In this document: in pieces, positions 1 to 64,000 of the stretch
Position numbering within the stretch: position 1 is the first letter of the stretch
How the letters are laid out: each line of letters opens with the position of its first letter
DNA from: Christensenellaceae bacterium
GTDB lineage: Bacteria > Bacillota > Clostridia > Christensenellales > Aristaeellaceae
DNA: 64,000 nucleotides
Direction: 5' to 3'
Assembly (NCBI GenBank): GCA_020025205.1
Contig: JAHHSO010000006.1
Span: 23,507 to 87,506 of the forward strand
Notes under the pieces: model-generated
The model's input: only the letters and a program-made list of their open reading frames with translations
Told to the model about the DNA's origin: nothing
Databases searched by the model: none
Program-made: the position numbers and the translations under genes

Positions 1-661
1 CGACGATCGGCAGATCATACGGAACGGCGATGACGTTTTCCGTGTTTTTGAGAGAAACATAGTTGTGCCCGCCGATCCAGTTTTCTACAAGCTGCCCGCC
101 AAAGCGCACTTCCACGGCATCGCGCTGCGTGGGAATTTCCCAGGCGTTGCCATAGGTGAGCCATTCGTCCGGGACTTCAACCTGCTGGCCTTCGACGATG
201 CGCTGACGGAACAGGCCGTACTCATAGCGGATGGTGCAGCCCATGGCCGGCAGGTTCAGGGTCGCCAGGGAGTCCAGGAAGCAGGCAGCAAGGCGGCCCA
301 AACCGCCGTTGCCCAGAGCGGGTTCCGGCTCTTCGTGCAGGACACCGCGCAGGGTCAGCCCCAGCTCGGCAAACGCCTCTTCATACTCCTTGGTGGAGCA
401 GAGGTTGAGCAGGTTGTTGTGCAGCCAGCGGCCGGTTAAAAATTCGATGGACAGATAGTACAGGCGCTTGGCTTTCTCAGAGCGGCGGGCTTCTTTTTCA
501 AAGCGCCACTTGAGCATGATCTGGTCGCGCACGGTAGACGCAACGGCAGCGTAAACCTGCTTGGGCGTCGCCTCCTCAATGGTGCAGCCGTAGTAGCGCA
601 GCAGCTTGTTGAGGATGGATTCCTTAATGGTGTCCTTGTTGTATTCGGTCATCAGAGGCAT
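1..661 (-). CDS. glgP: Glycogen/starch phosphorylase, N-terminal part (runs off the window)
   Basis: The reading frame is open from an ATG at 661 to the left edge, about 220 codons. The translation contains the GT35 N-terminal block: a YYLSIEFLTGR-like stretch, then ALGNGGLGRLAACFLDSLAT, then IRYEYGLFRQ and a WEIPTQRDAVEVRFGG stretch, all typical of glycogen phosphorylase. The enzyme releases glucose-1-phosphate from alpha-1,4-glucans using phosphate and pyridoxal phosphate; the PLP lysine lies in the missing C-terminal half. A CCAGGAGG ribosome site lies 9 bases upstream, and a promoter at 749-777 drives it. It fits the glgA and GH65 genes elsewhere in the window. Family assignment is firm; substrate subtype (glycogen or maltodextrin) is not. 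Confidence 0.93.
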   Translation of the reverse strand, partial: MPLMTEYNKDTIKESILNKLLRYYGCTIEEATPKQVYAAVASTVRDQIMLKWRFEKEARRSEKAKRLYYLSIEFLTGRWLHNNLLNLCSTKEYEEAFAELGLTLRGVLHEEPEPALGNGGLGRLAACFLDSLATLNLPAMGCTIRYEYGLFRQRIVEGQQVEVPDEWLTYGNAWEIPTQRDAVEVRFGGQLVENWIGGHNYVSLKNTENVIAVPYDLPIV

Positions 662-748
662 AATGAAAACCCTCCTGGTTCTTATATGACGGCGGAACTC
701 CGCCGGGAAGTCAAATTCAGGCCGTGGAAAGACACACAGCCGTTGTTT

Positions 749-777
749 ATTATACCATAGAAGAAATAGGGTGACAA
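749..777 (-). promoter_or_regulatory. Sigma-A-type promoter of glgP
   Basis: Read on the minus strand, TTGTCA (772-777) is followed by a 17-base spacer and a perfect TATAAT (749-754). It faces glgP, whose start is 88 bases downstream. The rest of 780-1060 shows no supported gene; short frames there lack ribosome sites. Confidence 0.75.
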
Positions 778-1062
778 GGAAAAAACAGGATTTATCAGGC
801 CTGACCAAGAAAAACGGGCCGTTTCGATGAACAGGATGCAGGCCTTTTGCAAGAAGTCTGCCCAAAGACAGAAGAGATTATGTGCCGCGAGGCTGTTTTT
901 TCTTTCAAAGCGGAGGGGCAAGGGGCTTTCCTCTGTTCCTGACCGCTTTGGCAAAATTTTCGGCCGTTCCTTGAAAGTGCCTCTGGATCTGTCAAAAGCT
1001 GCGCCATGCATTGTCCAATCCAGACAAAAACCGAAAGATTTCCGGAATACTGGTCTGATGAC

Positions 1063-1091
1063 TTGATTTGCTTTGTCGGATCGTGTATAAT
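1063..1091 (+). promoter_or_regulatory. Sigma-A-type promoter of the PfkB kinase gene
   Basis: TTGATT (1063-1068), 17-base spacer, TATAAT (1086-1091), about 68 bases upstream of the start codon at 1159. It diverges from the glgP promoter across the 662-1158 gap. Confidence 0.75.
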
Positions 1092-1158
1092 ATTTGGCAT
1101 AGTGAGGCAGTACGCTCTTGGCGTGCCGCGCTCAACATTTATCAAGGAGTGAATGACA

Positions 1159-2187
1159 ATGGCGCGTATTGTTACTCTCGGTGAAATCATGCTCCGTCTG
1201 AAGAGCCCGGCGCTGGAGCGCTTCTTCCAGAGCCCGTCTTTGGAGGCCACCTTCGGCGGCGGCGAAGCGAACGTTGCGGTGTCTTTGGCGAACTACGGCA
1301 TGGATGCGGCTTTCGTGACTGCGCTTCCCAACAACGCCATCGGCGAAGCCTGCCTGCGTGATGTCCGCAGCTTCGGCGTGGACGTGTCTGATATCAAGAT
1401 GGTGGATGGCCGTATGGGCATCTACTTCCTGGAGACCGGCTCCAACCAGCGTCCCTCCAAGGTCGTTTATGACCGTGCGGATTCCTGCATCGCCAAGGCT
1501 CCTGTCGATCTGTTCGACTGGAAGAAGATCTTTGACGGCGCGGACTGGTTCCACATCTCCGGCATCACTCCGGCGATCTCCGAGTCTGCGGCGCAGCTGT
1601 CTCTGGCGGCCTGCAAAGCGGCACACGAGATGGGTGTCACCGTTTCCTGCGACCTGAACTACCGCAAGAACCTGTGGAAGTACGGCAAGGAAGCCAAGGA
1701 AGTCATGACCGAGCTGACGAAGTTCGTTGATGTCGCCATCGCCAACGAGGAAGACTTCCAGAAGTCCCTGGGCATCACCGCTAAGGCGGATGTCGAGAGC
1801 GGCGAGCTGGATCGCGATGTTTACAAGACCATCGCGCAGACCGCTATGGAGATGTTCCCGAACCTCAAGCGCGTGGCGATCACGCTGCGTGAGTCCAAGA
1901 GCGCGGACACCAACTACTGGGCAGCCTGCATCTACGATGGCAAGGAGTTCTATGTCTCCCGTCGTTATGCGATCACCGATATCGTGGATCGCGTCGGCGG
2001 CGGCGACTCCTTCTCCGGCGGCCTGATCTATGGCCTGCTGACATACCCGACTCAGGCGGAAGCTCTGGAGTATGCGGTTGCGGCGTCCTGCCTCAAGCAC
2101 ACCATCTCCGGCGACTTCAACCGCGTGTCGGTGAAGGAAGTGGAGTCCCTGATGAACGGCTCCGGCTCCGGCCGCGTCGAGCGCTGA
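1159..2187 (+). CDS. kdgK: PfkB-family sugar kinase, probable 2-keto-3-deoxygluconate kinase
   Basis: A 342-residue ribokinase/PfkB protein. The N-terminal GGGEANVAVSLANYG block and the C-terminal DRVGGGDSFSGGLIYGLL block are the two PfkB signatures; the Asp of GGGDSF is the catalytic base. Its overall look resembles 2-dehydro-3-deoxygluconate kinases, which make KDPG for aldolase cleavage. No KDPG aldolase or uronate gene is adjacent, so the exact substrate is inferred. An ATG at 1153 is only 3 bases from AAGGAG (1144-1149); the ATG at 1159 has a proper 9-base spacing and is preferred. A terminator follows at 2199-2238, so the gene is monocistronic. Confidence 0.85.
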   Translation: MARIVTLGEIMLRLKSPALERFFQSPSLEATFGGGEANVAVSLANYGMDAAFVTALPNNAIGEACLRDVRSFGVDVSDIKMVDGRMGIYFLETGSNQRPSKVVYDRADSCIAKAPVDLFDWKKIFDGADWFHISGITPAISESAAQLSLAACKAAHEMGVTVSCDLNYRKNLWKYGKEAKEVMTELTKFVDVAIANEEDFQKSLGITAKADVESGELDRDVYKTIAQTAMEMFPNLKRVAITLRESKSADTNYWAACIYDGKEFYVSRRYAITDIVDRVGGGDSFSGGLIYGLLTYPTQAEALEYAVAASCLKHTISGDFNRVSVKEVESLMNGSGSGRVER

Positions 2188-2198
2188 TTGCAACACAT

Positions 2199-2238
2199 AA
2201 AGTCCCGTCTGCTGAAAAAAGCCGGCGGGGCTTTTTTG
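2199..2238 (+). terminator. Intrinsic terminator after kdgK
   Basis: An 11-base stem (2199-2209 with 2223-2233, including G-T pairs) followed by a T run. It begins 11 bases after the kdgK stop. Confidence 0.8.
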
Positions 2239-2411
2239 TTTGGGAATGCTTCTGCAAAAGGCGCGAAAACACGTTATGTGAGAGCAGCAATAGCAATCTG
2301 AGCAAAAGGGATAATGAAAATCGACGGTTTCATGAAGATTGCTTCTTTCTGAAGCCTTATACGGATAAGACGAGCGGAAAGAAAAAAATGCAGGAATAGC
2401 ATCAAATATAA

Positions 2412-2445
2412 AAATCAGACGGTGTCCATCCGTCTGATTTTTGTA
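2412..2445 (-). terminator. Bidirectional terminator after the rRNA methyltransferase gene
   Basis: Perfect 11-base stem AAATCAGACGG / CCGTCTGATTT (2412-2422, 2430-2440) with A and T runs on the two sides. It lies 14 bases beyond the stop of the minus-strand gene at 2459. Nothing gene-like is visible between 2239 and 2411. Confidence 0.85.
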
Positions 2446-2458
2446 TTCAAGGACAGCG

Positions 2459-3814
2459 TCAGCGCCTTCTCAAGCCCTTGGGATAGTGGTTTTTCATGAC
2501 TCCTCCGGCCTGCTTGCCCCAGCCGAGGGAAATGCCCTCACAGCAGATCAGCGTGTACCCGTCGGGCAGGTCACCCAGATGGAGCGCTTCGCCTGCCTGA
2601 TAGGCAAGCGCCTGTTCGTGCGTCAGTTCGACGCTGCGCGCGGCTTCTTCCGGCCGCAGAGCCATGGCCAGTGCATGGTCCGGTTCGGAACGCCTGCCCG
2701 CCGCATGAGCCAGTAAAAGCCCCGTGCGCAGCACGCGCAGGCCAGACAGCCGTTCTATCTCCAAAGCTTCTGGAAGCGCCCACAAGGCATCTCCGGCCGT
2801 GTACAGACGCTCAGGCGCACAGCCCGGCGCGAATACGTCCGGCAGAGCGATTTCTGATTTGTCGGCGCGGCCTTTTCCGTTTTTTTTCGGCTTGGGTGGG
2901 CGCACATTGAAGTTTTCCGGTGCAGCAAGGGGAGATTCGGCCTTGCGCAGCCGGCTTACAAAGTGGCCTTCGCCGCGCATCTCATGTGGATACAGGTGCA
3001 GACAGCCCTCCTGTGCTTTGGGAAGGCCGGGCAGGGAAAATGCTTCCAGCATGAACTCAGGGTGCTTTGCTGTAAAGCGTGCGAGCACCCCCTCGTTTTC
3101 TACATCGTTGAACGTGCAGGTTGAATAGACCATTACGCCGCCCGGACGGAGCATCTTTGCGGCTTCTTCCAGAATATCCATCTGCCGGTCGGCACAGCGC
3201 CGGGGCGCATCCATATCCCATTCATCGCGTGCTTCCGGCTGGCGGCGGAACATGCCCTCGCCGGAGCAGGGTGCATCGACGAGTACGCGATCAAAGTACG
3301 CGGGAAAATGCGGTGAGAGCACATCGGGCATGGCACTGGTCACCACAGCGTTGCGCACGCCCATGCGCTCTATATTGCGGGAAAGGACCTGCGCGCGCGC
3401 GGACATCGGCTCATTGGAGACAAGAAGACCCTTTCCTTGCAAAAGTGCAGCAATTTGTGTGCTTTTGCCGCCGGGAGCAGCGCACAGGTCAAGAATACGC
3501 TCTCCCGGCTGCGGGTCAAGCACGGAAACGGCGGTCAATGCGCTGGGTTCCTGAAGGTAAAATAGCCCGCCTTCGTGCAGCGGGGACAGGCCGGGTCTTG
3601 CGCCTTCGCGGACGAAGAAGGCCCCTTTTGCCCATGGAACGCGCTCTTCCAGCCCTTCAACCGGGTGTTCAGGCGTACCATCCGGGCAGAACAGCAGGTT
3701 GATTCGGGCAGCGCGTTCAACGGGCGCATCCAGCGCTTTGAGATAGGCAAAAAAGCCTGCTTCACCGAGCAGGCGCTTCATCTGATTTTCATATCCGTCG
3801 GGCAGGTTTTGCAT
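2459..3814 (-). CDS. NOL1/NOP2/Sun-family rRNA cytosine-C5 methyltransferase (RsmF-like)
   Basis: A 451-residue RsmB/RsmF-type enzyme that methylates cytosine in 16S rRNA using S-adenosylmethionine. Visible motifs are DLCAAPGGKSTQIAALL (SAM binding, motif I), LVDAPCSGEGMFRR (motif IV) and VYSTCTFNDVENEGV, whose Cys is the expected catalytic nucleophile; both family cysteines are present. The C-terminal 150 residues carry a Lys-rich linker and a PUA-like RsmF tail. Start is the ATG at 3814 with AAAAGGAG upstream. It is transcribed away from kdgK and ends at a bidirectional terminator. The target nucleotide cannot be read from sequence. Confidence 0.9.
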   Translation of the reverse strand: MQNLPDGYENQMKRLLGEAGFFAYLKALDAPVERAARINLLFCPDGTPEHPVEGLEERVPWAKGAFFVREGARPGLSPLHEGGLFYLQEPSALTAVSVLDPQPGERILDLCAAPGGKSTQIAALLQGKGLLVSNEPMSARAQVLSRNIERMGVRNAVVTSAMPDVLSPHFPAYFDRVLVDAPCSGEGMFRRQPEARDEWDMDAPRRCADRQMDILEEAAKMLRPGGVMVYSTCTFNDVENEGVLARFTAKHPEFMLEAFSLPGLPKAQEGCLHLYPHEMRGEGHFVSRLRKAESPLAAPENFNVRPPKPKKNGKGRADKSEIALPDVFAPGCAPERLYTAGDALWALPEALEIERLSGLRVLRTGLLLAHAAGRRSEPDHALAMALRPEEAARSVELTHEQALAYQAGEALHLGDLPDGYTLICCEGISLGWGKQAGGVMKNHYPKGLRRR

Positions 3815-3856
3815 AAAACTCCTTTTTTACAGAACGATGACGACCAGCGTCATGCA

Positions 3857-4252
3857 TTACACGCAGGCTTTCTGATGCTCTGTGCGCACGGCACACAGAC
3901 GACGTTTATCGTCGATGCCGGATTCAATGACGACCATGCGTCCCATTTTGCAGCCCGTGTTGAAGACAGACTGCGTCGTGGACAGGACGCAGAAAAGATT
4001 TCTGGAGGCATTGGATACCATCTTGGTGAAGATCACATTGGGCGGCTCCAGCCCCTCTTTCATGATCTTGTGTGCGAAGCGGCGATAGGCGGTATTCGCT
4101 CTGGCGGTGTCGCGGAAAACACCGGGCGAGAGCACAAGCTTGCAGATTCCCTGTTCAATTTGGCTGGATGTCTGATAACGTCCTTTCCATGGGCGGTCTT
4201 CAGGCCAGACGATGATGTCAACAATGGCCCGACCCGTTTCAATCGTGCGCAA
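3857..4252 (-). CDS. Hypothetical protein, TTG start
   Basis: A 131-residue protein I do not recognise. An ATG further upstream (4348) has no ribosome site, whereas TTG at 4252 is preceded by GGAGGGA (4258-4264) at 5 bases, so the TTG is chosen. The protein is basic, has no signal peptide or membrane segment, and carries a GRYQTSSQIEQGICKLV stretch and several scattered cysteines. It lies 42 bases before the rRNA methyltransferase gene on the same strand and may be cotranscribed with it. No function is proposed. Confidence 0.6.
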   Translation of the reverse strand: MRTIETGRAIVDIIVWPEDRPWKGRYQTSSQIEQGICKLVLSPGVFRDTARANTAYRRFAHKIMKEGLEPPNVIFTKMVSNASRNLFCVLSTTQSVFNTGCKMGRMVVIESGIDDKRRLCAVRTEHQKACV

Positions 4253-4412
4253 CGTAATCCCTCCATTCGTCCCATTCTCATGCTTATGTAATAGATTATA
4301 GCATATATCTGTACAAAATGACAGCGAAAAATGGAGAAAACTGCCCATGGTCAGAACCGTAAGGTGAAAGGGATGAACGATTATGGAAACTGCGGACAGG
4401 CTGGATAAAGAG

Positions 4413-4446
4413 AAAGCGCCGCAAAGACGTGTTCTGCGGCGCTTTG
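4413..4446 (-). terminator. Terminator after the thioredoxin-reductase-like gene
   Basis: Perfect 11-base stem AAAGCGCCGCA / TGCGGCGCTTT (4413-4423, 4435-4445) just beyond the stop at 4450, read on the minus strand. The 4253-4412 stretch holds no supported gene. Confidence 0.75.
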
Positions 4447-4449
4447 AAA

Positions 4450-5274
4450 TTATTTGGATGCGGCGGACAGCGCGGCGATGCAGCCCTCGCCCACGGCCTT
4501 AGCCACCTGAAGCGGCAGTCCGGTGCAGTCGCCTGCGGCATAGACGCCGGGAATGTTGGTGTGCATCTGGCGGTCAACGTGGATGAATGCGCCGTCCATT
4601 TCCAATCCGGGCAGCAGGGCTGAAAGTGCCGCCGCTTCGCGGAAGATGAACACACAGTCAAACGGGAACTCTTCCCCGCCTGCACGCAGACCATCGGCTT
4701 TCTTTTCGCCATAAATGGCTTCCGGCTTTTCGGAGCGCACGACAATGCGGCTGTCAAGATTGTCGTCCTGTGCGCCGAAGTAGACTACTTCGCTGCACAG
4801 GGTTGCAAGAAAGTTGGCTTCACTCACGGCTTCCGGCCCTTGAGCAATGACACCCACGCGCCTGCCGCGGTAGAGCATGCCGTCACAGGTGCCGCAGTAG
4901 CTGACACCGCGGCCGAGCCATTCGGATTCGCCGGGCAGAAGGCGCGGCTGCTTGGCGCCGGTGCAGAGAATCAGGCGCTTGGCCTCCACAAAGTCGGAAC
5001 CGAGCGCCATGGCAAAGCTCTCGCCCATCGGAAGAACCTGATGGACAACGCCGGCGCGGAATTCCGCGCCCATTTCCTTGGCCTGATTGAACATGGTGTC
5101 CAGAATCTGCTGGCCGGAAACGCTGGGCATGCCGGGATAGTTGGTGATTTCAGGAGCACGGGTCAAAAAGCCGGTGTTCTGGCCGATGACCACGACGGAT
5201 TTATTGCGCTGCCGCGCGTTGATGGCGGCGCTGTATCCAGCAGGACCGGCGCCGATGATGGCAATATCGTACAT
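4450..5274 (-). CDS. Thioredoxin reductase-like flavoprotein without canonical NADPH motifs
   Basis: A 274-residue TrxB-family protein, shorter than the usual 305-320. Seen: FAD dinucleotide motif GAGPAG (residues 8-13), TNYPG, the redox pair C127-G-T-C130 in SYCGTCDGM, and the second FAD motif AAGDCTGLP near residue 245. In NADPH-dependent enzymes the central domain carries GxGxxA and HRRxxxR. Here the first position reads IAQGPEA, and the HRR motif is absent (VYFGAQDDNLDSR). Ferredoxin-dependent flavin thioredoxin reductases of clostridia are known to lack exactly these motifs, so electron delivery from ferredoxin is a reasonable inference. No thioredoxin or ferredoxin gene is adjacent. The ribosome site is AAGGAC before the ATG at 5274. 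Confidence 0.88.
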   Translation of the reverse strand: MYDIAIIGAGPAGYSAAINARQRNKSVVVIGQNTGFLTRAPEITNYPGMPSVSGQQILDTMFNQAKEMGAEFRAGVVHQVLPMGESFAMALGSDFVEAKRLILCTGAKQPRLLPGESEWLGRGVSYCGTCDGMLYRGRRVGVIAQGPEAVSEANFLATLCSEVVYFGAQDDNLDSRIVVRSEKPEAIYGEKKADGLRAGGEEFPFDCVFIFREAAALSALLPGLEMDGAFIHVDRQMHTNIPGVYAAGDCTGLPLQVAKAVGEGCIAALSAASK

Positions 5275-5457
5275 GGAATGTCCTTTCTTGATCCCTGAAT
5301 ATAGTGAGCATACAGCCTATGCTGCAACGTTGGGAGATATCGTCTGTTCAGGCGCGAAAAGATCCGCCGCCTGAAGAATGCATGAACGGATGATATTCGA
5401 ATTGAAAGTGTGTTTTCCTTCTGGAAAGCAGAAACTGTGGGGCACAGGTCAGTATGC

Positions 5458-5489
5458 CCAAAAGAGCGGATTGATGACCGCTTTTTTGG
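5458..5489 (-). terminator. Terminator after the GH65 gene
   Basis: A short hairpin (GCGG / CCGC core extended by A/T pairs, 5458-5469 with 5478-5489) about 35 bases beyond the GH65 stop. The 5275-5457 stretch contains only the upstream region of the flavoprotein gene. Confidence 0.55.
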
Positions 5490-5524
5490 GGAAATGACGC
5501 GTGAAAAGCGTTGTCCAAAAAGAA

Positions 5525-7816
5525 TCAGTCCTGCTCGTCGTCCTGTTCCTCTTCGTGTTCGCAGCCTTCCAGCGTGACTTTGCGCCCGCTGAGGTTCAAA
5601 GTCAGCGTGTCGCCGGACAGAAGCCGAAGTCCCGTCCCCTCGCGGGAAACGCTAACTTCAATCAGACGGCCGCGGTAAATCACTTTGAATGCGTAGCCGT
5701 CCCAGCCTTCGGGCAGTTTCGGATCAAAGGACAGTTCGCCCGACAGCGTGCGCATGCCTGCAAATCCCTGCACGATGGACAGCCAGCTGCCGGCCATGGA
5801 TGTGATGTGCAGGCCGTCGGCGGTGTCGTTGTTGATGTTGTCCAGATCGAGCCGCGCGGTTCGCTGATAGAGTTCCTGCGCTTTGTCCAGCTTGCCCAGG
5901 CTGGCTGCAAGGATGCTGTGTACGCAGGGCGACAGACTGGACTCGTGAACGGTCATCGGCTCATAGAAGTCGAAATTGCGGCGGATGGTCTCCTTGTCAA
6001 ATTCGGGCTCAAGGAAGTACAGCCCTTGAAGCACATCGGCCTGCTTGATGAAGCAGGAGCGCAGAATCCTGTCCCAGCTCCACTTCTGGTTGAGCGGCAG
6101 ATCCTGCTGGGACAGGCTGGATACCGGACGCAGATCCTTGTCCATGAATGTGTCGTGCTGGACGAAGATGCCCAGTTCTTCGTCATACGGCAGATACATC
6201 TTCTGCGCAATTTCACGGAACCTGCGGATTTCCTCGGCGCTGACACCGAGTTTCTGCGCCTTTTCGCGTGGGACGAGCATCAGCTGTTCAGCGGTGTAGG
6301 ACAGTTCCCACGCCGTCATGCGGTTGGTATACCAGTTGTTGTTGACGTTGTTTTCGTACTCATTGGGGCCTGTGACGCCGTGGATCATATACTGGCCCTT
6401 GCGTGCGCTGTAGTGGACACGGCCTGCCCAAAAGCGTGCGATGCCCAGAAGAACATCAATGCCATATTCATCCAGATAGCTGCGATCGCCGGTATACTGC
6501 GTGTAGGCATAAATCGCATAGGCAATGGCATTATTGCGGTGAATTTCTTCGAATGTGATTTCCCATTCGTTGTGGCATTCGATGCCGGTGAAGGTGACCA
6601 TGGGAAAGAGCGCTCCGGGCAGCCCCTGCTGGCGTGCATTGTGGTAAGCTCCGGGCAGCTGATCGTAGCGGTACATCAGCAGGCTCCGGGCGACATCTTC
6701 GCCTGCGATGGCGGTGTACAGGGGCAGGCAGTAAGCCTCTGTGTCCCAATAGGTTGCGCCGCCGTACTTTTCGCCGGTGAAGCCTTTTGGCCCGATATTC
6801 AGGCGTGCATCCTCTCCATAATAGGTTGAGAAGAGCTGGAAGATATTGAACCGGATGCCCTGCTGACAGGCTGCGTCGCCGTCGATGCGGACATCTGCTT
6901 TCTCCCAGCGGCGTGCCCAGCCTCGTTCCTGTTCTCTGCGAAGGGCGTCATAACCGACGGTCTGCGCCGCCAGAACGCCCGTGCGGGCGCTGAGCTGGAG
7001 GGCTTCTTCCTGATGGTCGCGGCTGGTGCAGACGCAAACGAACTTGTCGCATCCAACCGTCTGGCCGGGCTGAATATCAAAGACAAACTTGCGGGAAACG
7101 AAGCCGTTGTCCGTATCGTCCCTGACCTTGTGCGCAGCACCGAAGGGCGTTGTGGTCATGGCGGAGCAGACAGAAAAGCGCGGCGTGTCAAACGGATTTT
7201 CTTTTGTGCGCACGCTCACAGTCATGGCGCCCTGCTTGTCGGAGCTTTCGCCTTCAAAGTCCCAGAATGTTTCATTGTAGTTGCTGTCTTCGTTTAAGAC
7301 ATCTGCGTCAATGGCGGCAATCAGCGCCACTTTGCAGGCATAGTCGGCCGTAACGCGGCAGCGGATGGCGAGCAGCTCCGGCCGCGCGACGGACACGAAG
7401 CGCTCAAAACGGACATAAACCGTTCCGCCCTTGCGGCGCACAGAGAATTCGCGGGAGAGGATGCCCGTGTGCATGTCAAGCGTCCGGGTAAAGGAGAGGG
7501 GATCTTCCGTGCCCAGGTCAATATCCTCGCGGTCGATGCGTACACGCAGGGACAGGATGTTCATGGCGTTAATGACTTTGCCGAAGTAGAGCGGATAGCC
7601 ATTTTTCCACCAGCCTACGCGTGTCTTGTCTGGAAACCAGATGCCCGCCAGATAGGTTCCGCGGTGGCTGTCGCCGGAGTATCGTTCTTCAAAGTTGCCG
7701 CGCATGCCCATGTGACCGTTTCCGATGGAGGTCATGGATTCGGCAAGGCGCATATCGTCCCGGTGCAGCTCATTTTCTATGAGTTTCCAGGGATCATAAG
7801 CAAAAATCGTCTTCAT
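5525..7816 (-). CDS. GH65 disaccharide phosphorylase, probable maltose phosphorylase
   Basis: A 763-residue glycoside hydrolase family 65 enzyme that splits an alpha-linked glucose disaccharide with phosphate, releasing beta-glucose-1-phosphate and glucose. The order is the family order: N-terminal beta-sandwich, linker helices, (alpha/alpha)6 barrel and a C-terminal beta-sheet domain. The catalytic acid is Glu486 in HGVTGPNEYENNVNNNWYTN, a stretch close to maltose phosphorylases; an FxxWDTE-like YWDTEAYCLP lies before it. Kojibiose, nigerose or trehalose phosphorylase activity cannot be excluded. The C-terminus ends in an unusual acidic Glu/Asp/Gln tail. Start is ATG 7816; it stands alone between other operons. 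Confidence 0.88.
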   Translation of the reverse strand: MKTIFAYDPWKLIENELHRDDMRLAESMTSIGNGHMGMRGNFEERYSGDSHRGTYLAGIWFPDKTRVGWWKNGYPLYFGKVINAMNILSLRVRIDREDIDLGTEDPLSFTRTLDMHTGILSREFSVRRKGGTVYVRFERFVSVARPELLAIRCRVTADYACKVALIAAIDADVLNEDSNYNETFWDFEGESSDKQGAMTVSVRTKENPFDTPRFSVCSAMTTTPFGAAHKVRDDTDNGFVSRKFVFDIQPGQTVGCDKFVCVCTSRDHQEEALQLSARTGVLAAQTVGYDALRREQERGWARRWEKADVRIDGDAACQQGIRFNIFQLFSTYYGEDARLNIGPKGFTGEKYGGATYWDTEAYCLPLYTAIAGEDVARSLLMYRYDQLPGAYHNARQQGLPGALFPMVTFTGIECHNEWEITFEEIHRNNAIAYAIYAYTQYTGDRSYLDEYGIDVLLGIARFWAGRVHYSARKGQYMIHGVTGPNEYENNVNNNWYTNRMTAWELSYTAEQLMLVPREKAQKLGVSAEEIRRFREIAQKMYLPYDEELGIFVQHDTFMDKDLRPVSSLSQQDLPLNQKWSWDRILRSCFIKQADVLQGLYFLEPEFDKETIRRNFDFYEPMTVHESSLSPCVHSILAASLGKLDKAQELYQRTARLDLDNINNDTADGLHITSMAGSWLSIVQGFAGMRTLSGELSFDPKLPEGWDGYAFKVIYRGRLIEVSVSREGTGLRLLSGDTLTLNLSGRKVTLEGCEHEEEQDDEQD

Positions 7817-7978
7817 GGCGTTGTCCTCTTTTTTTGAAAATCAGGGAAATCTTATCCTGATGTGAACTGAACAGAGTGGTTAACGTGCAGGCAAGCGATG
7901 CGGTTGGCATATGCAAGGCGGTTGAGCCTTTTAAAATGACGCAAGAAAGCGGCAGCGCAGAAATGCATGTTGTAAAAA

Positions 7979-8000
7979 AGGCCGCAGGAAACTGCGGCCT
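7979..8000 (-). terminator. Terminator after the YhcH-family gene
   Basis: Perfect 8-base stem AGGCCGCA / TGCGGCCT (7979-7986, 7993-8000) followed on the minus strand by a T run, directly beyond the stop at 8007. Confidence 0.8.
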
Positions 8001-8006
8001 CACGGA

Positions 8007-8453
8007 TTATTCTTTTTCAACGGGGATTTTTACGACCACCTTGCGGTAGTGCTTTTGAAATTCGTGATGGCAGCCGGATTTATGGCCGTCGCTGGGGAAC
8101 ATGATGTAGAACATGCCCGGACGGATGGAAACCGAGGTAGATGTGCCGGTGTAGAAATAATTGTCATGCTCCGGGTCGGAACAGACGCGGTTCAGCTCCT
8201 GAATATGTGCCCAGGCCATGCGTTCGCCGCCGGCGATGCAGTATTGCAGGTCGATATATTTTTTGTGCGATTCGAGATTCACCGGGCCAATGGGGCAGGT
8301 GTCGCCTTCGGAAACCGTGGCGAAAAGACCGTTTTCCAGTTCATAACGGCCAGCATCCAGATCCGGCGCTTCGGCCAGAAAAGCAAATGCCTGCTCCATG
8401 TCGGGATGCAGCGCATAGTAGCGTTCCTGTTCCTCAATGCGATCAATAATCAT
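8007..8453 (-). CDS. YhcH/YjgK/YiaL-family cupin-like protein
   Basis: A 148-residue protein of the YhcH/YjgK/YiaL (DUF386, EbgC-like) family. Seen: ESHKKYIDLQY and AGGERMAW, the DxxYF block, then GMFYIMFPSDGHKSGCHH, whose His and Asp residues form the family metal site, and KVVVKIPV at the end. Relatives act in sialic acid or beta-galactoside metabolism, but the precise activity is often unknown. The ATG at 8453 is preceded by AAGGAGG at 11 bases; a nearer ATG is out of frame. It is the last gene of a probable three-gene operon with DUF3842 and an SGNH-like protein. Confidence 0.85.
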   Translation of the reverse strand: MIIDRIEEQERYYALHPDMEQAFAFLAEAPDLDAGRYELENGLFATVSEGDTCPIGPVNLESHKKYIDLQYCIAGGERMAWAHIQELNRVCSDPEHDNYFYTGTSTSVSIRPGMFYIMFPSDGHKSGCHHEFQKHYRKVVVKIPVEKE

Positions 8454-8515
8454 AGGGAACCATACCTCCTTGATTGAGTCCATTTCGTTAATTATAGAAC
8501 AACGGACGAAGAGCG

Positions 8516-8935
8516 TCAAGAGTTCTGTGCAGCAAAGGATGCGGCCTGACGCGCGGCGGATTCGATCAGCGCTTTCATGCTCAATTCGCCAACGCCTGCA
8601 ACATGTGTGTTGCAGCGCTCCGTGGGGATCAGAATCCGTATGGCGCGGCTGGTGCTCACGCTTGCAGCCATCTCCCCTGTGACCTCGCCCATCATGGAAT
8701 CCTTTAAAACCATGGCGATGGGGGCAACAAGAATATCGGCGTTGTGTGCGGCCCAGTGAACGGAGTTTTCTCCTGTTGCGCCGCGCTGTGCGCCTGCCTT
8801 GAGCATGGCTGCTGTGGCCATGGCATTTGTGCCGACGCAGAAAAGTTCCGTTTTTTCGGGCAGAAGCGGAAGGACTGCCGTGATAAATGCGCGGCCGATG
8901 CCGCCGCCCTGCCCGTCCAGTACGATGATGGTCAT
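8516..8935 (-). CDS. DUF3842 family protein
   Basis: A 139-residue protein matching the DUF3842 pattern: it begins IIVLDGQGGGIGRAFI, a glycine-rich Rossmann-like nucleotide-binding loop, continues with FCVGTNAMATAAMLKAGA and ENSVHWAAHNADILVAPIA, and ends after IPTERCNTHVAGV. The family is common in Clostridia and has no established function. AGGAGGATAT precedes the ATG at 8935. It lies 14 bases after the SGNH-like gene and 62 bases before yhcH, all on one strand. The dinucleotide-binding look is an inference from the N-terminal glycines. Confidence 0.85.
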   Translation of the reverse strand: MTIIVLDGQGGGIGRAFITAVLPLLPEKTELFCVGTNAMATAAMLKAGAQRGATGENSVHWAAHNADILVAPIAMVLKDSMMGEVTGEMAASVSTSRAIRILIPTERCNTHVAGVGELSMKALIESAARQAASFAAQNS

Positions 8936-8949
8936 ATATCCTCCTATTG

Positions 8950-9978
8950 TCAGCGTCCGTATTTTTCGGCAAAATCGTCCACGGCGCGGCGAATGCGTTC
9001 GCTTCCTTCCTCCATGTCAGAGATGGACGTGACGCGGCATTTGCCGTCTGCCATGTCCCGCATGAGCGCATCGCTGACAGCACTTGTGTGGTGGGAGGCA
9101 TCAAAATAATGGTCGAGATTCAAAATCCAGTCTGTGCGCGAAGCAAAGTCGTAAATTTCCACATTGGGATACGGGAGAAGCAGTTCGCACAGGCGCGCGC
9201 GGGCGGTGTAATACTGCTCGGAAATGCCGCTGCGCGCCGCAAGATACCAGTAGCCCGCGGAGTAAGGCGGCGTGTAAATCTTGAAGGAAACGTCCGGATG
9301 TGCTTTGATGTACGGCTCAATGTGGCGGCGGATGTTTTCGGTCAGCCGGTCAAAGTGCGTATCGGCGGGGAGCATCTCCTGCTGTTGCGTATAGGGCACA
9401 ACGTTCAGCACGCTCTGCTCCGAAAAGGTGACATCTGTCCACTGGTACATGTCGTCCCGCTTGGTATCCAGCGGCTTTCCAATGTTTTTGAGCATCTTCG
9501 GTACACGAACAAACAGGACATCTCTGTTGAGCAGATAGTGAATATCGTCAAGCGGGTTGTCGTTCCAGAGGTAGTCAAACAGTTCGTCAGTGTCATCGGG
9601 AGAGCCAAAGAGGCTGTAGGGGTCAATTTCAAGGATTGCCAGCTTTAAGCGGCGCTGCTCAAGAACGTGGCTCAGCTGCCAGCCCATCTGCGCGGAATAG
9701 GAGCCGCGCATGGGCAATTTAACGGAATGCACGCCGAAGCAGGCATCAACAACGGATGGATGGCTCATCTCGACCATGGATGTACCCAGAATCACAGCGT
9801 TATAGTCGTAATTTTTGACGATGCCGGGATTGTTGTAGCTTTCCTGATCGTAAAGCGGGAGAATGGCGGATTCACGGTACTGCTCAAACGGATCGACCAG
9901 ATAGACTGTGCCCGCGCAGAGCGCCGAACAGATCATAAGGGCTGAAATGGAAAAGAGAACCCAGCGCTTGGGGTTCAT
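8950..9978 (-). CDS. SGNH/AlgX-like membrane-anchored protein
   Basis: A 342-residue protein with one N-terminal hydrophobic segment (residues about 6-27) and a large extracellular part. AVILGTSMVEMSHPS matches the SGNH nucleophile block (GTS), and LNLDHYFDASHH near residue 305 matches the D-x-x-H block that completes the Ser-His-Asp triad, as in AlgX/DltD-type proteins. Relatives modify cell-surface polysaccharides, usually beside an MBOAT acyltransferase; none is adjacent here. AAAGGAGG precedes the ATG at 9978. First gene of an operon with DUF3842 and yhcH. Hydrolase or acetyltransferase activity is inferred from motifs only. Confidence 0.7.
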   Translation of the reverse strand: MNPKRWVLFSISALMICSALCAGTVYLVDPFEQYRESAILPLYDQESYNNPGIVKNYDYNAVILGTSMVEMSHPSVVDACFGVHSVKLPMRGSYSAQMGWQLSHVLEQRRLKLAILEIDPYSLFGSPDDTDELFDYLWNDNPLDDIHYLLNRDVLFVRVPKMLKNIGKPLDTKRDDMYQWTDVTFSEQSVLNVVPYTQQQEMLPADTHFDRLTENIRRHIEPYIKAHPDVSFKIYTPPYSAGYWYLAARSGISEQYYTARARLCELLLPYPNVEIYDFASRTDWILNLDHYFDASHHTSAVSDALMRDMADGKCRVTSISDMEEGSERIRRAVDDFAEKYGR

Positions 9979-10143
9979 GGGCAGTGCCTCCTTTGGGTCA
10001 GGGTGTCAATCGAATTTAAGTGTACGGTTTTTTTGCTGGAATGTCAAGAAGAAGGAGGTCTCTGATGATTTTGGAATGGTAATTTTCGTGCAGCTTTGGT
10101 ATAATGAACATATCATCACCATAAAAAGAAAGGGGCTGTTTTC

Positions 10144-10857
10144 ATGGCCAATCCCAATATTCCTACACCGCATATCACTGCAAAAGAGGGCGACTTTGCC
10201 CGCACGGTTCTGATGCCCGGCGATCCGCTGCGCAGCAAGTTCATTGCTGAAACGTATCTGGAGAATCCGGTGCTTGTCAACAACACGCGCGGCGTGCAGG
10301 GCTACACCGGCACCTATAAGGGAAAGCGTGTCTCTGTGATGGCCTCCGGCATGGGCATTCCGTCCATTGGCATTTATTCTTATGAGCTGTATAACTACTA
10401 TGGCGTGGAGAACATCATTCGTGTTGGCACAGCTGGCGGCATTGCGGATAACGTGAAGCTGCGCGACGTCGTGCTGGGCATGAGTGCATACACCAATTCC
10501 AACTTCGGCCGCCAGTTTGGCTTTGATGGCAATGTTGCGCCTTGCTGTTCGTTTAAGCTGCTGGAGCAGGCTGTGGCTGCTGCCCGAGAGATGGGGATTG
10601 AGCCGAACGTCGGCGCCCTCTACTCCTCCGACATTTTCTATGATGAGGCGGGCAGTGCCGGAAAGCTCAAGAATCTGGGCGTGCTTGCGGTGGAGATGGA
10701 ATCTGCCGCGCTGTATTTGAACGCCGCCCGCGCTGGAAAGAATGCGCTGGCCATCTGCACCATTTCCGATCATATCTTCAGAGGCGAAGCCCTTCCGGCT
10801 GAGGACAGACAGAAGACGTTCACCCAGATGATGGAAATTGCGCTTGAAATTGCCTGA
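10144..10857 (+). CDS. deoD: Purine nucleoside phosphorylase, DeoD type
   Basis: A 237-residue trimeric/hexameric-type PNP that cleaves purine (deoxy)nucleosides with phosphate. Seen: MPGDPLRSKFIAETYL (phosphate-binding), NTRGVQGYTGTYKG, MGIPSIGIYSYELYN, RVGTAGGI, and EMESAALY with the ribose-binding Glu followed by TISDHIF, whose Asp is the purine-protonating residue. Length is normal. AGAAAGGGG precedes the ATG at 10144, and a TATAAT lies at 10100-10105 without a clear -35. It is followed after 14 bases by the M55 peptidase gene, an unusual partner, so the two are probably cotranscribed. Confidence 0.96.
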   Translation: MANPNIPTPHITAKEGDFARTVLMPGDPLRSKFIAETYLENPVLVNNTRGVQGYTGTYKGKRVSVMASGMGIPSIGIYSYELYNYYGVENIIRVGTAGGIADNVKLRDVVLGMSAYTNSNFGRQFGFDGNVAPCCSFKLLEQAVAAAREMGIEPNVGALYSSDIFYDEAGSAGKLKNLGVLAVEMESAALYLNAARAGKNALAICTISDHIFRGEALPAEDRQKTFTQMMEIALEIA

Positions 10858-10871
10858 TCGGGAGGACATGC

Positions 10872-11684
10872 ATGCTGAACAGAATCTTCATTTCTGCCGA
10901 TATTGAAGGCACCTGCGGCATTGCCCACTGGGATGAAACGGAGCAGGGCAAGCAGGGCTATGAACTGTTCCGCCGTCAGATGACCCGTGAAGTGGCGGCA
11001 GCGTGCGAAGGAGCACAGGCCGGCGGCAGCGATGACATCTTTGTCAAGGATGCGCACGACAGCGCCCGAAACATTTTGACGGAAGAACTGCCGGAGAATG
11101 TGAGCATTTTCCGCGGCTGGGGCAGCGATGTGCATTCGATGGTGTCCGGGCTGGATGCGAGCTTTGCGGGCGTGTTGTTCACGGGCTGTCATTCCTCTTC
11201 CAACACCGACACAAGCCCTTTGTGCCACACGATGAATCTGGACAATGTGTCCGTTAAGATCAACGGCATTCAGGCCAGTGAGCTGGTCATCAATGCATTT
11301 GCGGCAGCCATGTATGACGTGCCGGTGCTGATGGTCACGGGTGATCTGGGGGTGTGCGAGCAGGCCAAGCGTCTGAACCCTCATATTTTCACCGTGCCTG
11401 TCCAGAAGGGGCGCGGCAACGGCACCGTTTCTATCCATCCCGGGGAGGCTGTGCGCCGCATTCGCCAGACTGCCGAACAGGCCGTTCGTGAAGGAATTGA
11501 GCACCCGGAACGGTTTGTCATCGATATGCCCAACAAGTTTGATGTGGAAATCGAATACGTGAAACATTTCCGTGCACGCCGTGCGGGCTTCTATCCCGGC
11601 GCCCATCAGACTGGCCCGCGGACGGTGCGCTTCTCGTCCGATGCGTATCTGGATGTGCTGCGCTTCTTCCTCTTCTGCCTCTGA
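10872..11684 (+). CDS. M55-family metallopeptidase (D-aminopeptidase DppA-like)
   Basis: A 270-residue DppA-type zinc peptidase. The N-terminal ISADIEGTCGIAHW carries the SxDxEG metal-binding motif; downstream are VKDAHDSARN, FTGCHSS (a family His), and TGDLGVCEQAK. Bacillus DppA removes N-terminal D-alanine from D-Ala dipeptides for nutrient use; the substrate here is not known. It has no signal peptide, so it acts in the cytoplasm. GGGAGG precedes the ATG at 10872. It follows deoD by 14 bases and a strong terminator closes the pair at 11702. Confidence 0.9.
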   Translation: MLNRIFISADIEGTCGIAHWDETEQGKQGYELFRRQMTREVAAACEGAQAGGSDDIFVKDAHDSARNILTEELPENVSIFRGWGSDVHSMVSGLDASFAGVLFTGCHSSSNTDTSPLCHTMNLDNVSVKINGIQASELVINAFAAAMYDVPVLMVTGDLGVCEQAKRLNPHIFTVPVQKGRGNGTVSIHPGEAVRRIRQTAEQAVREGIEHPERFVIDMPNKFDVEIEYVKHFRARRAGFYPGAHQTGPRTVRFSSDAYLDVLRFFLFCL

Positions 11685-11701
11685 CAAGGATACAGAAAAT
11701 C

Positions 11702-11736
11702 AACATGCGGAAACTTCGCCAGTTTCCGCATGTTTT
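11702..11736 (+). terminator. Terminator of the deoD-M55 operon
   Basis: Perfect 14-base stem AACATGCGGAAACT / AGTTTCCGCATGTT (11702-11715, 11721-11734) with a T run, 17 bases after the stop. Confidence 0.92.
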
Positions 11737-11807
11737 CTGAGCAGACGTTCGGATTCAGTTTCTGCCCCCCAAAATCATGTTTTTTCATGAAAATAAAAAA
11801 ATCCCCT

Positions 11808-11837
11808 TGCGTCAGGGATTGCTTGTGACGCAGCGTC
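11808..11837 (+). promoter_or_regulatory. Inverted repeats upstream of the MerR gene (candidate operator)
   Basis: TGCGTCA (11808-11814) and TGACGCA (11826-11832) form a perfect inverted repeat with an 11-base spacer, and GACGCAGCGTC (11827-11837) is a second overlapping palindrome. A TAAAAT -10-like hexamer lies at 11844-11849. MerR regulators bind dyads between the -35 and -10 elements and often repress themselves; autoregulation is inferred. Confidence 0.5.
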
Positions 11838-11872
11838 ATGAGCTAAAATCGGCTCGTAAGGAGGTGAAAGCT

Positions 11873-12589
11873 ATGTCCTATACCACAGGAGAAGTCGCCA
11901 GAATCTGCGGCGTGACCGTCAGAACGGTACAGTATTACGATTCCAGAAATGTCCTTTCTCCCAGCGAACTGAGCGAAGGCGGCAGAAGGCTCTATTCGGA
12001 AGAGGATGTGCAGAAAATGAAAATCATCTGTTTTCTGCGCGATCTGGATTTTTCCATCAAGAGCATCGCAGATCTCTTTGAAGAGGAACAACCCGAGGAT
12101 GTTCTCCTTCTGCTTTTAGATCAGCAGGAAAAGGAGCTTCGCAAAGAGCTGGAGGATAAACAGGGAAAGCTGGAGCAGCTCTGTTCCCTCAAGCGGGGGC
12201 TAAAGAATCTGGAAATGATGTCTGTGGCATCTATCGGCGACATAGCACGTGTCATGAGAAACAAAAAGCAGCTGTTTAAAATGAGGGGGGCCATGGTCGC
12301 AGGCGGAATTGTTCTGGATGCGGCACAAATCGGCGCGCTGATCTGGGGCTTTAAGACGGGCAGCTGGATGCCGTTGATCCTGTGCTTCTGCATGGCTTTT
12401 GTGCTGGGCGCTGCCCTCGCGTATCAGTATTATAGGTGGGTGGCATATATTTGCCCGAAATGTCATACTGTGTTTGTGCCGGGCTTCAAGGCGTTTTTCT
12501 TTGCTCGCCACACGCCCAGTACGCGGACGCTGACCTGCACAAACTGCGGCCATTCTGGTTCCTGCGTTGAAACGGCCAGAGAAGAATAA
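11873..12589 (+). CDS. MerR-family regulator with two membrane segments and a zinc ribbon
   Basis: A 238-residue protein in three parts. Residues 1-70 are a MerR winged helix (YTTGEVARICGVTVRTVQYY, then GGRRLYSEEDVQKM). Residues 75-140 form a probable coiled coil rich in Leu, Glu and Lys. Residues about 143-192 hold two hydrophobic helices, and the C-terminus is a zinc ribbon with CPKC and CTNCGHSG pairs. A membrane-tethered MerR protein is unusual; the ribbon may sense or stabilise. The ATG at 11873 follows AAGGAGGTG; an upstream ATG lies inside the operator region and is rejected. No obvious target gene is adjacent; the ThrE genes converge from the other side. Confidence 0.85.
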   Translation: MSYTTGEVARICGVTVRTVQYYDSRNVLSPSELSEGGRRLYSEEDVQKMKIICFLRDLDFSIKSIADLFEEEQPEDVLLLLLDQQEKELRKELEDKQGKLEQLCSLKRGLKNLEMMSVASIGDIARVMRNKKQLFKMRGAMVAGGIVLDAAQIGALIWGFKTGSWMPLILCFCMAFVLGAALAYQYYRWVAYICPKCHTVFVPGFKAFFFARHTPSTRTLTCTNCGHSGSCVETAREE

Positions 12590-12630
12590 AACAAAAAACG
12601 AGACGGTTTGAGCTGTCTCGTTTTTTGTTT
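12589..12630. terminator. Bidirectional terminator between the MerR and mini-OadB genes
   Basis: A perfect 16-base stem (12589-12604 with 12615-12630), GC core CGAGAC / GTCTCG, A run on one side and T run on the other. It serves both converging operons and starts at the last base of the MerR stop codon. Confidence 0.92.
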
Positions 12631-12636
12631 GCAGTA

Positions 12637-12906
12637 TTATTTGGAACGGATGTGTCCAAGAAGATAGAAACCAATCAGACCGCCGAACGTCAGCAGGATG
12701 GGCCAAAGCCAGTCCACAAAGGAAAAACCGGTCATGTACACGGCTGTCGGTCCATCTTCGCCGCCGATGATGGCGATGGAAGAGATCTCTGCGGGGCTTG
12801 GCGTGAGACCCAAAAACGGCAGAAGGCGCAGCACGAGCAGAAGAAAGCCGATGACGGCAAGCGCCAGAAACAGAAAACGCCACGGATTTTTGCGGGTTTC
12901 GCTCAT
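12637..12906 (-). CDS. Small membrane protein with an oxaloacetate-decarboxylase beta-subunit motif
   Basis: An 89-residue protein with two membrane helices (about 11-31 and 63-84) around a central loop SSIAIIGGEDGPTAVYM. This loop closely resembles the IIGGADGPT motif of sodium-pumping decarboxylase beta subunits (OadB/GcdB/MmdB), where the Asp takes part in sodium binding. The full beta subunit has about 370-430 residues and nine or more helices, so this is a miniature protein and not simply a pump. GGAGAG precedes the ATG at 12906 by 7 bases. It is the last gene of the ThrE operon and ends at a strong bidirectional terminator. Function unknown. Confidence 0.75.
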   Translation of the reverse strand: MSETRKNPWRFLFLALAVIGFLLLVLRLLPFLGLTPSPAEISSIAIIGGEDGPTAVYMTGFSFVDWLWPILLTFGGLIGFYLLGHIRSK

Positions 12907-12935
12907 TTTATATCTCTCCGAATGGGTTGCAGATT

Positions 12936-13403
12936 TTACTGATCTTTCGGCGTAGAAGTAGGCACGGGCGGGCGCTTCTTGGAAATCGCCCGGAAGAACA
13001 CCGATGTCACCGCGGCGCCCATGGCGATGGCCGCGACGGTTTGCAGGGAGTTGAACGTCTCCACAGCGGCCAGCGGACCGTTGTTTTCAACAAGCGCGAG
13101 CATGGCACAATAGAAATTGTATCCGGGGACGAGGGGAAGAAGCGCACTCAGCAGGAAAATGGTTGCAGGCATGTGCATGATGCGCGCCAGAATTTCGCAG
13201 ATGATCGACACGACAACGGTTGCGAAGAAGTAGGACGAAATGAGGCCATAGCCCATCGCATCCATGATAAAATAGATGGAATAACCGAGCATGGCGGTGA
13301 AAGAAGCGGGAAGCGCCGTGTTTTTCGGGGCGTTAATCAGGAATGTACAGCCCAGCGTGCCGCCGAATGCGCCGATTGCACGGAAAAAGAGATCGTGTAT
13401 CAT
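12936..13403 (-). CDS. Threonine/serine exporter, C-terminal half (ThrE_2 / DUF3815)
   Basis: A 155-residue membrane protein with about four to five helices, corresponding to the second module of ThrE amino-acid exporters (DUF3815). The LPLVPGYNFYCAMLALVENN stretch is typical of this module. Its ATG overlaps the 3' end of the DUF1212 partner gene by 4 bases, implying translational coupling of the two halves, which in some bacteria are one polypeptide. Likely role: proton-driven export of threonine, serine or related metabolites across the cytoplasmic membrane. Substrate is inferred from family. Confidence 0.88.
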   Translation of the reverse strand: MIHDLFFRAIGAFGGTLGCTFLINAPKNTALPASFTAMLGYSIYFIMDAMGYGLISSYFFATVVVSIICEILARIMHMPATIFLLSALLPLVPGYNFYCAMLALVENNGPLAAVETFNSLQTVAAIAMGAAVTSVFFRAISKKRPPVPTSTPKDQ

Positions 13404-14164
13404 ACGGCCAGCCTCCCTACGATGGCGAAGACTTCAAGGCCAACATAGACACCAAGCGCCACAAAAACAGCCAGCAAAATGGCTTCCGCGCCGCGGGCAA
13501 TGCCGGAAACCAGGTCTCCAAACATGGTGTCGCGAACAGCGGTTGTCATCAGCAGGCCGGACAGAAGCGGCATGATGCCGCCGCTGATGGCGGCATTGAC
13601 GCTGTCAAACGGGATGAAAAGGTGAGCAAACTGTGCCAGAACGGCGGTCAGAAAACCGCCTGTGAAGTTGCCGAAAAGCGTGCCCATTTCGACATTGGAG
13701 AAAAAAGGCTGAACGCTCTGGGTCAGGATTCCGATAAAGAAAGAGACGATGAACGTGCGGATATCGGAACACAGCAGCAGACAGAAAAACGCGGAAGATA
13801 TGCCGTATGCGATTTTCTGCTTCCAAGGGGCAGGCGGCGGCATATTTTCAATCCTGTGAAGGATGGATTCGGCTTCTTCAAAGTCGATTTCGCCGGCAGA
13901 AAGGCGGCGGCTGATGGCGTTCACCTGTGCGATGCGCATGGTATTGGTGCCGCGCTTATTGAGGCGGACAACGTGCGCATATCCATCTGAATCAAGCAGA
14001 ATGGTGGTTGGGAAAGCGGAGATGCTGAAAGAAGAAAGGCCGATGCTCTTGGCCATGCGGATAGCAGTCTCCTCGACGCGATACGTTTCGCTTCCGTTTT
14101 CCAGAAGAAGACGAGAGGCTAAACACAGAAAATCAATTTTTCTTTTGCGCATTTCGTTGTCCAT
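13400..14164 (-). CDS. Threonine/serine exporter, N-terminal half (ThrE / DUF1212)
   Basis: A 254-residue protein: a cytoplasmic N-terminal domain of about 120 residues with the DUF1212 blocks LLLENGSETYRVEETAIRMA and SAFPTTILL, then five hydrophobic helices. The conserved glycine-rich SGGIMPLLSGLLMTTAVRD stretch is characteristic of the ThrE permease. GGAGG lies 6 bases before the ATG at 14164. It leads a three-gene operon: DUF1212, DUF3815, then the 89-residue protein with the OadB-like motif. Confidence 0.9.
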   Translation of the reverse strand: MDNEMRKRKIDFLCLASRLLLENGSETYRVEETAIRMAKSIGLSSFSISAFPTTILLDSDGYAHVVRLNKRGTNTMRIAQVNAISRRLSAGEIDFEEAESILHRIENMPPPAPWKQKIAYGISSAFFCLLLCSDIRTFIVSFFIGILTQSVQPFFSNVEMGTLFGNFTGGFLTAVLAQFAHLFIPFDSVNAAISGGIMPLLSGLLMTTAVRDTMFGDLVSGIARGAEAILLAVFVALGVYVGLEVFAIVGRLAV

Positions 14165-14225
14165 GCTGTTCCTCCGGGAGTAGAATCGAAATTGATTATA
14201 GCGGCCTGCACGCGCCTTGTCAACA

Positions 14226-15041
14226 TCAACCGATGCGCACGGCCTTTCCGTCGGACAGCACGGTCAGGTCGCCGTCCTGTGCGCTGTGGACATCCGTCCC
14301 CAGGTTTTTCAGCAGTTCCGTGATATATGGATGGGAAGGCTCCTCTTCGCTGTCCGGAATGAACGCAATTTTCGGGCTGCAAGCGCGGAGAAAGTCTTCG
14401 CTTGTTTCAACCAGCCGGCCGTGATAGGGCACTTTCAAAACGTCGCAGGCAAGGTCTCCTTCTGCAAGCAGTTCTTTTTGGCGCGCGTCTTCGGCATCCC
14501 CCGTAAACAGGAAGCGGGTGTCGCCGTAGGTGAGCCGCGCGGCGATGGAAAAGTCGTTTTCCTCATCTGCGCCATAGAATGTTTCCTGCGCAGCACTCAA
14601 GAGGAGTGAGGTGCTGCCATATGTGAAGGAGAGGGATTGCTTAGCAGGCAGTTTGGTCACGGTGGTATCGGGGCTTTCTTCAAGCGCCTTGGTGAACTGG
14701 TCAAGCTGCTTGCTTTCTTTGGAGTAGTCCGGAATGACTACCTGGGAAACAGAAAATTCCTCCAGAATCTTGTCCGCACCGCCGACATGATCCTTGTCAA
14801 AATGCGTAATGAGCATCAAGTCAATGGTTGTAATGCCCTCCTGTTTGAAGCGCTCGCAGAGCATTTTTCCGGCCTTGTTGGTGCCGGTGTCAATCAGGAT
14901 GCGTGCGCCGTCCGGCGTAGTGATGAGCATGGCATCGGCCTTGCCCACATCGTAAAAATCGACGCGCAGATCCTGTGCCAGAGCAGCGGGCGGCAGGCAG
15001 AAAAGCGCCAGCAGCAAAAGAAAAGGCAGATATTTTTTCAT
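14226..15041 (-). CDS. Secreted ComEC/Rec2-type MBL-fold hydrolase
   Basis: A 271-residue protein with a signal peptide (MKKYLPFLLLLALF, cleavage at PAALA-QD). The rest is a metallo-beta-lactamase fold: LMLITHFDKDHVGGADK gives the HxxxDH zinc motif, FTGDAEDARQ the central Asp, and VPYHGR the C-terminal His. It resembles the periplasmic MBL domain of ComEC/Rec2 detached from the DNA channel. Such stand-alone proteins may be extracellular nucleases or phosphodiesterases; the substrate is unknown. GGAGGGTATATT precedes the ATG at 15041. No lipobox cysteine, so it appears to be released or retained otherwise. Confidence 0.87.
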   Translation of the reverse strand: MKKYLPFLLLLALFCLPPAALAQDLRVDFYDVGKADAMLITTPDGARILIDTGTNKAGKMLCERFKQEGITTIDLMLITHFDKDHVGGADKILEEFSVSQVVIPDYSKESKQLDQFTKALEESPDTTVTKLPAKQSLSFTYGSTSLLLSAAQETFYGADEENDFSIAARLTYGDTRFLFTGDAEDARQKELLAEGDLACDVLKVPYHGRLVETSEDFLRACSPKIAFIPDSEEEPSHPYITELLKNLGTDVHSAQDGDLTVLSDGKAVRIG

Positions 15042-15539
15042 AATATACCCTCCTTTTTCAAAAAACGAATGAGCGCGGGCATTTCATCCCGCTGGATAAC
15101 TCCATTATATCAAAAGGAGGCACAAAAGAAAATTATTTTTTCCTTGCAATGGATGGCAGGGGGAAAAAGGAAGACAAAAGAGCAGCGCAGGCGGGGAGAA
15201 AAACCATGATTTGCTTTTGTTCAGCCCGACGGGCGGCTGAAAACGCTTTGCAGCCATACGCGCGGATAATGATTTTCTATTCTTGGAGAAGATCTTTTGC
15301 GCGGGGAATGCAAAATGCATTGTTCTAAAAAAGTGTGTATTATACGCCTGCATTTGGGAAGGAGAAAAATATCTGCGATGGGCAAAAGGACATTGACCGC
15401 ACGATTTGTGAGAGGGGGTTCTGCAATAAAAATTTAAACGGCAGATAGAGAAGCTGGATATACTCCCCCTTAAATAGACCATGGGAATAACCCAAACTAC
15501 TTCAGGGGGAGTTTCTCTGTCTGCCGTTTTTGCGTCTGT
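15042..15539. other. 498-base intergenic stretch
   Basis: No supported gene. Frames here are short, rich in Phe/Ser/Cys and lack ribosome sites. The right end contains the nested hairpin described separately; the left end is the upstream region of the MBL gene. Confidence 0.7.
15436..15529 (-). terminator. Nested 94-nt hairpin after the APH-type kinase gene
   Basis: Outer stem AAACGGCAGA-T-AGAGAA (15436-15452) with TTCTCT-G-TCTGCCGTTT (15513-15529); inner stem ACTCCCCCT (15462-15470) with AGGGGGAGT (15504-15512); innermost TGGG / CCCA (15482-15485, 15491-15494). The only break on the left arm between outer and inner stems is a 9-base bulge; the right arm is continuous. It begins 11 bases after the kinase stop and is followed on the minus strand by an AATTTTTATT tract, so it can terminate, but it is far more complex than a normal terminator. 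Confidence 0.75.
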
Positions 15540-16427
15540 TTAAATGTTTATGACGCCTGTGTACCAGGAGGGAACAGGATTTTTCATATTGTCATACCAG
15601 ATGAGGATATCGTTTGCCTGATTGAGCATCACTTGGATTTGATCCTGCCCAAACGGGAGCGCCCAAGGCAAGGAGGAAAGTGTGTTGCTGGATATGTACA
15701 AGGCAAGCAGCTTCCAAAACGCCAGCGGCACATGGTTGTCAAAGTATCCGTTTACCATGCCGGAGGAAAATTGCGGGGACCGCTGAGCGCACCATACAAT
15801 GCGGTTGAATTCTTCCCACGGATCGCCGTAATCACCGCGGTTGAAGTCAATGATGTGAAGCTGACCGTTTCGATCTATCATCATATTGCCGATATGATAG
15901 TCGCCGTGCTGGTAAACTTGCGGCCTGTCCTTCAGCAAGTGACGGTTTTCATGGATGTAGTCCATAAAGGCCTGTCCGTTTTCGTATTGGACGGGGCATT
16001 TTGTGTACATTTGAATTTTATAGTCCATCTTGCGATTAAACCGGATTTCCCAATCTTCCAGCGTATCCGGGGCGGGGATGGAGTGAATCTTGCGCAGGAT
16101 GCATCCGGCTTCCAGCCCGTAGGCATACTGCTTGGAATCTGAAAGCGTTGAGAGAATCTCCTGGGCATCGACGCCGTCAATCCAAGTTTGAAGGGAATAG
16201 ACGCCTTCATCAGCAATGCCAAACTCTAACGGTCTGCACATGGGAAAACCAAGCGTCTCCAAATGCTGCATCTTTTCGAATTCTTTTTTCTTGCGATCAT
16301 ACTGTTCAATCGGAGAAATACGCAGCAAAAACTTGTTTCCGCAGCTGTCTGTGGTGCAATACTTTTTGTCTCCAGACCATCCTTTTTCGATGAGTTCTTT
16401 TGTAATCAGCTTTTGATTGGGCATCAT
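15540..16427 (-). CDS. APH-type phosphotransferase family protein
   Basis: A 295-residue protein of the aminoglycoside-phosphotransferase/choline-kinase fold. The Brenner-type catalytic loop is YQHGDYHIGNMM (catalytic Asp176), and the magnesium motif is IIDFNRGDYGDP (Asp194). It transfers phosphate from ATP to a small hydroxyl substrate. Relatives range from resistance kinases to sugar or choline kinases, and nothing here supports a resistance claim. GGGAGGGG precedes the tandem ATG-ATG at 16427/16424. It stands alone; the unusual nested hairpin follows it. Confidence 0.85.
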   Translation of the reverse strand: MMPNQKLITKELIEKGWSGDKKYCTTDSCGNKFLLRISPIEQYDRKKKEFEKMQHLETLGFPMCRPLEFGIADEGVYSLQTWIDGVDAQEILSTLSDSKQYAYGLEAGCILRKIHSIPAPDTLEDWEIRFNRKMDYKIQMYTKCPVQYENGQAFMDYIHENRHLLKDRPQVYQHGDYHIGNMMIDRNGQLHIIDFNRGDYGDPWEEFNRIVWCAQRSPQFSSGMVNGYFDNHVPLAFWKLLALYISSNTLSSLPWALPFGQDQIQVMLNQANDILIWYDNMKNPVPSWYTGVINI

Positions 16428-16682
16428 CCGCCCCTCCCTTCGCGTAAAATATGTTGATTATACCATGTATCTGCGGCTTTTCAAGTGTGTTAAGGGACGG
16501 AAAATAGATGACGCATGCTGCTTGCCGCCGCCGGAGAGTTGCCGTTTTTTAAGGATAAGCATGGAATTGATTTGAAATGCCGCAGACAGGAGGAGGGAGT
16601 ACGCTGATAAATAAATCATTACCGAGCAGCAGAGTCTAAACATACAGGATGGATGAAGAATTTGTCGGATCAATCACATCAT

Positions 16683-17699
16683 TCAACAGCCCTTGCGATC
16701 TCGAATGCAATTGGAAATTTCTTCAATGGCGAAATAGAGAACGCCTGCCACCGGCCAGATGATCCAAGTGCGCTCCCAGTTGAGCGTCGCAAAGCTCCAA
16801 GCAAGATACAGCGCCGTGGTGAGGCTCCAGTAAATGACCGTCACAGAGTGATTTTTTCGGCTGCGCTGTTTTTTCTCCAAGGTATAGTCCCCTTCCTCTA
16901 ACAGAACCTGAAAGCTGTCCCAAATCATGCCGCTGCGAACCAGAAGGAATGTGCCGGCGGCCACGAAACTGAGCAGAAGAGCGGTCATTAACGTGATGAG
17001 CATTTCGTTTTCTTCCTGAAAAAATCCAGCAGCCAGAATCAGGGGGACTACGGCCAGAATGCAGCAGGTTACGCCCAAAACGAGTGATCTGTGCCAATAG
17101 GGTTCATAGGCTTCGCGCTTGCGTTCGGTAATTCCGGCGACGCCGTATGCTGTTTCAAGGGGATCTTTCTCCCAATGCTCATATTTTTCCAGATGCAGGC
17201 TCTCCAGAATAAAGATTGCAACAGCTGCGGCGACTAAGACGAGCAGAGCGCCTACACCTAGCCCTGATGCCATGTCTTCTGTCAGGGTGCTGCCCAGCTG
17301 TTCAGATAGGGCTGACAAAAGGATCAGCGGGACGGGACAGAGGATGCACATGGCCACGCCGGACGCAATTTTCCAGGCACTGTTTGAGACCTGGTCGAGA
17401 TAGCTGTTGGCCTCGTCCAAACTGACAGAACAGATGGCGGCGTCCACATCAACGGACAATTCGCCCGGGGCAGGCTCTTCGGCGTCTTCGTTGAGCAGAT
17501 AGTCGGTGCTAACGCCGAAAATCTGGCTCAGATTGATGATCTTATCCAGATCCGGCATGGAAGCCATGCTCTCCCATTTGGAGACGGACTGACGGCTGAC
17601 TTCAAGGCGGGCGGCCAGTTCTTCTTGTGACCAGCCCTGCTGCTTTCTCAGCTTGACGATTTTTTCTGCAAGAATCATGTCTGTACACTCGAACCGCAT
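16683..17699 (-). CDS. XRE-family regulator with a C-terminal membrane domain
   Basis: A 338-residue protein. Residues about 8-70 are an XRE helix-turn-helix (LRKQQGWSQEELAARLEVSRQSVSKWES, read in two parts) followed by IFGVSTDYLL, the standard dimer segment. An acidic linker leads to six or so hydrophobic segments in the C-terminal 200 residues. Membrane-anchored XRE proteins are frequent in Clostridia, and targets are usually unknown. GAAAGGG lies 11 bases before ATG 17699; an alternative ATG at 17678 starts closer to the helix-turn-helix but lacks a ribosome site. Nothing gene-like lies between 17700 and 17983. Confidence 0.85.
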   Translation of the reverse strand: MRFECTDMILAEKIVKLRKQQGWSQEELAARLEVSRQSVSKWESMASMPDLDKIINLSQIFGVSTDYLLNEDAEEPAPGELSVDVDAAICSVSLDEANSYLDQVSNSAWKIASGVAMCILCPVPLILLSALSEQLGSTLTEDMASGLGVGALLVLVAAAVAIFILESLHLEKYEHWEKDPLETAYGVAGITERKREAYEPYWHRSLVLGVTCCILAVVPLILAAGFFQEENEMLITLMTALLLSFVAAGTFLLVRSGMIWDSFQVLLEEGDYTLEKKQRSRKNHSVTVIYWSLTTALYLAWSFATLNWERTWIIWPVAGVLYFAIEEISNCIRDRKGC

Positions 17700-17983
17700 G
17701 CTGCGATTCGCCCTTTCTGTTTGATGGTTCCATCTTATCGTTTTTCCCGGTTGCTTTCTATCAAGTGGCCGTGGAACATTGTCAACCGGCGGTTGCATCG
17801 GGGTTTTTCGCTGCAAAATGCGCCTGCATAGCGGCATGATCGGCGCAGAAGCAAGCGTCTGGCTTTGCGGGGAAATGTGCTTTTTCTGCTGTAATACCTG
17901 TTCAAAGCAGTTGAATTGTTGCAGATAGTATAGCATAAATATCATGCCGCCGCCAGCAGGTGCAGACCTGAAAGCATGTCAAA

Positions 17984-18013
17984 AAGCGGCACCCGAAAAC
18001 TCGAATGCCGCTT
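17984..18013 (-). terminator. Terminator of the parA-parB operon
   Basis: Perfect 8-base stem AAGCGGCA / TGCCGCTT (17984-17991, 18006-18013) with flanking A/T tracts, 25 bases beyond the parB stop. Confidence 0.75.
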
Positions 18014-18038
18014 GGAAAAATAAAATCAGGCGCGGGGA

Positions 18039-18926
18039 TTACTCCTCGCCCATCAGATCCCAAAGCTTTTGCAGCTCTTCCTGGCTGCTGTATGAGAGGA
18101 CGACGCGGCCCTTTTGCTCGTTGCCTTCCAGCTTCACTTTCAGGCCCGTTGCTGTGCGCAGACGATCCTGAAACGCCTCGTATTCCGGCGGCCAGAAGTT
18201 TTTTTCTTTTGTTTCCTTTTTGCCGGAGGCGTTCTTGGCGGCGGCTTCCAGCTGGCGCACGGACCAGCTGAATTGCAGCGTTTTGGCAAATAGCCCTGCC
18301 TGAATTTCTTCGTCGTCGATGCCGGCCAGAACGCGCGCGTGACCTGCCGAGAGGGAACCTTCAATCACGGCGTCCTGAATGCGCTTGGGCAGGTTCAGAA
18401 GGCGCAGAAGATTGGCCACCGCCGGACGGCTGCGCCCCAACCGCTCGGCAACGGCTTCCTGCGTCAGCGCACATTCTTCCATCAGCCGGCTGATGCCCCG
18501 TGCTTCTTCGATGGCATTCAGGTCTTCCCGCTGAATGTTTTCAATCAGCGCGGCCTCCTGACGCTTCACATCGTCCCAGTCGCGCACGATGGCGGGGATG
18601 GTGGCAAGGCCTGCCAGCCTTGAAGCGCGCCAGCGGCGCTCCCCGGCAATCAGCGTATAGCGTGCACCATCTCTGGCGACCAGAATGGGAGAAATGACAC
18701 CGCTGTGACGAATGGAGTCCGACAGCGCCAGCAGTGCATCATCATCGAACGTTTTGCGCGGCTGTCTGAGGTTTGGATCAATGTCGCCAACGGGAATGTC
18801 GATCACCGTGCCATTGGCAGCGGGTGCATCGCTCTCCTGCCCCGTCAGCTCGACGGACTCCACCACTTCTTCCACATCCGGCAGAATGGCGCTCAGCCCT
18901 CTGCCCAGTCCCATTTTTTTCGCCAT
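18039..18926 (-). CDS. parB: Chromosome-partitioning protein ParB (Spo0J)
   Basis: A 295-residue ParB. The N-terminal KKMGLGRGLSAILPD, then IPVGDIDPNLRQPRKTFDD, LIAGERRWRASRLAGL (the CTP-binding GERRxRA box) and IENIQREDLNAIEEA are all standard, followed by the helix-turn-helix TQEAVAERLGRSRPAVANLLRLL and the C-terminal dimer domain. ParB binds parS sites near the origin, loads as a CTP-dependent clamp and stimulates ParA. It follows parA by 33 bases. I saw no canonical parS palindrome in the window. The origin and dnaA lie about 12 kb to the right. Confidence 0.95.
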   Translation of the reverse strand: MAKKMGLGRGLSAILPDVEEVVESVELTGQESDAPAANGTVIDIPVGDIDPNLRQPRKTFDDDALLALSDSIRHSGVISPILVARDGARYTLIAGERRWRASRLAGLATIPAIVRDWDDVKRQEAALIENIQREDLNAIEEARGISRLMEECALTQEAVAERLGRSRPAVANLLRLLNLPKRIQDAVIEGSLSAGHARVLAGIDDEEIQAGLFAKTLQFSWSVRQLEAAAKNASGKKETKEKNFWPPEYEAFQDRLRTATGLKVKLEGNEQKGRVVLSYSSQEELQKLWDLMGEE

Positions 18927-18959
18927 GACGGATAACGCCTTTCTTTCTTGAAAATTGAT

Positions 18960-19718
18960 TTATGCCTGTTCCAGAAATTCCCTGGCCAGCTGCTGATAGC
19001 TCTGGGCGCCCAGTGAGCGCGGGTCATACAGATGGATGGGCAGGCCGTGGCTGGGCGCTTCGCCCAAACGGACGTTTCTGGGGATGACGGTCTTGTAGAC
19101 CTTGGTTTTAAAGACCTTGCGGACTTCCTGAGCAACCTGAACGCCCAGGTTGGTGCGTGCATCCAGCATGGTCAGCACAATACCCTCGATGTTGAGGTGC
19201 TTGTGCATCTTCTGCACTTTCTGGATGGTGCCCATCAGGGCGCTGACACCTTCCAGGGCGTAGTATTCGCACTGAATGGGGATGATGACACCGTCCGATG
19301 CGAACAGCGCGTTGAGCGTAATCAGTCCCAAAGACGGCGGACAGTCGATAAAGATATAATCGAACTGATCAGCGGCACCAGAAAGCGCTTTGGACAGAAT
19401 GCGCTCACGGTGCTGCATGGAGGCCAGTTCAATCTCTGCGCCGGCCAGACGGATGTCTGAAGGCAGGAGCATCAGCCCCGGCACGCTCGTTTCACACAGC
19501 GCATCCTCAAGGGTTACAGAGCCGGCCATCACTTCATAAATGGTGGGAGTATTTTCCTCGGGATGGACGCCCAGACCGCTGGAGGTGTTGCCCTGCGGAT
19601 CTGCGTCCACAACCAGAACCCTGCGGCCCTCGGCAGCTACGCATGCGGAAAGGTTGACGCTGGTGGTGGTCTTTCCGACGCCGCCTTTCTGGTTGGTTAT
19701 TGCAATGATTTTAGCCAT
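18960..19718 (-). CDS. parA: Chromosome-partitioning ATPase ParA (Soj)
   Basis: A 252-residue ParA/MinD ATPase. The deviant Walker A KGGVGKTTTSVNLSA lies at residues 11-25; DADPQGNTSSGLGV and FIDCPPSLGLITLNAL give Walker A' and B. It binds DNA non-specifically in the ATP state and positions ParB-bound origins. AAGGGATCAT precedes the ATG at 19718. The gene sits between an unknown 150-residue gene (23 bases upstream) and parB (33 bases downstream), so all three are likely one transcript. Confidence 0.96.
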   Translation of the reverse strand: MAKIIAITNQKGGVGKTTTSVNLSACVAAEGRRVLVVDADPQGNTSSGLGVHPEENTPTIYEVMAGSVTLEDALCETSVPGLMLLPSDIRLAGAEIELASMQHRERILSKALSGAADQFDYIFIDCPPSLGLITLNALFASDGVIIPIQCEYYALEGVSALMGTIQKVQKMHKHLNIEGIVLTMLDARTNLGVQVAQEVRKVFKTKVYKTVIPRNVRLGEAPSHGLPIHLYDPRSLGAQSYQQLAREFLEQA

Positions 19719-19741
19719 ATGATCCCTTCTATATCCTTTGA

Positions 19742-20194
19742 TTACACGGCCTGCCCGTTTTCTTCAAGAACCTGAAGAATGCAGCGCCTTTCCATGTCGT
19801 CCATGGGATAGCGCGCGGTCAGTTCGCGCATGGCGGCATACGAGCCGTTGCGGGACAGATCGTAAAGTGCGTCTTCCAGCGTCGGGCTGACGTTCATGAA
19901 CCGATAGGACAACGCCAGAAGCCGGTCGGCCAGATCGCGAATCTGTTCGCTGGTGACGCGCACGCGCTGCCCGTCATCCTTTGTGATGACCATGGTGCCG
20001 CCGGTGATGAGATAGACGGTGTTAAAGAGCATCGAATCCAGCTTGTGCCAAAGCACACACAGGGAGTCCGGCGTCCGCAAAAAACGCATCAGGAGGGTGT
20101 TGACTGCGTAGACGAGTTCAGGGTTGGCGCGAAGCGCCGTGCCGCCCAGACAACTGCGGAGCATGTTCTCAATTTCATCCAGCCTGCCGGGCAT
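19742..20194 (-). CDS. Hypothetical protein upstream of parA
   Basis: A 150-residue, mostly helical cytoplasmic protein with no recognised domain. It contains VYLITGGTMVITKDDGQRVRV, a two-strand-like insertion, between helical segments, and ends in a Met/Arg/Glu-rich helix. GGGAGGG lies 8 bases before the ATG at 20194. Its stop is 23 bases from the parA start, so it is probably cotranscribed with parA-parB. A role in chromosome segregation is only suggested by position. Confidence 0.75.
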   Translation of the reverse strand: MPGRLDEIENMLRSCLGGTALRANPELVYAVNTLLMRFLRTPDSLCVLWHKLDSMLFNTVYLITGGTMVITKDDGQRVRVTSEQIRDLADRLLALSYRFMNVSPTLEDALYDLSRNGSYAAMRELTARYPMDDMERRCILQVLEENGQAV

Positions 20195-20315
20195 AAGTGT
20201 CCCTCCCGAAAACGTCGCATACCTGTACCATCATATCTTATAGTGTATATTGTACACGCAAAGCCACGCGCCTGCAAGGGCTTTTGTGAAATTGCGGCAT
20301 CTGGCAGGCGGTCAG

Positions 20316-20344
20316 TTTACTTTTTTTGTTAGGTGGAGTATACT
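20316..20344 (+). promoter_or_regulatory. Promoter of the tldD-tldE operon
   Basis: TTTACT (20316-20321), 17-base spacer, TATACT (20339-20344), 52 bases upstream of the tldD start. Confidence 0.6.
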
Positions 20345-20396
20345 GGTGAAAAGTGTCCGCAGGCGTATACAGCTTGCGGTTGAAGGAGGATAAAGG

Positions 20397-21782
20397 ATGG
20401 TTTCATCGTCCGTTTGTTCGTTGGTGCTTGCCCGCGCGCTGTCCCGCGGCGGCACGTTTGCAGAAATTTTTTATGAGGATTCGCGTAAGTTTTCCATGAC
20501 CCTGCGATCCGGCCAGATTGAAAACGCGGCCACGTCCCGTCCGTGCGGCGCGGGCATCCGCGTCTATGACGGCCTTCGCTCCATCTATGTCTATACCTGT
20601 GACGTGAGCTGCGAGGGTCTTCTGCGCGCAGCAGACCGCGCAGCAGCCGCCGTCACCGATACGCCCAAGACGATGGACAACATCGTTTTGTGTGATCGCC
20701 CTGCCGCCAACATTCACCCCATCGTGACGCCGGTTCTTTCTGTGCCCGCCGGAAGGCGCGCCGAGATTCTGCGCGCCGTGGATGGATCAGCCCGTGCTGT
20801 ATCCAATACAATCACACAGGTCACAGCCGGCCTTCTGTCCAAAGAGCAGCATGTGCTGATTGCCAACAGCGAAGGCCTTTATACGGGCGACACCCGTGTC
20901 TATACGCGCCTGACCTGTTCGGCGGTTGCCAGCGATGGCACCGAGAACCAGACTGGCACCAATAACCCCGGCGCGATGATGGGATTCGAGCTGTTTGATT
21001 CGCGCGTGAATCCCGAAGAGATCGGCAGGAGCGCGGCCAAGTCCGCTGTGACTATGCTGGATGCACCTTACTGCGGCGCGGGCGAAATGCCGGTGGTGAT
21101 TGCGGGCGGCTTCGGCGGTGTCATCTTCCACGAGGCCTGCGGACATTCGCTGGAAGCGACCAGTGTCGAGCCGGGAATGAGTGAGTTTGCCGGCAAGCTG
21201 GGTCAGCAGATTGCTGCATCCTGCGTCACTGCGATTGACGATGGCACCATGCCCAATGAATGGGGCAGCGAGAATATCGATGACGAAGGCATGCCGACCA
21301 CGCGTCTGACGCTCATTGAGAACGGCGTTCTCAAGAACTACATGGTGGACAGGCTCAACGGCCTCAAGATGGGCATGGCGCCCACGGGCAACGGCCGCCG
21401 CGAGAGCTATGCTTATGCGCCGACCAGCCGTATGCGCAACACATTCATCGCCGCTGGAAAGGACGATGAAGACGAGATGATCAGAACCATGGGCGACGGC
21501 CTGTATGCCGTGCAGATGGGCGGCGGCAGCGTCAACCCGGCCACCGGCGAGTTTAACTTTGCCGTGCAGGAGGGGTATCTCGTCAGAGACGGCAAGATTG
21601 TTTCCCCCGTGCGCGGCGCATCGCTCATCGGCAAGGGCGCACAGGTGCTCATGCGCATCGACCGCGTTGGCAAAGAGATGACGATGGGCCAGGGCATGTG
21701 CGGCTCTTTGAGCGGCAGTGTGCCGGTCAATGTCGGCCAGCCGACGATCCGCGTCAGCAGCCTGACGGTCGGCGGAAAGTGA
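20397..21782 (+). CDS. tldD: Metallopeptidase subunit TldD
   Basis: A 461-residue TldD. The zinc motif is H245-E-A-C-G-H250 (FHEACGHSLEA), with the third ligand expected in the C-terminal half. GLYAVQMGGGSVNPATGEFN and GKIVSPVRGASLIGKG are family blocks. TldD forms a heterodimer with TldE, and the pair unfolds and cleaves small peptides; in E. coli it matures microcin B17 and degrades CcdA. AAGGAGG precedes the ATG at 20397. tldE starts 7 bases after the stop. No RiPP precursor or modifying enzyme is visible nearby, so a housekeeping proteolytic role is as likely. Confidence 0.95.
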   Translation: MVSSSVCSLVLARALSRGGTFAEIFYEDSRKFSMTLRSGQIENAATSRPCGAGIRVYDGLRSIYVYTCDVSCEGLLRAADRAAAAVTDTPKTMDNIVLCDRPAANIHPIVTPVLSVPAGRRAEILRAVDGSARAVSNTITQVTAGLLSKEQHVLIANSEGLYTGDTRVYTRLTCSAVASDGTENQTGTNNPGAMMGFELFDSRVNPEEIGRSAAKSAVTMLDAPYCGAGEMPVVIAGGFGGVIFHEACGHSLEATSVEPGMSEFAGKLGQQIAASCVTAIDDGTMPNEWGSENIDDEGMPTTRLTLIENGVLKNYMVDRLNGLKMGMAPTGNGRRESYAYAPTSRMRNTFIAAGKDDEDEMIRTMGDGLYAVQMGGGSVNPATGEFNFAVQEGYLVRDGKIVSPVRGASLIGKGAQVLMRIDRVGKEMTMGQGMCGSLSGSVPVNVGQPTIRVSSLTVGGK

Positions 21783-21789
21783 GGACAGC

Positions 21790-23118
21790 ATGGAATATAA
21801 AGCATTTGTTAACCGGGTGTTTGAAGCGGCAGAGAAAGCGGGCATTGCCCCCGCTGAAATCGCATACAGCAGGGGGGAATCCTTCAGCGTGCGTGTACGC
21901 CAGAGCAAACTACAGGACTATGAGGTCAGCGAGGGCATCAGCCTGACGCTCCGCGGCGTGTATGGCGGACGCATTGGTACGTCCAGCACGCAGGCGATCG
22001 ACGAGGAGAGCATTGACATGCTTGTTCAGGGCGTCAAGGAAAGTGCGGCCCTCATTGAAACGGACGAACAGGACAAGATCCTCCCGCCTGACCCGGCGTA
22101 CGGCGAAGTGAAAAACTACGAGCCGGAATTGGAAAACGTCACGGCGCAGCAGAAGATTGATCTTGCCATGAAAATTGACGACCTCATGCAGCATCAGGAT
22201 GCGCGCATCACCCCGGATGATACGGTTGTGTCCTCCGCAGCAGAGACGTTCTGCCTGATGAATACGCTGGGCCTTAACCTTGAACATCGAAGCAACATGA
22301 TCTATGCCTATACGGGGGCGCTGGCTAAAGAAGGCGGCAAAGCGGCGACGGACAACCAGATTCGCTGGGGCTACAGTCTTTCTGCCATTGATCCCGAAGA
22401 ACTGGCGGCATGCTGCTGTAAACAGACGCTTGAGAAGCTGGAAGCGGGCAATATGAGCAGTGGACCCGTCAAGGTGGTCATCAAGAATACCGCCATGGCA
22501 GACTTCCTCAAGACGTTCTGCGGCGTGTTCTCCGCGGACAATGCACAAAAGGGATTGTCCCTGCTGGCGGGGCGCGAGGGCGAAAAGGCGGCAAGCGATG
22601 TCGTCACGCTGACGGATGATCCGCTCATGGCGTGGGGACTGGGAAGCTGCCCGTTTGACCGAGAGGGCGCGGCGGCAAAGACGAAGAACATCATTGAAAA
22701 TGGTGTTTTGACCACGCTTTTGCACAACCGCAAGACCGCGAAAAAGGCGGGCGTGGAGACGACGGGCAACGCGGGCGGTGCAGGCCATGTCAGCCCGAGC
22801 AACTTGTTCATTGTTCCAGGCGACAGGACGCTGGAGGAACTGTTTGCCGAAATGGGCGATGGTCTCTACCTCACAGAGATTTCCGGCCTGCATGCGGGTG
22901 CGAACCCCATCAGCGGAGATTTCTCCCTTCTCTCCCGCGGCTGCGAAGTGAAGGACGGCAGGATTGTGCGTCAGGTTGAGCAGTTCACCGTTTCCGGCAA
23001 CTTCTATCAGCTGCTCAAGGATATTGAGCGTGTCGGGGCTGACCTCAAGTTTGAAGCCTCGTCCATTGGTGCGCCGTCCGTGCTGGCTGCCAGCCTGAAT
23101 GTTGCAGGAGCCCAATAA
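21790..23118 (+). CDS. tldE: TldE/PmbA subunit, partner of TldD
   Basis: A 442-residue PmbA/TldE protein. As expected for this subunit it lacks the HExxxH zinc motif and instead has family blocks: SFSVRVRQSKLQDYEVSE near the N-terminus, AFLLHNRKTAKKAG-like LLHNRKTAKK, GNAGGAGHVSPSNLF, and a C-terminal ISGDFSLLSRGCEVKDG. It shapes the proteolytic chamber together with TldD. It lies 7 bases after tldD with GAGGACAGC as ribosome site. A strong terminator ends the operon at 23125-23187. Confidence 0.93.
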   Translation: MEYKAFVNRVFEAAEKAGIAPAEIAYSRGESFSVRVRQSKLQDYEVSEGISLTLRGVYGGRIGTSSTQAIDEESIDMLVQGVKESAALIETDEQDKILPPDPAYGEVKNYEPELENVTAQQKIDLAMKIDDLMQHQDARITPDDTVVSSAAETFCLMNTLGLNLEHRSNMIYAYTGALAKEGGKAATDNQIRWGYSLSAIDPEELAACCCKQTLEKLEAGNMSSGPVKVVIKNTAMADFLKTFCGVFSADNAQKGLSLLAGREGEKAASDVVTLTDDPLMAWGLGSCPFDREGAAAKTKNIIENGVLTTLLHNRKTAKKAGVETTGNAGGAGHVSPSNLFIVPGDRTLEELFAEMGDGLYLTEISGLHAGANPISGDFSLLSRGCEVKDGRIVRQVEQFTVSGNFYQLLKDIERVGADLKFEASSIGAPSVLAASLNVAGAQ

Positions 23119-23124
23119 ACATAA

Positions 23125-23187
23125 AACACTTCACCTGGGGGCATGGGAATTTGATCCCATGCTCCTGGGGTGAGGTGTTGTTTTTTT
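23125..23187 (+). terminator. Terminator of the tldD-tldE operon
   Basis: Outer stem AACACTTCACC / GGTGAGGTGTT and inner stem GGGGGCATGGGA / TCCCATGCTCC around a short loop, then TTTTTTT. The remaining stretch to 23357 shows no gene. Confidence 0.88.
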
Positions 23188-23357
23188 AAACGACATTTGT
23201 TCTCTGCTGATTTTTTGCTGCAGGGAGAAAATTTTCCGATTGTGCAATTTTTTTATGACCTTGATCGTTTTATTTGATGCGGCACGGGGAAGAAAGAAAC
23301 CTAAAATTTCTGCGCTGGATAGAACCGAATTCCTTTATAACAGGCCAAGAAGATGGT

Positions 23358-23386
23358 TTGACAGCCCGCGTCAATAGACGTATAAT
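23358..23386 (+). promoter_or_regulatory. Consensus promoter of the phosphodiester-glycosidase operon
   Basis: TTGACA (23358-23363), 17-base spacer, TATAAT (23381-23386): a perfect sigma-A match, 46 bases upstream of the GTG start at 23432. Confidence 0.85.
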
Positions 23387-23431
23387 AAAACATACTTATT
23401 TTTTAGCATGGAAATGCAAAGAGGAGATCAC

Positions 23432-24619
23432 GTGAAGCCGCTGGATCATTTTCGACGTACCCCTGCCAGAAGGTATGACCTTCCGCCGCAGATGCAAAAG
23501 GAAAAAGCTCCTCCGCGCGAGGAACGCATTCACAAAAGATATTTTGACATTCCCCGTCTTTCTGGCGATTGGGACAGGCCGCTGATGGGCGCGCTTTGCG
23601 TGGTGATGGTGGTCTGTTTATGCAACGCCAGTGCGCCGATGAGCGACGTTCCCGATGTGCAGACGCGCTTCTCCCAATGGGCGGTAGAGCAGAACGAAAA
23701 GACCGTCCAAAAGCTGCCCGGCCCCACCCCTGAGCCGGAAAGCGAATTGTATGAGGCGCTGAACTTCAGTCAGCAGACACAGGAGGAACAGATTACAAAG
23801 GCGCTGGAAGCAACGCCTGTTCCGGCAGAAACGGCGAAAGAGGAGGCGTCCAGCCCGTTCAAGCATTATGAGCCGGGCGAATTATCCTATGAGACGGATA
23901 AGATGTCTGTGTCTGTTGAACAGAAGAAAAAGGATGGCATAACCTACTTTGTCTGCGATATCAAGCTTTCAGATGTCAGCCAGCTGCGCACAGCGTTTGC
24001 CGGCGATGACTTCCGAAGCGGCATTTATGAGGCCACAAGCGATATTGCCGGCCGGCACGATCCCGTTTTGGCGATTAATGCGGATTTCTGCCGCTATCAT
24101 AGGGACGGTGTCATCATTCGAAACGGCGAAGTGCTGCGCCGCCAGAATATCAAGAAGCATCATCTTCTGATTGTCGATGAAAACGGCGATTTGTCTGCGC
24201 TGACCGACCGTTCCGGCAAGCAGGGCCTTGTGGCCAACAAGCTGGAACAGCAGAATACATGGCAGACGTTTGAATTTGGCCCGCTGCTTGTGGAAGATGG
24301 AGAGGCGGCGAAACTGCCGGAGTCCTTCTACATCAACTGCAACGATGGATATTATGAGCCGCGCACGGCCATTGGACAAATTGGCCCGCTGCATTATGTC
24401 GTCATCGTTGTGGACGGACGGCGCGAAGGCTATTCTACCGGCGCGAGCATCCCGCAGCTCCAGCAGCTGTTTTTGGAAGAAGGCGCAGAGTTTGCCTTCA
24501 ACCTGGACGGCGGCGGCTCCACAACACTCTGCTTTCAGGGGGAAGTCATCAACATGCCTTCCGGCGGCAAACAGCGCTCCGTCAGCGATGTCATCATGTT
24601 CATGGCGAACCCGAGATAA
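23432..24619 (+). CDS. Membrane-anchored phosphodiester glycosidase family protein (NAGPA-like)
   Basis: A 395-residue protein. A basic N-terminal tail (about 45 residues) precedes one membrane segment (PLMGALCVVMVVCLCNA), then a Pro/Glu/Thr-rich linker and a C-terminal NAGPA-type domain of about 230 residues with YEATSDIAGRHDPVLAINAD, EPRTAIGQIG, VVDGRREGYS and the hallmark NLDGGGSTTL. The family hydrolyses sugar phosphodiester bonds outside the cell. An ATG at 23408 is possible, but GTG 23432 has AGAGGAG at 5 bases and is chosen. It is followed by a secreted paralogue and a further secreted protein in one operon. Confidence 0.87.
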   Translation: MKPLDHFRRTPARRYDLPPQMQKEKAPPREERIHKRYFDIPRLSGDWDRPLMGALCVVMVVCLCNASAPMSDVPDVQTRFSQWAVEQNEKTVQKLPGPTPEPESELYEALNFSQQTQEEQITKALEATPVPAETAKEEASSPFKHYEPGELSYETDKMSVSVEQKKKDGITYFVCDIKLSDVSQLRTAFAGDDFRSGIYEATSDIAGRHDPVLAINADFCRYHRDGVIIRNGEVLRRQNIKKHHLLIVDENGDLSALTDRSGKQGLVANKLEQQNTWQTFEFGPLLVEDGEAAKLPESFYINCNDGYYEPRTAIGQIGPLHYVVIVVDGRREGYSTGASIPQLQQLFLEEGAEFAFNLDGGGSTTLCFQGEVINMPSGGKQRSVSDVIMFMANPR

Positions 24620-24655
24620 TTCAACTTTTCAAACAAGGAAGGAATTCTTTCAGTC

Positions 24656-25492
24656 ATGAAAAAAATCACTTTAATGGTGTCGACGCTTCTGCTGATGTTT
24701 GCAGCGTCCGGCGCGCTGGCAACGGAACCCAACACAAAGACCATCGAAGAGACGGTGAGCTATAAGGGAGACACACTCGAAATTGTTGTTGACCGCTGGT
24801 GCTACGCGTTCAACAACACGGAGCTTCGCTTCTTCGTTGCGGATATCAAAACGGCTGATCCGCTTCAGCTGCGCACGGCGTTTGCCGGCGAGGAGTATTC
24901 CCGAGATTTTGTCGAGGCAACCAGCGCCATTGCGGCGCGCCACGATGCGGTTCTCGCCGTCAATGGTGATTACTACAACTTCAAGGATAAAAACGGCCTT
25001 GTCATTCGAAATGGCGTTCTCTATCGCGACCGCCCCTCTTCCCGCGATCAGCTGCTGGTGATGAAGGACGGCACGTTCGTCTCCCTGCCCAGAGGCTATG
25101 AAGGCGGTGAGGGCGAGAAGTTCATTGCAGAAGGGGTCGAGCAGGCGTTCACGTTTGGCCCGCTGCTGGTGGACAACGGCGTGGCAGTTGAACTGCCCGA
25201 AAAGTATTTCATCTCCACCAAAGACGGCGTCTGCGAACCGCGCACGGCCATCGGACAGATTGACGAGAATCACTATGTCTTTATCGTCGCGGACGGCCGC
25301 CGCGAAGGCTGGAGCGACCGCGGAATGACGCTCAAGAGGCTTCAGGAGATCTTTGTCGAACTGGGCTGCCGCATTGCGTACAATCTGGACGGCGGCGGAA
25401 GCGCAACCATGATTATGAACGGCGAGCGTCTTAACAAGACGAGCGGATCGCGTGAGCGAGATGTCAGTGACATCGTATACTTTGTGAAATAA
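24656..25492 (+). CDS. Secreted phosphodiester glycosidase family protein
   Basis: A 278-residue paralogue of the previous gene product. It has a signal peptide (MKKITLMVSTLLLMFAA, cleavage near GALA-TE) instead of the membrane anchor. Shared blocks are LQLRTAFAGEEYSRDFVEAT, ARHDAVLAVNGDYYNF, EPRTAIGQID, VADGRREGWS and NLDGGGSATM. Its substrate is probably a wall or capsule glycan phosphodiester, by family. AAGGAAGG precedes the ATG at 24656. It lies 36 bases after its paralogue and 17 bases before the next gene; the pair looks like a tandem duplication with different localisation. Confidence 0.88.
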   Translation: MKKITLMVSTLLLMFAASGALATEPNTKTIEETVSYKGDTLEIVVDRWCYAFNNTELRFFVADIKTADPLQLRTAFAGEEYSRDFVEATSAIAARHDAVLAVNGDYYNFKDKNGLVIRNGVLYRDRPSSRDQLLVMKDGTFVSLPRGYEGGEGEKFIAEGVEQAFTFGPLLVDNGVAVELPEKYFISTKDGVCEPRTAIGQIDENHYVFIVADGRREGWSDRGMTLKRLQEIFVELGCRIAYNLDGGGSATMIMNGERLNKTSGSRERDVSDIVYFVK

Positions 25493-25509
25493 CGGAAAGG
25501 GGGAGCCCG

Positions 25510-26217
25510 ATGCTTAAACGAATCTGCACAGTACTCTTTGTGCTGCTGCTTTCGGCATCCTGCGCGCTGTCGGCAGAAGGCGACCCGCTTTTGAGTGTGG
25601 ATGATCTGCTCACGCTGGAGGACAGCTATCAGGCATTCCTCTGTGAGCTGGAAGAGCTGGCTGTCAGCCGCGGCCTGATCACTGAGGAGGAGCGCGGCGC
25701 GTGGCATGACGCGCAGATGGGCGATTTCTTTCAGAATGGCGGCTATGGTTCCATTCTCATCAACTATACCCCCGGCGTTCTGGCGTATACCCGTGAGGAA
25801 GAGACACTCGTTGAGCTGAATGCGCCGGTAGGCGGCTGTACGATGGAGCTTTTGACGATGCGACGCTATACGCCGCAGGACAGTTCCTTGTCCGGATTGA
25901 TGCTTACGCCGTCGGTGACGGATGCCTCCGGTGCGCCTATGGATATACATTGTGAACTGCGCGCGACAAGCGGCGTATTCCTCAAATGGGATGCGCTTCT
26001 GGGGACGTATATCAATGTCGGAGCGTCAGCGCAGAGCGATGGCGAAACGGTCGTTTGGAGCGATCAGACGCCTGCGCCGGAAGCCCGCGGCCCGGTGATC
26101 ACGTTCACTGTGAAACAGGGCGAACAGGTGCTGGGCGAAGCGGTGCTCAGGCTGAATGTGGACGGAACGGGCTATTGCGTGGAAGACGGCGCATTGACGG
26201 CCAAACAGGATTCATAA
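25510..26217 (+). CDS. Secreted hypothetical protein
   Basis: A 235-residue protein with an N-terminal signal peptide (RICTVLFVLLLSASCALSA-EG). The Cys at position 18 is not in a good lipobox, since the -3 residue is Ser, so signal-peptidase-I cleavage is more likely. The mature part is acidic, with a helical start and predicted beta strands later. No family recognised. AAAGGGGGAGCCC precedes the ATG at 25510. It is the third gene of the phosphodiester-glycosidase operon and may act on the same surface material. Confidence 0.75.
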   Translation: MLKRICTVLFVLLLSASCALSAEGDPLLSVDDLLTLEDSYQAFLCELEELAVSRGLITEEERGAWHDAQMGDFFQNGGYGSILINYTPGVLAYTREEETLVELNAPVGGCTMELLTMRRYTPQDSSLSGLMLTPSVTDASGAPMDIHCELRATSGVFLKWDALLGTYINVGASAQSDGETVVWSDQTPAPEARGPVITFTVKQGEQVLGEAVLRLNVDGTGYCVEDGALTAKQDS

Positions 26218-26416
26218 AAATCAATGTGTCTGGTGCAGATTGCAGAAAAAGAAAGTCTTTTATATCCTGCAGGAAAGGATTTTCCTGAAAAGCTTTGGCA
26301 GTGTTTTCCCATGCGCCATGATCCCGAACAGGATGCCCGTAATGAGGGGGAAGAGCGCAAGATTGTTTTTGATGGCAGAATTAAAGCAGTCAATTCAGAA
26401 GTGGGAGGATAAAAGA

Positions 26417-26626
26417 ATGAAAAAATACGAATACAAATTTGTAGAGGTTAAGGCAAAAAGGGGATTAAAAGACAAGTGCGGAGATACGTTTGAGGAATGC
26501 AAACAAATTATAATTGCTGAAGCCCAAAATGACTGGAGATTGAAACAGGTAGTCGTACCTTTTAATGAAAAAATGGGTGTGAACAGTGCTACCGGATACC
26601 AGATTATTTTCGAAAAGGAAATTTAA
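26417..26626 (+). CDS. DUF4177 family small protein
   Basis: A 69-residue protein beginning KKYEYKFVEVKAK and ending TGYQIIFEKEI, the pattern of DUF4177 domains: a short beta-alpha-beta unit with NDWRLKQVVVP in the middle. Function of the family is unknown. GGGAGG precedes the ATG at 26417. Base composition is clearly more AT-rich than the neighbours, which suggests recent acquisition. The 26218-26416 gap holds a 62-codon frame (26224-26412) without a ribosome site that I do not support. A terminator follows. Confidence 0.7.
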   Translation: MKKYEYKFVEVKAKRGLKDKCGDTFEECKQIIIAEAQNDWRLKQVVVPFNEKMGVNSATGYQIIFEKEI

Positions 26627-26660
26627 ACAAAGTCAATGTATCAGGTGATTGAAAGCAAAA

Positions 26661-26698
26661 AAGAAGTGTATCAAGAAAGCAGATACACTTCTTTTTTT
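26661..26698. terminator. Terminator after the DUF4177 gene
   Basis: Perfect 12-base stem AAGAAGTGTATC / GATACACTTCTT (26661-26672, 26682-26693) with A run before and T run after; it can act in both directions. It is 124 bases from the fhs stop on the other strand. Confidence 0.85.
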
Positions 26699-26821
26699 AT
26701 GATTGTAGAAGGACTTTCCTATCTGGCGTTCGCAAGTGGAAAGCCCTTTTTTACTTGTCCGCCTTTGATGGTCATGCTGGATGATGGCCGACAACTCAGC
26801 CGTAATGACACACCATTTTAA

Positions 26822-28492
26822 TTAGAACAGTCCTGTGATCTTTCCGTCATCGGTGACGTCAATATTCACGGCGGCGGGCACTTTGGGCAGACCCGGCATC
26901 GTCATGATGTCGCCGGAGAGCGCCACAACGAAGCCGGCACCTGCGCTCACGCGCACCTGACGAATGTTCAGAACGAAGTTTTCCGGCGCACCCAGCTTCT
27001 TGGGATCATCGGAGAAGGAATATTGTGTCTTGGCGATGCACACCGGCATATTGCCGCATCCCTCCTCGGTGAGCTTGGCGAGCATCTTCTTGGCTGCCGG
27101 GGCAAAGGAGACGTCTTTTGCACCATAGATGCGCGTGGCAACGGCGCGAATCTTATCTTCAAGCGGCATCTCATCGGGGTAAGTGAAGCGGAACTGTGCA
27201 GGATCGGCCTTATTTACTTCAGCGATGACCATCTTTGCCAGTTCACGGCCGCCTTCTCCGCCCTTGGCCCAGACTTCGCAGAGGGCAACCTGCGTATTCA
27301 ATTCAGCAGCGGCTTCTTTCACCAGCGCAATCTCTGCTTCCGTGTCGGAGACAAAACGGTTCAGCGCGACAATCGGGGTCAGCCCCCAGACCTCGCGGAT
27401 GTTTCTGAGGTGGCGGCGCAGGTTGGACAGACCCTTCTTCAGCGCCTCCAGATTTTCTGTGCCAAGGTCAGCTTTGGCGACGCCGCCGTGACTCTTGAGC
27501 GCGCGGACAGTTGCCACCAGCACGACAACGCTGGGCGCCAGGCCGGACATGCGGCACTTGATGTCCACGAATTTCTCCGCGCCCAGGTCTGCACCGAATC
27601 CGGCTTCTGTGACCACGATATCGGCAAGACGGAGCGCCGTTTTTGTTGCGACAACGGAGTTGCAGCCGTGCGCAATGTTGGCGAACGGTCCGCCGTGAAC
27701 AAAGGCGGGCGTGCCAATCAGCGTCTGCACGAGATTCGGGCGGATGGCATCCTTGAGCAGCGCACAGGCCGCGCCCTGCGCGTGAATGTCGCCAACGGTG
27801 ACAGGCTTGTCTTCATAGGTGCGGGCAACAACGATTCGGGAAAGACGGGCCTTGAGGTCGGAGATGGAGTCTGCCAGGCACAGCGTTGCCATGATTTCGC
27901 TGGCCGTTGTGATGTCAAATCCATCTTCACGCGGGGTGCCGTTGACACGCCCGCCCAGGCCATCGAGCACATTGCGGAGCTGGCGGTCGTTCATATCCAT
28001 GCAGCGCTTCCAGGTCACGCGGCGCGGATCAATGCACAGCGGATTGCCCTGCTGAATGGAGTTGTCCAGCATGGCGGCAATCAGGTTGTTGGCTGCGGTA
28101 ATGGCATGCATATCGCCGGTAAAGTGGAGGTTGATGTCCTCCATGGGGACAACCTGGGCGTATCCGCCGCCGGCCGCGCCGCCCTTTATGCCGAAGACTG
28201 GGCCGAGGGAGGGTTCTCTCAGCGCGAGGCAGACGTTCTGCCCCTCCAGATGGAGCGCATCTGCCAGACCGATGGACACCGTGGTCTTGCCTTCTCCGGC
28301 GGGCGTCGGATTGATGGCTGTAACCAGCACCAGCTTGCCCTTCTGCGGCTGCTTCCTGATCTGGTAATCATTCACTTTTGCCTTGTAGCGTCCGTACTGC
28401 TCCAGAAGTTCTGAGGGCACGCCTGCTGATGCGGCGACCTCTTCGATGGGCTTCATCTTGCAGGACTGGGCAATTTCAATGTCTGAAAGCAT
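26822..28492 (-). CDS. fhs: Formate-tetrahydrofolate ligase
   Basis: A 556-residue formyl-THF synthetase that makes 10-formyl-THF from formate, ATP and THF. Seen: the P-loop [57 protein letters not shown], and [14 protein letters not shown]. It supplies one-carbon units for purines and, in acetogens, the Wood-Ljungdahl methyl branch; no other pathway gene is present here. Two ATGs compete: 28525 has no ribosome site in register, while ATG 28492 lies 9 bases after AAAGGAGG and is chosen. Promoter at 28633-28661. Confidence 0.96.
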
Positions 28493-28632
28493 GAACAGCA
28501 TCCTCCTTTTACGATCGACTCTCATTTGTTTTTGAATATTGTTCGGATTTTGTACCGCCCATTTAGGGGCAGATGTCTGATTTGGCGCAATAAAAAGCCT
28601 TTTGCAGCCTGTTTCAGTGCATCACTGTCTTT

Positions 28633-28661
28633 ATTATAGAGCAAAATCAGTCTTGATGCAA
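28633..28661 (-). promoter_or_regulatory. Promoter of fhs
   Basis: On the minus strand TTGCAT (28656-28661), 17-base spacer, TATAAT (28633-28638). It leaves a leader of about 130 bases before the fhs start in which I recognise no riboswitch. Confidence 0.7.
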
Positions 28662-28760
28662 TCTATTCCGAACGTTCATTGGGCTGATTTTTAGCATGTT
28701 TTATTCTTTTTCAGCTTATACTGAAAGATGAAAGAATTTTGTGCCTAAAAGGAGGCCGAC

Positions 28761-29822
28761 ATGTTCAATTTTTCTCCCGGGCCGTCCATGCTTCCGCCCG
28801 CCGTGCTGCAAACCATCCGGCATGAGCTGCTGTCCTTTCGCGGCTCCGGCCTTTCTATTTTGGAAATGAGCCACCGCTCCGACTCTTTTTCTGAAATGCT
28901 TGAAGAAGCGCAGGCTGATCTTCGCACGCTGATGGATATTCCGTCGCAATACCTGATTTTCTTCATGCAGGGCGGCGCAACGGCGCAGTTTTCCGCCATT
29001 CCAATGAATCTGAATCCCCCGGCTGACTATATCGACTCCGGGCTGTTTGCCCATCTGGCCTTCACAGAAGCACAGAAATATGGCCGCGTTGTCTGCGCGG
29101 GTTCCTCGCGTGCAGCCCGCTATACCCATATTCCAGAGTATACACTTTCGCCGGATGCGCGCTATGTCCACGCCACGCTGAACAACACCGTATATGGCAC
29201 ACGATTTTCCCGCCTGCCAGAAACAGGCAGCGTGCCGCTTGTAGCAGATCTGTCTTCCTGCATCCTGTCCGAACCGTTTGATGTGAGCCGCTTCGGCGTG
29301 ATTTACGCCGGCGCACAGAAAAACGCAGGCATTGCCGGAGTGACGATTACCATTGTCCGAAAGGATCTTTTGGGCCATGCGCTGCCCATCACGCCCAGCG
29401 TACTTGACTACACCCGGCTATATGAAGCGGGCGGGCTGCTGCATACGCCTAACTGCTTCGGCGTGTATGTCTGCTCCCTGATTTTCAAGTGGCTTCTCGC
29501 TCAAGGCGGCATTCCCGCCATGGATGCACTCAGCAGGGAAAGATCAGGCCTTGTTTATGAAGCACTTGACGACAATCCGCTGTTCAAAACCCATGCAGAC
29601 AAGAGGGACAGAAGCCGTGTCAACATCGTTTTCACGACTGGCTCACCGGCACTGGACGAACAATTCATACAGGAAGCACAGCGGCGGGGGCTTGTTGGCC
29701 TTCGCGGACACCGCGTTTTGGGCGGCATGCGTGCCAGCCTATACAATGCCATGCCGCTGGACGGTGCTAAAGCACTGGCTGAATGCATCCGTTCATTCAA
29801 AGGAGACGCTGCAATCGAATAA
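28761..29822 (+). CDS. serC: Phosphoserine aminotransferase
   Basis: A 353-residue class-V PLP enzyme that makes 3-phosphoserine in serine synthesis. It opens with FNFSPGPSMLPPAVL; LEMSHRS and FFMQGGATAQF bind the substrate phosphate and PLP; the PLP lysine is Lys187 in YAGAQKNAG; the C-terminus has GLRGHRVLGGMRASLYNAM. AAAGGAGG precedes the ATG at 28761. serA and serB are not nearby. It is divergent from fhs, with which it shares one-carbon chemistry, and converges on dnaA with a terminator for each. Confidence 0.95.
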   Translation: MFNFSPGPSMLPPAVLQTIRHELLSFRGSGLSILEMSHRSDSFSEMLEEAQADLRTLMDIPSQYLIFFMQGGATAQFSAIPMNLNPPADYIDSGLFAHLAFTEAQKYGRVVCAGSSRAARYTHIPEYTLSPDARYVHATLNNTVYGTRFSRLPETGSVPLVADLSSCILSEPFDVSRFGVIYAGAQKNAGIAGVTITIVRKDLLGHALPITPSVLDYTRLYEAGGLLHTPNCFGVYVCSLIFKWLLAQGGIPAMDALSRERSGLVYEALDDNPLFKTHADKRDRSRVNIVFTTGSPALDEQFIQEAQRRGLVGLRGHRVLGGMRASLYNAMPLDGAKALAECIRSFKGDAAIE

Positions 29823-29826
29823 AACA

Positions 29827-29867
29827 GATGCATCCTGCTTTCTCAATCAACAGGATGCATCTTTCTG
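29827..29867 (+). terminator. Terminator after serC
   Basis: Perfect 12-base stem AGATGCATCCTG / CAGGATGCATCT (29827-29838, 29852-29863) with T-rich tail, 5 bases after the stop. Confidence 0.85.
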
Positions 29868-29916
29868 CCTTTTGTGCACTTGATCTTTTTCAGTGCTTTC
29901 TCCACTGCATCGATAT

Positions 29917-29966
29917 AAAAAACGCTCCTTCCCAATGTCCAAGGCAAAGGATCGGGAAAGAGCATT
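29917..29966 (-). terminator. Terminator after dnaA
   Basis: Stem GCTCCTTCCC / GGGAAAGAGC (29924-29933, 29954-29963, one G-T) with a run of A (T on the minus strand) at 29917-29922. It directly follows the dnaA stop, so no dnaN is cotranscribed. Confidence 0.75.
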
Positions 29967-29971
29967 TTAAT

Positions 29972-31297
29972 TTACTTTTCAGAGATGATCTTCTTCAGAT
30001 CGGCGATGGCGCCTTTCATTTCTTCGGTGTTAGCAAGCATCTGAGTGATCTTATCGCAGGAGTTGATGATCGTGGAGTGATCGCGGCCGAAAGCATCTCC
30101 GATGCGCGGCAGGCTCAGACCGGTCATTTCACGCGTCAGGTATACGGCGACATGGCGCGCCAGGGCGATTTCCTTTTTGCGCGAACCGCCGCGGAGAGCG
30201 TCTACACTCAGGTTGTAATATTCTGCCACGCATTCGATGATGAGATCAGGCGTGATGCGCTTGGGATCGCGGACAACTGCAAGGTCATGCAGCGCGTGGG
30301 TAATCACTTCTTCGTTGATTTCGCAGTGATTGAGTTTGGCATATGCATTCACGCGGGTCAGAGAACCTTCCAGCTCACGGATGTTGCTTTCCACGCGTGC
30401 AGCGATGGACTCGAGCATCTCGTCGCTGACTTCGATGCCTTCGTTTTCTGCTTTCTTGCGCAGAATTGCAATTCTTGTATCGATGTCCGGCTTCTGGATG
30501 TCGGCAATCAGGCCCCACTCAAAGCGGGAGCGCAGGCGTTCTTCCAGGCGCGCAATTTCGCGCGGCGGCTTATCAGACGAAATGATAATCTGCTTGCCTG
30601 CACTGTGCAGGGCGTTGAACGTGTGGAAAAATTCCTCCTGCGTGGAGTCGCGGCCTGCAATGAACTGAATATCGTCCAGCATCAGCACGTCAACATTTCG
30701 GAAGCGGTTTCTGAACTCGACATTCTTATTGTTCTTGATGGCGGAAACCAGCTCGTTTGTGAACATTTCGCTGGGCAGATACAGCATCCGCATGTTGGGA
30801 AAGTGCTCCTGAATGAAGTGGCCTATGGCATGCATCAGGTGCGTTTTGCCCAAACCTACTCCTCCGTAGAGAAAGAGGGGGTTGTAGGCAATGCCCGGCT
30901 GCTCTGCAACAGCGAGAGCCGCCGCATGGGCAAAGCGGTTGGAATTGCCGACAACGAATGTGTCGAATGTTGACTTGGGGTTGAACATGTTGATGCCCTG
31001 CATGGCGGGCGCATCTTCCTTGCGCTGACGCTCCTGCCAGTCAATGCGCTCCTTGACGCTCATCAGCTCGATGGTCATTTCGTGGCCGGCAACCTGACTG
31101 ACGGCCTCCGTCATCATGGACAGGTAGCGTGCACGAATGGTCTTTTCGTTAAAATCACTGATGACTTCCAGAGCAAGCTTGTCGTCCGTCACATAGACCG
31201 GCTTCAACGGCTGATCAATCCAGGTGCTGTAAGAGACATTAGCCAGTTCTTCTCTGAGCAGCGCCTTTGCTTTATCCCAAATCTCGACATGATCCAT
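29972..31297 (-). CDS. dnaA: Chromosomal replication initiator DnaA
   Basis: A 441-residue DnaA. Domain I (about 1-80), a short linker, the AAA+ core with Walker A in LYGGVGLGKTHLMHAIGH and Walker B LMLDDIQFIAG, and domain IV with RDHSTIINSCDKI, the DnaA-box-binding helix-turn-helix. An ATG at 31339 lies within the box region; ATG 31297 follows GGAGG at 7 bases and fits the family N-terminus, so it is chosen. The upstream region is full of DnaA boxes. Unlike most Firmicutes, dnaN and recF do not follow: the gene ends in a terminator against serC. Confidence 0.97.
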   Translation of the reverse strand: MDHVEIWDKAKALLREELANVSYSTWIDQPLKPVYVTDDKLALEVISDFNEKTIRARYLSMMTEAVSQVAGHEMTIELMSVKERIDWQERQRKEDAPAMQGINMFNPKSTFDTFVVGNSNRFAHAAALAVAEQPGIAYNPLFLYGGVGLGKTHLMHAIGHFIQEHFPNMRMLYLPSEMFTNELVSAIKNNKNVEFRNRFRNVDVLMLDDIQFIAGRDSTQEEFFHTFNALHSAGKQIIISSDKPPREIARLEERLRSRFEWGLIADIQKPDIDTRIAILRKKAENEGIEVSDEMLESIAARVESNIRELEGSLTRVNAYAKLNHCEINEEVITHALHDLAVVRDPKRITPDLIIECVAEYYNLSVDALRGGSRKKEIALARHVAVYLTREMTGLSLPRIGDAFGRDHSTIINSCDKITQMLANTEEMKGAIADLKKIISEK

Positions 31298-31331
31298 TGT
31301 AGAACCTCCGTATCCTTCGCGGTTTTCCGCG

Positions 31332-31780
31332 TTTTCCACACTCTATACACTTATCCCTGTGGATAAGTTGTGGATTTCCACACTGCTGTCCACAGATTGT
31401 GGAAAGGTTACCCTAACTTGTGGATAACTTTTTTGAACAGCTGTTCTATCATATCAAAAAAAAGCCCTGTTTTCAAGACTTTTTTGGGTTTCTTTTTCAG
31501 AAAGAAAAGTGCATTTTATCCACAGCTGTCCTGCTTATATGAACAAAGTTATCCACAATATCCTGTGGTTGTCAAGCCAAGCTATACACAATTATACACT
31601 TTTTTCGGTTCAAATCCGTCATTTTTTTTGAGAAAAATGACAATTAGGAAAAAAGAATTTCAGACGGATTTTGTTCTTTTTTCTCCTTTTTCTTTCTTTT
31701 TGTTTATTTTTTGCTTAACAGGGAAAATAATCTGTCCCCCGGCGGAAACTGCGTAAAGTTATCCCCATGCTGTGGACAAA
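31332..31780. other. Replication origin region (oriC) with DnaA boxes
   Basis: Clustered 9-mers TTATCCACA or its complement: perfect copies at 31358-31366, 31419-31427, 31518-31526 and 31551-31559. Near-matches are TTTTCCACA (31332-31340), TGTGGATTT (31369-31377), TGTGGAAAG (31398-31406), TTATCCCCA (31759-31767) and TGTGGACAA (31771-31779). Between 31600 and 31725 lies a strongly AT-rich, T-run-rich stretch suitable as unwinding element. Being next to dnaA makes oriC very likely. The last boxes touch the 3' end of the SDR gene. Confidence 0.9.
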
Positions 31781-31782
31781 GT

Positions 31783-32517
31783 TTACAGATAGCCGCCGTC
31801 CACACCCAGCACCTGACCTGTCACAAACGCGGCTGCATCGGACAAAAGAAACAGGCAGGCCTGTGCCACATCTTCCGGCGTTCCCAGCCGGCCAAGCGGC
31901 GTTTCATCTGCAAGAGCCTGTTTTGTCTCCGGAGAATGTTCATCCATCATGGGCGTGTCGATAACGCCGGGCGCAATGCAGTTAACCCGAACGCCGCTGG
32001 GCCCCAGTTCCTTGGCCAGCGCGCGGGAAAACCCGATCAGCGCCGCCTTGCTTGCGGAATAGGCTACTTCGCACGATGCGCCTACGCGCCCCCACATGCT
32101 GGAGAGCGTCACGATGCTGCCTGAACGGCGAGAGACCATGCCGGGCGCCAGAGCGCGGCAGAGATAAAAGGCTCCGGATACATTTGTGTCCATCACGCGG
32201 TGCCATTCCTCGTCCGTCATGTCGCACAAAAGCCCCGTGTGGGATACACCCGCGCAAAGCACAAGCGCGTCTACATGATGATAGATGCTTAAAAGCGTCC
32301 TGCACATTTCATTTGCGGCCTGTGCATCAGCCAGATCGCTCGCCAGGGCATGAACATCCAGCCCTTTGGCACAGAGTTCCTGCGAAAGCGCTTCAACGCG
32401 CTGCTTGCCGCGGCAGGCGTGAGCCAGCACGGTATACCCCTGTTCAGCCAGCAGCCGCGCACAGGCACTGCCGATGCCGCCGGATGCACCTGTGACGAGC
32501 GCAACTTTTCTTCCCAT
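31783..32517 (-). CDS. Short-chain dehydrogenase/reductase (FabG-like)
   Basis: A 244-residue classical SDR. The cofactor loop is VTGASGGIGSACARLLA; VLCAGVSHTG matches NAG; the active site is Ser in TLSSMWG, Tyr-Lys in AYSASKAAL; and LGVDGGYL ends the protein as in 3-oxoacyl-ACP reductases. The basic CRGK after beta-2 suggests NADPH. It could be a fatty-acid reductase or another NADP oxidoreductase; no fatty-acid genes are adjacent. The start is ATG 32517 after AAGGAGAAC. Its stop lies only 4 bases from a DnaA box, so it occupies the position where dnaN would be sought. Confidence 0.88.
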   Translation of the reverse strand: MGRKVALVTGASGGIGSACARLLAEQGYTVLAHACRGKQRVEALSQELCAKGLDVHALASDLADAQAANEMCRTLLSIYHHVDALVLCAGVSHTGLLCDMTDEEWHRVMDTNVSGAFYLCRALAPGMVSRRSGSIVTLSSMWGRVGASCEVAYSASKAALIGFSRALAKELGPSGVRVNCIAPGVIDTPMMDEHSPETKQALADETPLGRLGTPEDVAQACLFLLSDAAAFVTGQVLGVDGGYL

Positions 32518-32675
32518 ATTGTTCTCCTTGACTTGACGGATTGTCCGTCAGCAGTTATCATCAATCTAAGCTGTACATCAGCTTGACAATGGAGATTGAC
32601 GCACTGGGAGAAGGTTTCCCGGTGCGGATTAAAGACTTCCTCAATCATTATACAGAAAAAACAGGGGGATGCAAG

Positions 32676-33026
32676 ATGGCCTATCAGATTTACTGCGGAA
32701 AGGGTTTTGAAACGCAGAAAGCCGAACGCTTTTTTAAGGAGCGCCGAATTCCTTATCAGCGCGTGGATGTGATCAAATATGGCATTGGAAAGCGCGAGCT
32801 GGAGAGTGTGGCATCGGCAGTGGGTTTGGATGCCCTGTGCGATAAAGAGAGCAAGGCTTACCGCGAAAGCGTTATCTGTTATACCCAGAACCGGGAAACA
32901 ATTCTTGCCGGGCTGCTGGAAAAGCCTGCGCTTTTGAAGCTGCCCATCGTCCGCTGCGGGAAAAAGGCCAGCGTCGGCTTCTGCCCTGACGTTTGGACGC
33001 AATGGCTGGAGGCCGGCGTGAAATAA
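32676..33026 (+). CDS. ArsC/Spx-family thioredoxin-fold protein
   Basis: A 116-residue protein of the ArsC/Spx/YffB fold: IYCGKGFETQKAERFFKERRIPYQ aligns with the N-terminal Cys-containing loop, LLEKPALLKLPIVRCGKKASVGF with the cis-proline and arginine region. Only one Cys sits in the loop (Cys7), without the second Cys of Spx CxxC. Arsenate reduction is therefore unproven; a Spx-like or regulatory role is as likely. An in-frame ATG upstream (32589) has no ribosome site; ATG 32676 follows AGGGGGA and fits the family start. A terminator follows at 33038. Confidence 0.75.
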   Translation: MAYQIYCGKGFETQKAERFFKERRIPYQRVDVIKYGIGKRELESVASAVGLDALCDKESKAYRESVICYTQNRETILAGLLEKPALLKLPIVRCGKKASVGFCPDVWTQWLEAGVK

Positions 33027-33037
33027 CGAAAATCAGT

Positions 33038-33078
33038 AAAACGAGCCGTTTTTAAATTGACAATCCGGCTCGTTTATT
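33038..33078 (+). terminator. Terminator after the ArsC-like gene
   Basis: Stem AAACGAGCCG / CGGCTCGTTT (33039-33048, 33066-33075), then TATTTTA. The stretch to 33245 shows no gene. Confidence 0.75.
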
Positions 33079-33257
33079 TTATACTGGATATAAAGACATT
33101 CTGCACAAAGCCCATCATAATTTATAGGGAGGTATGCACCACAGCTTTCGTTGGAGCCTTGATAGACACTGCCGCACCATCATTTATGCGACCGTGTGCG
33201 GCATTCCCTTTGCTGCACGCCGTCAGGCTGCAGTCACAAACATGTAAGGAGCTGCCC

Positions 33258-34166
33258 ATGATTCTTTGTATTGACATTGGCGGAACAGTCGCCAGAATGG
33301 GCCTTGTAGACAAAACAGGCCACATCCACGCCCGCTACGAAAAGCGTGTGGACTTTGATCATTACAAAACACCTCTTTTGAAAATTGTGCTGGAAGGCGC
33401 ACGCGAGTTCATTCAGGAAACGGGTGCTGAAATTGAAGGCATCGGCATTTCTGCCGCCGGCATGATCGACGACCGTCTGGGCATTGTTCTTGGTATCAAC
33501 GGCCGTATCCCGCTGTATGAGGGTTCGCCGCTCAAGGATGCTTTTGAAGCCCAATTCCATGTGCCAACAGCCGTGCTCAACGATGCCAACGCTGCCGCGC
33601 TGGGCGAGTGTTTTGCCGGTCGTGCCAAGGGCGTGGATAACATGCTTTTGATTACACTGCGCACCGGTGTCGGCTGCGGTATCATCATCAACAGGCGCGT
33701 ATTCGGCGGCGCACGCGGCATGGCGGGCGAGGTTGGCCATTTTACGCTCTATCAGGATGGGAAACCCTGCCCGTGCGGCAAACGCGGATGCTTTGAAACC
33801 TATGCTTCCACCACGGCACTCATTCAGGCTGCTAAGGAAAAGACGGGCGAAACCTTCTCTGGCGGCAAGGAAATTTTTGACCGCGCGGCGGCGGGGGATG
33901 AAGCGCTGCTTGCTGTGCTGGATCACTGGACGGATGACATTGCCGCAGGTGTTTCCGGACTCATCCACATTTTCAATCCCGAAGTTGTCCTCATCGGCGG
34001 AAGCGTCTGTGAGCAGGAGGAACTGCTCATTAAGCCGCTGCGCCGTAAGACACACGATATCACCATGCGCCGTTTCCGCGAGGGGTTGACGCTCGACCGT
34101 GCCGTTCTTGGAAACGATGCCGGATTGATCGGTGCAGCCAAGTTCTTCATGGACAAATACTGCTGA
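33258..34166 (+). CDS. ROK-family glucokinase
   Basis: A 302-residue ROK sugar kinase. CIDIGGTVARMGLVD is the ATP-binding loop; VLNDANAAALGE carries the catalytic Asp; GAGCGIIINRR-like GVGCGIIINRRVFGG follows; HFTLYQDGKPCPCGKRGCFE gives the zinc motif CxCGxxGCxE of ROK kinases. Glucose is the most likely substrate, fitting the alpha-glucan enzymes nearby; other hexoses or N-acyl sugars are possible. The long upstream frame lacks a start signal; ATG 33258 follows AAGGAG at 6 bases. No ROK-type DNA-binding domain is present, so it is an enzyme and not a repressor. Confidence 0.9.
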   Translation: MILCIDIGGTVARMGLVDKTGHIHARYEKRVDFDHYKTPLLKIVLEGAREFIQETGAEIEGIGISAAGMIDDRLGIVLGINGRIPLYEGSPLKDAFEAQFHVPTAVLNDANAAALGECFAGRAKGVDNMLLITLRTGVGCGIIINRRVFGGARGMAGEVGHFTLYQDGKPCPCGKRGCFETYASTTALIQAAKEKTGETFSGGKEIFDRAAAGDEALLAVLDHWTDDIAAGVSGLIHIFNPEVVLIGGSVCEQEELLIKPLRRKTHDITMRRFREGLTLDRAVLGNDAGLIGAAKFFMDKYC

Positions 34167-34205
34167 ACCCAAATGGAAAAAGGACTGAACAAAAACTCAT
34201 AAAAT

Positions 34206-34258
34206 AAATTCCAGCAGGAAATCAAGGCGTGCTCTTGGTTTCTGCTGGAATTTTTAAC
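34206..34258 (+). terminator. Terminator after the glucokinase gene
   Basis: Stem AAATTCCAGCAG / CTGCTGGAATTT (34206-34217, 34242-34253) followed by TTTT. The rest of 34167-34477 contains no gene I can support; a short minus-strand frame has no ribosome site. Confidence 0.82.
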
Positions 34259-34477
34259 GTTCATGCGTCCTGAATGATCCAATGGGCATTCGTGCGCCTG
34301 TCCGTCTTTGACGATGACAAGCCCTGCCATCACGTCTACTCTGCGCCGATGATGATCCATTCCATACAGTGCCGTGTTCGATATCGTGCATCCGGGTTTT
34401 GCAGATGGACGGCTTTTAAATTTCGTGGAGGCAAATGAAAATCAGGAGAGTGAAAGAAAGAGAAAATGCATATACTG

Positions 34478-35017
34478 TCAGTTGGCGGGTGTCTCCCGGC
34501 CGTCTTTGTCCTGAATGCGTGTGCCTTCGCAGGTGAGCAGCATGGTGCCGATGCGCCAGGCATCTGTGGTCAGGGTCTGTTCTCCGTTTGGGGTGCTGGT
34601 GAGGATGCGTGCTGTGCGCTCGCTGCCTGAATAAAACGAGGCATTGTATGCGCCGGTCGGCGTGGTGACGCGCAGGGAAAGAAGCGGGGTTTCCTGCTGG
34701 ATGCTGAACTCGGCAGGATCATAAAACTGCCCCAGAATCTGGCTCAGCAGCGTGGAAAACACGCCGATGTCAGCCTTCTGTCCGTTGACGCTGACGGCAT
34801 TGGCGGTTTGGCAGTCAAAGGAAAACTGTCTCTCTGCTGACGAGAAGGAAACGGAAACAATATCTGAACGGCGAAGGCCGGGGAAAAGCGTCTGCGTACC
34901 GCATGCCTGGGAGGGGAGAACAGGGGGTTCAGGGGTGATGCCGGAGGCCGGAGAAAAGGCTGCAATCCCTGCAAATGCGGCCGCGCAGAGAAGCAGCACG
35001 CCCAAGAGATTTTTCAA
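34478..35017 (-). CDS. Secreted hypothetical protein, TTG start
   Basis: A 179-residue protein with a signal-type N-terminus (LLGVLLLCAAAFAGIAAFSPA) followed by a Pro-rich stretch and a predicted beta-rich domain. No family recognised, though the layout resembles secreted DUF4340-like proteins. A long frame reaches further upstream, but its extension overlaps the GH13 promoter; TTG 35017 is preceded by AAAGGAGG at 8 bases and gives a proper signal peptide, so it is chosen. It diverges from the GH13 gene. Confidence 0.65.
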   Translation of the reverse strand: MKNLLGVLLLCAAAFAGIAAFSPASGITPEPPVLPSQACGTQTLFPGLRRSDIVSVSFSSAERQFSFDCQTANAVSVNGQKADIGVFSTLLSQILGQFYDPAEFSIQQETPLLSLRVTTPTGAYNASFYSGSERTARILTSTPNGEQTLTTDAWRIGTMLLTCEGTRIQDKDGRETPAN

Positions 35018-35127
35018 GCAGGCAGCCTCCTTTCTGATGCTGTCTATTATAGCGGTCAGTTGTAACGGGGAAGCAATGCGAATGAAACAAAATTGTGAAC
35101 TCTTTTTCGGATTTTGATTGTTACGGT

Positions 35128-35157
35128 TTGACAGCGCGCGGGCAAGTAAGATAAAAT
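35128..35157 (+). promoter_or_regulatory. Promoter of the GH13 gene
   Basis: TTGACA (35128-35133), 18-base spacer, TAAAAT (35152-35157), 69 bases upstream of the start at 35226. Confidence 0.65.
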
Positions 35158-35225
35158 GAAAGAAAAGTCTCAAAACGTGCGGCCAGTCCAGAATGCCGCC
35201 GCAGGATGGATGGAGTGTTTTTTTG

Positions 35226-37166
35226 ATGGTTCTCAAGCATGATACGCTGGATGATTTTTACCGCACGCCGCGGGGGGCTTTGCCAGCAGGGGCACAGGTT
35301 CGTCTGCGCGTGGCTATAGAGGAATGCCCCGCACTGGAACGCGTTGAAATGCGCGGCTGGACGGACAGGGAATATCGTTTTCCGATGCGCAAACTGGGCA
35401 TACGAAACGGCGAAACGATTTATGAAGTGCAGGTGACGGTCAATCAGGAGCCGGGGCTGCATTGGTATCGGTTCGAGGCATTTGCTGATGGGCAGCGATA
35501 TGTCCTGGGGGCACCCGGCGATCATACCGGCTGCGGCAGGGGCATCATGGGCAGCGAAGAGAGTTTCCAGATCACAGTCTATGATGCAGACTACCAGACG
35601 CCGTCGTGGATGCATGAGGGAATCATGTATCAGATCATGGTGGATCGTTTCTTCCATGGCGAAGGGACGGATGAACTGCTGTCCGCCAAAGATGGGCAGA
35701 ATATCATCCTCCATACGGACTGGAACGAAATGCCTGTGCTGAACATCTCCGAGAATGGGGACAACTTTGCCAATGACTTTTTTGGAGGCAATCTCGAAGG
35801 CGTTCGCCAGAAGCTCTCTTATCTGAAGAGCATGGGCATCAGCATCCTGTATTTTAACCCGATTTTTCTTGCCAGAAGCAATCATAAATATGACACAAGC
35901 GACTACATGCAGGTTGACCCGATGTTTGGGGACGAGGAAGCGCTGAAGCGGTTATGCGATGAAGCAGGCAAACTGGGCATCCGCGTGATGCTGGACGGCG
36001 TATTTTCGCATGTGGGCGATGACAGCATTTATTTTAACCGCCGCGGCACGCACGGCGAGAAGACAGGCGCATACAGAGACCCTGACTCACCGTATAAAAA
36101 ATGGTTCACATTCAAGCGGTGGCCGAAGGAATATGAGTGCTGGTGGGGCTTTAAGACGCTGCCCAACGTCAACGAAATGGATGAGGATTATCAGAAATAC
36201 ATCCTCACGGGTGAGGATGCGGTTGTCAAGCACTGGCTGCGTGTGGGCGCGAGCGGATGGAGGCTGGATGTTGCAGACGAATTGCCCATGCCCTTCCTGC
36301 GCGAATTGCGCCGACAGGTAAAGAGCGTGTCCAAAGACGAGGCTGTTTTGGGCGAGGTTTGGGAGGATGCCAGCCATAAGGTGACGTATGGTCAAATGCG
36401 CTCGTATGTGCTGGGCGATACGCTGGACAGCGTGATGAACTACCCGCTGCGCGATGTGCTGATTGATTTTTTGATGGGTAGAAAGAACGCGGGCACAACG
36501 GCGCATGAATTGTCCGCTTTACATCAGAATTATCCCAAACCCTTCCTCTATGCGCTGATGAATTTGATGGGCAGCCATGACAGACCCCGCATTCTCAATG
36601 TGCTGGCAGGCAATGATGGAAGCGAAATTCCACGGGCACAGCGTGCCTATCATCAGCTTTCGCAGGAAGAGAGAATGATCGGCGGACTGCGTGAACGCAT
36701 GATGCTGCGCTTTATCCTCAGCGTGCCGGGAATGCCCTGTATTTATTACGCAGATGAAGCGGGGATGGAAGGCTGCGCTGATCCGTTTTGCCGCCGTACC
36801 TATCCATGGGGGAATGAAGATCAGAAGATGATCGCTTATTATCGCCGGTTGATCAGAATGCGCCGGGACAGCCGCGTTTTGCAGACAGGCGAGTGCGATT
36901 TTATTGCCCCGTGCGGCGATGTACTGGGGGTTGTACGGTATATTCACAATGGCGTGGACGCGCTGGGCGAACGCGCCGAAAATGGAATGGCCATTACGTT
37001 CATCAACAGGAGCGCACAGCCTGTTGATGTGTATCTGACAGAGAAGGATGTCATGAGCGCGCAGACACTCGTCAGCGAGCAGAATGAAGTGTTCACGGCG
37101 CGTGCCGGAGCTTTCAGCCTGCGTGTGAATGGTTTGCATGGAACGACATACTTTGGAAAACTGTAA
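35226..37166 (+). CDS. GH13 alpha-glucan hydrolase (neopullulanase/cyclomaltodextrinase-like)
   Basis: A 646-residue alpha-amylase-family enzyme with an N-terminal beta-sandwich of about 120 residues, then the TIM barrel starting HEGIMYQIMVDRFFHG and a C-terminal beta domain. Catalytic residues are Asp348 in GWRLDVADE, Glu377 in LGEVWEDA and Asp452 in GSHDRPR. This layout fits intracellular maltodextrin-debranching or cyclomaltodextrin-opening enzymes acting on imported oligosaccharides. No signal peptide. ATG 35226 is preferred over ATG 35193, which lacks a ribosome site; GGAG lies 10 bases upstream. Confidence 0.9.
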   Translation: MVLKHDTLDDFYRTPRGALPAGAQVRLRVAIEECPALERVEMRGWTDREYRFPMRKLGIRNGETIYEVQVTVNQEPGLHWYRFEAFADGQRYVLGAPGDHTGCGRGIMGSEESFQITVYDADYQTPSWMHEGIMYQIMVDRFFHGEGTDELLSAKDGQNIILHTDWNEMPVLNISENGDNFANDFFGGNLEGVRQKLSYLKSMGISILYFNPIFLARSNHKYDTSDYMQVDPMFGDEEALKRLCDEAGKLGIRVMLDGVFSHVGDDSIYFNRRGTHGEKTGAYRDPDSPYKKWFTFKRWPKEYECWWGFKTLPNVNEMDEDYQKYILTGEDAVVKHWLRVGASGWRLDVADELPMPFLRELRRQVKSVSKDEAVLGEVWEDASHKVTYGQMRSYVLGDTLDSVMNYPLRDVLIDFLMGRKNAGTTAHELSALHQNYPKPFLYALMNLMGSHDRPRILNVLAGNDGSEIPRAQRAYHQLSQEERMIGGLRERMMLRFILSVPGMPCIYYADEAGMEGCADPFCRRTYPWGNEDQKMIAYYRRLIRMRRDSRVLQTGECDFIAPCGDVLGVVRYIHNGVDALGERAENGMAITFINRSAQPVDVYLTEKDVMSAQTLVSEQNEVFTARAGAFSLRVNGLHGTTYFGKL

Positions 37167-37172
37167 AAGCCC

Positions 37173-37214
37173 AAAAAGAGGAACGCATCGTTTAAGCTGC
37201 GTTCCTCTTTTTTT
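37173..37214 (+). terminator. Terminator after the GH13 gene
   Basis: Perfect 15-base stem AAAAAGAGGAACGCA / TGCGTTCCTCTTTTT (37173-37187, 37198-37212), then more T. It can also end the converging DUF2812 transcript. Confidence 0.92.
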
Positions 37215-37245
37215 GCGCGGATTCAGTTGAAATTTTCAGCGGGGC

Positions 37246-37794
37246 TTACTGGTTTTTGTATTTGGCGCGGAGTTTTCTCAATTTCCCGCCGCAGTATGCA
37301 ATCAGAACGATATAAAGGACGGTCAGCGATACAAACAGGATGCTGAAAAAGATGTCCAGCGGGCTGGATGTGCCGGGAAATGATCTGGGCCAGTTGGGCA
37401 GAAGGCAGAAAAGGAAGATCACGAGGACGGGAAGCATGCGGGTTTTGATGACATGATGGATCATATCCAGCTTGGATTCATTGTCGGAGAAGATTTCCCC
37501 ATCGTTGTCAGACTGAATTTCCGAAGCCGGTTTGCGAAAATACAGCCAGCCGGTGCAGCAGTTGAAGTATTCCCAGCCGTAATCCTGAAACATTTGAAGA
37601 TATTCGCTGTCTGCACTTCCGTTTCTGTAATCGAGGCGGTACACGACGTCTTCGGGCGTACATGCTTCAAAGATGTAAAAGAAAGGGAGAATGGTTTTCA
37701 CAAGCCGCAGACCCTGCCTGTGCTGTTGGCGCAGCCAGCGTTCTTCATCCTCATAGTCTGCAATGGTGAACAGGTGAAGCTTCGTTTTACGCAT
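37246..37794 (-). CDS. DUF2812 domain membrane protein
   Basis: A 182-residue protein with a cytoplasmic N-terminal domain (DEERWLRQQHRQGLRLVK, FFYIFEACTPEDVVYRLDY, FQDYGWEYFNCCTGWLYFRK) matching DUF2812, then two membrane helices and a basic tail. DUF2812 proteins are almost always encoded next to PadR regulators, as here. The partner padR gene overlaps this start by 8 bases, so the two are translationally coupled. ATG 37794 follows AAAGGAG. The family is thought to be a PadR-controlled membrane effector, but its activity is unknown. Confidence 0.85.
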   Translation of the reverse strand: MRKTKLHLFTIADYEDEERWLRQQHRQGLRLVKTILPFFYIFEACTPEDVVYRLDYRNGSADSEYLQMFQDYGWEYFNCCTGWLYFRKPASEIQSDNDGEIFSDNESKLDMIHHVIKTRMLPVLVIFLFCLLPNWPRSFPGTSSPLDIFFSILFVSLTVLYIVLIAYCGGKLRKLRAKYKNQ

Positions 37795-38110
37795 GAACAG
37801 TTTCTCCTTTGCTGTTTTTGTAAAGCCGTTGGATCCGTCTGATCTCAAGGTCCAGAATTTCCTTTCCAAGCGGGGTGATTTCATAAAGTTTTCTTTTTTC
37901 TTCTTCGGAATAAAAGGCAATCAGGCCGTCTTTTTCCATTTTGGCGAGTGTGCCGTACATGGTTCCGGGGCTGATGGAAACCGCGTTTGCGGTCATCTGG
38001 CGAACCTGCTGGCCGATGCCGTAGCCGTGCTGAGGCGTTTGCAGGCAGAACAGGATATAGAATCCTGTTTCGGTCATGGGCACATAAATGCGTCGTATCC
38101 GTTCTTCCAT
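37787..38110 (-). CDS. PadR-family transcriptional regulator
   Basis: A 107-residue winged-helix regulator. MTETGFYILFCLQTPQHGYGI is the PadR start, SISPGTMYGTLAKMEKDGLI the recognition helix, and RKLYEITPLGKEILDLE the wing and dimer helix. It probably represses its own operon with DUF2812; an inverted repeat lies inside its promoter spacer (38166-38178). ATG 38110 follows GGGAGG at 6 bases. The inducer is unknown; PadR proteins often respond to antibiotics or phenolics. Confidence 0.92.
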   Translation of the reverse strand: MEERIRRIYVPMTETGFYILFCLQTPQHGYGIGQQVRQMTANAVSISPGTMYGTLAKMEKDGLIAFYSEEEKRKLYEITPLGKEILDLEIRRIQRLYKNSKGETVHA

Positions 38111-38160
38111 AAAATGCCTCCCGTATCGCAACTCGTTATATCGAACTCCGGTATATTCAC

Positions 38161-38189
38161 ATTATATCGAGGTTCGATCTATTTGTCAA
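38161..38189 (-). promoter_or_regulatory. Consensus promoter and operator of padR-DUF2812
   Basis: On the minus strand a perfect TTGACA (38184-38189), 17-base spacer and TATAAT (38161-38166). The spacer contains the palindrome ATCGA-GGT-TCGAT (38166-38178). A related ATATCGAAC half-site lies downstream at 38138-38146. A repressor bound here would block RNA polymerase, consistent with PadR autorepression (inferred). Confidence 0.75.
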
Positions 38190-38240
38190 TGAAAATCAAA
38201 AAAACAGCAGTGCTTCAAACACTGCCGTTCTGTTTTTTTG
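38190..38240 (-). terminator. Hairpin after the aldose epimerase gene
   Basis: CAGTG / CACTG stem extended by ACAG and CTGT blocks (38211-38234), with A and T runs on the flanks; imperfect but well placed just beyond the stop at 38243. Confidence 0.55.
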
Positions 38241-38242
38241 GC

Positions 38243-39133
38243 TTATTCAGCCCGTTCAAATGTGGTTTCCAGGGCCGTTTCCCATACTTCGCCGGGGGCG
38301 AGCTTTGCGGCGCAGGGTTTATCCGCCCATGCAGCCGGGCCGTCTTTTTCTCCCGGAAGAGAATGCCACGGCTCGATGCAGACAAAGCGCATCGGCACAG
38401 TCGATGCAGACCAGATGAGCACGAATGGGAAACCTTCAATATTCACGCGGATACTGCGGCCTGTGTCCCTTTCAACAAGGGACAGCGACTTGGAGCGCAG
38501 GCCTGTCATACAGTGGCTGTCGTTGGCAAAGAGCGTATCCGTGAGCGGGATGCGCGTTGTGTTGCGGGCTAGATAGTAGTCTGCTCCGCCGCAAGTCAGG
38601 CCGCCGGCCGCGGTATTGATGCACAGAGGAGATTCCAGCCGGTCAAATACGAGATCGTAGTCCGTGTAGGTGTGTGCATCGTCAAATGGCACGGCGTAGG
38701 CAGGGTGAAAGCCCAGACCGAACTGCATGTCTTCTTTTCCGGTATTTTTGATGGAGATGGCATGATGAACGCGGGCGCCGTCCAGCGTGTAGCGCGCCGT
38801 GAGCGTGAAGTCAAATGGCCACAGACGCCGCGTCTCTTCAGAGGATGACAGCTCAAGGGTGACGGATGTATCGGTCTGCTCCTTCAAGGCGTGCTCAAAG
38901 TCACGGGCAAAGCCGTGCTGACCGCCTTCAAACGTTTCAGAACCGACTGTAAAGCGGCCGCCGGTCAGACGGCCTGTGTAAGGAAAGAGTATAGGAGAAT
39001 GGCGGTTCCATACGGCCGGATCGCCGCACCAGAGCATCTGTGCATTTGTTTTTTTGTCTACGACGCTGACGGCTTCTGCACCAACGGAATCGACTGTCAG
39101 CCGAATCCGTTCATTTTCAATGGTATAGCGCAT
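38243..39133 (-). CDS. Aldose 1-epimerase family protein (LacX/GalM-like)
   Basis: A 296-residue galactose-mutarotase-fold protein. Seen: NRHSPILFPYTGRLTGGRF with the conserved Arg, EGGQHGFARDFEH with the catalytic His block, LGFHPAYAVPF with the second conserved His, and IEPWHSLPGE with the Glu that acts as base. It interconverts alpha and beta sugar anomers, or, as in YeaD-like proteins, hexose-6-phosphates. ATG 39133 follows AGGAGG. It ends 22 bases after asnA begins downstream on the same strand, and lies between asnA and padR. Confidence 0.9.
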   Translation of the reverse strand: MRYTIENERIRLTVDSVGAEAVSVVDKKTNAQMLWCGDPAVWNRHSPILFPYTGRLTGGRFTVGSETFEGGQHGFARDFEHALKEQTDTSVTLELSSSEETRRLWPFDFTLTARYTLDGARVHHAISIKNTGKEDMQFGLGFHPAYAVPFDDAHTYTDYDLVFDRLESPLCINTAAGGLTCGGADYYLARNTTRIPLTDTLFANDSHCMTGLRSKSLSLVERDTGRSIRVNIEGFPFVLIWSASTVPMRFVCIEPWHSLPGEKDGPAAWADKPCAAKLAPGEVWETALETTFERAE

Positions 39134-39155
39134 TCAAAAAACCTCCTGATTATGG

Positions 39156-40169
39156 TTAAAGAAGCGTGAGCCCTGCTTCCTCAAAGACCTGATGGGTTTT
39201 TTCGTCCCAGATGGAGGACTGTACTTCGCCAATATGCGCTTTGCCCAGAAGCAGCATGCACAGGCGGGACTGACCAATGCCGCCGCCCATGGTCAGGGGC
39301 AGTTTTCCCTCAAGGAGCATCTTGTGAAAGGGCAGAGAACGGCGGTCATTGCAGCCGGAAATCGTCAGCTGACGATCCAGCGACGCAGGATCAACGCGAA
39401 TGCCCATTGAGGAAATCTCCATTGCGCGGTTCAAAACGGGGGCATAGAACAGGATGTCGCCGTTGAGCGCCCAGTCGTCATAATCCGGAGAGCGGCTGTC
39501 ATGCGGCTTGCCGGAGCGGAGCGCGCCGCCGATTCCCTGAATGAACACGGTACCATGCTGGCGGGCAACAGCATTTTCTCGTTCTTTGGCGCTCAGGTTG
39601 GGAAATTGGTCTTCCAATTCCTGCGCGGTGATGAAGGTCACATGGCGGTTAAGGAGGGGGGTGTCGCACAGCTGCGGATATTTGCCGCGCACAGCCAGCT
39701 GAGTGTCACAGATGGAGCAGACGATGGAACGCACAGCTTGATGCAGCGTAAATTCTGTACGGCTTTCCTCTGTGATGACCTTCTCCCAGTCCCATTGATC
39801 GACGTAAATGGAGTGCAGGTTGTCCGGTTCTTCGTCGCGGCGGATGGCGTTCATATCGGTATAAATCCCTTTGCCAGGGTGGATGTCATAACGGTAGAGC
39901 GCCATGCGTTTCCACTTGGCTAAGGAGTGAACAACCTCGGCCTGCGCGCCTGCGGCGGGGATGTCAAACCCGACAGGGCGTTCAACACCGCTCAGGTTGT
40001 CGTTCAGTCCAGAGGATGGTTCTACAAACAGCGGCGCCGACACACGCTTTAAATTCAGCTCGCGTGCGAGGGAATCCTGGAAGATGCGTTTAATAAGGCT
40101 GATGGCACTCTGTGTCTGATACAAAGACAGGTGCGGCGCATAGCCCGTGGGAATGAACGATGTGCCCAT
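39156..40169 (-). CDS. asnA: Aspartate-ammonia ligase
   Basis: A 337-residue AsnA, a class-II aminoacyl-tRNA-synthetase-like enzyme that makes asparagine from aspartate, ammonia and ATP. Seen: RVSAPLFVEPSSGLNDNLSG, EVVHSLAKWKRMAL, GIYTDMNAIRRDEE, DQWDWEK and the C-terminal TMGGGIGQSRLCMLLL. The usual length is 330. ATG 40169 is favoured because upstream ATG 40196 has no ribosome site; a weak AAGAAGAG lies 10 bases before 40169. The aldose epimerase gene follows 22 bases later on the same strand. Confidence 0.94.
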   Translation of the reverse strand: MGTSFIPTGYAPHLSLYQTQSAISLIKRIFQDSLARELNLKRVSAPLFVEPSSGLNDNLSGVERPVGFDIPAAGAQAEVVHSLAKWKRMALYRYDIHPGKGIYTDMNAIRRDEEPDNLHSIYVDQWDWEKVITEESRTEFTLHQAVRSIVCSICDTQLAVRGKYPQLCDTPLLNRHVTFITAQELEDQFPNLSAKERENAVARQHGTVFIQGIGGALRSGKPHDSRSPDYDDWALNGDILFYAPVLNRAMEISSMGIRVDPASLDRQLTISGCNDRRSLPFHKMLLEGKLPLTMGGGIGQSRLCMLLLGKAHIGEVQSSIWDEKTHQVFEEAGLTLL

Positions 40170-40502
40170 GGCGGATGTTCTCTTCTTTCTGATCATGATT
40201 TACAAGTAGTATAACGCGGCTGGGCATTCGGCGCAAGGGAAGGCGCAAAGAAAGCCGTGATAATCGTTTGATTGCCGTATGCACAGCGCAGGATGGCGTG
40301 AATCATGCAGGGAGTCTTCACTGTCTGAATGTGCGCCGTGTGATGCGGGCGGCAAAAACGCAGGACACGGACAATGAAACAGGACAGAAAAGACAATACA
40401 TCATCGGCAGACGTGCAGCGTCTGTGAACGCTGAAAGAGCCGTGCGTGATGAAAAAGATTTTGCAGCAGAAGGCTGGTCATGTTTCGCCTGGCTGTTTTG
40501 AA
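40170..40502. other. Gap of about 330 bases between asnA and the glgA terminator
   Basis: Short plus-strand frames only, none with a ribosome site. No structure recognised other than the glgA terminator at its right edge. Confidence 0.6.
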
Positions 40503-40536
40503 AAAGGCAGCATCCGAATTTTCGAACGCTGCCTTT
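40503..40536 (-). terminator. Terminator after glgA
   Basis: Perfect 9-base stem AAAGGCAGC / GCTGCCTTT (40503-40511, 40528-40536), followed on the minus strand by a T run. Confidence 0.8.
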
Positions 40537-40547
40537 GCTTGGAGTCT

Positions 40548-42359
40548 TTATGTCCGCTTGGAAGGAGAGAGCAGATGGCGAATTTCAAATCCCTTGGAGA
40601 GATTGCCGTGCAGCCGCAGCTGTCCGCTCAGGAATAGTTTATCCACCGTTGTCAGGCCGCGCGCCATGGCAAGCAGGTTGTCAAAGCTGCACTGAACATA
40701 TGCTTCGGCATCCGCCGCAGAAAACGGTTCAACGCGCAGCCTTCCATCGGCATAGCGGATATGGAATGTACCCGCGCCGCGTCCAATGATGGTAATCTGC
40801 ACAACACGCCAGTAATGATCGGCATGCAGGCTGCGGCAAGTGCGCTCATTTTCGATGTAACAGTGTTTGAGCTGCTCAAAAGCCTCGCTGAAGGCAATCG
40901 GTGCGCCTGCGCCCGCGCCGCCGCAGATATCTTCATACATCCGATTATACTGCGCAGCGCTCTTTTCCCACGAAAAGTCCTTGTTCATGCAGCGTATGCG
41001 AAGCGTATCAAACATGGCTTCATTGCCAAAGTAGAGCTTCACAGCTTCCTCAATGGCAAGATACAGATCTTTTGCCTGATAATCGGAGAACGCAAAACCG
41101 TCTCCAATGCCGTCAAAATCCTTGTATGCGCGGACGGAGTCCTTCAAACCGCCCGTCTCGTGGACAATCGGCACCGTGCCATAGCGCATGGCCATCATCT
41201 GGGACAGGCCGCACGGTTCAAAACGTGAAGGCATCAGATACATGTCCGCGCCGGCAAATATGGCAGAGGCCATCGGCTCGTTATAGTCGCTGGAGAAGCC
41301 CAGCTGTCCCGGCCATTGCGTGCGCGCCCAGTTGAAGTAGTCAACATATTTTTGATCGCCCTGCCCAAAGATGATCAGCTGCACGCCCATATCCATCAGC
41401 CCCGGCAGGATCTGGCGGATCAGTTCAATGCCTTTCTGCTCAACAAGGCGCGCAACCGACGCCAGCAAAGGCCATTCCGGCTCCTGAGAAAGACCAAACA
41501 GGCGCTGAATTTCGCGCTTGCAAAGCGCTTTTCCAGCCAGATCGTCCACGGTGAAGTGATACGGGATGAGCGGATCATGCGCCGGGTCATAGTGGCTGGT
41601 ATCAATGCCGTTGAGAATGCCGTACAGCTTAGGGTTGATGATATCCACAACGCCTTGCAGACCATGCGCATAATACGGATAATGAAGCTCTCTTGCATAT
41701 GTTGGTGACACCGTAGACACGGCATCAGCCATCATCATGGCGCCTTTCATCAGGTTGATATCCTGACGGCCTTCATATTCAAAGCTCAAGCCGCCGTGAT
41801 ACCATCCTTCCGGCAGAGCAAACGTGTTTTCCAGTTCGTCCCGGCCAAACTGCCCCTGATAGGCAATATTATGTATGGTATACACTGTTTTGATGCTGCC
41901 AAGCTCTCTATTGAGCACCGCATCATTTTTCAGATAGAGAATAGCCAGAGCCGTCTCCCAATCGTTGCAATGCAGGATATCGGGCAAGCCGCCCAATTGA
42001 GGCAGCAGGGTGATGACGGCGCGGCAGAAGAAGGCAAACCGCAGAGAATCGTCCCCGTAACCATACAGCCGCGGGCGATGGAAGAAATGTTCGTTTTCGA
42101 TGAAATAGACGTTTACACCTTTGAGTTCGCTGTGATACAGCCGACAAGGCAGCTCACGCTGCCCCAGCTGGATGAGGTCGGAACGAATGAGCGTCAAATT
42201 GTCCCCATGGTTCTGGCGGGTACACTGGTACAGCGGAGTGACAATACAAATCTCATCACCAGTATCCTTTAGAGCAGGCGGAAGGGAGAAGGCGACATCC
42301 GCAAGGCCGCCGGATTTGCTGAAAGGTGCGCATTCACTCGTCACAAACAAAATCTTCAT
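40548..42359 (-). CDS. glgA: Glycogen synthase fused to a C-terminal SCP2-like domain
   Basis: A 603-residue GT5 glycogen synthase that extends alpha-1,4-glucan from ADP-glucose. Seen: FVTSECAPFSKSGGLADV with the KxGGL motif at residues 15-19, LHCNDWETAL, and RFEPCGLSQMMAMRYGTVPI, the catalytic E-x7-E. Bacterial GlgA normally ends near residue 480-490. Here about 110 more residues (494-603, bases 40548-40880) follow with an SCP2/sterol-carrier-like pattern: FHIRYADGRLRV, YVQCSFDNLLAMARG and KLFLSGQLRLHGNLSKG. The reading frame is continuous. ATG 42359 is set by the conserved MKILFVTSE start; GAAAGGA is 12 bases upstream. glgB and glgC are not in the window. Confidence 0.92.
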   Translation of the reverse strand: MKILFVTSECAPFSKSGGLADVAFSLPPALKDTGDEICIVTPLYQCTRQNHGDNLTLIRSDLIQLGQRELPCRLYHSELKGVNVYFIENEHFFHRPRLYGYGDDSLRFAFFCRAVITLLPQLGGLPDILHCNDWETALAILYLKNDAVLNRELGSIKTVYTIHNIAYQGQFGRDELENTFALPEGWYHGGLSFEYEGRQDINLMKGAMMMADAVSTVSPTYARELHYPYYAHGLQGVVDIINPKLYGILNGIDTSHYDPAHDPLIPYHFTVDDLAGKALCKREIQRLFGLSQEPEWPLLASVARLVEQKGIELIRQILPGLMDMGVQLIIFGQGDQKYVDYFNWARTQWPGQLGFSSDYNEPMASAIFAGADMYLMPSRFEPCGLSQMMAMRYGTVPIVHETGGLKDSVRAYKDFDGIGDGFAFSDYQAKDLYLAIEEAVKLYFGNEAMFDTLRIRCMNKDFSWEKSAAQYNRMYEDICGGAGAGAPIAFSEAFEQLKHCYIENERTCRSLHADHYWRVVQITIIGRGAGTFHIRYADGRLRVEPFSAADAEAYVQCSFDNLLAMARGLTTVDKLFLSGQLRLHGNLSKGFEIRHLLSPSKRT

Positions 42360-42660
42360 AAAGCAGCTGTTCCTTTCGTATCGGCAGCAAAACGCCGCCA
42401 TTTCCACAAAAATACGATAGATATGCTACTTATATTTTACAGAAAACGGTTTAAAAAGTCAACGATGATGCCCATCTTTCATGCAGATTTTTTGTCAAAT
42501 CAATGTCCATCAAAAAACAGACAGTCAAGTTTTTGAAAGGAGAGGACGATGAAAAAAACGGCCGCTCTTTTTAAATGTGTTTCTACATGGATGCTGCAGC
42601 AAAGGATTGAATACAGTTTTTGTAAATTAAAAGCCGACACAATAGCCGGCGTTTTTAGTC
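42360..42660. other. 301-base gap upstream of glgA
   Basis: Contains the glgA upstream region and, at about 42627-42658, an imperfect GCCGAC / GCCGGC hairpin with flanking A/T runs that may end the XRE transcript. No supported gene. Confidence 0.5.
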
Positions 42661-42951
42661 CTAATCCATTCCGAGACGATGCTCAATGCGGGAAATGCGT
42701 ATTTCAAGCCTGCCATCCGAGAGATCAGTCTCTTTAAGCGTTTCCTTCACGGTCGTTCGAGCCAGCAGGTAGTCGCATGAAACTTCCAGCGTATCTGCCA
42801 GAAGACAGAGCGTTTCAAGGCTGGGTTGACGCAGTCCGCGCTCATACAATCCCACTGTATTGAGACTCTTATCAATGATATCGGCTAAAACCTGCTGGCT
42901 CAAATGTTTAGCTGTGCGTGCTACCTTCAAACGCTGTCCGAATTGAATCAT
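42661..42951 (-). CDS. XRE-family transcriptional regulator
   Basis: A 96-residue soluble regulator. FGQRLKVARTAKHLSQQVLADIIDKSLNTVGLYE (in two parts) is the helix-turn-helix, and LADTLEVSCDYLLART the following dimer segment; the C-terminus is a charged helix. ATG 42951 follows AGGAGG; an upstream ATG (42981) lies inside the palindrome and is rejected. A palindrome and direct repeats in its promoter suggest autoregulation, and the acyltransferase gene is transcribed away from it. Its own promoter is at 42989-43018. Confidence 0.88.
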   Translation of the reverse strand: MIQFGQRLKVARTAKHLSQQVLADIIDKSLNTVGLYERGLRQPSLETLCLLADTLEVSCDYLLARTTVKETLKETDLSDGRLEIRISRIEHRLGMD

Positions 42952-42963
42952 AGTTCCTCCTCC

Positions 42964-43051
42964 TGAAACCAACTGTTTCATTATTTGAATTATATTTTAA
43001 GTATACGGTGTATTTGAAGAACGTCTACTGACAAAAACGGTGTATTTTGAA
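42964..43051 (-). promoter_or_regulatory. Promoter and repeats upstream of the XRE gene
   Basis: On the minus strand TTCAAA (43013-43018), 18-base spacer, TATAAT (42989-42994). A palindrome TGAAAC-N5-GTTTCA (42964-42980) lies in the leader. The near-identical direct repeats ACGGTGTATTTGAA (43005-43018) and ACGGTGTATTTTGAA (43037-43051) are 32 bases apart, about three helix turns, the first overlapping the -35. These are probable binding sites for the XRE protein (inferred). Confidence 0.6.
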
Positions 43052-43163
43052 ATTCTTTACTAGTTTTATGTGGTTATGGAAGAAAAAATGCACGAAAATA
43101 CCGAGTGTTGTGTCTGATTCACAAATACCAGGGGACAGACGCTTGTCTTGCGGGGAAAACAAA

Positions 43164-43192
43164 TTGACCCAGACGCAAAAGATGATTATAAT
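43164..43192 (+). promoter_or_regulatory. Promoter of the acyltransferase gene
   Basis: TTGACC (43164-43169), 17-base spacer, TATAAT (43187-43192), 29 bases upstream of the start. Confidence 0.75.
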
Positions 43193-43221
43193 CAAAGCAT
43201 CAGATCTATCAGGAGGAAAAA

Positions 43222-44316
43222 ATGGAAAAGAGGGAAAACTACACGCTGCGCGCCCTGTATCTGATCGCGATCCTTTTCGTGGTTGACGGGCATATCCCGC
43301 TGGGGGAAACGATGAATTTCGGCGGACTGTTCCGCTACTATTCTTTTCATCTGATGCTGTTTGCCTTTGGCTCCGGTTACTTTTTTTCAAGAAAAGGCGG
43401 CATTTTTCATCAGTTCATGCACAGTGTTAAGCGTCTGCTCGTGCCGCTTTATGTGTTCAATCTGCTATATGGTCTGTTAGCAGCGGGGCTCAGGCGCTTT
43501 TTCGGCGCAGAGCTGGGCGCGCCGCTTTCCGCTTACACGCTGCTGATCGCTCCCATGACAGATGGACAGCACTTTGTCTATAATCTGGGTGCATGGTTTA
43601 TTTTTCCCCTGTTTCTCATCAAGACGCTCTATCTCCTTGCAGATGCAGCGTTTTCGCGGGTAAAGCACAAAGAGATTCTTCTTTTCCTGCTTGCGCTGAT
43701 TCCGGGATGCATCGCTGTACAGCTGTGCTACACAGGCAGGCAGGCGCTCCTGCCTCTTTTTGCGCTGCGGTCGATGATCCTTCTGCCCGGGTATGCAGCA
43801 GGCGTCGTGTACAAGCAGAAGCTGGAAAAGCTGGATACCCTGCCGACAGTTCCCTACCTGCTGGGGATTGTCGTTTTGCGGATGCTCCTTTCCGTGAGAT
43901 ATGAGAATCTGGCCTATCTGCTGTCTGACTGTTCTTACTTTGTCTGCGATGCATTTGGCGTTTACGCAGGCGGCGCATTGGCCATCGCATTTTATCTGAG
44001 AATTGCGCGGCTGCTGGCTCCGCACATTCAGAAAAGCCGCCTGGCGCTGTTTGTCAGCCGGCATACGTTCGACATCATGATGCATCACTACATGGGCTTT
44101 TACCTGGTGAATCTCTTCTTCCTCGGGCTCAATATTTTAAAAATCGGTGCATCTGATTTTTCCGTTCTTTCTCTCAGAACGCAGGCCGGTTATGTGTATG
44201 CGCCGGGCGGGCGCAGCGAATGGGCCGTTATTTACCTGCTGGCAGGTGTACTTCTGCCGTGTTTACTGGCTCTTTTAATGGACAAGACGAAAAAAATTTT
44301 CAAAAAGCCCGATTGA
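43222..44316 (+). CDS. Acyltransferase-3 family membrane protein
   Basis: A 364-residue integral membrane protein with about ten helices. The N-terminal ALYLIAILFVVDGHIP carries the conserved His of the acyltransferase-3 (fucose 4-O-acetylase/OafA) family, and SFHLMLFAFGSGYFF the next conserved block. Such proteins move acyl groups from cytoplasmic acyl-CoA to surface glycans. The acceptor is unknown; no glycan gene cluster is adjacent. AGGAGG precedes the ATG at 43222. Its own promoter is 29 bases upstream; its last codons overlap the rubrerythrin -35. Confidence 0.82.
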   Translation: MEKRENYTLRALYLIAILFVVDGHIPLGETMNFGGLFRYYSFHLMLFAFGSGYFFSRKGGIFHQFMHSVKRLLVPLYVFNLLYGLLAAGLRRFFGAELGAPLSAYTLLIAPMTDGQHFVYNLGAWFIFPLFLIKTLYLLADAAFSRVKHKEILLFLLALIPGCIAVQLCYTGRQALLPLFALRSMILLPGYAAGVVYKQKLEKLDTLPTVPYLLGIVVLRMLLSVRYENLAYLLSDCSYFVCDAFGVYAGGALAIAFYLRIARLLAPHIQKSRLALFVSRHTFDIMMHHYMGFYLVNLFFLGLNILKIGASDFSVLSLRTQAGYVYAPGGRSEWAVIYLLAGVLLPCLLALLMDKTKKIFKKPD

Positions 44317-44341
44317 AGAAAGAGAAATAACCTGTTATACT
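44313..44341 (+). promoter_or_regulatory. Promoter of the rubrerythrin operon
   Basis: TTGAAG (44313-44318), 17-base spacer, TATACT (44336-44341). It starts within the stop codon region of the acyltransferase gene. I saw no clear PerR box between it and the start at 44409. Confidence 0.65.
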
Positions 44342-44408
44342 GAAAATATCCCGAGGACAGGACGTATATTTTTGTCCTGAAACATATACAATAAGGAGGA
44401 ACCAACCC

Positions 44409-44948
44409 ATGAGCAGCAAGTATGCAGGCACACAGACGCAAAAGAATTTGGAAGCAGCGTTTGCCGGAGAATCTCAGGCGCGCAATAAGTACACCTACTT
44501 TGCATCCGTGGCCAAAAAAGAAGGCCTGGAGCAGATTTCTGCCCTGTTCCTGAAGACTGCCGACAATGAGAAGGAACATGCCAAAATGTGGTTCAAGGAG
44601 CTGGGCGGCCTTGGCAACACTGCCGAAAACCTGAAGCATGCAGCAGACGGCGAAAACTATGAATGGACCGATATGTACGAAGGCTTCGCCAAGACAGCGG
44701 AAGAAGAAGGTTTTACAGCTCTTGCTGCAAAATTCCGCATGGTCGCCGCCATTGAGAAGCATCATGAAGAACGCTACCGCGCACTGCTTCACAACGTCGA
44801 AACAGCGCAGGTTTTTGAAAAGAGTGAAGTGAAAGTCTGGGAGTGCCGCAACTGCGGGCACATCGTCGTGGGCACCAGAGCGCCGGAAGTCTGCCCGGTC
44901 TGCGCGCATCCGCAGAGCTATTTTGAAGTACACTGCGAGAATTATTGA
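44409..44948 (+). CDS. rbr: Rubrerythrin
   Basis: A 179-residue rubrerythrin. A four-helix di-iron domain carries the Glu/His ligands in [28 protein letters not shown] and [13 protein letters not shown]; the C-terminal rubredoxin-like knuckle pairs CRNCGH and CPVCAHP bind one iron. It reduces hydrogen peroxide to water in anaerobes, using electrons from rubredoxin or NADH-linked partners. AAGGAGG precedes the ATG at 44409. The desulfoferrodoxin gene follows after 24 bases, forming a classic anaerobic oxidative-stress pair. Confidence 0.96.
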
Positions 44949-44972
44949 TTGGAACAAAAAAGGAGGGGCCAA

Positions 44973-45341
44973 ATGAAATTTTATGTCTGCGCCCATTGCG
45001 GCAATATCATTGCATATATGAAAAAGACCGGCGTGCCGATCATGTGCTGCGGGGAAAAAATGCAGGAACTTGTTCCCGGAACCTCCGACGGCGCGGCTGA
45101 AAAGCATCTGCCAGTCGTGAAGACAAACGGCTCAACGATCACGGTCGAAGTTGGAAGCGTAGAGCATCCGATGGTGGAAAAGCACTGGATCGAGTGGATC
45201 GTGCTCGAAACGGAAAACGGATTCCAGAAAGTGGACATCAATCCTGGTCAGGCTCCTTGTGCGCAGTTTGTTCTTGCGCAAGGGGACAAGGTGGTTTCTG
45301 CTTACGCCTACTGTAACCTGCACGGTCTCTGGAAAGCATAA
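44973..45341 (+). CDS. dfx: Desulfoferrodoxin (superoxide reductase)
   Basis: A 122-residue two-iron superoxide reductase. The N-terminal desulforedoxin centre uses CAHCGN and MCCGEKM; the catalytic neelaredoxin centre uses His residues in VEHPMVEKHWIEW and the Cys/His of CNLHGLW. The Glu-Lys of VEKH is the conserved lid that helps protonate the intermediate. It reduces superoxide to peroxide, which the rubrerythrin encoded just upstream can remove. AAGGAGG lies 6 bases before ATG 44973; an earlier in-frame ATG at 44949 has no spacing for that site. Confidence 0.95.
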   Translation: MKFYVCAHCGNIIAYMKKTGVPIMCCGEKMQELVPGTSDGAAEKHLPVVKTNGSTITVEVGSVEHPMVEKHWIEWIVLETENGFQKVDINPGQAPCAQFVLAQGDKVVSAYAYCNLHGLWKA

Positions 45342-45344
45342 ATC

Positions 45345-45378
45345 AAAAAGAGCGAAAGCCGATGCTTTCGCTCTTTTT
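45345..45378. terminator. Bidirectional terminator of the rbr-dfx operon
   Basis: Perfect 15-base stem AAAAAGAGCGAAAGC / GCTTTCGCTCTTTTT (45345-45359, 45364-45378). Its right arm overlaps the stop codon of the converging C39-like gene, so both operons share it. Confidence 0.92.
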
Positions 45379-46181
45379 TACATGCCTTGTTCAGGCGCAC
45401 GGAAGGCATAATAGCCGTATAGACGGGCGCGCTCAATTTCTTCCCGGCGAATCCGCACAAGCCCCGGTTCCACCACGTCCAGCAGACCGGTTTTGTCGTC
45501 GGGATAGTCTGCCCGCATCAGAGGATCCAGCAGATACACCCACCCGCCCTGCACAGAGGCGATCACCAGATAATGGGAGCTTGATGTAAAAATGCCTTCC
45601 AGAACAGACGTGATGACGGTGCTGCCCTGCTGGACGGCATCAAGTGCTTCATCCAGAGAGCGATAAGCCTGATAATCCAAACCGTAATACTGCGCAAGCT
45701 GCTCAAAAAAATTGATAGATGTGCCGGTTTTGCGGAACAAAGTGCCGCGCTGGTTGTTGCCTGCGGCAAAAGACGCAAAAATGACCGGAAGATACTTTTC
45801 AAAATCTTCCGGCGTCCGGGGATGAATGCGCCCGTGCCCTCCGCGGCAGCGATAGCAGTTGATAGAACAGGGACAAAGATAAAATCCACGTTCCGGGTTC
45901 CGTGCAAAAGCGAGCAGCTGAGGCAGCTGGTTGCTGGACAGCTGATGCCCGATGGCCATTGCTGCCGCTGTCGGCCCGCATCCGCTGCCCTGCATGGTCC
46001 GCCATTTTTCGCTGTGGTATGGCTCATACAGGGACTCCGCCCAAAGGGGATCGTTCTGGGCATAATATGCGAAACCTTTCGTGCCCGGCACGTTGATAAT
46101 TCTGCTGTAAGTTTCCTCGCAAACAACGCCTGCCGGCAGGAGCAGAAGGAAAAAAAGCGCAAAAGAAAAAAGCCTGTTCAA
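45378..46181 (-). CDS. Secreted C39-like (papain-fold) peptidase
   Basis: A 267-residue protein with a signal peptide (LFSFALFFLLLLPAGVV) and a peptidase_C39_2-like domain. GSGCGPTAAAMAIGHQ carries the Cys nucleophile and SSHYLVIASVQGGWVYLLDP the catalytic His and Asp. An insertion between them (FYLCPCSINCYRCRGGHGR) is rich in cysteine and may bind metal or form disulfides. A Cys at the cleavage region (VVCEE) is a weak lipoprotein candidate. The substrate, probably a peptide or wall bond, is unknown. It ends on the shared bidirectional terminator. Confidence 0.8.
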   Translation of the reverse strand: MNRLFSFALFFLLLLPAGVVCEETYSRIINVPGTKGFAYYAQNDPLWAESLYEPYHSEKWRTMQGSGCGPTAAAMAIGHQLSSNQLPQLLAFARNPERGFYLCPCSINCYRCRGGHGRIHPRTPEDFEKYLPVIFASFAAGNNQRGTLFRKTGTSINFFEQLAQYYGLDYQAYRSLDEALDAVQQGSTVITSVLEGIFTSSSHYLVIASVQGGWVYLLDPLMRADYPDDKTGLLDVVEPGLVRIRREEIERARLYGYYAFRAPEQGM

Positions 46182-46273
46182 GCTGAACCTCCGTTTTCAA
46201 TAGACTTCTATTGAACTTTCGAGAAAGAAAGGTCAAAATCCTTTCTCAAAAAGCATATCATCAAAACAGAAAA

Positions 46274-46306
46274 AAGAAAACCGCCTGCTTGAGGCGGTTT
46301 TCTTTG
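46274..46306 (-). terminator. Terminator after the DUF3048 gene
   Basis: Stem AAGAAAACCGCC / GGCGGTTTTCTT (46275-46286, 46293-46304) with flanking A and T runs, directly beyond the stop at 46309. Confidence 0.85.
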
Positions 46307-46308
46307 TG

Positions 46309-47778
46309 TCAGGCCGAAGCAGCCTCGCCGGAAGTGGTTTCCGGATCGGTCGGGGGATTCGGTTCAACCGGGGGGTTCGGTTCAACCGGGGGATTGGGCT
46401 GATCCGGAGTTTCAGGCTCGACAGGTTTTTCGGGTTCAACCGGCTTTTCGGGCTCTTCGGTTGGTACAGGGGTAGCAGTCGGATTCGGCGTTGCAGTCGG
46501 CTTCGGCGTTGCGGTCGGCTTGGGCGTGCGGGTGGGCTTCGGCGTGCGAGTGGCCTTCGGGCGCGACTGCTTTTCGGGCTGTCCTTTATCGGAACCAATG
46601 GTCAGGCGCTGCTCCTGCGGCTCCACGCTGCCTTCCACCTGATCGTCCGACAGAACGACAACGGGCTGGAGGTTGTCCACGATCTGGATGAATGTCTTGC
46701 CCACCTTCATGGGCAGTTCCTGACCGTTTTCATCGAAGAACACCATGCGGTTGTTCAGGCCGCTGTCAGCATCGGCTTGGCGCGCCCAGCTGCCGCGGAT
46801 ATACTTTCCGTTCTGAAACACCTCAGCAACACCCTCGCCATAAAGACGAATCACAGGACGGGATGGGTTGTTGCTGGACCAGGAAATATCGGTACGCAGT
46901 ACAATGACATTGGCAAAAGAACACTGTTCACCGGTGTCGCCGTCCACATAGGGCATTCCATCGCGGAAGCGATCATACAGGCCGGTGGCATCATTATACT
47001 GGTAAGCGGTCACATAAGACGGATACGTCTGCTTGTAGCTGATGATGAGACCATTCACATCTTCGCCGCGGTCCAGTCCAGTGTCCGTGAACTGGAAAGG
47101 ATGCGGCTGTGGATTGAGCTGATAATCTGCGAGAATTTCGCTGAGGTTTACGCGGACGTTGTGTGGATTGACGTGGCCGCCATCGCTGCTGCGAGGGAAC
47201 CAGTCGGAATTCTTGCTCATACCGTTGAGGTAGGTGGGATAGGAGAACTTTCTGTTCTCACCATGCGCCTTCACCCAGTCCTTCACATTGTTTTTGTCGC
47301 CGCCGCCCTGATAGCCGAAGAAGCAGTAGGTGCCGCCCCACATCTCTCTCAGATTGCACATGGGCACACGCGCGGAGCGAATCGGGCCGGCAGAGTCCGG
47401 AACATCGCCCATGAACATCGCCAGCGTGCGCGTGGAGCCATCCATCTGGATGGGCATTTCATAGGCCAGATCGGCGCTGGCAATTCCCCAATGCGGCAGG
47501 GCGGCGGGATGCGTGTCAATGGTGGCCAGAATCGGTCGGTAAGCGCCGGAGAACGGCTCGCCGGTGATGGGGTTTATCCCCTCCTGAACGGGATTTTCAC
47601 CAGGGATGGACATCGTGACCTTGCCGGAACCGTAGGAATCAGCCTTGCCCAGCTGCTGAGGGCTTCCGGAGGCGGTCAGGCCGCTGGCGGAGAAATCATT
47701 CTCAGCCAGCGCTGCGGGAACTGTGAGCGCTGCACACAGGCTTAGAAGCGCTGTGCACTTCAAAAAAGATCGAATCAT
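46309..47778 (-). CDS. DUF3048 (YerB-like) secreted protein with a proline-rich tail
   Basis: A 489-residue exported protein. A signal peptide (LLSLCAALTVPAALA-EN) precedes about 360 residues of DUF3048: YRPILATIDTHPAALPHWGI, ADLAYEMPI, GPIRSARVP and GVAEVFQNGKYIRGSW. The last 90 residues are low complexity: TPKPT/TATPKPT repeats, then VEPEKP and PNPPVEP units, apparently a wall-spanning linker. Bacillus YerB is a lipoprotein, but no lipobox is present here. ATG 47778 follows AGGAGG. Similar VEPE units recur in the surface protein at the right edge of the window. Function of DUF3048 is unknown. Confidence 0.88.
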   Translation of the reverse strand: MIRSFLKCTALLSLCAALTVPAALAENDFSASGLTASGSPQQLGKADSYGSGKVTMSIPGENPVQEGINPITGEPFSGAYRPILATIDTHPAALPHWGIASADLAYEMPIQMDGSTRTLAMFMGDVPDSAGPIRSARVPMCNLREMWGGTYCFFGYQGGGDKNNVKDWVKAHGENRKFSYPTYLNGMSKNSDWFPRSSDGGHVNPHNVRVNLSEILADYQLNPQPHPFQFTDTGLDRGEDVNGLIISYKQTYPSYVTAYQYNDATGLYDRFRDGMPYVDGDTGEQCSFANVIVLRTDISWSSNNPSRPVIRLYGEGVAEVFQNGKYIRGSWARQADADSGLNNRMVFFDENGQELPMKVGKTFIQIVDNLQPVVVLSDDQVEGSVEPQEQRLTIGSDKGQPEKQSRPKATRTPKPTRTPKPTATPKPTATPNPTATPVPTEEPEKPVEPEKPVEPETPDQPNPPVEPNPPVEPNPPTDPETTSGEAASA

Positions 47779-48016
47779 GAGGAAACCTCCTTGGTATGTA
47801 TTGGGTTCATCTTTTTCTTTATCTTTTTGTGTTCTATATCAATAGACGGAGGAAAACGGAAAATGTTGCACGATTTTAAAAAAATTTGAAAAAAGAACAC
47901 ATTTTTGTAATTTTTACAAAGTGATGAAAATGCAGAAACATTTGAGCCTTTTCAACGTCTAATCATTATAGAAAGAAAAACCGTTTTAAAATGGAAAAAA
48001 CAAAGGAGGGAAAACC

Positions 48017-48514
48017 ATGCTGACGATGACCGCACAGAGGATTTCAAAGTTTTTCGGCAATACTTTTCAGTGGGGTACGCCCAAGCAGGAACCTGTAAAG
48101 CAAAAGAGGCCGATTCCCAGCAGCAAGACAGCGACGCTGCGTGCCCTGACGGATCTGGGGGAAAGCGTGGCTTCCGGTGTGCATGTGATTTATTCATCTG
48201 TGAGGCTGTATCTGTGTGTCGCCATGGAGCCAAAGCCGGATGCGCTGTGTGCTCAGAAGGAAAAGGACAGGCACACGGCCCGCGGCATGATTGAAGTCGA
48301 TGAAATGTGGAGCGCTGCTGAAGTGAATGCCCGCTGGGCGCGGCGCGCAAAGCTTGTGGACGCGGATGGTCATGAAATTGAAACTGCAACCATCGGCGCG
48401 CGCGGGCTGACGGATGCCGGGGCAAAAGAAGTTTTCTTTGAATTCAATGCGCTGGACAATTACCCAGACGAAATGTATCTGTCCGACGGCCTGACACGCG
48501 TGCGCGTATGCTGA
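48017..48514 (+). CDS. Hypothetical protein
   Basis: A 165-residue cytoplasmic protein of unknown family. The first 70 residues are basic and helical, the rest acidic with ARGMIEVDEMWSAAEVNARWA and EVFFEFNALDNYPDEMYLSDG. AAAGGAGGG lies 9 bases before the ATG at 48017. It precedes another unknown gene by 24 bases on the same strand. The preceding gap (47779-48016) is AT-rich with no gene. Confidence 0.65.
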   Translation: MLTMTAQRISKFFGNTFQWGTPKQEPVKQKRPIPSSKTATLRALTDLGESVASGVHVIYSSVRLYLCVAMEPKPDALCAQKEKDRHTARGMIEVDEMWSAAEVNARWARRAKLVDADGHEIETATIGARGLTDAGAKEVFFEFNALDNYPDEMYLSDGLTRVRVC

Positions 48515-48538
48515 AAAAGCCGGATCAGGAGGAATGGC

Positions 48539-49012
48539 GTGAAAACGGATAATAAGAAGCGTCTTGCAATGCTGCTGTTTTCTGCAATGCTGTGCACAGG
48601 TGCGCAGAACGGCGAAGCCCTTTTTGAAACAGTCAAAACAGCGCTGGAAGAAGCTGGTTATTTCTGGGAAGAAGTGGACGTTTATGCGATGCCGGCAGCA
48701 GGAAAAAGACGCTTGGCCCGCGGGCCGCAGGGGTATTTTGATCTGATGGAAGATGAAAGCGGCGTTGTGCAGCGGCTGGCGTTCCTTGTTGACCGGGGAC
48801 AGGACAGCGCCGAATTTCTCCGCGCGCTGGGCGAAGAAGATGCCCAGCAGGCGGCACAGGTGCTCAAAACACGCTATGAAGAAAGCTTCGCTTACCACAG
48901 CGCACATATGAATAAAAAAGATGTTCGCGCTACGGCATTCTCCCGCGGAGGTTCGCGCTATTATGAACTGGAAGAAGGCTGGCTATATGCCACATTTCTG
49001 AAAAACAGGTAG
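48539..49012 (+). CDS. Hypothetical protein, GTG start
   Basis: A 157-residue protein of unknown family. Residues about 9-22 (AMLLFSAMLCTGA) are hydrophobic but short; this could be a weak signal or a buried helix. The rest is acidic with FLVDRGQDSAEFLRALGEED and a C-terminal Tyr-rich RYYELEEGWLYAT. GTG 48539 is preceded by AGGAGG at 6 bases. Cotranscribed with the previous gene; a strong hairpin follows at 49081. Confidence 0.65.
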   Translation: MKTDNKKRLAMLLFSAMLCTGAQNGEALFETVKTALEEAGYFWEEVDVYAMPAAGKRRLARGPQGYFDLMEDESGVVQRLAFLVDRGQDSAEFLRALGEEDAQQAAQVLKTRYEESFAYHSAHMNKKDVRATAFSRGGSRYYELEEGWLYATFLKNR

Positions 49013-49080
49013 ACCAAACAGGCTGTTGCAAAATGAGAATGCCATAGTGATCTGTGCAGCATATTTGAAGAAAAAATGTA

Positions 49081-49134
49081 AATCGACCTTTACGAAGAAG
49101 CGAGACCGCTTTTTCGTAAAGGTCGATTTTTTTG
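49081..49134. terminator. Strong bidirectional terminator
   Basis: Perfect 16-base stem AATCGACCTTTACGAA / TTCGTAAAGGTCGATT (49081-49096, 49113-49128) followed by TTTTT. It separates the hypothetical pair from the converging XRE gene. Confidence 0.92.
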
Positions 49135-49181
49135 CAGTGTTTAAAACCTATTTTGCAGCAGTCCCTTTTTAGTAATCTGCT

Positions 49182-49514
49182 TCAGCGTCTGAGAAAGTGC
49201 GCTGTAATGCCCAGCAGCACAAGGCAGCAAGCAAACAGAATCATCCATTTGCAGGCCAGCACAATGCGGTGCTTTGTCCTCTGGCGGCGTGCTTCATCGG
49301 GATCGACGCCGGGAATAAACGATTCGTCGGTGATCTTGTCAAAAGAAAGATCGAAGATCTCGCCAAGAAGCACCATCTGGCGAAGGCTTGGGGAACTGCT
49401 GCCCTTTTCCCAGTCAGCAACAGTCTCCGCGGAAACGCGCATTTTTTCTGCCACTTCTTCCTCGGACAGGGCGCGCATCGTCATCAGCGTCCGCAGTTTT
49501 TCATGGAATTGCAT
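49182..49514 (-). CDS. XRE-family regulator with one C-terminal membrane helix
   Basis: A 110-residue protein: helix-turn-helix at residues about 5-62 (LSEEEVAEKMRVSAETVADWEKGSSSPSL), the STDYLL-like DLSFDKITDE, an acidic linker, and a single membrane helix (IVLACKWMILFACCLVLLGI) near the C-terminus. This is a compact version of the membrane-tethered XRE protein at 16683. No signal-sensing domain is seen, so it may respond to a membrane partner. ATG 49514 follows AGGAGATTTCCC. Targets are unknown. Confidence 0.85.
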   Translation of the reverse strand: MQFHEKLRTLMTMRALSEEEVAEKMRVSAETVADWEKGSSSPSLRQMVLLGEIFDLSFDKITDESFIPGVDPDEARRQRTKHRIVLACKWMILFACCLVLLGITAHFLRR

Positions 49515-49597
49515 GGGAAATCTCCTTATTCAAATCAAAATTACGCGTATGCGCTCAACTGATTATACCACCGCCGCAGAGAACCGCCAAGCCGGTT

Positions 49598-50110
49598 TTA
49601 ATAGTTTCGGCTTACGTAGTCTATTTCCTGCACACCCGCACGCAGATTCAGCACAAGCGCCAAATGAAAAAAGTACCCGGAAAGCAGGTTGCAGAAATCC
49701 ATCAGCGCGTCAGGCACATCGTGTTCCGCCTGAATGAATCGGTATAAAAGCCGAACCAGACACTTCGCTTTCACCCGCAGAAGGTGCGCCGTGCAGGCCG
49801 CCTGGCAGCCCTGCGGCAGAACAAAGCGTCTGCATCGTCCGGCGGCTTCTGTTTGCAGCGCTGTCAGCCGTGCATGCAGCCAGTCGATTTCATCAGGCGT
49901 AATGGTCATCCTTGTGCGGAGCGTCGGGTTAGCGTGATAAATCAGCTCGGCAACCTTCAAAAGTTCCGAACGGAAATCTTCCGTCTGCGCCGCCAGAAGG
50001 CCGGTCATGCTCGTCAGTTCGTCCGTGAGCAGCTCAAAATCACAGCGCAAATCATCGGATGCATCGGAGAGAAAAGGATACGCTTCATAGGGACTGTGAT
50101 AAAGTTTCAA
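49598..50110 (-). CDS. PduO-like corrinoid adenosyltransferase, divergent N-terminus
   Basis: A 170-residue, all-helical protein. The C-terminal half matches PduO/EutT-type ATP:cob(I)alamin adenosyltransferases: IDWLHARL, FVLPQGCQAACTAHLLRVKAKCLVR (compare FILPGGSxxAAxLHxARxxxRRAER) and a final FCNLLSGYFFHLALVLN. The N-terminal DELTSMTGLLAAQ matches DELNSxIGLA, but the preceding KTGDxGTT ATP loop is missing. The start is probably TTG 50110 after AGGTG; no good ATG start is available nearby. It lies 99 bases after btuD at the end of the cobalamin operon, which supports a corrinoid role. Activity is uncertain without the loop. Confidence 0.7.
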   Translation of the reverse strand: MKLYHSPYEAYPFLSDASDDLRCDFELLTDELTSMTGLLAAQTEDFRSELLKVAELIYHANPTLRTRMTITPDEIDWLHARLTALQTEAAGRCRRFVLPQGCQAACTAHLLRVKAKCLVRLLYRFIQAEHDVPDALMDFCNLLSGYFFHLALVLNLRAGVQEIDYVSRNY

Positions 50111-50209
50111 TGTATTCACCTGATTTCTGAAAGTAAGAAAATCTGCTTCATCGACCGCCAGGCAAAGAAGGATTGCTCCCCTCAAGCGGGTTTAAGCCCA
50201 TCACCGGCT

Positions 50210-50968
50210 TTACTCCGCCCAGCGCGAAAGGCATTTTTGCATCCACGCGCGCACATCGATCCCATAGACCTCCTGAAGCAGCGTGACATCCAGTTTGTCG
50301 GCAGGGCCTTCATAGCGTGCGCACCCGTCCTGCATGACCAGCAGGCGGTCGGCAAATTCCAATGCAAGGTTGATATCGTGCAGAACACCGACAATGCATC
50401 GGCTGCCCTGCGAAGTCCAGCGTTTTAAAAGCGCAATCAACTCCACCTGATACTGTAAATCCAGGTGGTTGGTGGGTTCATCCAGCAGGATGATGGACGG
50501 CTGCTGTGCGAAGACGCGAGCGAGAAAAACACGCTGGAGCTGACCGCCGGACAGCTGCGTGACCGGCTGGTCGCGCAGGTCGGAAAGGCCGGTCTGAGAA
50601 AGACAGTCTTCGACAATCGCGCGGTCCTCTGCCGATGCGCCGGCAAACAGCCCGCCGCGCTGATGTGCATAGCGGCCCATCATCACCGTGTCATAAACTG
50701 AATAACCAAAGTCTGCACTGCCCATCTGGGTCATCAGCGCCACAGCCTGAGCCGCCTGCTTGCGGGAAGCTCTGCGCATGTCAAGCCCCGCTGCTGTAAC
50801 CGTGCCCTCAAAGGGAAGAAGCCCCGCCAATGCGCGCATCAAGGTCGTCTTGCCGCATCCATTCGGGCCAAGTATAGCCAGCCGCTCCCCTGCATGCAGG
50901 TGAATCTGAACATCACGGACGATCTTCTTTTCACCATAGCCGCAGGAAAGATGCTCTGCGTTGAGCAT
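50210..50968 (-). CDS. btuD: Corrinoid/iron-type ABC transporter ATP-binding protein
   Basis: A 252-residue FecE/BtuD ATPase. Walker A AILGPNGCGKTTLM, signature LSGGQLQRVF, Walker B IILLDEPTNHLDL and the switch His in GVLHDINLALEF are complete. It drives the BtuC-type permease encoded before it. The start ATG 50968 shares one base with the permease stop, so the pair is translationally coupled; GGGGG lies upstream. Cobalamin as substrate is inferred from the riboswitch ahead of the operon. Confidence 0.93.
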   Translation of the reverse strand: MLNAEHLSCGYGEKKIVRDVQIHLHAGERLAILGPNGCGKTTLMRALAGLLPFEGTVTAAGLDMRRASRKQAAQAVALMTQMGSADFGYSVYDTVMMGRYAHQRGGLFAGASAEDRAIVEDCLSQTGLSDLRDQPVTQLSGGQLQRVFLARVFAQQPSIILLDEPTNHLDLQYQVELIALLKRWTSQGSRCIVGVLHDINLALEFADRLLVMQDGCARYEGPADKLDVTLLQEVYGIDVRAWMQKCLSRWAE

Positions 50969-51996
50969 CACTTTTCCCCCTTTCGGCTCGTCCAATACAC
51001 ATAGATGAAGAAGGGCGCACCCAGCAGCGCCGTGATGGAACCGATGGGAATTTCACTGGGAGATGTCAGCGTTCTGGCCGCCAAATCGCACACAACCATG
51101 AATGTGCCGCCAAATACGGCGGACAGAGGAATCAGCGTTTTATGCAATGGGCCGAAGAATCGCCGGACGATGTGCGGAGCAATGAGATCGACAAATCCAA
51201 TGATGCCCACAAAAGCTACACATGTGCCGGTAAGCAGCGAAACAGCGCCAATAAGCATCCATTTCGTGCGCTTGAGGCTGACCCCCAGCGCGGCCGCCTG
51301 CTCTTCACCGAAGGTCATCAAATCCATTTCACGCGCATAGCACGAGAAAAACAGCATGCACAACGGCACAATCAGCGCCACAGGCACTACCTGACGCCAC
51401 TCGCGCGAAGAGAAGCTGCCCAGCTGCCAGAGCGAGATGAGCCGCGTATAATCCGGATTTGTGGCGGCAAGCGTGCTCATGAGCGCATTTAAGAACAGGG
51501 AAAGCACCATACCCGTCAGAATGATGGTGTTGTTGGAAAGACCGCGATCAATTTTCTGGGAGAAAATCATCGCAAACACAACAGCGCCAAATCCGCACAG
51601 CAGGCACACGACAGGCAGCATCACCACACTGCTGCCAAAGCCCCATATGATCATGACCACCGCTCCGAGTCCTGCGCCGCTGGACACACCCAAACCGTAG
51701 CTGGAAGCCAGAGGGTTTTTCAGGACAGACTGCATCACAGCGCCGCTGACCGCCAGCCCGGCACCCGTCAGAAAAGAGAGAAGCACCCGCGGGATGCGGA
51801 TGCTCCATACAAGGCCGGGATAGACGCGGGGGAATCCATCGGGCAGGGGAACGGCAAAGAGCTTGTTCAAAAGCACCCGTCCGATGGCGGCAGGCGGCAC
51901 GGATACGCTGCCCACGCACACTCCTGCCAAAAGAGACAGGAGCGCCGCTAAGATCAATAACGCAGCCTTGCTGCGCGTTTTACTTTTTGAACACAT
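50968..51996 (-). CDS. btuC: Corrinoid-type ABC transporter permease (FecCD/BtuC family)
   Basis: A 342-residue FecCD permease with about ten helices. Seen: IRIPRVLLSFLTGAGLAVSGAVMQ, NPLASSYGLGVSSGAGLGAV, the EEQAAALGV coupling loop, GIIGFVDLIAPHIVR and SPSEIPIGSITALLGAPFF, all standard. ATG 51996 overlaps the end of btuF by 17 bases; earlier in-frame starts lie deeper in btuF and have no ribosome site, so the exact start is uncertain. Confidence 0.93.
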   Translation of the reverse strand: MCSKSKTRSKAALLILAALLSLLAGVCVGSVSVPPAAIGRVLLNKLFAVPLPDGFPRVYPGLVWSIRIPRVLLSFLTGAGLAVSGAVMQSVLKNPLASSYGLGVSSGAGLGAVVMIIWGFGSSVVMLPVVCLLCGFGAVVFAMIFSQKIDRGLSNNTIILTGMVLSLFLNALMSTLAATNPDYTRLISLWQLGSFSSREWRQVVPVALIVPLCMLFFSCYAREMDLMTFGEEQAAALGVSLKRTKWMLIGAVSLLTGTCVAFVGIIGFVDLIAPHIVRRFFGPLHKTLIPLSAVFGGTFMVVCDLAARTLTSPSEIPIGSITALLGAPFFIYVYWTSRKGEK

Positions 51997-52876
51997 CGGG
52001 GTACAGCGCTTCACCCATCTGCCAGAGCGCGAGGGTGATGTTCTCATTGGGCAGAGAAGAGCTCATGTTGTCAATGTAGTAGATGGCATTGTCCTTCACG
52101 GCGGTCACATCAGCCCAGCCGTCGCGGCCAAGGATTTCATCAATCGGGTTATCGATGTAGTTGACATTGGTGAGGATGACATCCGGGTTTGCGCCCACAA
52201 CGGTCTCGGGATCAATGCCAATCCAGCCTTCCTGATCGGCCAGTACATTCTCGGCGCCGACAAGGGAGATCATCTCGTCCATGTAGACGTTGCTGCCGAA
52301 GCTGTAGCAGTAAGGCGCGGCAGAAATTTCAAAGTATACGCTCTTGCGCTCTTCCTCTGGAATGGAATCGCCCAGCTTCTTAATTTCATCCAGCTCGGCG
52401 CGGAGTTCATCGTTGACTTTTACGGCAGCTTCTTCAGCCCCCATCACATCGCCGATGAAGGTGATATCGATGTAGATATCCTCAATGGTGGCGCTGCTGG
52501 GGATGGCGGCGAAGGAAACGCCCAAGTCCACAAGCGGCTGGAAGGGATTTTCTCCGCCAACCAAGCTGATGCCGGAATAAAGCACCATGTCCGGCGCGAG
52601 AACAGCCAGCTGCTCGACATCCGGGGTCATCATGTCGAATGCGGGCAGACCTTCCGGCAGTCCTTCAAGGCCAACGCTGTTTTTATCGATGGCAACAATC
52701 TTATCAGCACAGCCCAAATCAATCAGGGTCTGGGTGATGCTGGGCGCCATGCTGATGACGGTATCAACGGACTCCGGCAGGGTGAATTCGTTTCCGGCGC
52801 GATCGATTTCAGCCAGCGCAGTGAAAGACATCACGGCCAGCGCGAGCGTCAGAACGAGGGCAAAAATTTTCTTCAT
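51980..52876 (-). CDS. btuF: Corrinoid-type ABC transporter substrate-binding protein
   Basis: A 298-residue BtuF/FhuD-type binding protein. The mature part shows VISMAPSITQTLIDLG, LEGLPAFDMMTPDVEQLAVLAPDMV, and ending SSLPNENITLALWQMGEALY. The signal peptide is KKIFALVLTLALAVMSFTALA-E, a signal-peptidase-I type with no lipobox Cys, which is odd for a Gram-positive binding protein. ATG 52876 follows AAAAGGAGAG. First gene of the btuF-btuC-btuD operon behind the cobalamin riboswitch. Confidence 0.92.
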   Translation of the reverse strand: MKKIFALVLTLALAVMSFTALAEIDRAGNEFTLPESVDTVISMAPSITQTLIDLGCADKIVAIDKNSVGLEGLPEGLPAFDMMTPDVEQLAVLAPDMVLYSGISLVGGENPFQPLVDLGVSFAAIPSSATIEDIYIDITFIGDVMGAEEAAVKVNDELRAELDEIKKLGDSIPEEERKSVYFEISAAPYCYSFGSNVYMDEMISLVGAENVLADQEGWIGIDPETVVGANPDVILTNVNYIDNPIDEILGRDGWADVTAVKDNAIYYIDNMSSSLPNENITLALWQMGEALYPDVFKK

Positions 52877-52944
52877 GGGTACTCTCCTTTTCATAAGTCG
52901 TGGGATTGGAGGGACAGCGGGCGCAGCCCGCAGTTTGAGGCAAA

Positions 52945-52978
52945 GCAAAAAAGCTCCCCTCGGTGAAAAGAAGAGCTT
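52945..52978 (-). terminator. Attenuator hairpin between cobalamin riboswitch and btuF
   Basis: On the minus strand AAGCTCTTC pairs with GGGGAGCTT (52951-52978) followed by a T run. It lies between the riboswitch and btuF and is the probable OFF-state terminator. Confidence 0.75.
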
Positions 52979-53039
52979 GGGAAAAACAAATACAGACAGG
53001 GATTCTGTCATGACCGCAGCGTTTAGTCCGTCCGCGCGG

Positions 53040-53235
53040 CCTGTTTTCCGGGCTCTCCCGATGCAGGGCAGGTCTTCCGGCTCAGAAACCCCCCGCCCAG
53101 CCTTCCCGCTGCAAAGAACAGTGGCCTATTGGGCGGGGCATCGTCCCTTTACGGCGGCGGTCCCGCGCAGGCATTGCACCTGCTTCCCTATTCTCCCGGG
53201 AAACGCTGTCTCCCAGGCACCCTGCATACCGCTTG
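53040..53235 (-). ncRNA. Cobalamin riboswitch
   Basis: Read on the minus strand, the leader carries the conserved class elements in order: GGTGCC near the 5' end, GGGAAGCAGGTG, the core GCCACTG (complement at 53119-53125), and the 3' B12-box AGCCGGAAGACCTGCC (complement at 53065-53080) followed by a GGGAGAGCCC arm. Cobalamin binding folds the box and, with the terminator at 52945-52978, reduces expression of btuF-btuC-btuD. The predicted promoter lies just upstream at 53238-53266. Confidence 0.93.
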
Positions 53236-53237
53236 TC

Positions 53238-53266
53238 AGTATACCACGGGGCGAAAGACTGTGCAA
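53238..53266 (-). promoter_or_regulatory. Promoter of the cobalamin operon
   Basis: On the minus strand TTGCAC (53261-53266), 17-base spacer, TATACT (53238-53243), directly before the riboswitch. Confidence 0.75.
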
Positions 53267-53289
53267 GAGCGGCACGCAACAAAAAATCG

Positions 53290-53631
53290 ACCCTTTAGAA
53301 AGCCAATGTCATTAAGTTTGTCATCAGGGAAAAGCTGAATGGATAAGCAATATCGCATGGGATGCACGAAAGCGATTTATCCGATAGTGTACTGAACGAC
53401 CAATAGACAGATCCATATCTGCTTGAAAAGCGATGAAGATAAGTGTGCTGAGCAGCTCTGTACGCGAAGGTGACGAATGAAAGCGGGGTGCCTTTTCGAG
53501 GGGCGTACCGTCCACCTCAAAAAGAAGCGTTTTTGGGCAGAACACGGGATGTATCTTTCTGTGCTTTAATCACATGGGTGAGATTCGGGCGAAGCAGATG
53601 TTCGCATCAAAAGCATCACACTTCGGCCGTT
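53290..53631. other. Intergenic stretch without recognisable gene
   Basis: Several 30- to 70-codon frames occur on both strands but none has a ribosome site or familiar sequence. Composition differs from the flanking operons; it may be decayed coding sequence continuous with the remnant to its right. Confidence 0.5.
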
Positions 53632-53890
53632 TTAGCTGTATCCTTTCAATCTCTTTGTGCTGGGAAAAGTCTGCTTGAATTCCTGAAAGATAAAATCAAA
53701 GAGTTTCTTGATTTCATAATCCAGGGTGTTGCTTTCTTCGTTTTCCGCCAACTAAGGGCTTCTTTTCAATTTTCTGCGCTTTGTCAAGTGTTCCTTCTAA
53801 ATTTGTTGCAAAAAAGAACCAGTCCAAGTTTTGACGCTCGTTCTGGTTCTTTGCTGATTCTGTTGATTGTCTTAACGTAATGACATTGCT
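53632..53890 (-). pseudogene. Frameshifted gene remnant, unknown family
   Basis: On the minus strand two adjacent frames give protein-like sequence that joins around 53745: NLDWFFFATNLEGTLDKAQK then, one base shifted, LDYEIKKLFDFIFQEFKQ and TFPSTKRLKGYS before a stop at 53632. Each piece is lysine- and phenylalanine-rich and hydrophilic in a protein-like way, unlike the noise frames nearby. No start codon with ribosome site is present, and the origin is unknown. Confidence 0.35.
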
Positions 53891-53939
53891 TTAATGGGGG
53901 ATCATGATTTTTATGACTGGAACGGTGAGAACAAGCTGA

Positions 53940-54995
53940 TTACAGCGAGAGTTTGAAGGTCGTCCAGATGTCCTGAAACTTCTGCTCGTCTTCCGGCGCA
54001 AGGTTCATAACGTATTCCAGATCGCCCATGCGCTCATAAATACCATTGAACACGGGGTTGTTCAGATAAGCGTCAGAGAGATAGTCCTTTGCGGCTTCAT
54101 TTGGGCTGCAGTATGCCTGCCACTCGGCGCACACGGCGGCCACTTCCGGACGCAGAAGGTATTCAAGGAAAATGTTTGCATTCTTGGCGTGCGGCGCCTT
54201 GGAGGGGATGAACAGGCCGTCAATGCCGAATCCCAGCCCCTCTTCCGGCCAGACAACCTTCAGGTCAGGGTTGGCTTCCAGCGCCAGCGCGACAAACGGC
54301 GTGAAGGTGTAGGCAACGGAGATGTCGCCGGAAACGAGGTAATTGTGCAGGCTTTCATATTCCAGAACATGCACGTTTTCGCGCAGCGCATTGAGCTTCT
54401 CGGCAACTTCTGCAAGAACTGCTTCGTCAGTCGTGTTGATGCTCTGGTGCATGGACAGAAGAACCATCGCCAGAGTTACGCGCGCATCGTCAATGAGACC
54501 CAGACTGTCCTTGAGGGAAGGATCCCACAGGTCATTGTAGCCCTTGATGTCGATATGGACAACGGATGGATCGTAGACAATCAGCGGGCTGCCGCTGGTG
54601 TATGGGATGACATACTCGTTGTCCGGATCGAAAAACTGATGGGTGAAACCCTGATTCAGGTTGCCGTAGTTTGTCACGATTTCGGGATCGAATTTCTGCA
54701 TCAGACCCGCCAGACGAACGGTGTTGAGCATGTAGTCGCTGGACAGAACGAGGTCATAGCTGCCGCCATCCACAGCGGAGAGCTTTTCATACATTTCTTC
54801 GTTGCTGGAGAACGTTGCGTAGTTGACCTTGATGCCGGTTTCCTTTTCAAAGGGTTTGATGACCGTGCTGTAGTCAATGTATCCTTCCCAGGCAAACAGG
54901 TTCAGGACGGGCTCATCTTTCTCGTTGATCGTTTCGGCAGATGCAAAAGAGAAGAGCATCATGAGTGCAGAGAGAAGACAGATGATTTTTTTCAT
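53940..54995 (-). CDS. potD: Polyamine ABC transporter substrate-binding protein
   Basis: A 351-residue PotD/PotF-type binding protein. LNLFAWEGYIDYSTVIKPFEKETGIKV is the family start, DLVLSSDYMLNTV and YTSGSPLIVYDPSVV the ligand-cleft segments, and DGLFIPSKAPH a hinge block. The signal peptide ends SFASA-ETINE with no lipobox Cys, as for BtuF in this window. Substrate (spermidine or putrescine) is inferred from the operon. AGGAGG precedes ATG 54995. Last gene of potA-potB-potC-potD. Confidence 0.92.
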   Translation of the reverse strand: MKKIICLLSALMMLFSFASAETINEKDEPVLNLFAWEGYIDYSTVIKPFEKETGIKVNYATFSSNEEMYEKLSAVDGGSYDLVLSSDYMLNTVRLAGLMQKFDPEIVTNYGNLNQGFTHQFFDPDNEYVIPYTSGSPLIVYDPSVVHIDIKGYNDLWDPSLKDSLGLIDDARVTLAMVLLSMHQSINTTDEAVLAEVAEKLNALRENVHVLEYESLHNYLVSGDISVAYTFTPFVALALEANPDLKVVWPEEGLGFGIDGLFIPSKAPHAKNANIFLEYLLRPEVAAVCAEWQAYCSPNEAAKDYLSDAYLNNPVFNGIYERMGDLEYVMNLAPEDEQKFQDIWTTFKLSL

Positions 54996-55022
54996 AGATG
55001 TACCTCCTTAATAACGCCCTTT

Positions 55023-55817
55023 TTAAACGGGCGGGATGTCGGTGTGTCTGCGCGCGGCAAAGAGCTGGGACAGTGCAACAATCAGGAAAATACCCGCGAG
55101 CATCAGCGTGGACAGCGCGTTGATTTCCGGAGTGCCGCCTGAGCGAAGCCCCGTATAGACCTTGAGGGGCAGCGTGTTGGCTTCAGCGTTTGTGACGAAG
55201 AAGGAAATGATAACATCGTCCAGACTCATGGCGGCAGCGAGCATCATGCCGGAGACAATGGCCGGCATGATCAGGGGCAGTGTGATGTCCAGAAACACGC
55301 GCAGCGGGTTTGCGCCCAGATCGCGTGCTGCTTCAGCCAGGGAGGGGTCCATGCCCATCAGCCGCGCTTTGACGTTGATAAATACGTATGGGATGCAGAA
55401 TGTGGTATGCGTGAGCACCATGGCGCCCATGCCCAGCGGAATGCCCACGGCGGTAAACAATGCCAGATATGCCATGCCCAGAACAAGTTCCGGGATCATC
55501 ATGGGAAGCGTGGCGATGGTTTCCAGGGCGCCGAAACCGCGAAAATGGCTGTGCGCCATGGCTAAAGCGCCCATTGTGCCCACGATGCCAGCCAGCCCGC
55601 TGGAGAGCGCCGCGAGGATTAAGGAGTTTTTGAGCGCGCTGCCCATCAGTGCATTCTGAAACAACCGCTCATACCACATGGTCGAAAAGCCCTGCCATGA
55701 GCTGGGCGAGCGCCCCCTGTTGAAGGAGTAGAGGACGACCATCAGAATAGGCAGATACAGTACGATCAGAACGACGGTCAGATAGAGGGTGGAGAAGATT
55801 TTCCTTTTTTTTCTCAC
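55023..55817 (-). CDS. potC: Polyamine ABC transporter permease
   Basis: A 264-residue permease with six helices. YLPILMVVLYSFN is the usual PotC start, and EAARDLGANPLRVFLDITLPLIMPAI the EAA coupling loop that contacts the ATPase. It follows potB after one base and precedes potD by 27 bases. The basic N-terminus (RKKRKIF) is cytoplasmic. Confidence 0.92.
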   Translation of the reverse strand: MRKKRKIFSTLYLTVVLIVLYLPILMVVLYSFNRGRSPSSWQGFSTMWYERLFQNALMGSALKNSLILAALSSGLAGIVGTMGALAMAHSHFRGFGALETIATLPMMIPELVLGMAYLALFTAVGIPLGMGAMVLTHTTFCIPYVFINVKARLMGMDPSLAEAARDLGANPLRVFLDITLPLIMPAIVSGMMLAAAMSLDDVIISFFVTNAEANTLPLKVYTGLRSGGTPEINALSTLMLAGIFLIVALSQLFAARRHTDIPPV

Positions 55818-55818
55818 G

Positions 55819-56667
55819 TTACATCACCCCCAGATCGTCGCCGCCCGATTTGCGGTAAAGCAGGTAGACGCCGGCAGACAGCACAATCAGAACGACGCTC
55901 ATGGCGGAACCAACGTTCCAGTCGCGCACCTTGAGCAGCTGGTCGCGGATGAGATTGCCCACAAGCACAAGACCGCCGCCCATGATATCCGACAGATAGA
56001 AAAGACCGACGCTCGGCACAAACACCAGCACACATCCCGCCAGAATGCCGGGCAGGGTCTGAGGAAGCGTCACAGTGAGGAAGGCACGGCATGGGCCTGC
56101 GCCTAAGTCGCGTGCGGCTTCTACAAGGGTAAAGTCCATTTTGTCCACGGCGTTGTGACAGGGCAGGATCATGAACGAAATCAGGCAGTAAACCATCGCT
56201 AAAAGCACGGAGCCATAAGAGCCGAGAAAGCGGATGTTTTTATCGATCAGCCCAAGGGCGCGAAGCACGCCGTTTATCGGGCCGTTGGCCTGCAAAAGGA
56301 TCTTCCAGCCATAAATACGCACCAGTGCACTCGTCCAGAAAGGGATGATGACCAGCATCATTAAAAATGGTTTCCACTTTCTGTTTACCCGTGCCATCAA
56401 GTATCCAAAAGGATAACCGATGACAAAAGAGAGAACGGTGGTCCAAAAAGCCAGTTTGATGCTTTCCAGAAACACAAGCAGATAGTCTGCCCGAAGAAGC
56501 GCCCGGTAATTGTCCAGCGTAAAGACGGCGTGAAGCGAGAAATTTCCATTCTGCACGAAGGATGTAGCCAGCACATATATCAGCGGAAGCGCCACAAGCA
56601 GCACGGCAAATACGGCCATCGGCGCGGCCAGAAGCGCGCGCCTGCTCTTTTCGGCATTACGCGCCAT
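55819..56667 (-). CDS. potB: Polyamine ABC transporter permease
   Basis: A 282-residue permease with six helices. ALPLIYVLATSFVQNG follows the first helix, and EAARDLGAGPCRAFLTVTLPQTLPGI is the EAA loop. ATG 56667 has GGAGG upstream and overlaps potA by 11 bases; a longer frame upstream runs through potA and is rejected. With PotC it forms the membrane channel. Confidence 0.92.
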   Translation of the reverse strand: MARNAEKSRRALLAAPMAVFAVLLVALPLIYVLATSFVQNGNFSLHAVFTLDNYRALLRADYLLVFLESIKLAFWTTVLSFVIGYPFGYLMARVNRKWKPFLMMLVIIPFWTSALVRIYGWKILLQANGPINGVLRALGLIDKNIRFLGSYGSVLLAMVYCLISFMILPCHNAVDKMDFTLVEAARDLGAGPCRAFLTVTLPQTLPGILAGCVLVFVPSVGLFYLSDIMGGGLVLVGNLIRDQLLKVRDWNVGSAMSVVLIVLSAGVYLLYRKSGGDDLGVM

Positions 56668-57739
56668 GAGATGCACCTCCGATGACTGCGGCCTGCTCCC
56701 AGTGCAGATAGGCGGTTTCGCCCGGCTGCATGGCATCTGCCATCCGCATTTCGCCCGCGGAGACGGCCTCCGTGCCGTCATGCAGCTTTACATAGGTGAG
56801 GACACTTCCGCCCGCATAGCGAACCTCTGTGACGCAGGCGGGAAGGTCAAAACCATCGACCGGCGTGCGGGACAGACGCAGCCGCTCCGTGCGCACACAC
56901 AATTCGCACTGTTCGCCGGGCGTGAGCTTTGCCTGAGAAGCATCGGCAGAAAACCGGCCGTTTTCGTTTTTCAATATAGCCCTGCTGCCGTCTACGCGCG
57001 CAACAGAGGCCTCAAAGATGGTGCTTGTGCCGATGAACTGCGCGACATATCGGGTCTTGGGCTGGTCATAAATTTCTTCAGGGGTGCCAAGCTGCTCAAA
57101 GTGACCGTTATGCATGACGGCGATCCGGTCGGACATGTTGACAGCTTCTTCCTGATCGTGGGTAATATAGATAAAGGTAATGCCCAGTTTTTTTTGAAGG
57201 CGTTTAAGCTCCACCTGCATCTGGCGGCGAAGCTGCAAGTCCAGCGCGCCAAGGGGCTCGTCCAGAAGGAGCAGCTGCGGCTGCGGCGCGAGGGCGCGGG
57301 CAATGGCGATGCGCTGACGCTGGCCGCCGGAGAGCTGGGCAGGCATTCTTTTGGCATAGTCTGTCATCTGAACAAGGTCGAGCATCTCCGTGACGCGGGC
57401 AGCGGCATCCCGCTTGTTCATTCTGCGCACACGCAGGCCGTAGGCAACATTTTTTGCAACGGTCATATGCGGAAAAAGCGCATAGCTCTGGAACACGGTG
57501 TTTACAGGACGCTTTTCCGGCGGGAGTGCGGTGACATCCAGCCCGCCCAGAAGAACCCGGCCGCTGTCCGGAGATTCAAGACCGGAAATGATGCGCAGGG
57601 TGGTGGTTTTGCCGCAGCCGGATGCACCCAGCAGGGTGACAAATTCGCCGCGGCGCACATCAAGAGAAATATCGTTTAGAATAGAGTTTTCACCGAAGTT
57701 CTTTGTGATATGCTGTAAAGAAAGAAGGGTATCCTCCAT
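56657..57739 (-). CDS. potA: Polyamine ABC transporter ATP-binding protein
   Basis: A 360-residue PotA. Walker A LLGASGCGKTTTLR, Q-loop VFQSYALFPHM, signature LSGGQRQRIAIARAL, Walker B LLLLDEPLGALD and switch THDQEEAVNMS are complete. The C-terminal 120 residues form the TOBE regulatory domain (GEQCELCVRTERLRL). Start is ATG 57739. The gene opens the operon behind the consensus promoter at 57833-57861. Confidence 0.95.
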   Translation of the reverse strand: MEDTLLSLQHITKNFGENSILNDISLDVRRGEFVTLLGASGCGKTTTLRIISGLESPDSGRVLLGGLDVTALPPEKRPVNTVFQSYALFPHMTVAKNVAYGLRVRRMNKRDAAARVTEMLDLVQMTDYAKRMPAQLSGGQRQRIAIARALAPQPQLLLLDEPLGALDLQLRRQMQVELKRLQKKLGITFIYITHDQEEAVNMSDRIAVMHNGHFEQLGTPEEIYDQPKTRYVAQFIGTSTIFEASVARVDGSRAILKNENGRFSADASQAKLTPGEQCELCVRTERLRLSRTPVDGFDLPACVTEVRYAGGSVLTYVKLHDGTEAVSAGEMRMADAMQPGETAYLHWEQAAVIGGASHGA

Positions 57740-57832
57740 GATTGCCTCCCGGCCGATGCCGTTGTAAGGGAATATCCGCGTCCTTGAAAAGTGGTATCAC
57801 GCGGCGCGAACGAAACTTGTAAAATCAAAACG

Positions 57833-57861
57833 ATTATATGCGAATCGCGTCAGGCTGTCAA
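57833..57861 (-). promoter_or_regulatory. Consensus promoter of the pot operon
   Basis: On the minus strand TTGACA (57856-57861), 17-base spacer, TATAAT (57833-57838): a perfect sigma-A promoter, about 94 bases before the potA start. The remaining gap to 58044 holds only the sigma-factor upstream region. Confidence 0.85.
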
Positions 57862-58044
57862 CCGTTGCGCAAACGGATAGAATGGAAATTAGGCATTCCT
57901 GATGGATGGACAGCATGAAAAATAGAAAATTTTTTTAAAACGAACGAAAAGAAAACCTTCAGCACGTCTATAGAAGTGAAAGCAGAAAAAACGATCGTGA
58001 TGCTTGATGCAAAAGAATTCGGCCGAAGAAAAGGAGTGAACAGG

Positions 58045-58521
58045 ATGCGTATCGAGGAACTCGTCGATCAGTATGGAGACGACATCCTCAGGCTTTGCCT
58101 CCTGTATATGGGCGACCGGCAGTGGGCCGAGGACGCCTTTCAGGAAACAATGGTTAAGGCGTGGCGCGCACTGCCCCGATTTAAGGGGGAGAGCAGCATA
58201 AAGACCTGGCTGTCCCGGATTGCGGTGAACACCTGCCGGGACATGCTCAGAAGCGGATTCATGCGGATGTACAAAAAAAGTCAGCCGCTGGAAACGCTGC
58301 TTGAGTTGAGCGCGCCGGGGGAGGGGGATGCAGCAGCGGTGACGCAGGCTGTTGTGTCCCTGCCTGGAAAGTACAGGGAGATCATTGTGCTTTCTGCCTA
58401 TAAAGGGATGAAGATTCGTGAGATTGCACAGGTACTTGGCCTCAGCGAAAATACCGTCTCCACACGGCTTAGACGGGCGAGAGCGCGGATTGCGGCCAGC
58501 TTGAAGGAGGGAGAAGCATGA
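58045..58521 (+). CDS. ECF-type RNA polymerase sigma factor
   Basis: A 158-residue extracytoplasmic-function sigma factor. Region 2 is LVDQYGDDILRLCLLYMGDRQWAEDAFQETMVKAWR, read in segments, with AEDAFQETMVKAW the hallmark, and region 4 ends KIREIAQVLGLSENTVSTRLRRARAR, the -35-binding helix-turn-helix. An in-frame ATG at 57976 lacks a ribosome site; ATG 58045 follows AAGGAG at 8 bases. It overlaps the next gene by 4 bases, which suggests that its product is held by the anti-sigma encoded there. Confidence 0.92.
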   Translation: MRIEELVDQYGDDILRLCLLYMGDRQWAEDAFQETMVKAWRALPRFKGESSIKTWLSRIAVNTCRDMLRSGFMRMYKKSQPLETLLELSAPGEGDAAAVTQAVVSLPGKYREIIVLSAYKGMKIREIAQVLGLSENTVSTRLRRARARIAASLKEGEA

Positions 58522-59741
58522 AAGAGAATCGAGTGGAGCAAGCACTGCGAGAGCAGATGGGGCATGTTCAGGTTTCTTCTCGGCTTCGCGCCCAGACGAT
58601 TCAGGCGATGCAGGAAAAGAAGGAGGAAAAACAGGTGAAACATAAAATCAGAACAGCGCTGGTGATGGTGCTTGTCTGTGTGCTGTGTGCGGCAGTCGCG
58701 CTGGCGGCAGCCGGGCACATGGGACTGCTGGACTACATGAGCAGACCGCAGGGCACGGGGCTTCCGGATGATGCAGAAACGTACATTGACACGGATGTGG
58801 CTACTGCGAAAGTGGATGAATACACCGTGAACGTCCGCGAGGCCTATTACGATGGAGAGAGAACGCGTCTGGCCGTGGATATTGTGCCGCCCAAAGGCGT
58901 CTTGCTGACGAGCGATATGTTGAATCTTTCTGACAATTGGCAGAACTTAGTTCAGCAGGATGAATGGGATGAAAGCGACACCCGCACGATACTGGATTAC
59001 TATAAGGAGGGCGGCTATACAAAGATCTGCTCGGTAGACATGTGGGAAGAAAACCCGGAAGAAAAGGGACGTCTTGGCGATTCGTATACATGGGTGCTTT
59101 CAGAGGATAATGTCATGACCATCTTTATGGAAGTGAATTATTCTAAGGAAAGACCGCAGCACGATCTGCACCTGATGGTCGCCGTTGCGCCGTATGATGA
59201 TCTGGAAGCACCGAACGCGTATCCCAATTACGAGAAGCAGGTGACAGCTGAAAGTGTTTTGCCGCTGGAGGCCAAGAAGACTGAAACGGATACGCCGTAC
59301 TATATCAATGAAGAGCCGATCCTGTTTGAATCCATCGGCGTGCGTGTGGATCGCGTGGTGATGGAAGAAAAACCGCTTGAAATTGACTACACGATTGAAT
59401 ACACAATTGTCGACCGCGAAAAGTACGCGCGGACGGATGATGGACTGTGGTTTGAATTCATTGATCCGAACAGCACGGAGACAGAAGCGTGGGCACAGCG
59501 CCTGAAAGATGGCCCGTCCGGCGCCGGACAGTCCGGGCCTGTGGACGGCGATTTTGAAACGGCTGCGCATTTCGTAGAAACGGGCACGCTGGCAGTCGAG
59601 GAAAAATCAGACAGCTACACGCTCCGTGCATATGAATGCTGGGAGAAGAGACGCTTTGATACCTGTACCGTCAATATGCGTCCCGCAAGTCAGGAAGAAG
59701 CCAAGATAGAAGAGCCGCCCGAAGAGCAGGCGGAGGACTAA
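58518..59741 (+). CDS. Probable membrane-bound anti-sigma factor
   Basis: A 407-residue protein coupled by a 4-base overlap to the sigma gene. Residues 1-45 are cytoplasmic and basic, followed by one membrane helix (ALVMVLVCVLCAAVALAAAG) and a large extracytoplasmic domain of about 330 residues, acidic and beta-rich, resembling DUF4179-type anti-sigma proteins. Such proteins hold the sigma factor through the N-terminus and sense extracellular stress. No zinc motif is seen. The ligand is unknown. Terminator follows at 59741. Confidence 0.75.
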   Translation: MKENRVEQALREQMGHVQVSSRLRAQTIQAMQEKKEEKQVKHKIRTALVMVLVCVLCAAVALAAAGHMGLLDYMSRPQGTGLPDDAETYIDTDVATAKVDEYTVNVREAYYDGERTRLAVDIVPPKGVLLTSDMLNLSDNWQNLVQQDEWDESDTRTILDYYKEGGYTKICSVDMWEENPEEKGRLGDSYTWVLSEDNVMTIFMEVNYSKERPQHDLHLMVAVAPYDDLEAPNAYPNYEKQVTAESVLPLEAKKTETDTPYYINEEPILFESIGVRVDRVVMEEKPLEIDYTIEYTIVDREKYARTDDGLWFEFIDPNSTETEAWAQRLKDGPSGAGQSGPVDGDFETAAHFVETGTLAVEEKSDSYTLRAYECWEKRRFDTCTVNMRPASQEEAKIEEPPEEQAED

Positions 59742-59778
59742 AAAAGATGCAGAGGATTGTTCCTCTGCATCTTTTTTG
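59741..59778 (+). terminator. Terminator of the sigma/anti-sigma operon
   Basis: Stem AAAGATGCAGAGGA / TCCTCTGCATCTTT (59743-59756, 59761-59774) plus flanking A and T runs; the loop is short. It overlaps the stop codon. Confidence 0.85.
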
Positions 59779-59912
59779 TGCACTCCAAAACGTATCACGT
59801 CGGCCGTGCGTGCTCAACTGAAATTCCCTAAAATAAAAATTCGGAAGAAGGGAGTTTGAGGGATGAAATCCCTCAAGCGGGTCGGGGCGGCAGCCCATCG
59901 TTCTCCTCGTCC

Positions 59913-61544
59913 TCAGCGCATAAATGCTGCTTCAAGGACACCGCGCAGACCGACATAAACAGGCAGCTGACTTTCTTCTATAAGCGCGTCCCCATCGTAT
60001 AAGCGCGTGAAGAGCGTCAGCACACAGGGATGGTCCGGAAGCTGTGCTTCTAAAATGACCATACTGCCGCCGCCAACGGGACAGGCGCGGTCAAAATGCG
60101 CGAGACTTTCGCCCTGTTCTGTTTCCAGCGTGGCTTCTGCACGCAGAGCACCGAAGGACTTGGGGACAAATGCGTGAAGGGAGGCGCTGAAATGAGAGCC
60201 TGTCCACCATGCGCCAAAGAGAGGAAGCGCGCTTAAATGCAGGGGTGCAAGAGCGGTTTGGAGCGCTGCAAAGACATCGGGATCATCCCACGCGCCGGGC
60301 GCACAGATTCCGCCCGAAAGACGACCCTGACGAGCCGCTTCTGCGCGCAGGCGAACGCGCAGCGCGCGCAGCCAGCGCAGGACGGCCTGCACGTCTTCCA
60401 AAGCCGGGTCGATGATGCGACCAGCGGATTCCAAAAGGAGTTCATTTTCTGATGTCCCGGCGGGCGGAATGGGGGTTCCGGCGCTCAGGCCGCACAGCTT
60501 CCACGCGGCCAGAATCAGAGAATCTTTTTCTCGCGGTTCCGGCTTATCCTGAAAGGTGATGCAGGGATCGAATCGTTCACGCACGGAAGATCCCTTTGGC
60601 GCAATCTGCCGCACGGAAATGCCTGCAAGCGACATGGCGCGGTAAAAGAGCGGCGGGGCAGGCACAGGCACACAGACCGCCGAACAGTGGATGTCAGAAA
60701 GCCGGGCCAGCAGCTCACTGGGCGGCAGAAAGCATTCTTTGGGTGTCAGCGGCAGATCGAACTTGGCACGGACGCCTGGATAGCCGCAGAGTATCGTTCG
60801 GCTGTCGCAGAGGATTGGACAATTCAGCTTTTTAAACAGCAGGAATTTAAGGGAAGGCAGCGGGCTGCCGGTGCCAAAGCGCGGCGCGGGCAGAGAAAGG
60901 CAGACGGAAACGTCCTGTCGTTCGCCTTCATGAAGAGACAGCGTCGTGTCCCATGAGACAGGGGCTTCTCCTGCGCAGATACCTTGTGCGCGGACGACAT
61001 AGGTGCCCGCTTCCCGCGCAAAGACAGTTAATTCGGCGCACATGTCTGTATAGTCTGGGCGAATGCGTATTTGTTCCAGCCGCGCAAAGACGGCAGTGTG
61101 CAGCATCACAGGGCCGCAGATGCCGGCGGGCCGCGAATCATCAAACGCGAGGCGAAGGGTGCGCTGTCCGTGGCGCAGCATTTGGGGCAGGGACAAACGG
61201 AGCGCGCCGGAGGTAAAGTCAACGAGTTTGATGGCGTCCAGATAGACACTGCCTTGTCCGCAGATCATGTCAAATAATAACTCTGCATCTCCAGAACCGA
61301 GCCGATCCATATCCAGTGTGAGGGTCAGCTCGATAGGGCCTTCTATGTCTTTTGGAATCAGCGCGGGCAGTGCAAATGGCGCGTCCTCACGATCAGACAC
61401 AATCGCCTCTTCGCTTTCGCCCAGCAGGTCTGCAAAAGCGCTGAGCGCTTCTTCGCCGGGGAGGCTGAATGCCTTTTCTTTCTTTTTCAGGTGTTCGGGC
61501 AGATGAAGGGCGCTGATGCGCCAGCCGGACAGGACGGGGATCAT
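59913..61544 (-). CDS. Large hypothetical protein, GH2-like beta-sandwich architecture
   Basis: A 543-residue cytoplasmic protein, Leu/Ala-rich, not firmly recognised. The N-terminal part (VYLDAIKLVDFTSGALRLSL, then RPAGICGPVMLHT) has the look of a glycoside-hydrolase-2 sugar-binding jelly roll followed by an immunoglobulin-like domain; a degenerate barrel may follow, but I see no catalytic acid pair. It may be a pseudo-enzyme. Its ATG overlaps the Nudix gene by 4 bases, so the two are coupled. A hairpin (TTGAGGG / CCCTCAA) follows at about 59856-59876. Confidence 0.65.
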   Translation of the reverse strand: MIPVLSGWRISALHLPEHLKKKEKAFSLPGEEALSAFADLLGESEEAIVSDREDAPFALPALIPKDIEGPIELTLTLDMDRLGSGDAELLFDMICGQGSVYLDAIKLVDFTSGALRLSLPQMLRHGQRTLRLAFDDSRPAGICGPVMLHTAVFARLEQIRIRPDYTDMCAELTVFAREAGTYVVRAQGICAGEAPVSWDTTLSLHEGERQDVSVCLSLPAPRFGTGSPLPSLKFLLFKKLNCPILCDSRTILCGYPGVRAKFDLPLTPKECFLPPSELLARLSDIHCSAVCVPVPAPPLFYRAMSLAGISVRQIAPKGSSVRERFDPCITFQDKPEPREKDSLILAAWKLCGLSAGTPIPPAGTSENELLLESAGRIIDPALEDVQAVLRWLRALRVRLRAEAARQGRLSGGICAPGAWDDPDVFAALQTALAPLHLSALPLFGAWWTGSHFSASLHAFVPKSFGALRAEATLETEQGESLAHFDRACPVGGGSMVILEAQLPDHPCVLTLFTRLYDGDALIEESQLPVYVGLRGVLEAAFMR

Positions 61545-62101
61545 CCGTTTTTCTGCCGCGCGAGCATCTCGCGAGCCATCAGCAGACCGCAGATGGTTTT
61601 GCTGTCGCGGATTTCGCCCGCCATTACGCGGCTGACAGCCTCCTCCAGAGGCAGGCGGACAAGGCCGAGAAACTCATCTTCATCGGGATTTGTTTCGCCC
61701 TGCCTGAGATCCTGTGCCAGATAGATGCTGATTTTTTCCGTACAGAATCCGGGGGTTGTAAAAAGGCTGGTGAGCGGGGTCATGCGCCCGGCGGTCAGGC
61801 CGGTCTCTTCCCGCAGTTCGCGCACGGCGCAGTCCATGGGGTTTTCCTGTATGCTGTCCAGCTTGCCTGCCGGGATTTCCAGCGTCACGCGGTCGATGGC
61901 AACGCGGTGCTGAGCAACAAGGAGCGTCGTTCCGTCTTCAAAAACGGGAACAACGGCTGCGGCTCCGTTGTGCACAACGATCTCCCGCGGTGCCGTATGT
62001 CCATTCGGACAGGTTACCTGCCATTTTTCAACATGGATAATCTTCCCGTCATAAATTGTATCCTTGGAAAAGGGGACTTCTCTGAGTGAATCGTTTTGCA
62101 T
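61541..62101 (-). CDS. Nudix hydrolase, ADP-ribose pyrophosphatase type
   Basis: A 186-residue Nudix enzyme. The Nudix box is GKLDSIQENPMDCAVREL followed by REETGL, with one extra residue between the Gly and the first Glu; all catalytic Glu residues are kept. LEIPAG and the C-terminal EDEFLGLVRL fit ADP-ribose or nucleotide-sugar pyrophosphatases. ATG 62101 follows AAAGGAG at 7 bases; the longer frame upstream lacks a site. It is translationally coupled to the large unknown protein at 59913. Confidence 0.9.
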   Translation of the reverse strand: MQNDSLREVPFSKDTIYDGKIIHVEKWQVTCPNGHTAPREIVVHNGAAAVVPVFEDGTTLLVAQHRVAIDRVTLEIPAGKLDSIQENPMDCAVRELREETGLTAGRMTPLTSLFTTPGFCTEKISIYLAQDLRQGETNPDEDEFLGLVRLPLEEAVSRVMAGEIRDSKTICGLLMAREMLARQKNG

Positions 62102-62245
62102 ATCTGTGCTCCTTTCGGAATAGCGTTTAAAAGCCATGCAAATGAAAGTTTAAAATTCCTCCTATAATTTCGCCTTTGGCGGGATGAATCCCTGCTTCTT
62201 ATTCGTCTTATACTCGTAAAGCACTGGCAAACGTTTCAAGCAGAG

Positions 62246-62274
62246 TTGACAGGCGGCATTTGTCGATTTACAAT
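62246..62274 (+). promoter_or_regulatory. Promoter of the surface repeat protein gene
   Basis: TTGACA (62246-62251), 17-base spacer, TACAAT (62269-62274), 60 bases upstream of the start at 62335. Confidence 0.75.
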
Positions 62275-62334
62275 GAAACAGCAGGAAGCCGTACAAAGGT
62301 TGGACGGGTTTGCCTGAAAAGGAGGACGAAAAGT

Positions 62335-64000
62335 ATGAAAAAAATCATCCGCCGAATGATGGCGGGCGTTCTGTGCGCTGCAATGGCGCTGGGCGCCGTG
62401 TCTGTATCGGCAGAAGACTTTTCCAGCATGGGCCTTTCGGCACAGCTGAATCTTTCGCTGGCTGACGGGTCTGCACGGGCGATCCCCGTGACAACGGTTG
62501 TGACCACACAGGGGAACACCGTCTTCTGGGTGGACACGTCTATGCTGATGGAAGAAGAGCGGCTGGCGCTTGAGGGTGCCCGCATCGCGTTTGTCGATCA
62601 GCTGGGCGCGGTTGTGGCAGAAGTCACCCTGTCCGGCATAGACTGGGCGATGAATGCCCCGGTTGATGTGCCTGTGAATCCGGAAGATCCGCAGGCACAA
62701 ATCATCACCGTGATGCCCGCGATGATGCCCGCACCGATGACGCCGGAAGAGGCTGATGAGGTGCTTGCAGAGTTTGGCTTTGCGGCGCCGGTAGAGCCGG
62801 AAGTGCCATTTGAGCCGGAAATGCCACTTGAGCCGGAAATGCCGGTAGAACCGGAAATCCCGGTAGAACCGGAAGTGCCGGTAGAACCGGAAATGCCGGT
62901 CGAGCCGGAAATGCCGGTCGAACCGGAAGTGCCGGTAGAACCGGAAATGCCGGTAGAGCCGGAAATGCCGGTAGAACCGGAAATGCCGGTCGAGCCGGAA
63001 ATGCCATTCGAGCCGGAAATGCCATTCGAGCCGGAAATGCCGGTTGAGCCGGAAATGCCGGTCGAGCCGGAAATGCCGGTCGAGCCGGAAATGCCGGTTG
63101 AGCCGGAAATGCCGATTGAGCCGGAAGTGCCGGTAGAACCGGAAATGCCGATTGAGCCGGAAATGCCGGTCGAGCCGGAAATCCCGACCGATCCGGAAAC
63201 AGAAGTCCCTTCGAATCCTGAAACGGCGGAGCCTGTTGAAGTTCCGCAGTATCTGGGTGTGAATGAGGGTTCCGTTCTGTATGATGCGATCAACGGCAAC
63301 GTGCTTCAGACGCTTTTTGCAGGCGATGTTCTGGATGTATTGGATGCTCAGCGGGATGAATCGGGTGTCATCTGGTATTATGGCACGGATTACCGCACAA
63401 TGACCGAGGGTTTCGTTCGTGAGGATGAGGCTCAGGTGATTGAAGAGAGCACCGCATTTGGCTACATGGATCAAATTGACGATGAACTGAACGGCGCGGA
63501 CGTGCTGCCGGAATATGCAGGTGTGAATGCAGAATCCGTGGATCTTTACATGGAGATTCACGGCAAAGTATTGGCAACGCTCTCCGGCGTGGATGTTATG
63601 ACTGTTTCAGAAGCCGTGCAGGATGAGAGTGGTGTCCTTTACTACTGGGTTCAGGATTACCGCACGGGAAGCGAAGGCTATGTTCGCGCGGATCAGGTGA
63701 TTGGTTTGGAAGAAGAAGCTGCCATGATCCTGATGGGACAAATTGAAGAAGAGAATGCAGCTGCACAGCCCACGGAAGAACCTGTCGAGCAGGAGACAGA
63801 AGAGCCTGCCCAGCAGGAGACGGAAGAACCTGCCCAGCAGGAGACGGAAGAACCTGCCCAGCAGGAGACGGAAGAACCTGCTGAGCAGCCGACGGAAGAG
63901 CCAGTTGAGCAGCCGACGGAAGAGCCAGTCGAGCAGCCGACGCAGGAGCCTGCCCAGCAGGAGACAGAAGAGCCTGCCCAGCAGGAGACAGAAGAGCCTG
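62335..64000 (+). CDS. Secreted repeat-rich protein with two SH3-like units (runs off the window)
   Basis: Frame open for at least 555 codons from ATG 62335 (AAGGAGG upstream). Signal peptide: KKIIRRMMAGVLCAAMALGA, cleavage near VSVSA-ED. Residues 23-152 form a folded domain. Residues 153-284 (62791-63186) are 22 tandem VEPEMP-type hexapeptides. Two SH3-like repeats follow, each with YLGVNEGSVLYD- or YAGVNAESVDLY-like openings and an FVRED or YVRAD end. From 63778 a second tract of PAQQETEE octapeptides runs to the edge. The layout suggests a cell-wall-associated protein whose repeats span the wall; substrate and anchor are not visible. Confidence 0.9.
   Translation, partial: MKKIIRRMMAGVLCAAMALGAVSVSAEDFSSMGLSAQLNLSLADGSARAIPVTTVVTTQGNTVFWVDTSMLMEEERLALEGARIAFVDQLGAVVAEVTLSGIDWAMNAPVDVPVNPEDPQAQIITVMPAMMPAPMTPEEADEVLAEFGFAAPVEPEVPFEPEMPLEPEMPVEPEIPVEPEVPVEPEMPVEPEMPVEPEVPVEPEMPVEPEMPVEPEMPVEPEMPFEPEMPFEPEMPVEPEMPVEPEMPVEPEMPVEPEMPIEPEVPVEPEMPIEPEMPVEPEIPTDPETEVPSNPETAEPVEVPQYLGVNEGSVLYDAINGNVLQTLFAGDVLDVLDAQRDESGVIWYYGTDYRTMTEGFVREDEAQVIEESTAFGYMDQIDDELNGADVLPEYAGVNAESVDLYMEIHGKVLATLSGVDVMTVSEAVQDESGVLYYWVQDYRTGSEGYVRADQVIGLEEEAAMILMGQIEEENAAAQPTEEPVEQETEEPAQQETEEPAQQETEEPAQQETEEPAEQPTEEPVEQPTEEPVEQPTQEPAQQETEEPAQQETEEP
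62791..63186 (+). repeat. 22 tandem 18-base units encoding VEPEMP-type hexapeptides
   Basis: Exact register of 18 bases per unit, 396 bases in all. Position 1 is Val, Phe, Leu or Ile; position 5 is Met, Val or Ile; Glu2, Pro3, Glu4 and Pro6 never vary. Codons vary (gta/gtc/gtt, gag/gaa), so the tract is not a fresh clonal expansion. Confidence 0.97.
63778..64000 (+). repeat. Tandem 24-base units encoding PAQQETEE-type octapeptides
   Basis: Nine or more 24-base units to the window edge. Three units in a row (63805-63876) are nearly identical at the DNA level (CCTGCCCAGCAGGAGACGGA), so this tract is younger than the hexapeptide tract and prone to length change. Confidence 0.95.

Follow-up and report, generated by a model that had tools for sequence, protein, structure and literature searches.

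The minus-strand gene at 40548-42359 of the window (the whole 64,000-nucleotide stretch of DNA analysed here) encodes a GlgA-type, GT5-family glucosyltransferase whose C-terminal end is confirmed, by sequence and predicted fold, as a full SCP2 domain. Glycogen synthases, familiar from textbooks, keep to one fixed arrangement of domains, and no enzyme of the starch/glycogen-synthase type is known to have a built-in carrier for a lipid acceptor. The function that I favour, tentatively, is that the SCP2 domain, a predicted holder of hydrophobic molecules, presents an acceptor for alpha-glucose units to the GT5 site. A conserved GlgA subfamily with a predicted lipid-carrier domain, found mostly in genomes that also have the ordinary enzyme, would mean that gut bacteria connect the chemistry of storage polysaccharides with lipids or with lipophiles of plants. 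The gene and its parts are arranged as follows:

40548..42359, minus strand: GlgA-SCP2 fusion gene, encoding 603 aa (P0001), ATG start at 42359
40926..42359, minus strand: GT5 (starch/glycogen synthase) catalytic part, residues 1-478 (PF08323, 7.7e-75; TIGR02095, 515 bits)
40905..40925, minus strand: variable linker, about residues 479-485 (model pLDDT below 50 at 481-484)
40551..40904, minus strand: SCP2 domain with its leading helix, residues 486-603 (PF02036, 39.5 bits; AlphaFold model; Foldseek/VIA matches)

The longest open reading frame of the gene (40548-42407, minus strand) begins with GTG, and the ATG at 42359 is the better start because the relatives mostly open with MKILFV, MNILFV or MRILFV. 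Ordinary GlgA proteins end at about residue 478, the matches to TIGR02095 and to the NCBI GlgA models running out at 477-484, in keeping with the remark of the first-pass annotation that GlgA normally ends soon after its second Rossmann domain. The roughly 110 extra in-frame residues to which it had drawn attention (494-603) do lie at 40548-40880, and the motifs that it had singled out are present: FHIRYADGRLRV (residues 532-543), SFDNLLAMARG (558-568) and LFLSGQLRLHGNLSKG (575-590).

That this extension resembles SCP2 had been proposed from inspection of the letters, and both a profile search and a structure prediction now bear the proposal out. Searched alone, the extension matches PF02036 with 39.5 bits (E 7.6e-10; gathering score 21.3) over profile positions 13-100 of 101; in the whole fusion protein the match scores 35.4 bits and covers residues 513-597. 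A profile built from 74 orthologous extensions finds the SCP2 proteins of Yarrowia (4jgx, E 2.5e-10) and rabbit (1c44, E 4.2e-9), against only E 0.03-0.05 for the window's extension sequence alone compared with the same two chains. The AlphaFold model of the SCP2 part is confident (pLDDT 84.2, pTM 0.80) and its best PDB matches by Foldseek/VIA are SCP2 proteins, AF_1534 of A. fulgidus (3bn8/3cnu) being among the matching structures. The cut-off of the UbiT model NF047962 was not reached by the fusion protein (26.7 bits versus 46.9). Within the SCP2 part G585 and N586 are invariant in 81 of 81 fusions, and G530, G568, G579, L575, K589 and R594 nearly so. Hydrophobic positions, picked after the conservation table had been seen, are conserved through the domain in a pattern equally compatible with a cavity and with a core.

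The first-pass annotation had also proposed a search for GT5 plus SCP2 in other genomes, and the fusion does recur there. A scan of GTDB species genomes yielded 172 related stretches, the best 80 of which were kept and make up, with the window, the 81 fusions. All of these best 80 of 172 loci align from residue 1 (one from residue 4) to residues 593-603, and PF02036 is precomputed in 37 of 37 proteins of a region search; the extension is thus present in close relatives, and neither of the refuting outcomes named in the first-pass annotation (no SCP2 match or fold; no extension in close relatives) came about. By taxonomy 76 of the 80 loci belong to Bacillota and three to Chloroflexota, with one unplaced, and the record titles of 33 name a ruminant or horse host. 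Since the 80 loci are the best of 172, less selected scans were added. The fusion was found in 9 of 100 genomes of one family (58-79% identity, reaching at least residue 597); none of the remaining GlgA matches there exceeds 448 bits or extends past residue 509. A second family had it in 2 of 77 genomes and the phylum in 1 of 299 (the centre genome being counted in both); the 150 genomes of a third family gave two fusions, one of them the centre genome's, and one SCP2-less GlgA at 52% identity. These low counts make the GlgA-SCP2 fusion rare and patchy. A coming and going of SCP2 among close relatives was considered and set aside, every scan match of at least 58% identity reaching at least residue 597. 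Nor did any SCP2 protein of this subfamily emerge that stands alone: all 10 inspected of the 56 candidates found look like pieces of GlgA-SCP2, eight with a clear GT5 end and two (P0053, P0065) starting at the last few GT5 residues.

The N-terminal part belongs to GT5 by its sequence. It passes the cut-offs of PF08323 (252.1 bits versus 22.7), of the GT-B second domain (52.3 versus 26.4) and of TIGR02095 (515 versus 328.45). The NCBI equivalog models named 'glycogen synthase GlgA' were not reached (the best, NF001898, at 541 versus 603), and the other listed models, PRK00654, PRK14099 and PRK14098, were likewise below cut-off for the fusion protein. K15, H163, R304, K309, E381 and C383 are conserved in 81 of 81 fusions and in all 20 ordinary GlgA proteins aligned; I take these to be GT5 catalytic residues, namely the KxGGL lysine (K15), a histidine (H163), an Arg/Lys pair (R304/K309) and the Glu and Cys of EPCG (E381/C383). 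At 16 other GT5 positions the fusions are fixed differently from most ordinary GlgA; N132 and E135, which flank D133-W134, are among them.

A tree of the GT5 part only, with 33 fusions (the window and 32 of the 80) and 20 SCP2-less GlgA, unites the fusions in one clade (support 100/100), and the sister of this clade is a small group of SCP2-less GlgA. The nearest SCP2-less protein, the G637 GlgA of 52% identity, joined this sister group when added. The simplest history would have SCP2 gained once, at the base of the fusion clade. Some fusions (L021, L024, L026) and several ordinary GlgA (L084-L089) carry C-terminal tails rich in Ala, Pro and Lys.

The relation of the fusion to ordinary glycogen metabolism was assessed in 20 fusion-bearing genomes with 21 fusion genes, a sample from outside the window's own genome. 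An ordinary GlgA accompanies the fusion in 17 of them, as it does in all nine carriers of the 100-genome sample, in one as a contig-edge piece only. The idea that the fusion serves as sole GlgA is therefore rejected for those 17 genomes; in G014, G017 and G020 it is the only GlgA found. Genes for GlgC/GlgD adjoin the ordinary GlgA in 12 of 20 genomes, and no over-cut-off glgC lies on the contig of any of the 21 fusion genes, so that membership of a glg operon was not found. Because ordinary GlgA coexists with the fusion in 17 of 20 genomes, and because glgC/glgD stand beside ordinary GlgA in 12 while no fusion contig has an over-cut-off glgC, the fusion is not the house glycogen synthase; it is a separate GT5 clade. 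Two oddities of the sample may be recorded: one genome (G006) has two GlgA-SCP2 copies, on contigs 66 and 109, besides an ordinary GlgA, and the ordinary GlgA matches on G009 contig 47 and G018 contig 89 have equal coordinates (1322-2860) and score, perhaps one contig binned twice.

A candidate partner is found next to a minority of the fusions. The commonest neighbour is a GT1 glycosyltransferase of the macrolide-glycosyltransferase type. In 14 of 81 loci it lies upstream of the fusion and on its strand: directly next to it in 12, separated by an epimerase gene in L036 and as a fragment in L005. Where over 1300 bp of upstream sequence is available (72 loci), it is present in 13 and absent from 59; the GT1-bearing L003 has 801 bp. 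Against the TIGR01426 macrolide family (cut-off 260) the GT1 of L002 scores 251.5 bits and that of L040 317.3; members of the family glycosylate small hydrophobic compounds. GT1s related to this one are scarce, occurring in two genomes of a 100-genome sample (E 1e-40) and in one of a 150-genome sample (E 1e-50), and two of those three adjoin a fusion; expressed by carriage, GT1 occurs in 1 of 9 and 1 of 2 fusion carriers versus 1 of 91 and 0 of 148 non-carriers. In the 12 pairs with a whole GT1, its divergence tracks that of the SCP2 part (r 0.87) and the GT5 part (r 0.78), genome kinship included. Since some of these loci nearly duplicate one another (their GT1s being up to 99.7% identical), the independent cases are fewer than 14.

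In one genome (G013) the fusion gene of L036 sits within a larger cluster:

L102 1-19001 and L103 1-8000 (G013 contig 16): cluster around GlgA-SCP2

It comprises three alpha-L-rhamnosidases, a GH2, two GH43, an apiosidase-like protein, two alpha/beta hydrolases, an AraC regulator, an MFS_2 symporter, the GT1, the epimerase and a second GT1, and looks like a locus for the use of decorated plant glycosides. Rhamnosidase genes are also near the fusion in L040, L041, L043 and L044, so that five GT1 loci have rhamnosidases and, variably, GH2, GH43 and esterases nearby; on the short contig of L039 only a related hydrolase is near the fusion. By eye, the N-termini of the rhamnosidases and GH2 have no obvious signal peptide, which suggests that such a cluster would act on imported small glycosides rather than on polymers. 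An antisense reading frame of 1117 codons that spans the GT1 and GlgA-SCP2 genes (L104 10995-14348, minus strand) is probably an effect of composition.

Most fusion loci have unrelated neighbours, some of them housekeeping genes. An ABC-transporter ATPase recurs in varying places in eight loci and rpoC upstream in six related loci; these were rejected as functional neighbours and taken as chance or shared ancestry, and among glycan-related partner genes the GT1 alone is seen repeatedly, in more than a few loci. The window itself, over its 64 kb, contains no relative of the neighbour GT1, and none of 14 queries from the glycosidase cluster matched it. Around its fusion gene are AsnA, an aldose epimerase, a GH13 protein and an HTH gene. 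The GH13 gene (35193-37166, plus strand) gives partial, below-cut-off matches to debranching enzyme, maltodextrin glucosidase and cyclomaltodextrinase models. Further off are a GH65 glycoside hydrolase/phosphorylase family protein (5525-7816, minus strand) and FecCD permease and periplasmic-binding-protein genes (50968-53011, minus strand), the latter presumably an iron/cobalamin-type uptake system, to judge its substrate by family.

Acceptor presentation is favoured here because SCP2 domains offer a precedent in UbiJ and because a GT1 is the recurrent neighbour. According to PMC6747719, the SCP2 domain of UbiJ holds the hydrophobic intermediates of ubiquinone on which the Ubi enzymes act, and UbiJ is the documented case (PMC6747719, PMC9499169) of an enzyme-associated SCP2 domain that can bind hydrophobic substrates. 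In the fusion protein the SCP2 domain would bind a lipophilic aglycone or glycolipid. Where a GT1 is present, this enzyme would attach the first sugar to the aglycone, which might come, for example, from plant glycosides imported and then cleaved by the rhamnosidases, GH2, GH43 and esterases encoded nearby. The GT5 part would then extend the primed aglycone from ADP-glucose, or another NDP-glucose, to a water-soluble glucosylated product; this is the least secure step. In this reading the SCP2 domain would lie near the GT5 active site; in the full-length model the linker that joins the two parts is of low confidence. Counting against acceptor presentation, 59 of the 72 loci with room for the GT1 are without it, most neighbourhoods are unrelated, the window has neither GT1 nor cluster, and at the six GT5 residues checked the fusions do not differ from ordinary GlgA. 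The plant-aglycone link derives from the minority of loci with a glycosidase cluster and does not extend to the window. A bolder version, which I regard as improbable, is that a hydrophobic plant aglycone (a sapogenin released inside the cell, for instance) is primed by the GT1 and that the GT5-SCP2 protein carries it while polymerising an alpha-glucan onto it, giving a soluble glucan-capped lipophile and a new glycoconjugate pathway of gut anaerobes.

The same intact GT5 residues can be read another way. The fusion could be a lipid-gated glycogen synthase, that is, a second GlgA isozyme that makes ordinary alpha-1,4-glucan and is switched on or off by a fatty acid, acyl-CoA or other lipid bound to SCP2. 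The nearest solved SCP2 structure by profile, 4jgx, was deposited as a fatty-acid-binding protein, and GlgC, present in 17 of the 20 genomes (16 over the cut-off, G016 just below), could supply ADP-glucose. Against this stands the absence of any over-cut-off glgC from the contigs of the 21 fusion genes. No convincing GlgC was found in G010 (best 40 bits), G014 (none) or G017 (23 bits); possible reasons are incompleteness of these MAGs and a sugar donor that is not ADP-glucose. In addition, no lipid-metabolism family is prominent among the neighbour families listed (top 25 on each side), in a survey that covered 65 of 79 upstream ORFs, the 14 left out including the GT1-bearing L003, L041, L043 and L044 and the broken piece in L005, and 73 of 76 listed downstream ORFs. 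Lipid gating is on balance somewhat unlikely. The first-pass annotation had gone further than the SCP2 identity and the fusion, both of which hold, to suggest a lipid input into glycogen synthesis; this part is doubtful, since an ordinary GlgA mostly coexists with the fusion, no fusion contig of the 20 genomes has an over-cut-off glgC, and the commonest neighbour is a GT1 from a family of small-hydrophobic-molecule enzymes.

The linker between the GT5 and SCP2 parts is variable and is modelled with low confidence at full length, and the SCP2 part diverges more quickly than the GT5 part (42.8% versus 69.6% mean pairwise identity). Both features would suit a placement or assembly module, in which SCP2 tethers the synthase to the membrane or to another protein and no soluble ligand takes part in catalysis; SCP2 proteins can organise complexes, as UbiJ does for the Ubi complex (PMC6747719). 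This is unlikely, given that the only glycan-related partner in more than a few loci is a GT1 and that the conserved hydrophobic positions, chosen post hoc, would suit a cavity no less than a core.

Faster divergence of the extension would also be expected of a relic, an SCP2 fold kept only as a stabilising C-terminal cap after lipid binding was lost, and SCP2-like folds do match the C-terminal parts of alkylsulfatases and Eis acetyltransferases. The extension nevertheless is under purifying selection, with dN/dS of 0.15-0.28 in seven of eight comparisons (at dS of 1.4-2.0, near saturation; the eighth was not computable). With the invariant G585-N586, the near-invariant residues named above and the presence of the domain in each of the best 80 of 172 loci, this makes a relic very doubtful. 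Finally, for an artefact of assembly, frameshift or gene prediction no supporting point was found, and the identical in-frame architecture of those 80 loci and of 37 proteins rules it out for practical purposes.

No paper on a GlgA or starch synthase with SCP2 was found in open-licence PMC full text, the one hit being a biofilm paper in which each term occurs once, although the architecture is already visible in the Pfam assignments of the protein collection, and no glucan synthase is among the 50 structure matches listed. The alkylsulfatases SdsA1/Pisa1 (C-terminal part) and the SpnK methyltransferase (residues 21-158), which are among these matches, have catalytic domains different from that of the fusion. 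Bacterial GlgA (GT5, TIGR02095) has the same catalytic domain and the same six checked residues; the fusion differs in adding SCP2 after about residue 485, in forming a separate clade off the glgC contigs, in mostly coexisting with an ordinary GlgA and in falling below the listed equivalog GlgA models. With the SCP2 family (1c44, 4jgx, 3bn8/3cnu) the extension shares a sequence profile and a predicted fold, but here the domain, with its putative cavity and ligand, is joined to a GT5 polysaccharide synthase. A functional parallel is with UbiJ and UbiT, in which an SCP2 domain stands beside enzymes acting on hydrophobic intermediates (PMC6747719); those proteins are separate accessory factors of ubiquinone synthesis, whereas in GlgA-SCP2 the domain is fused to the GT5 enzyme itself.
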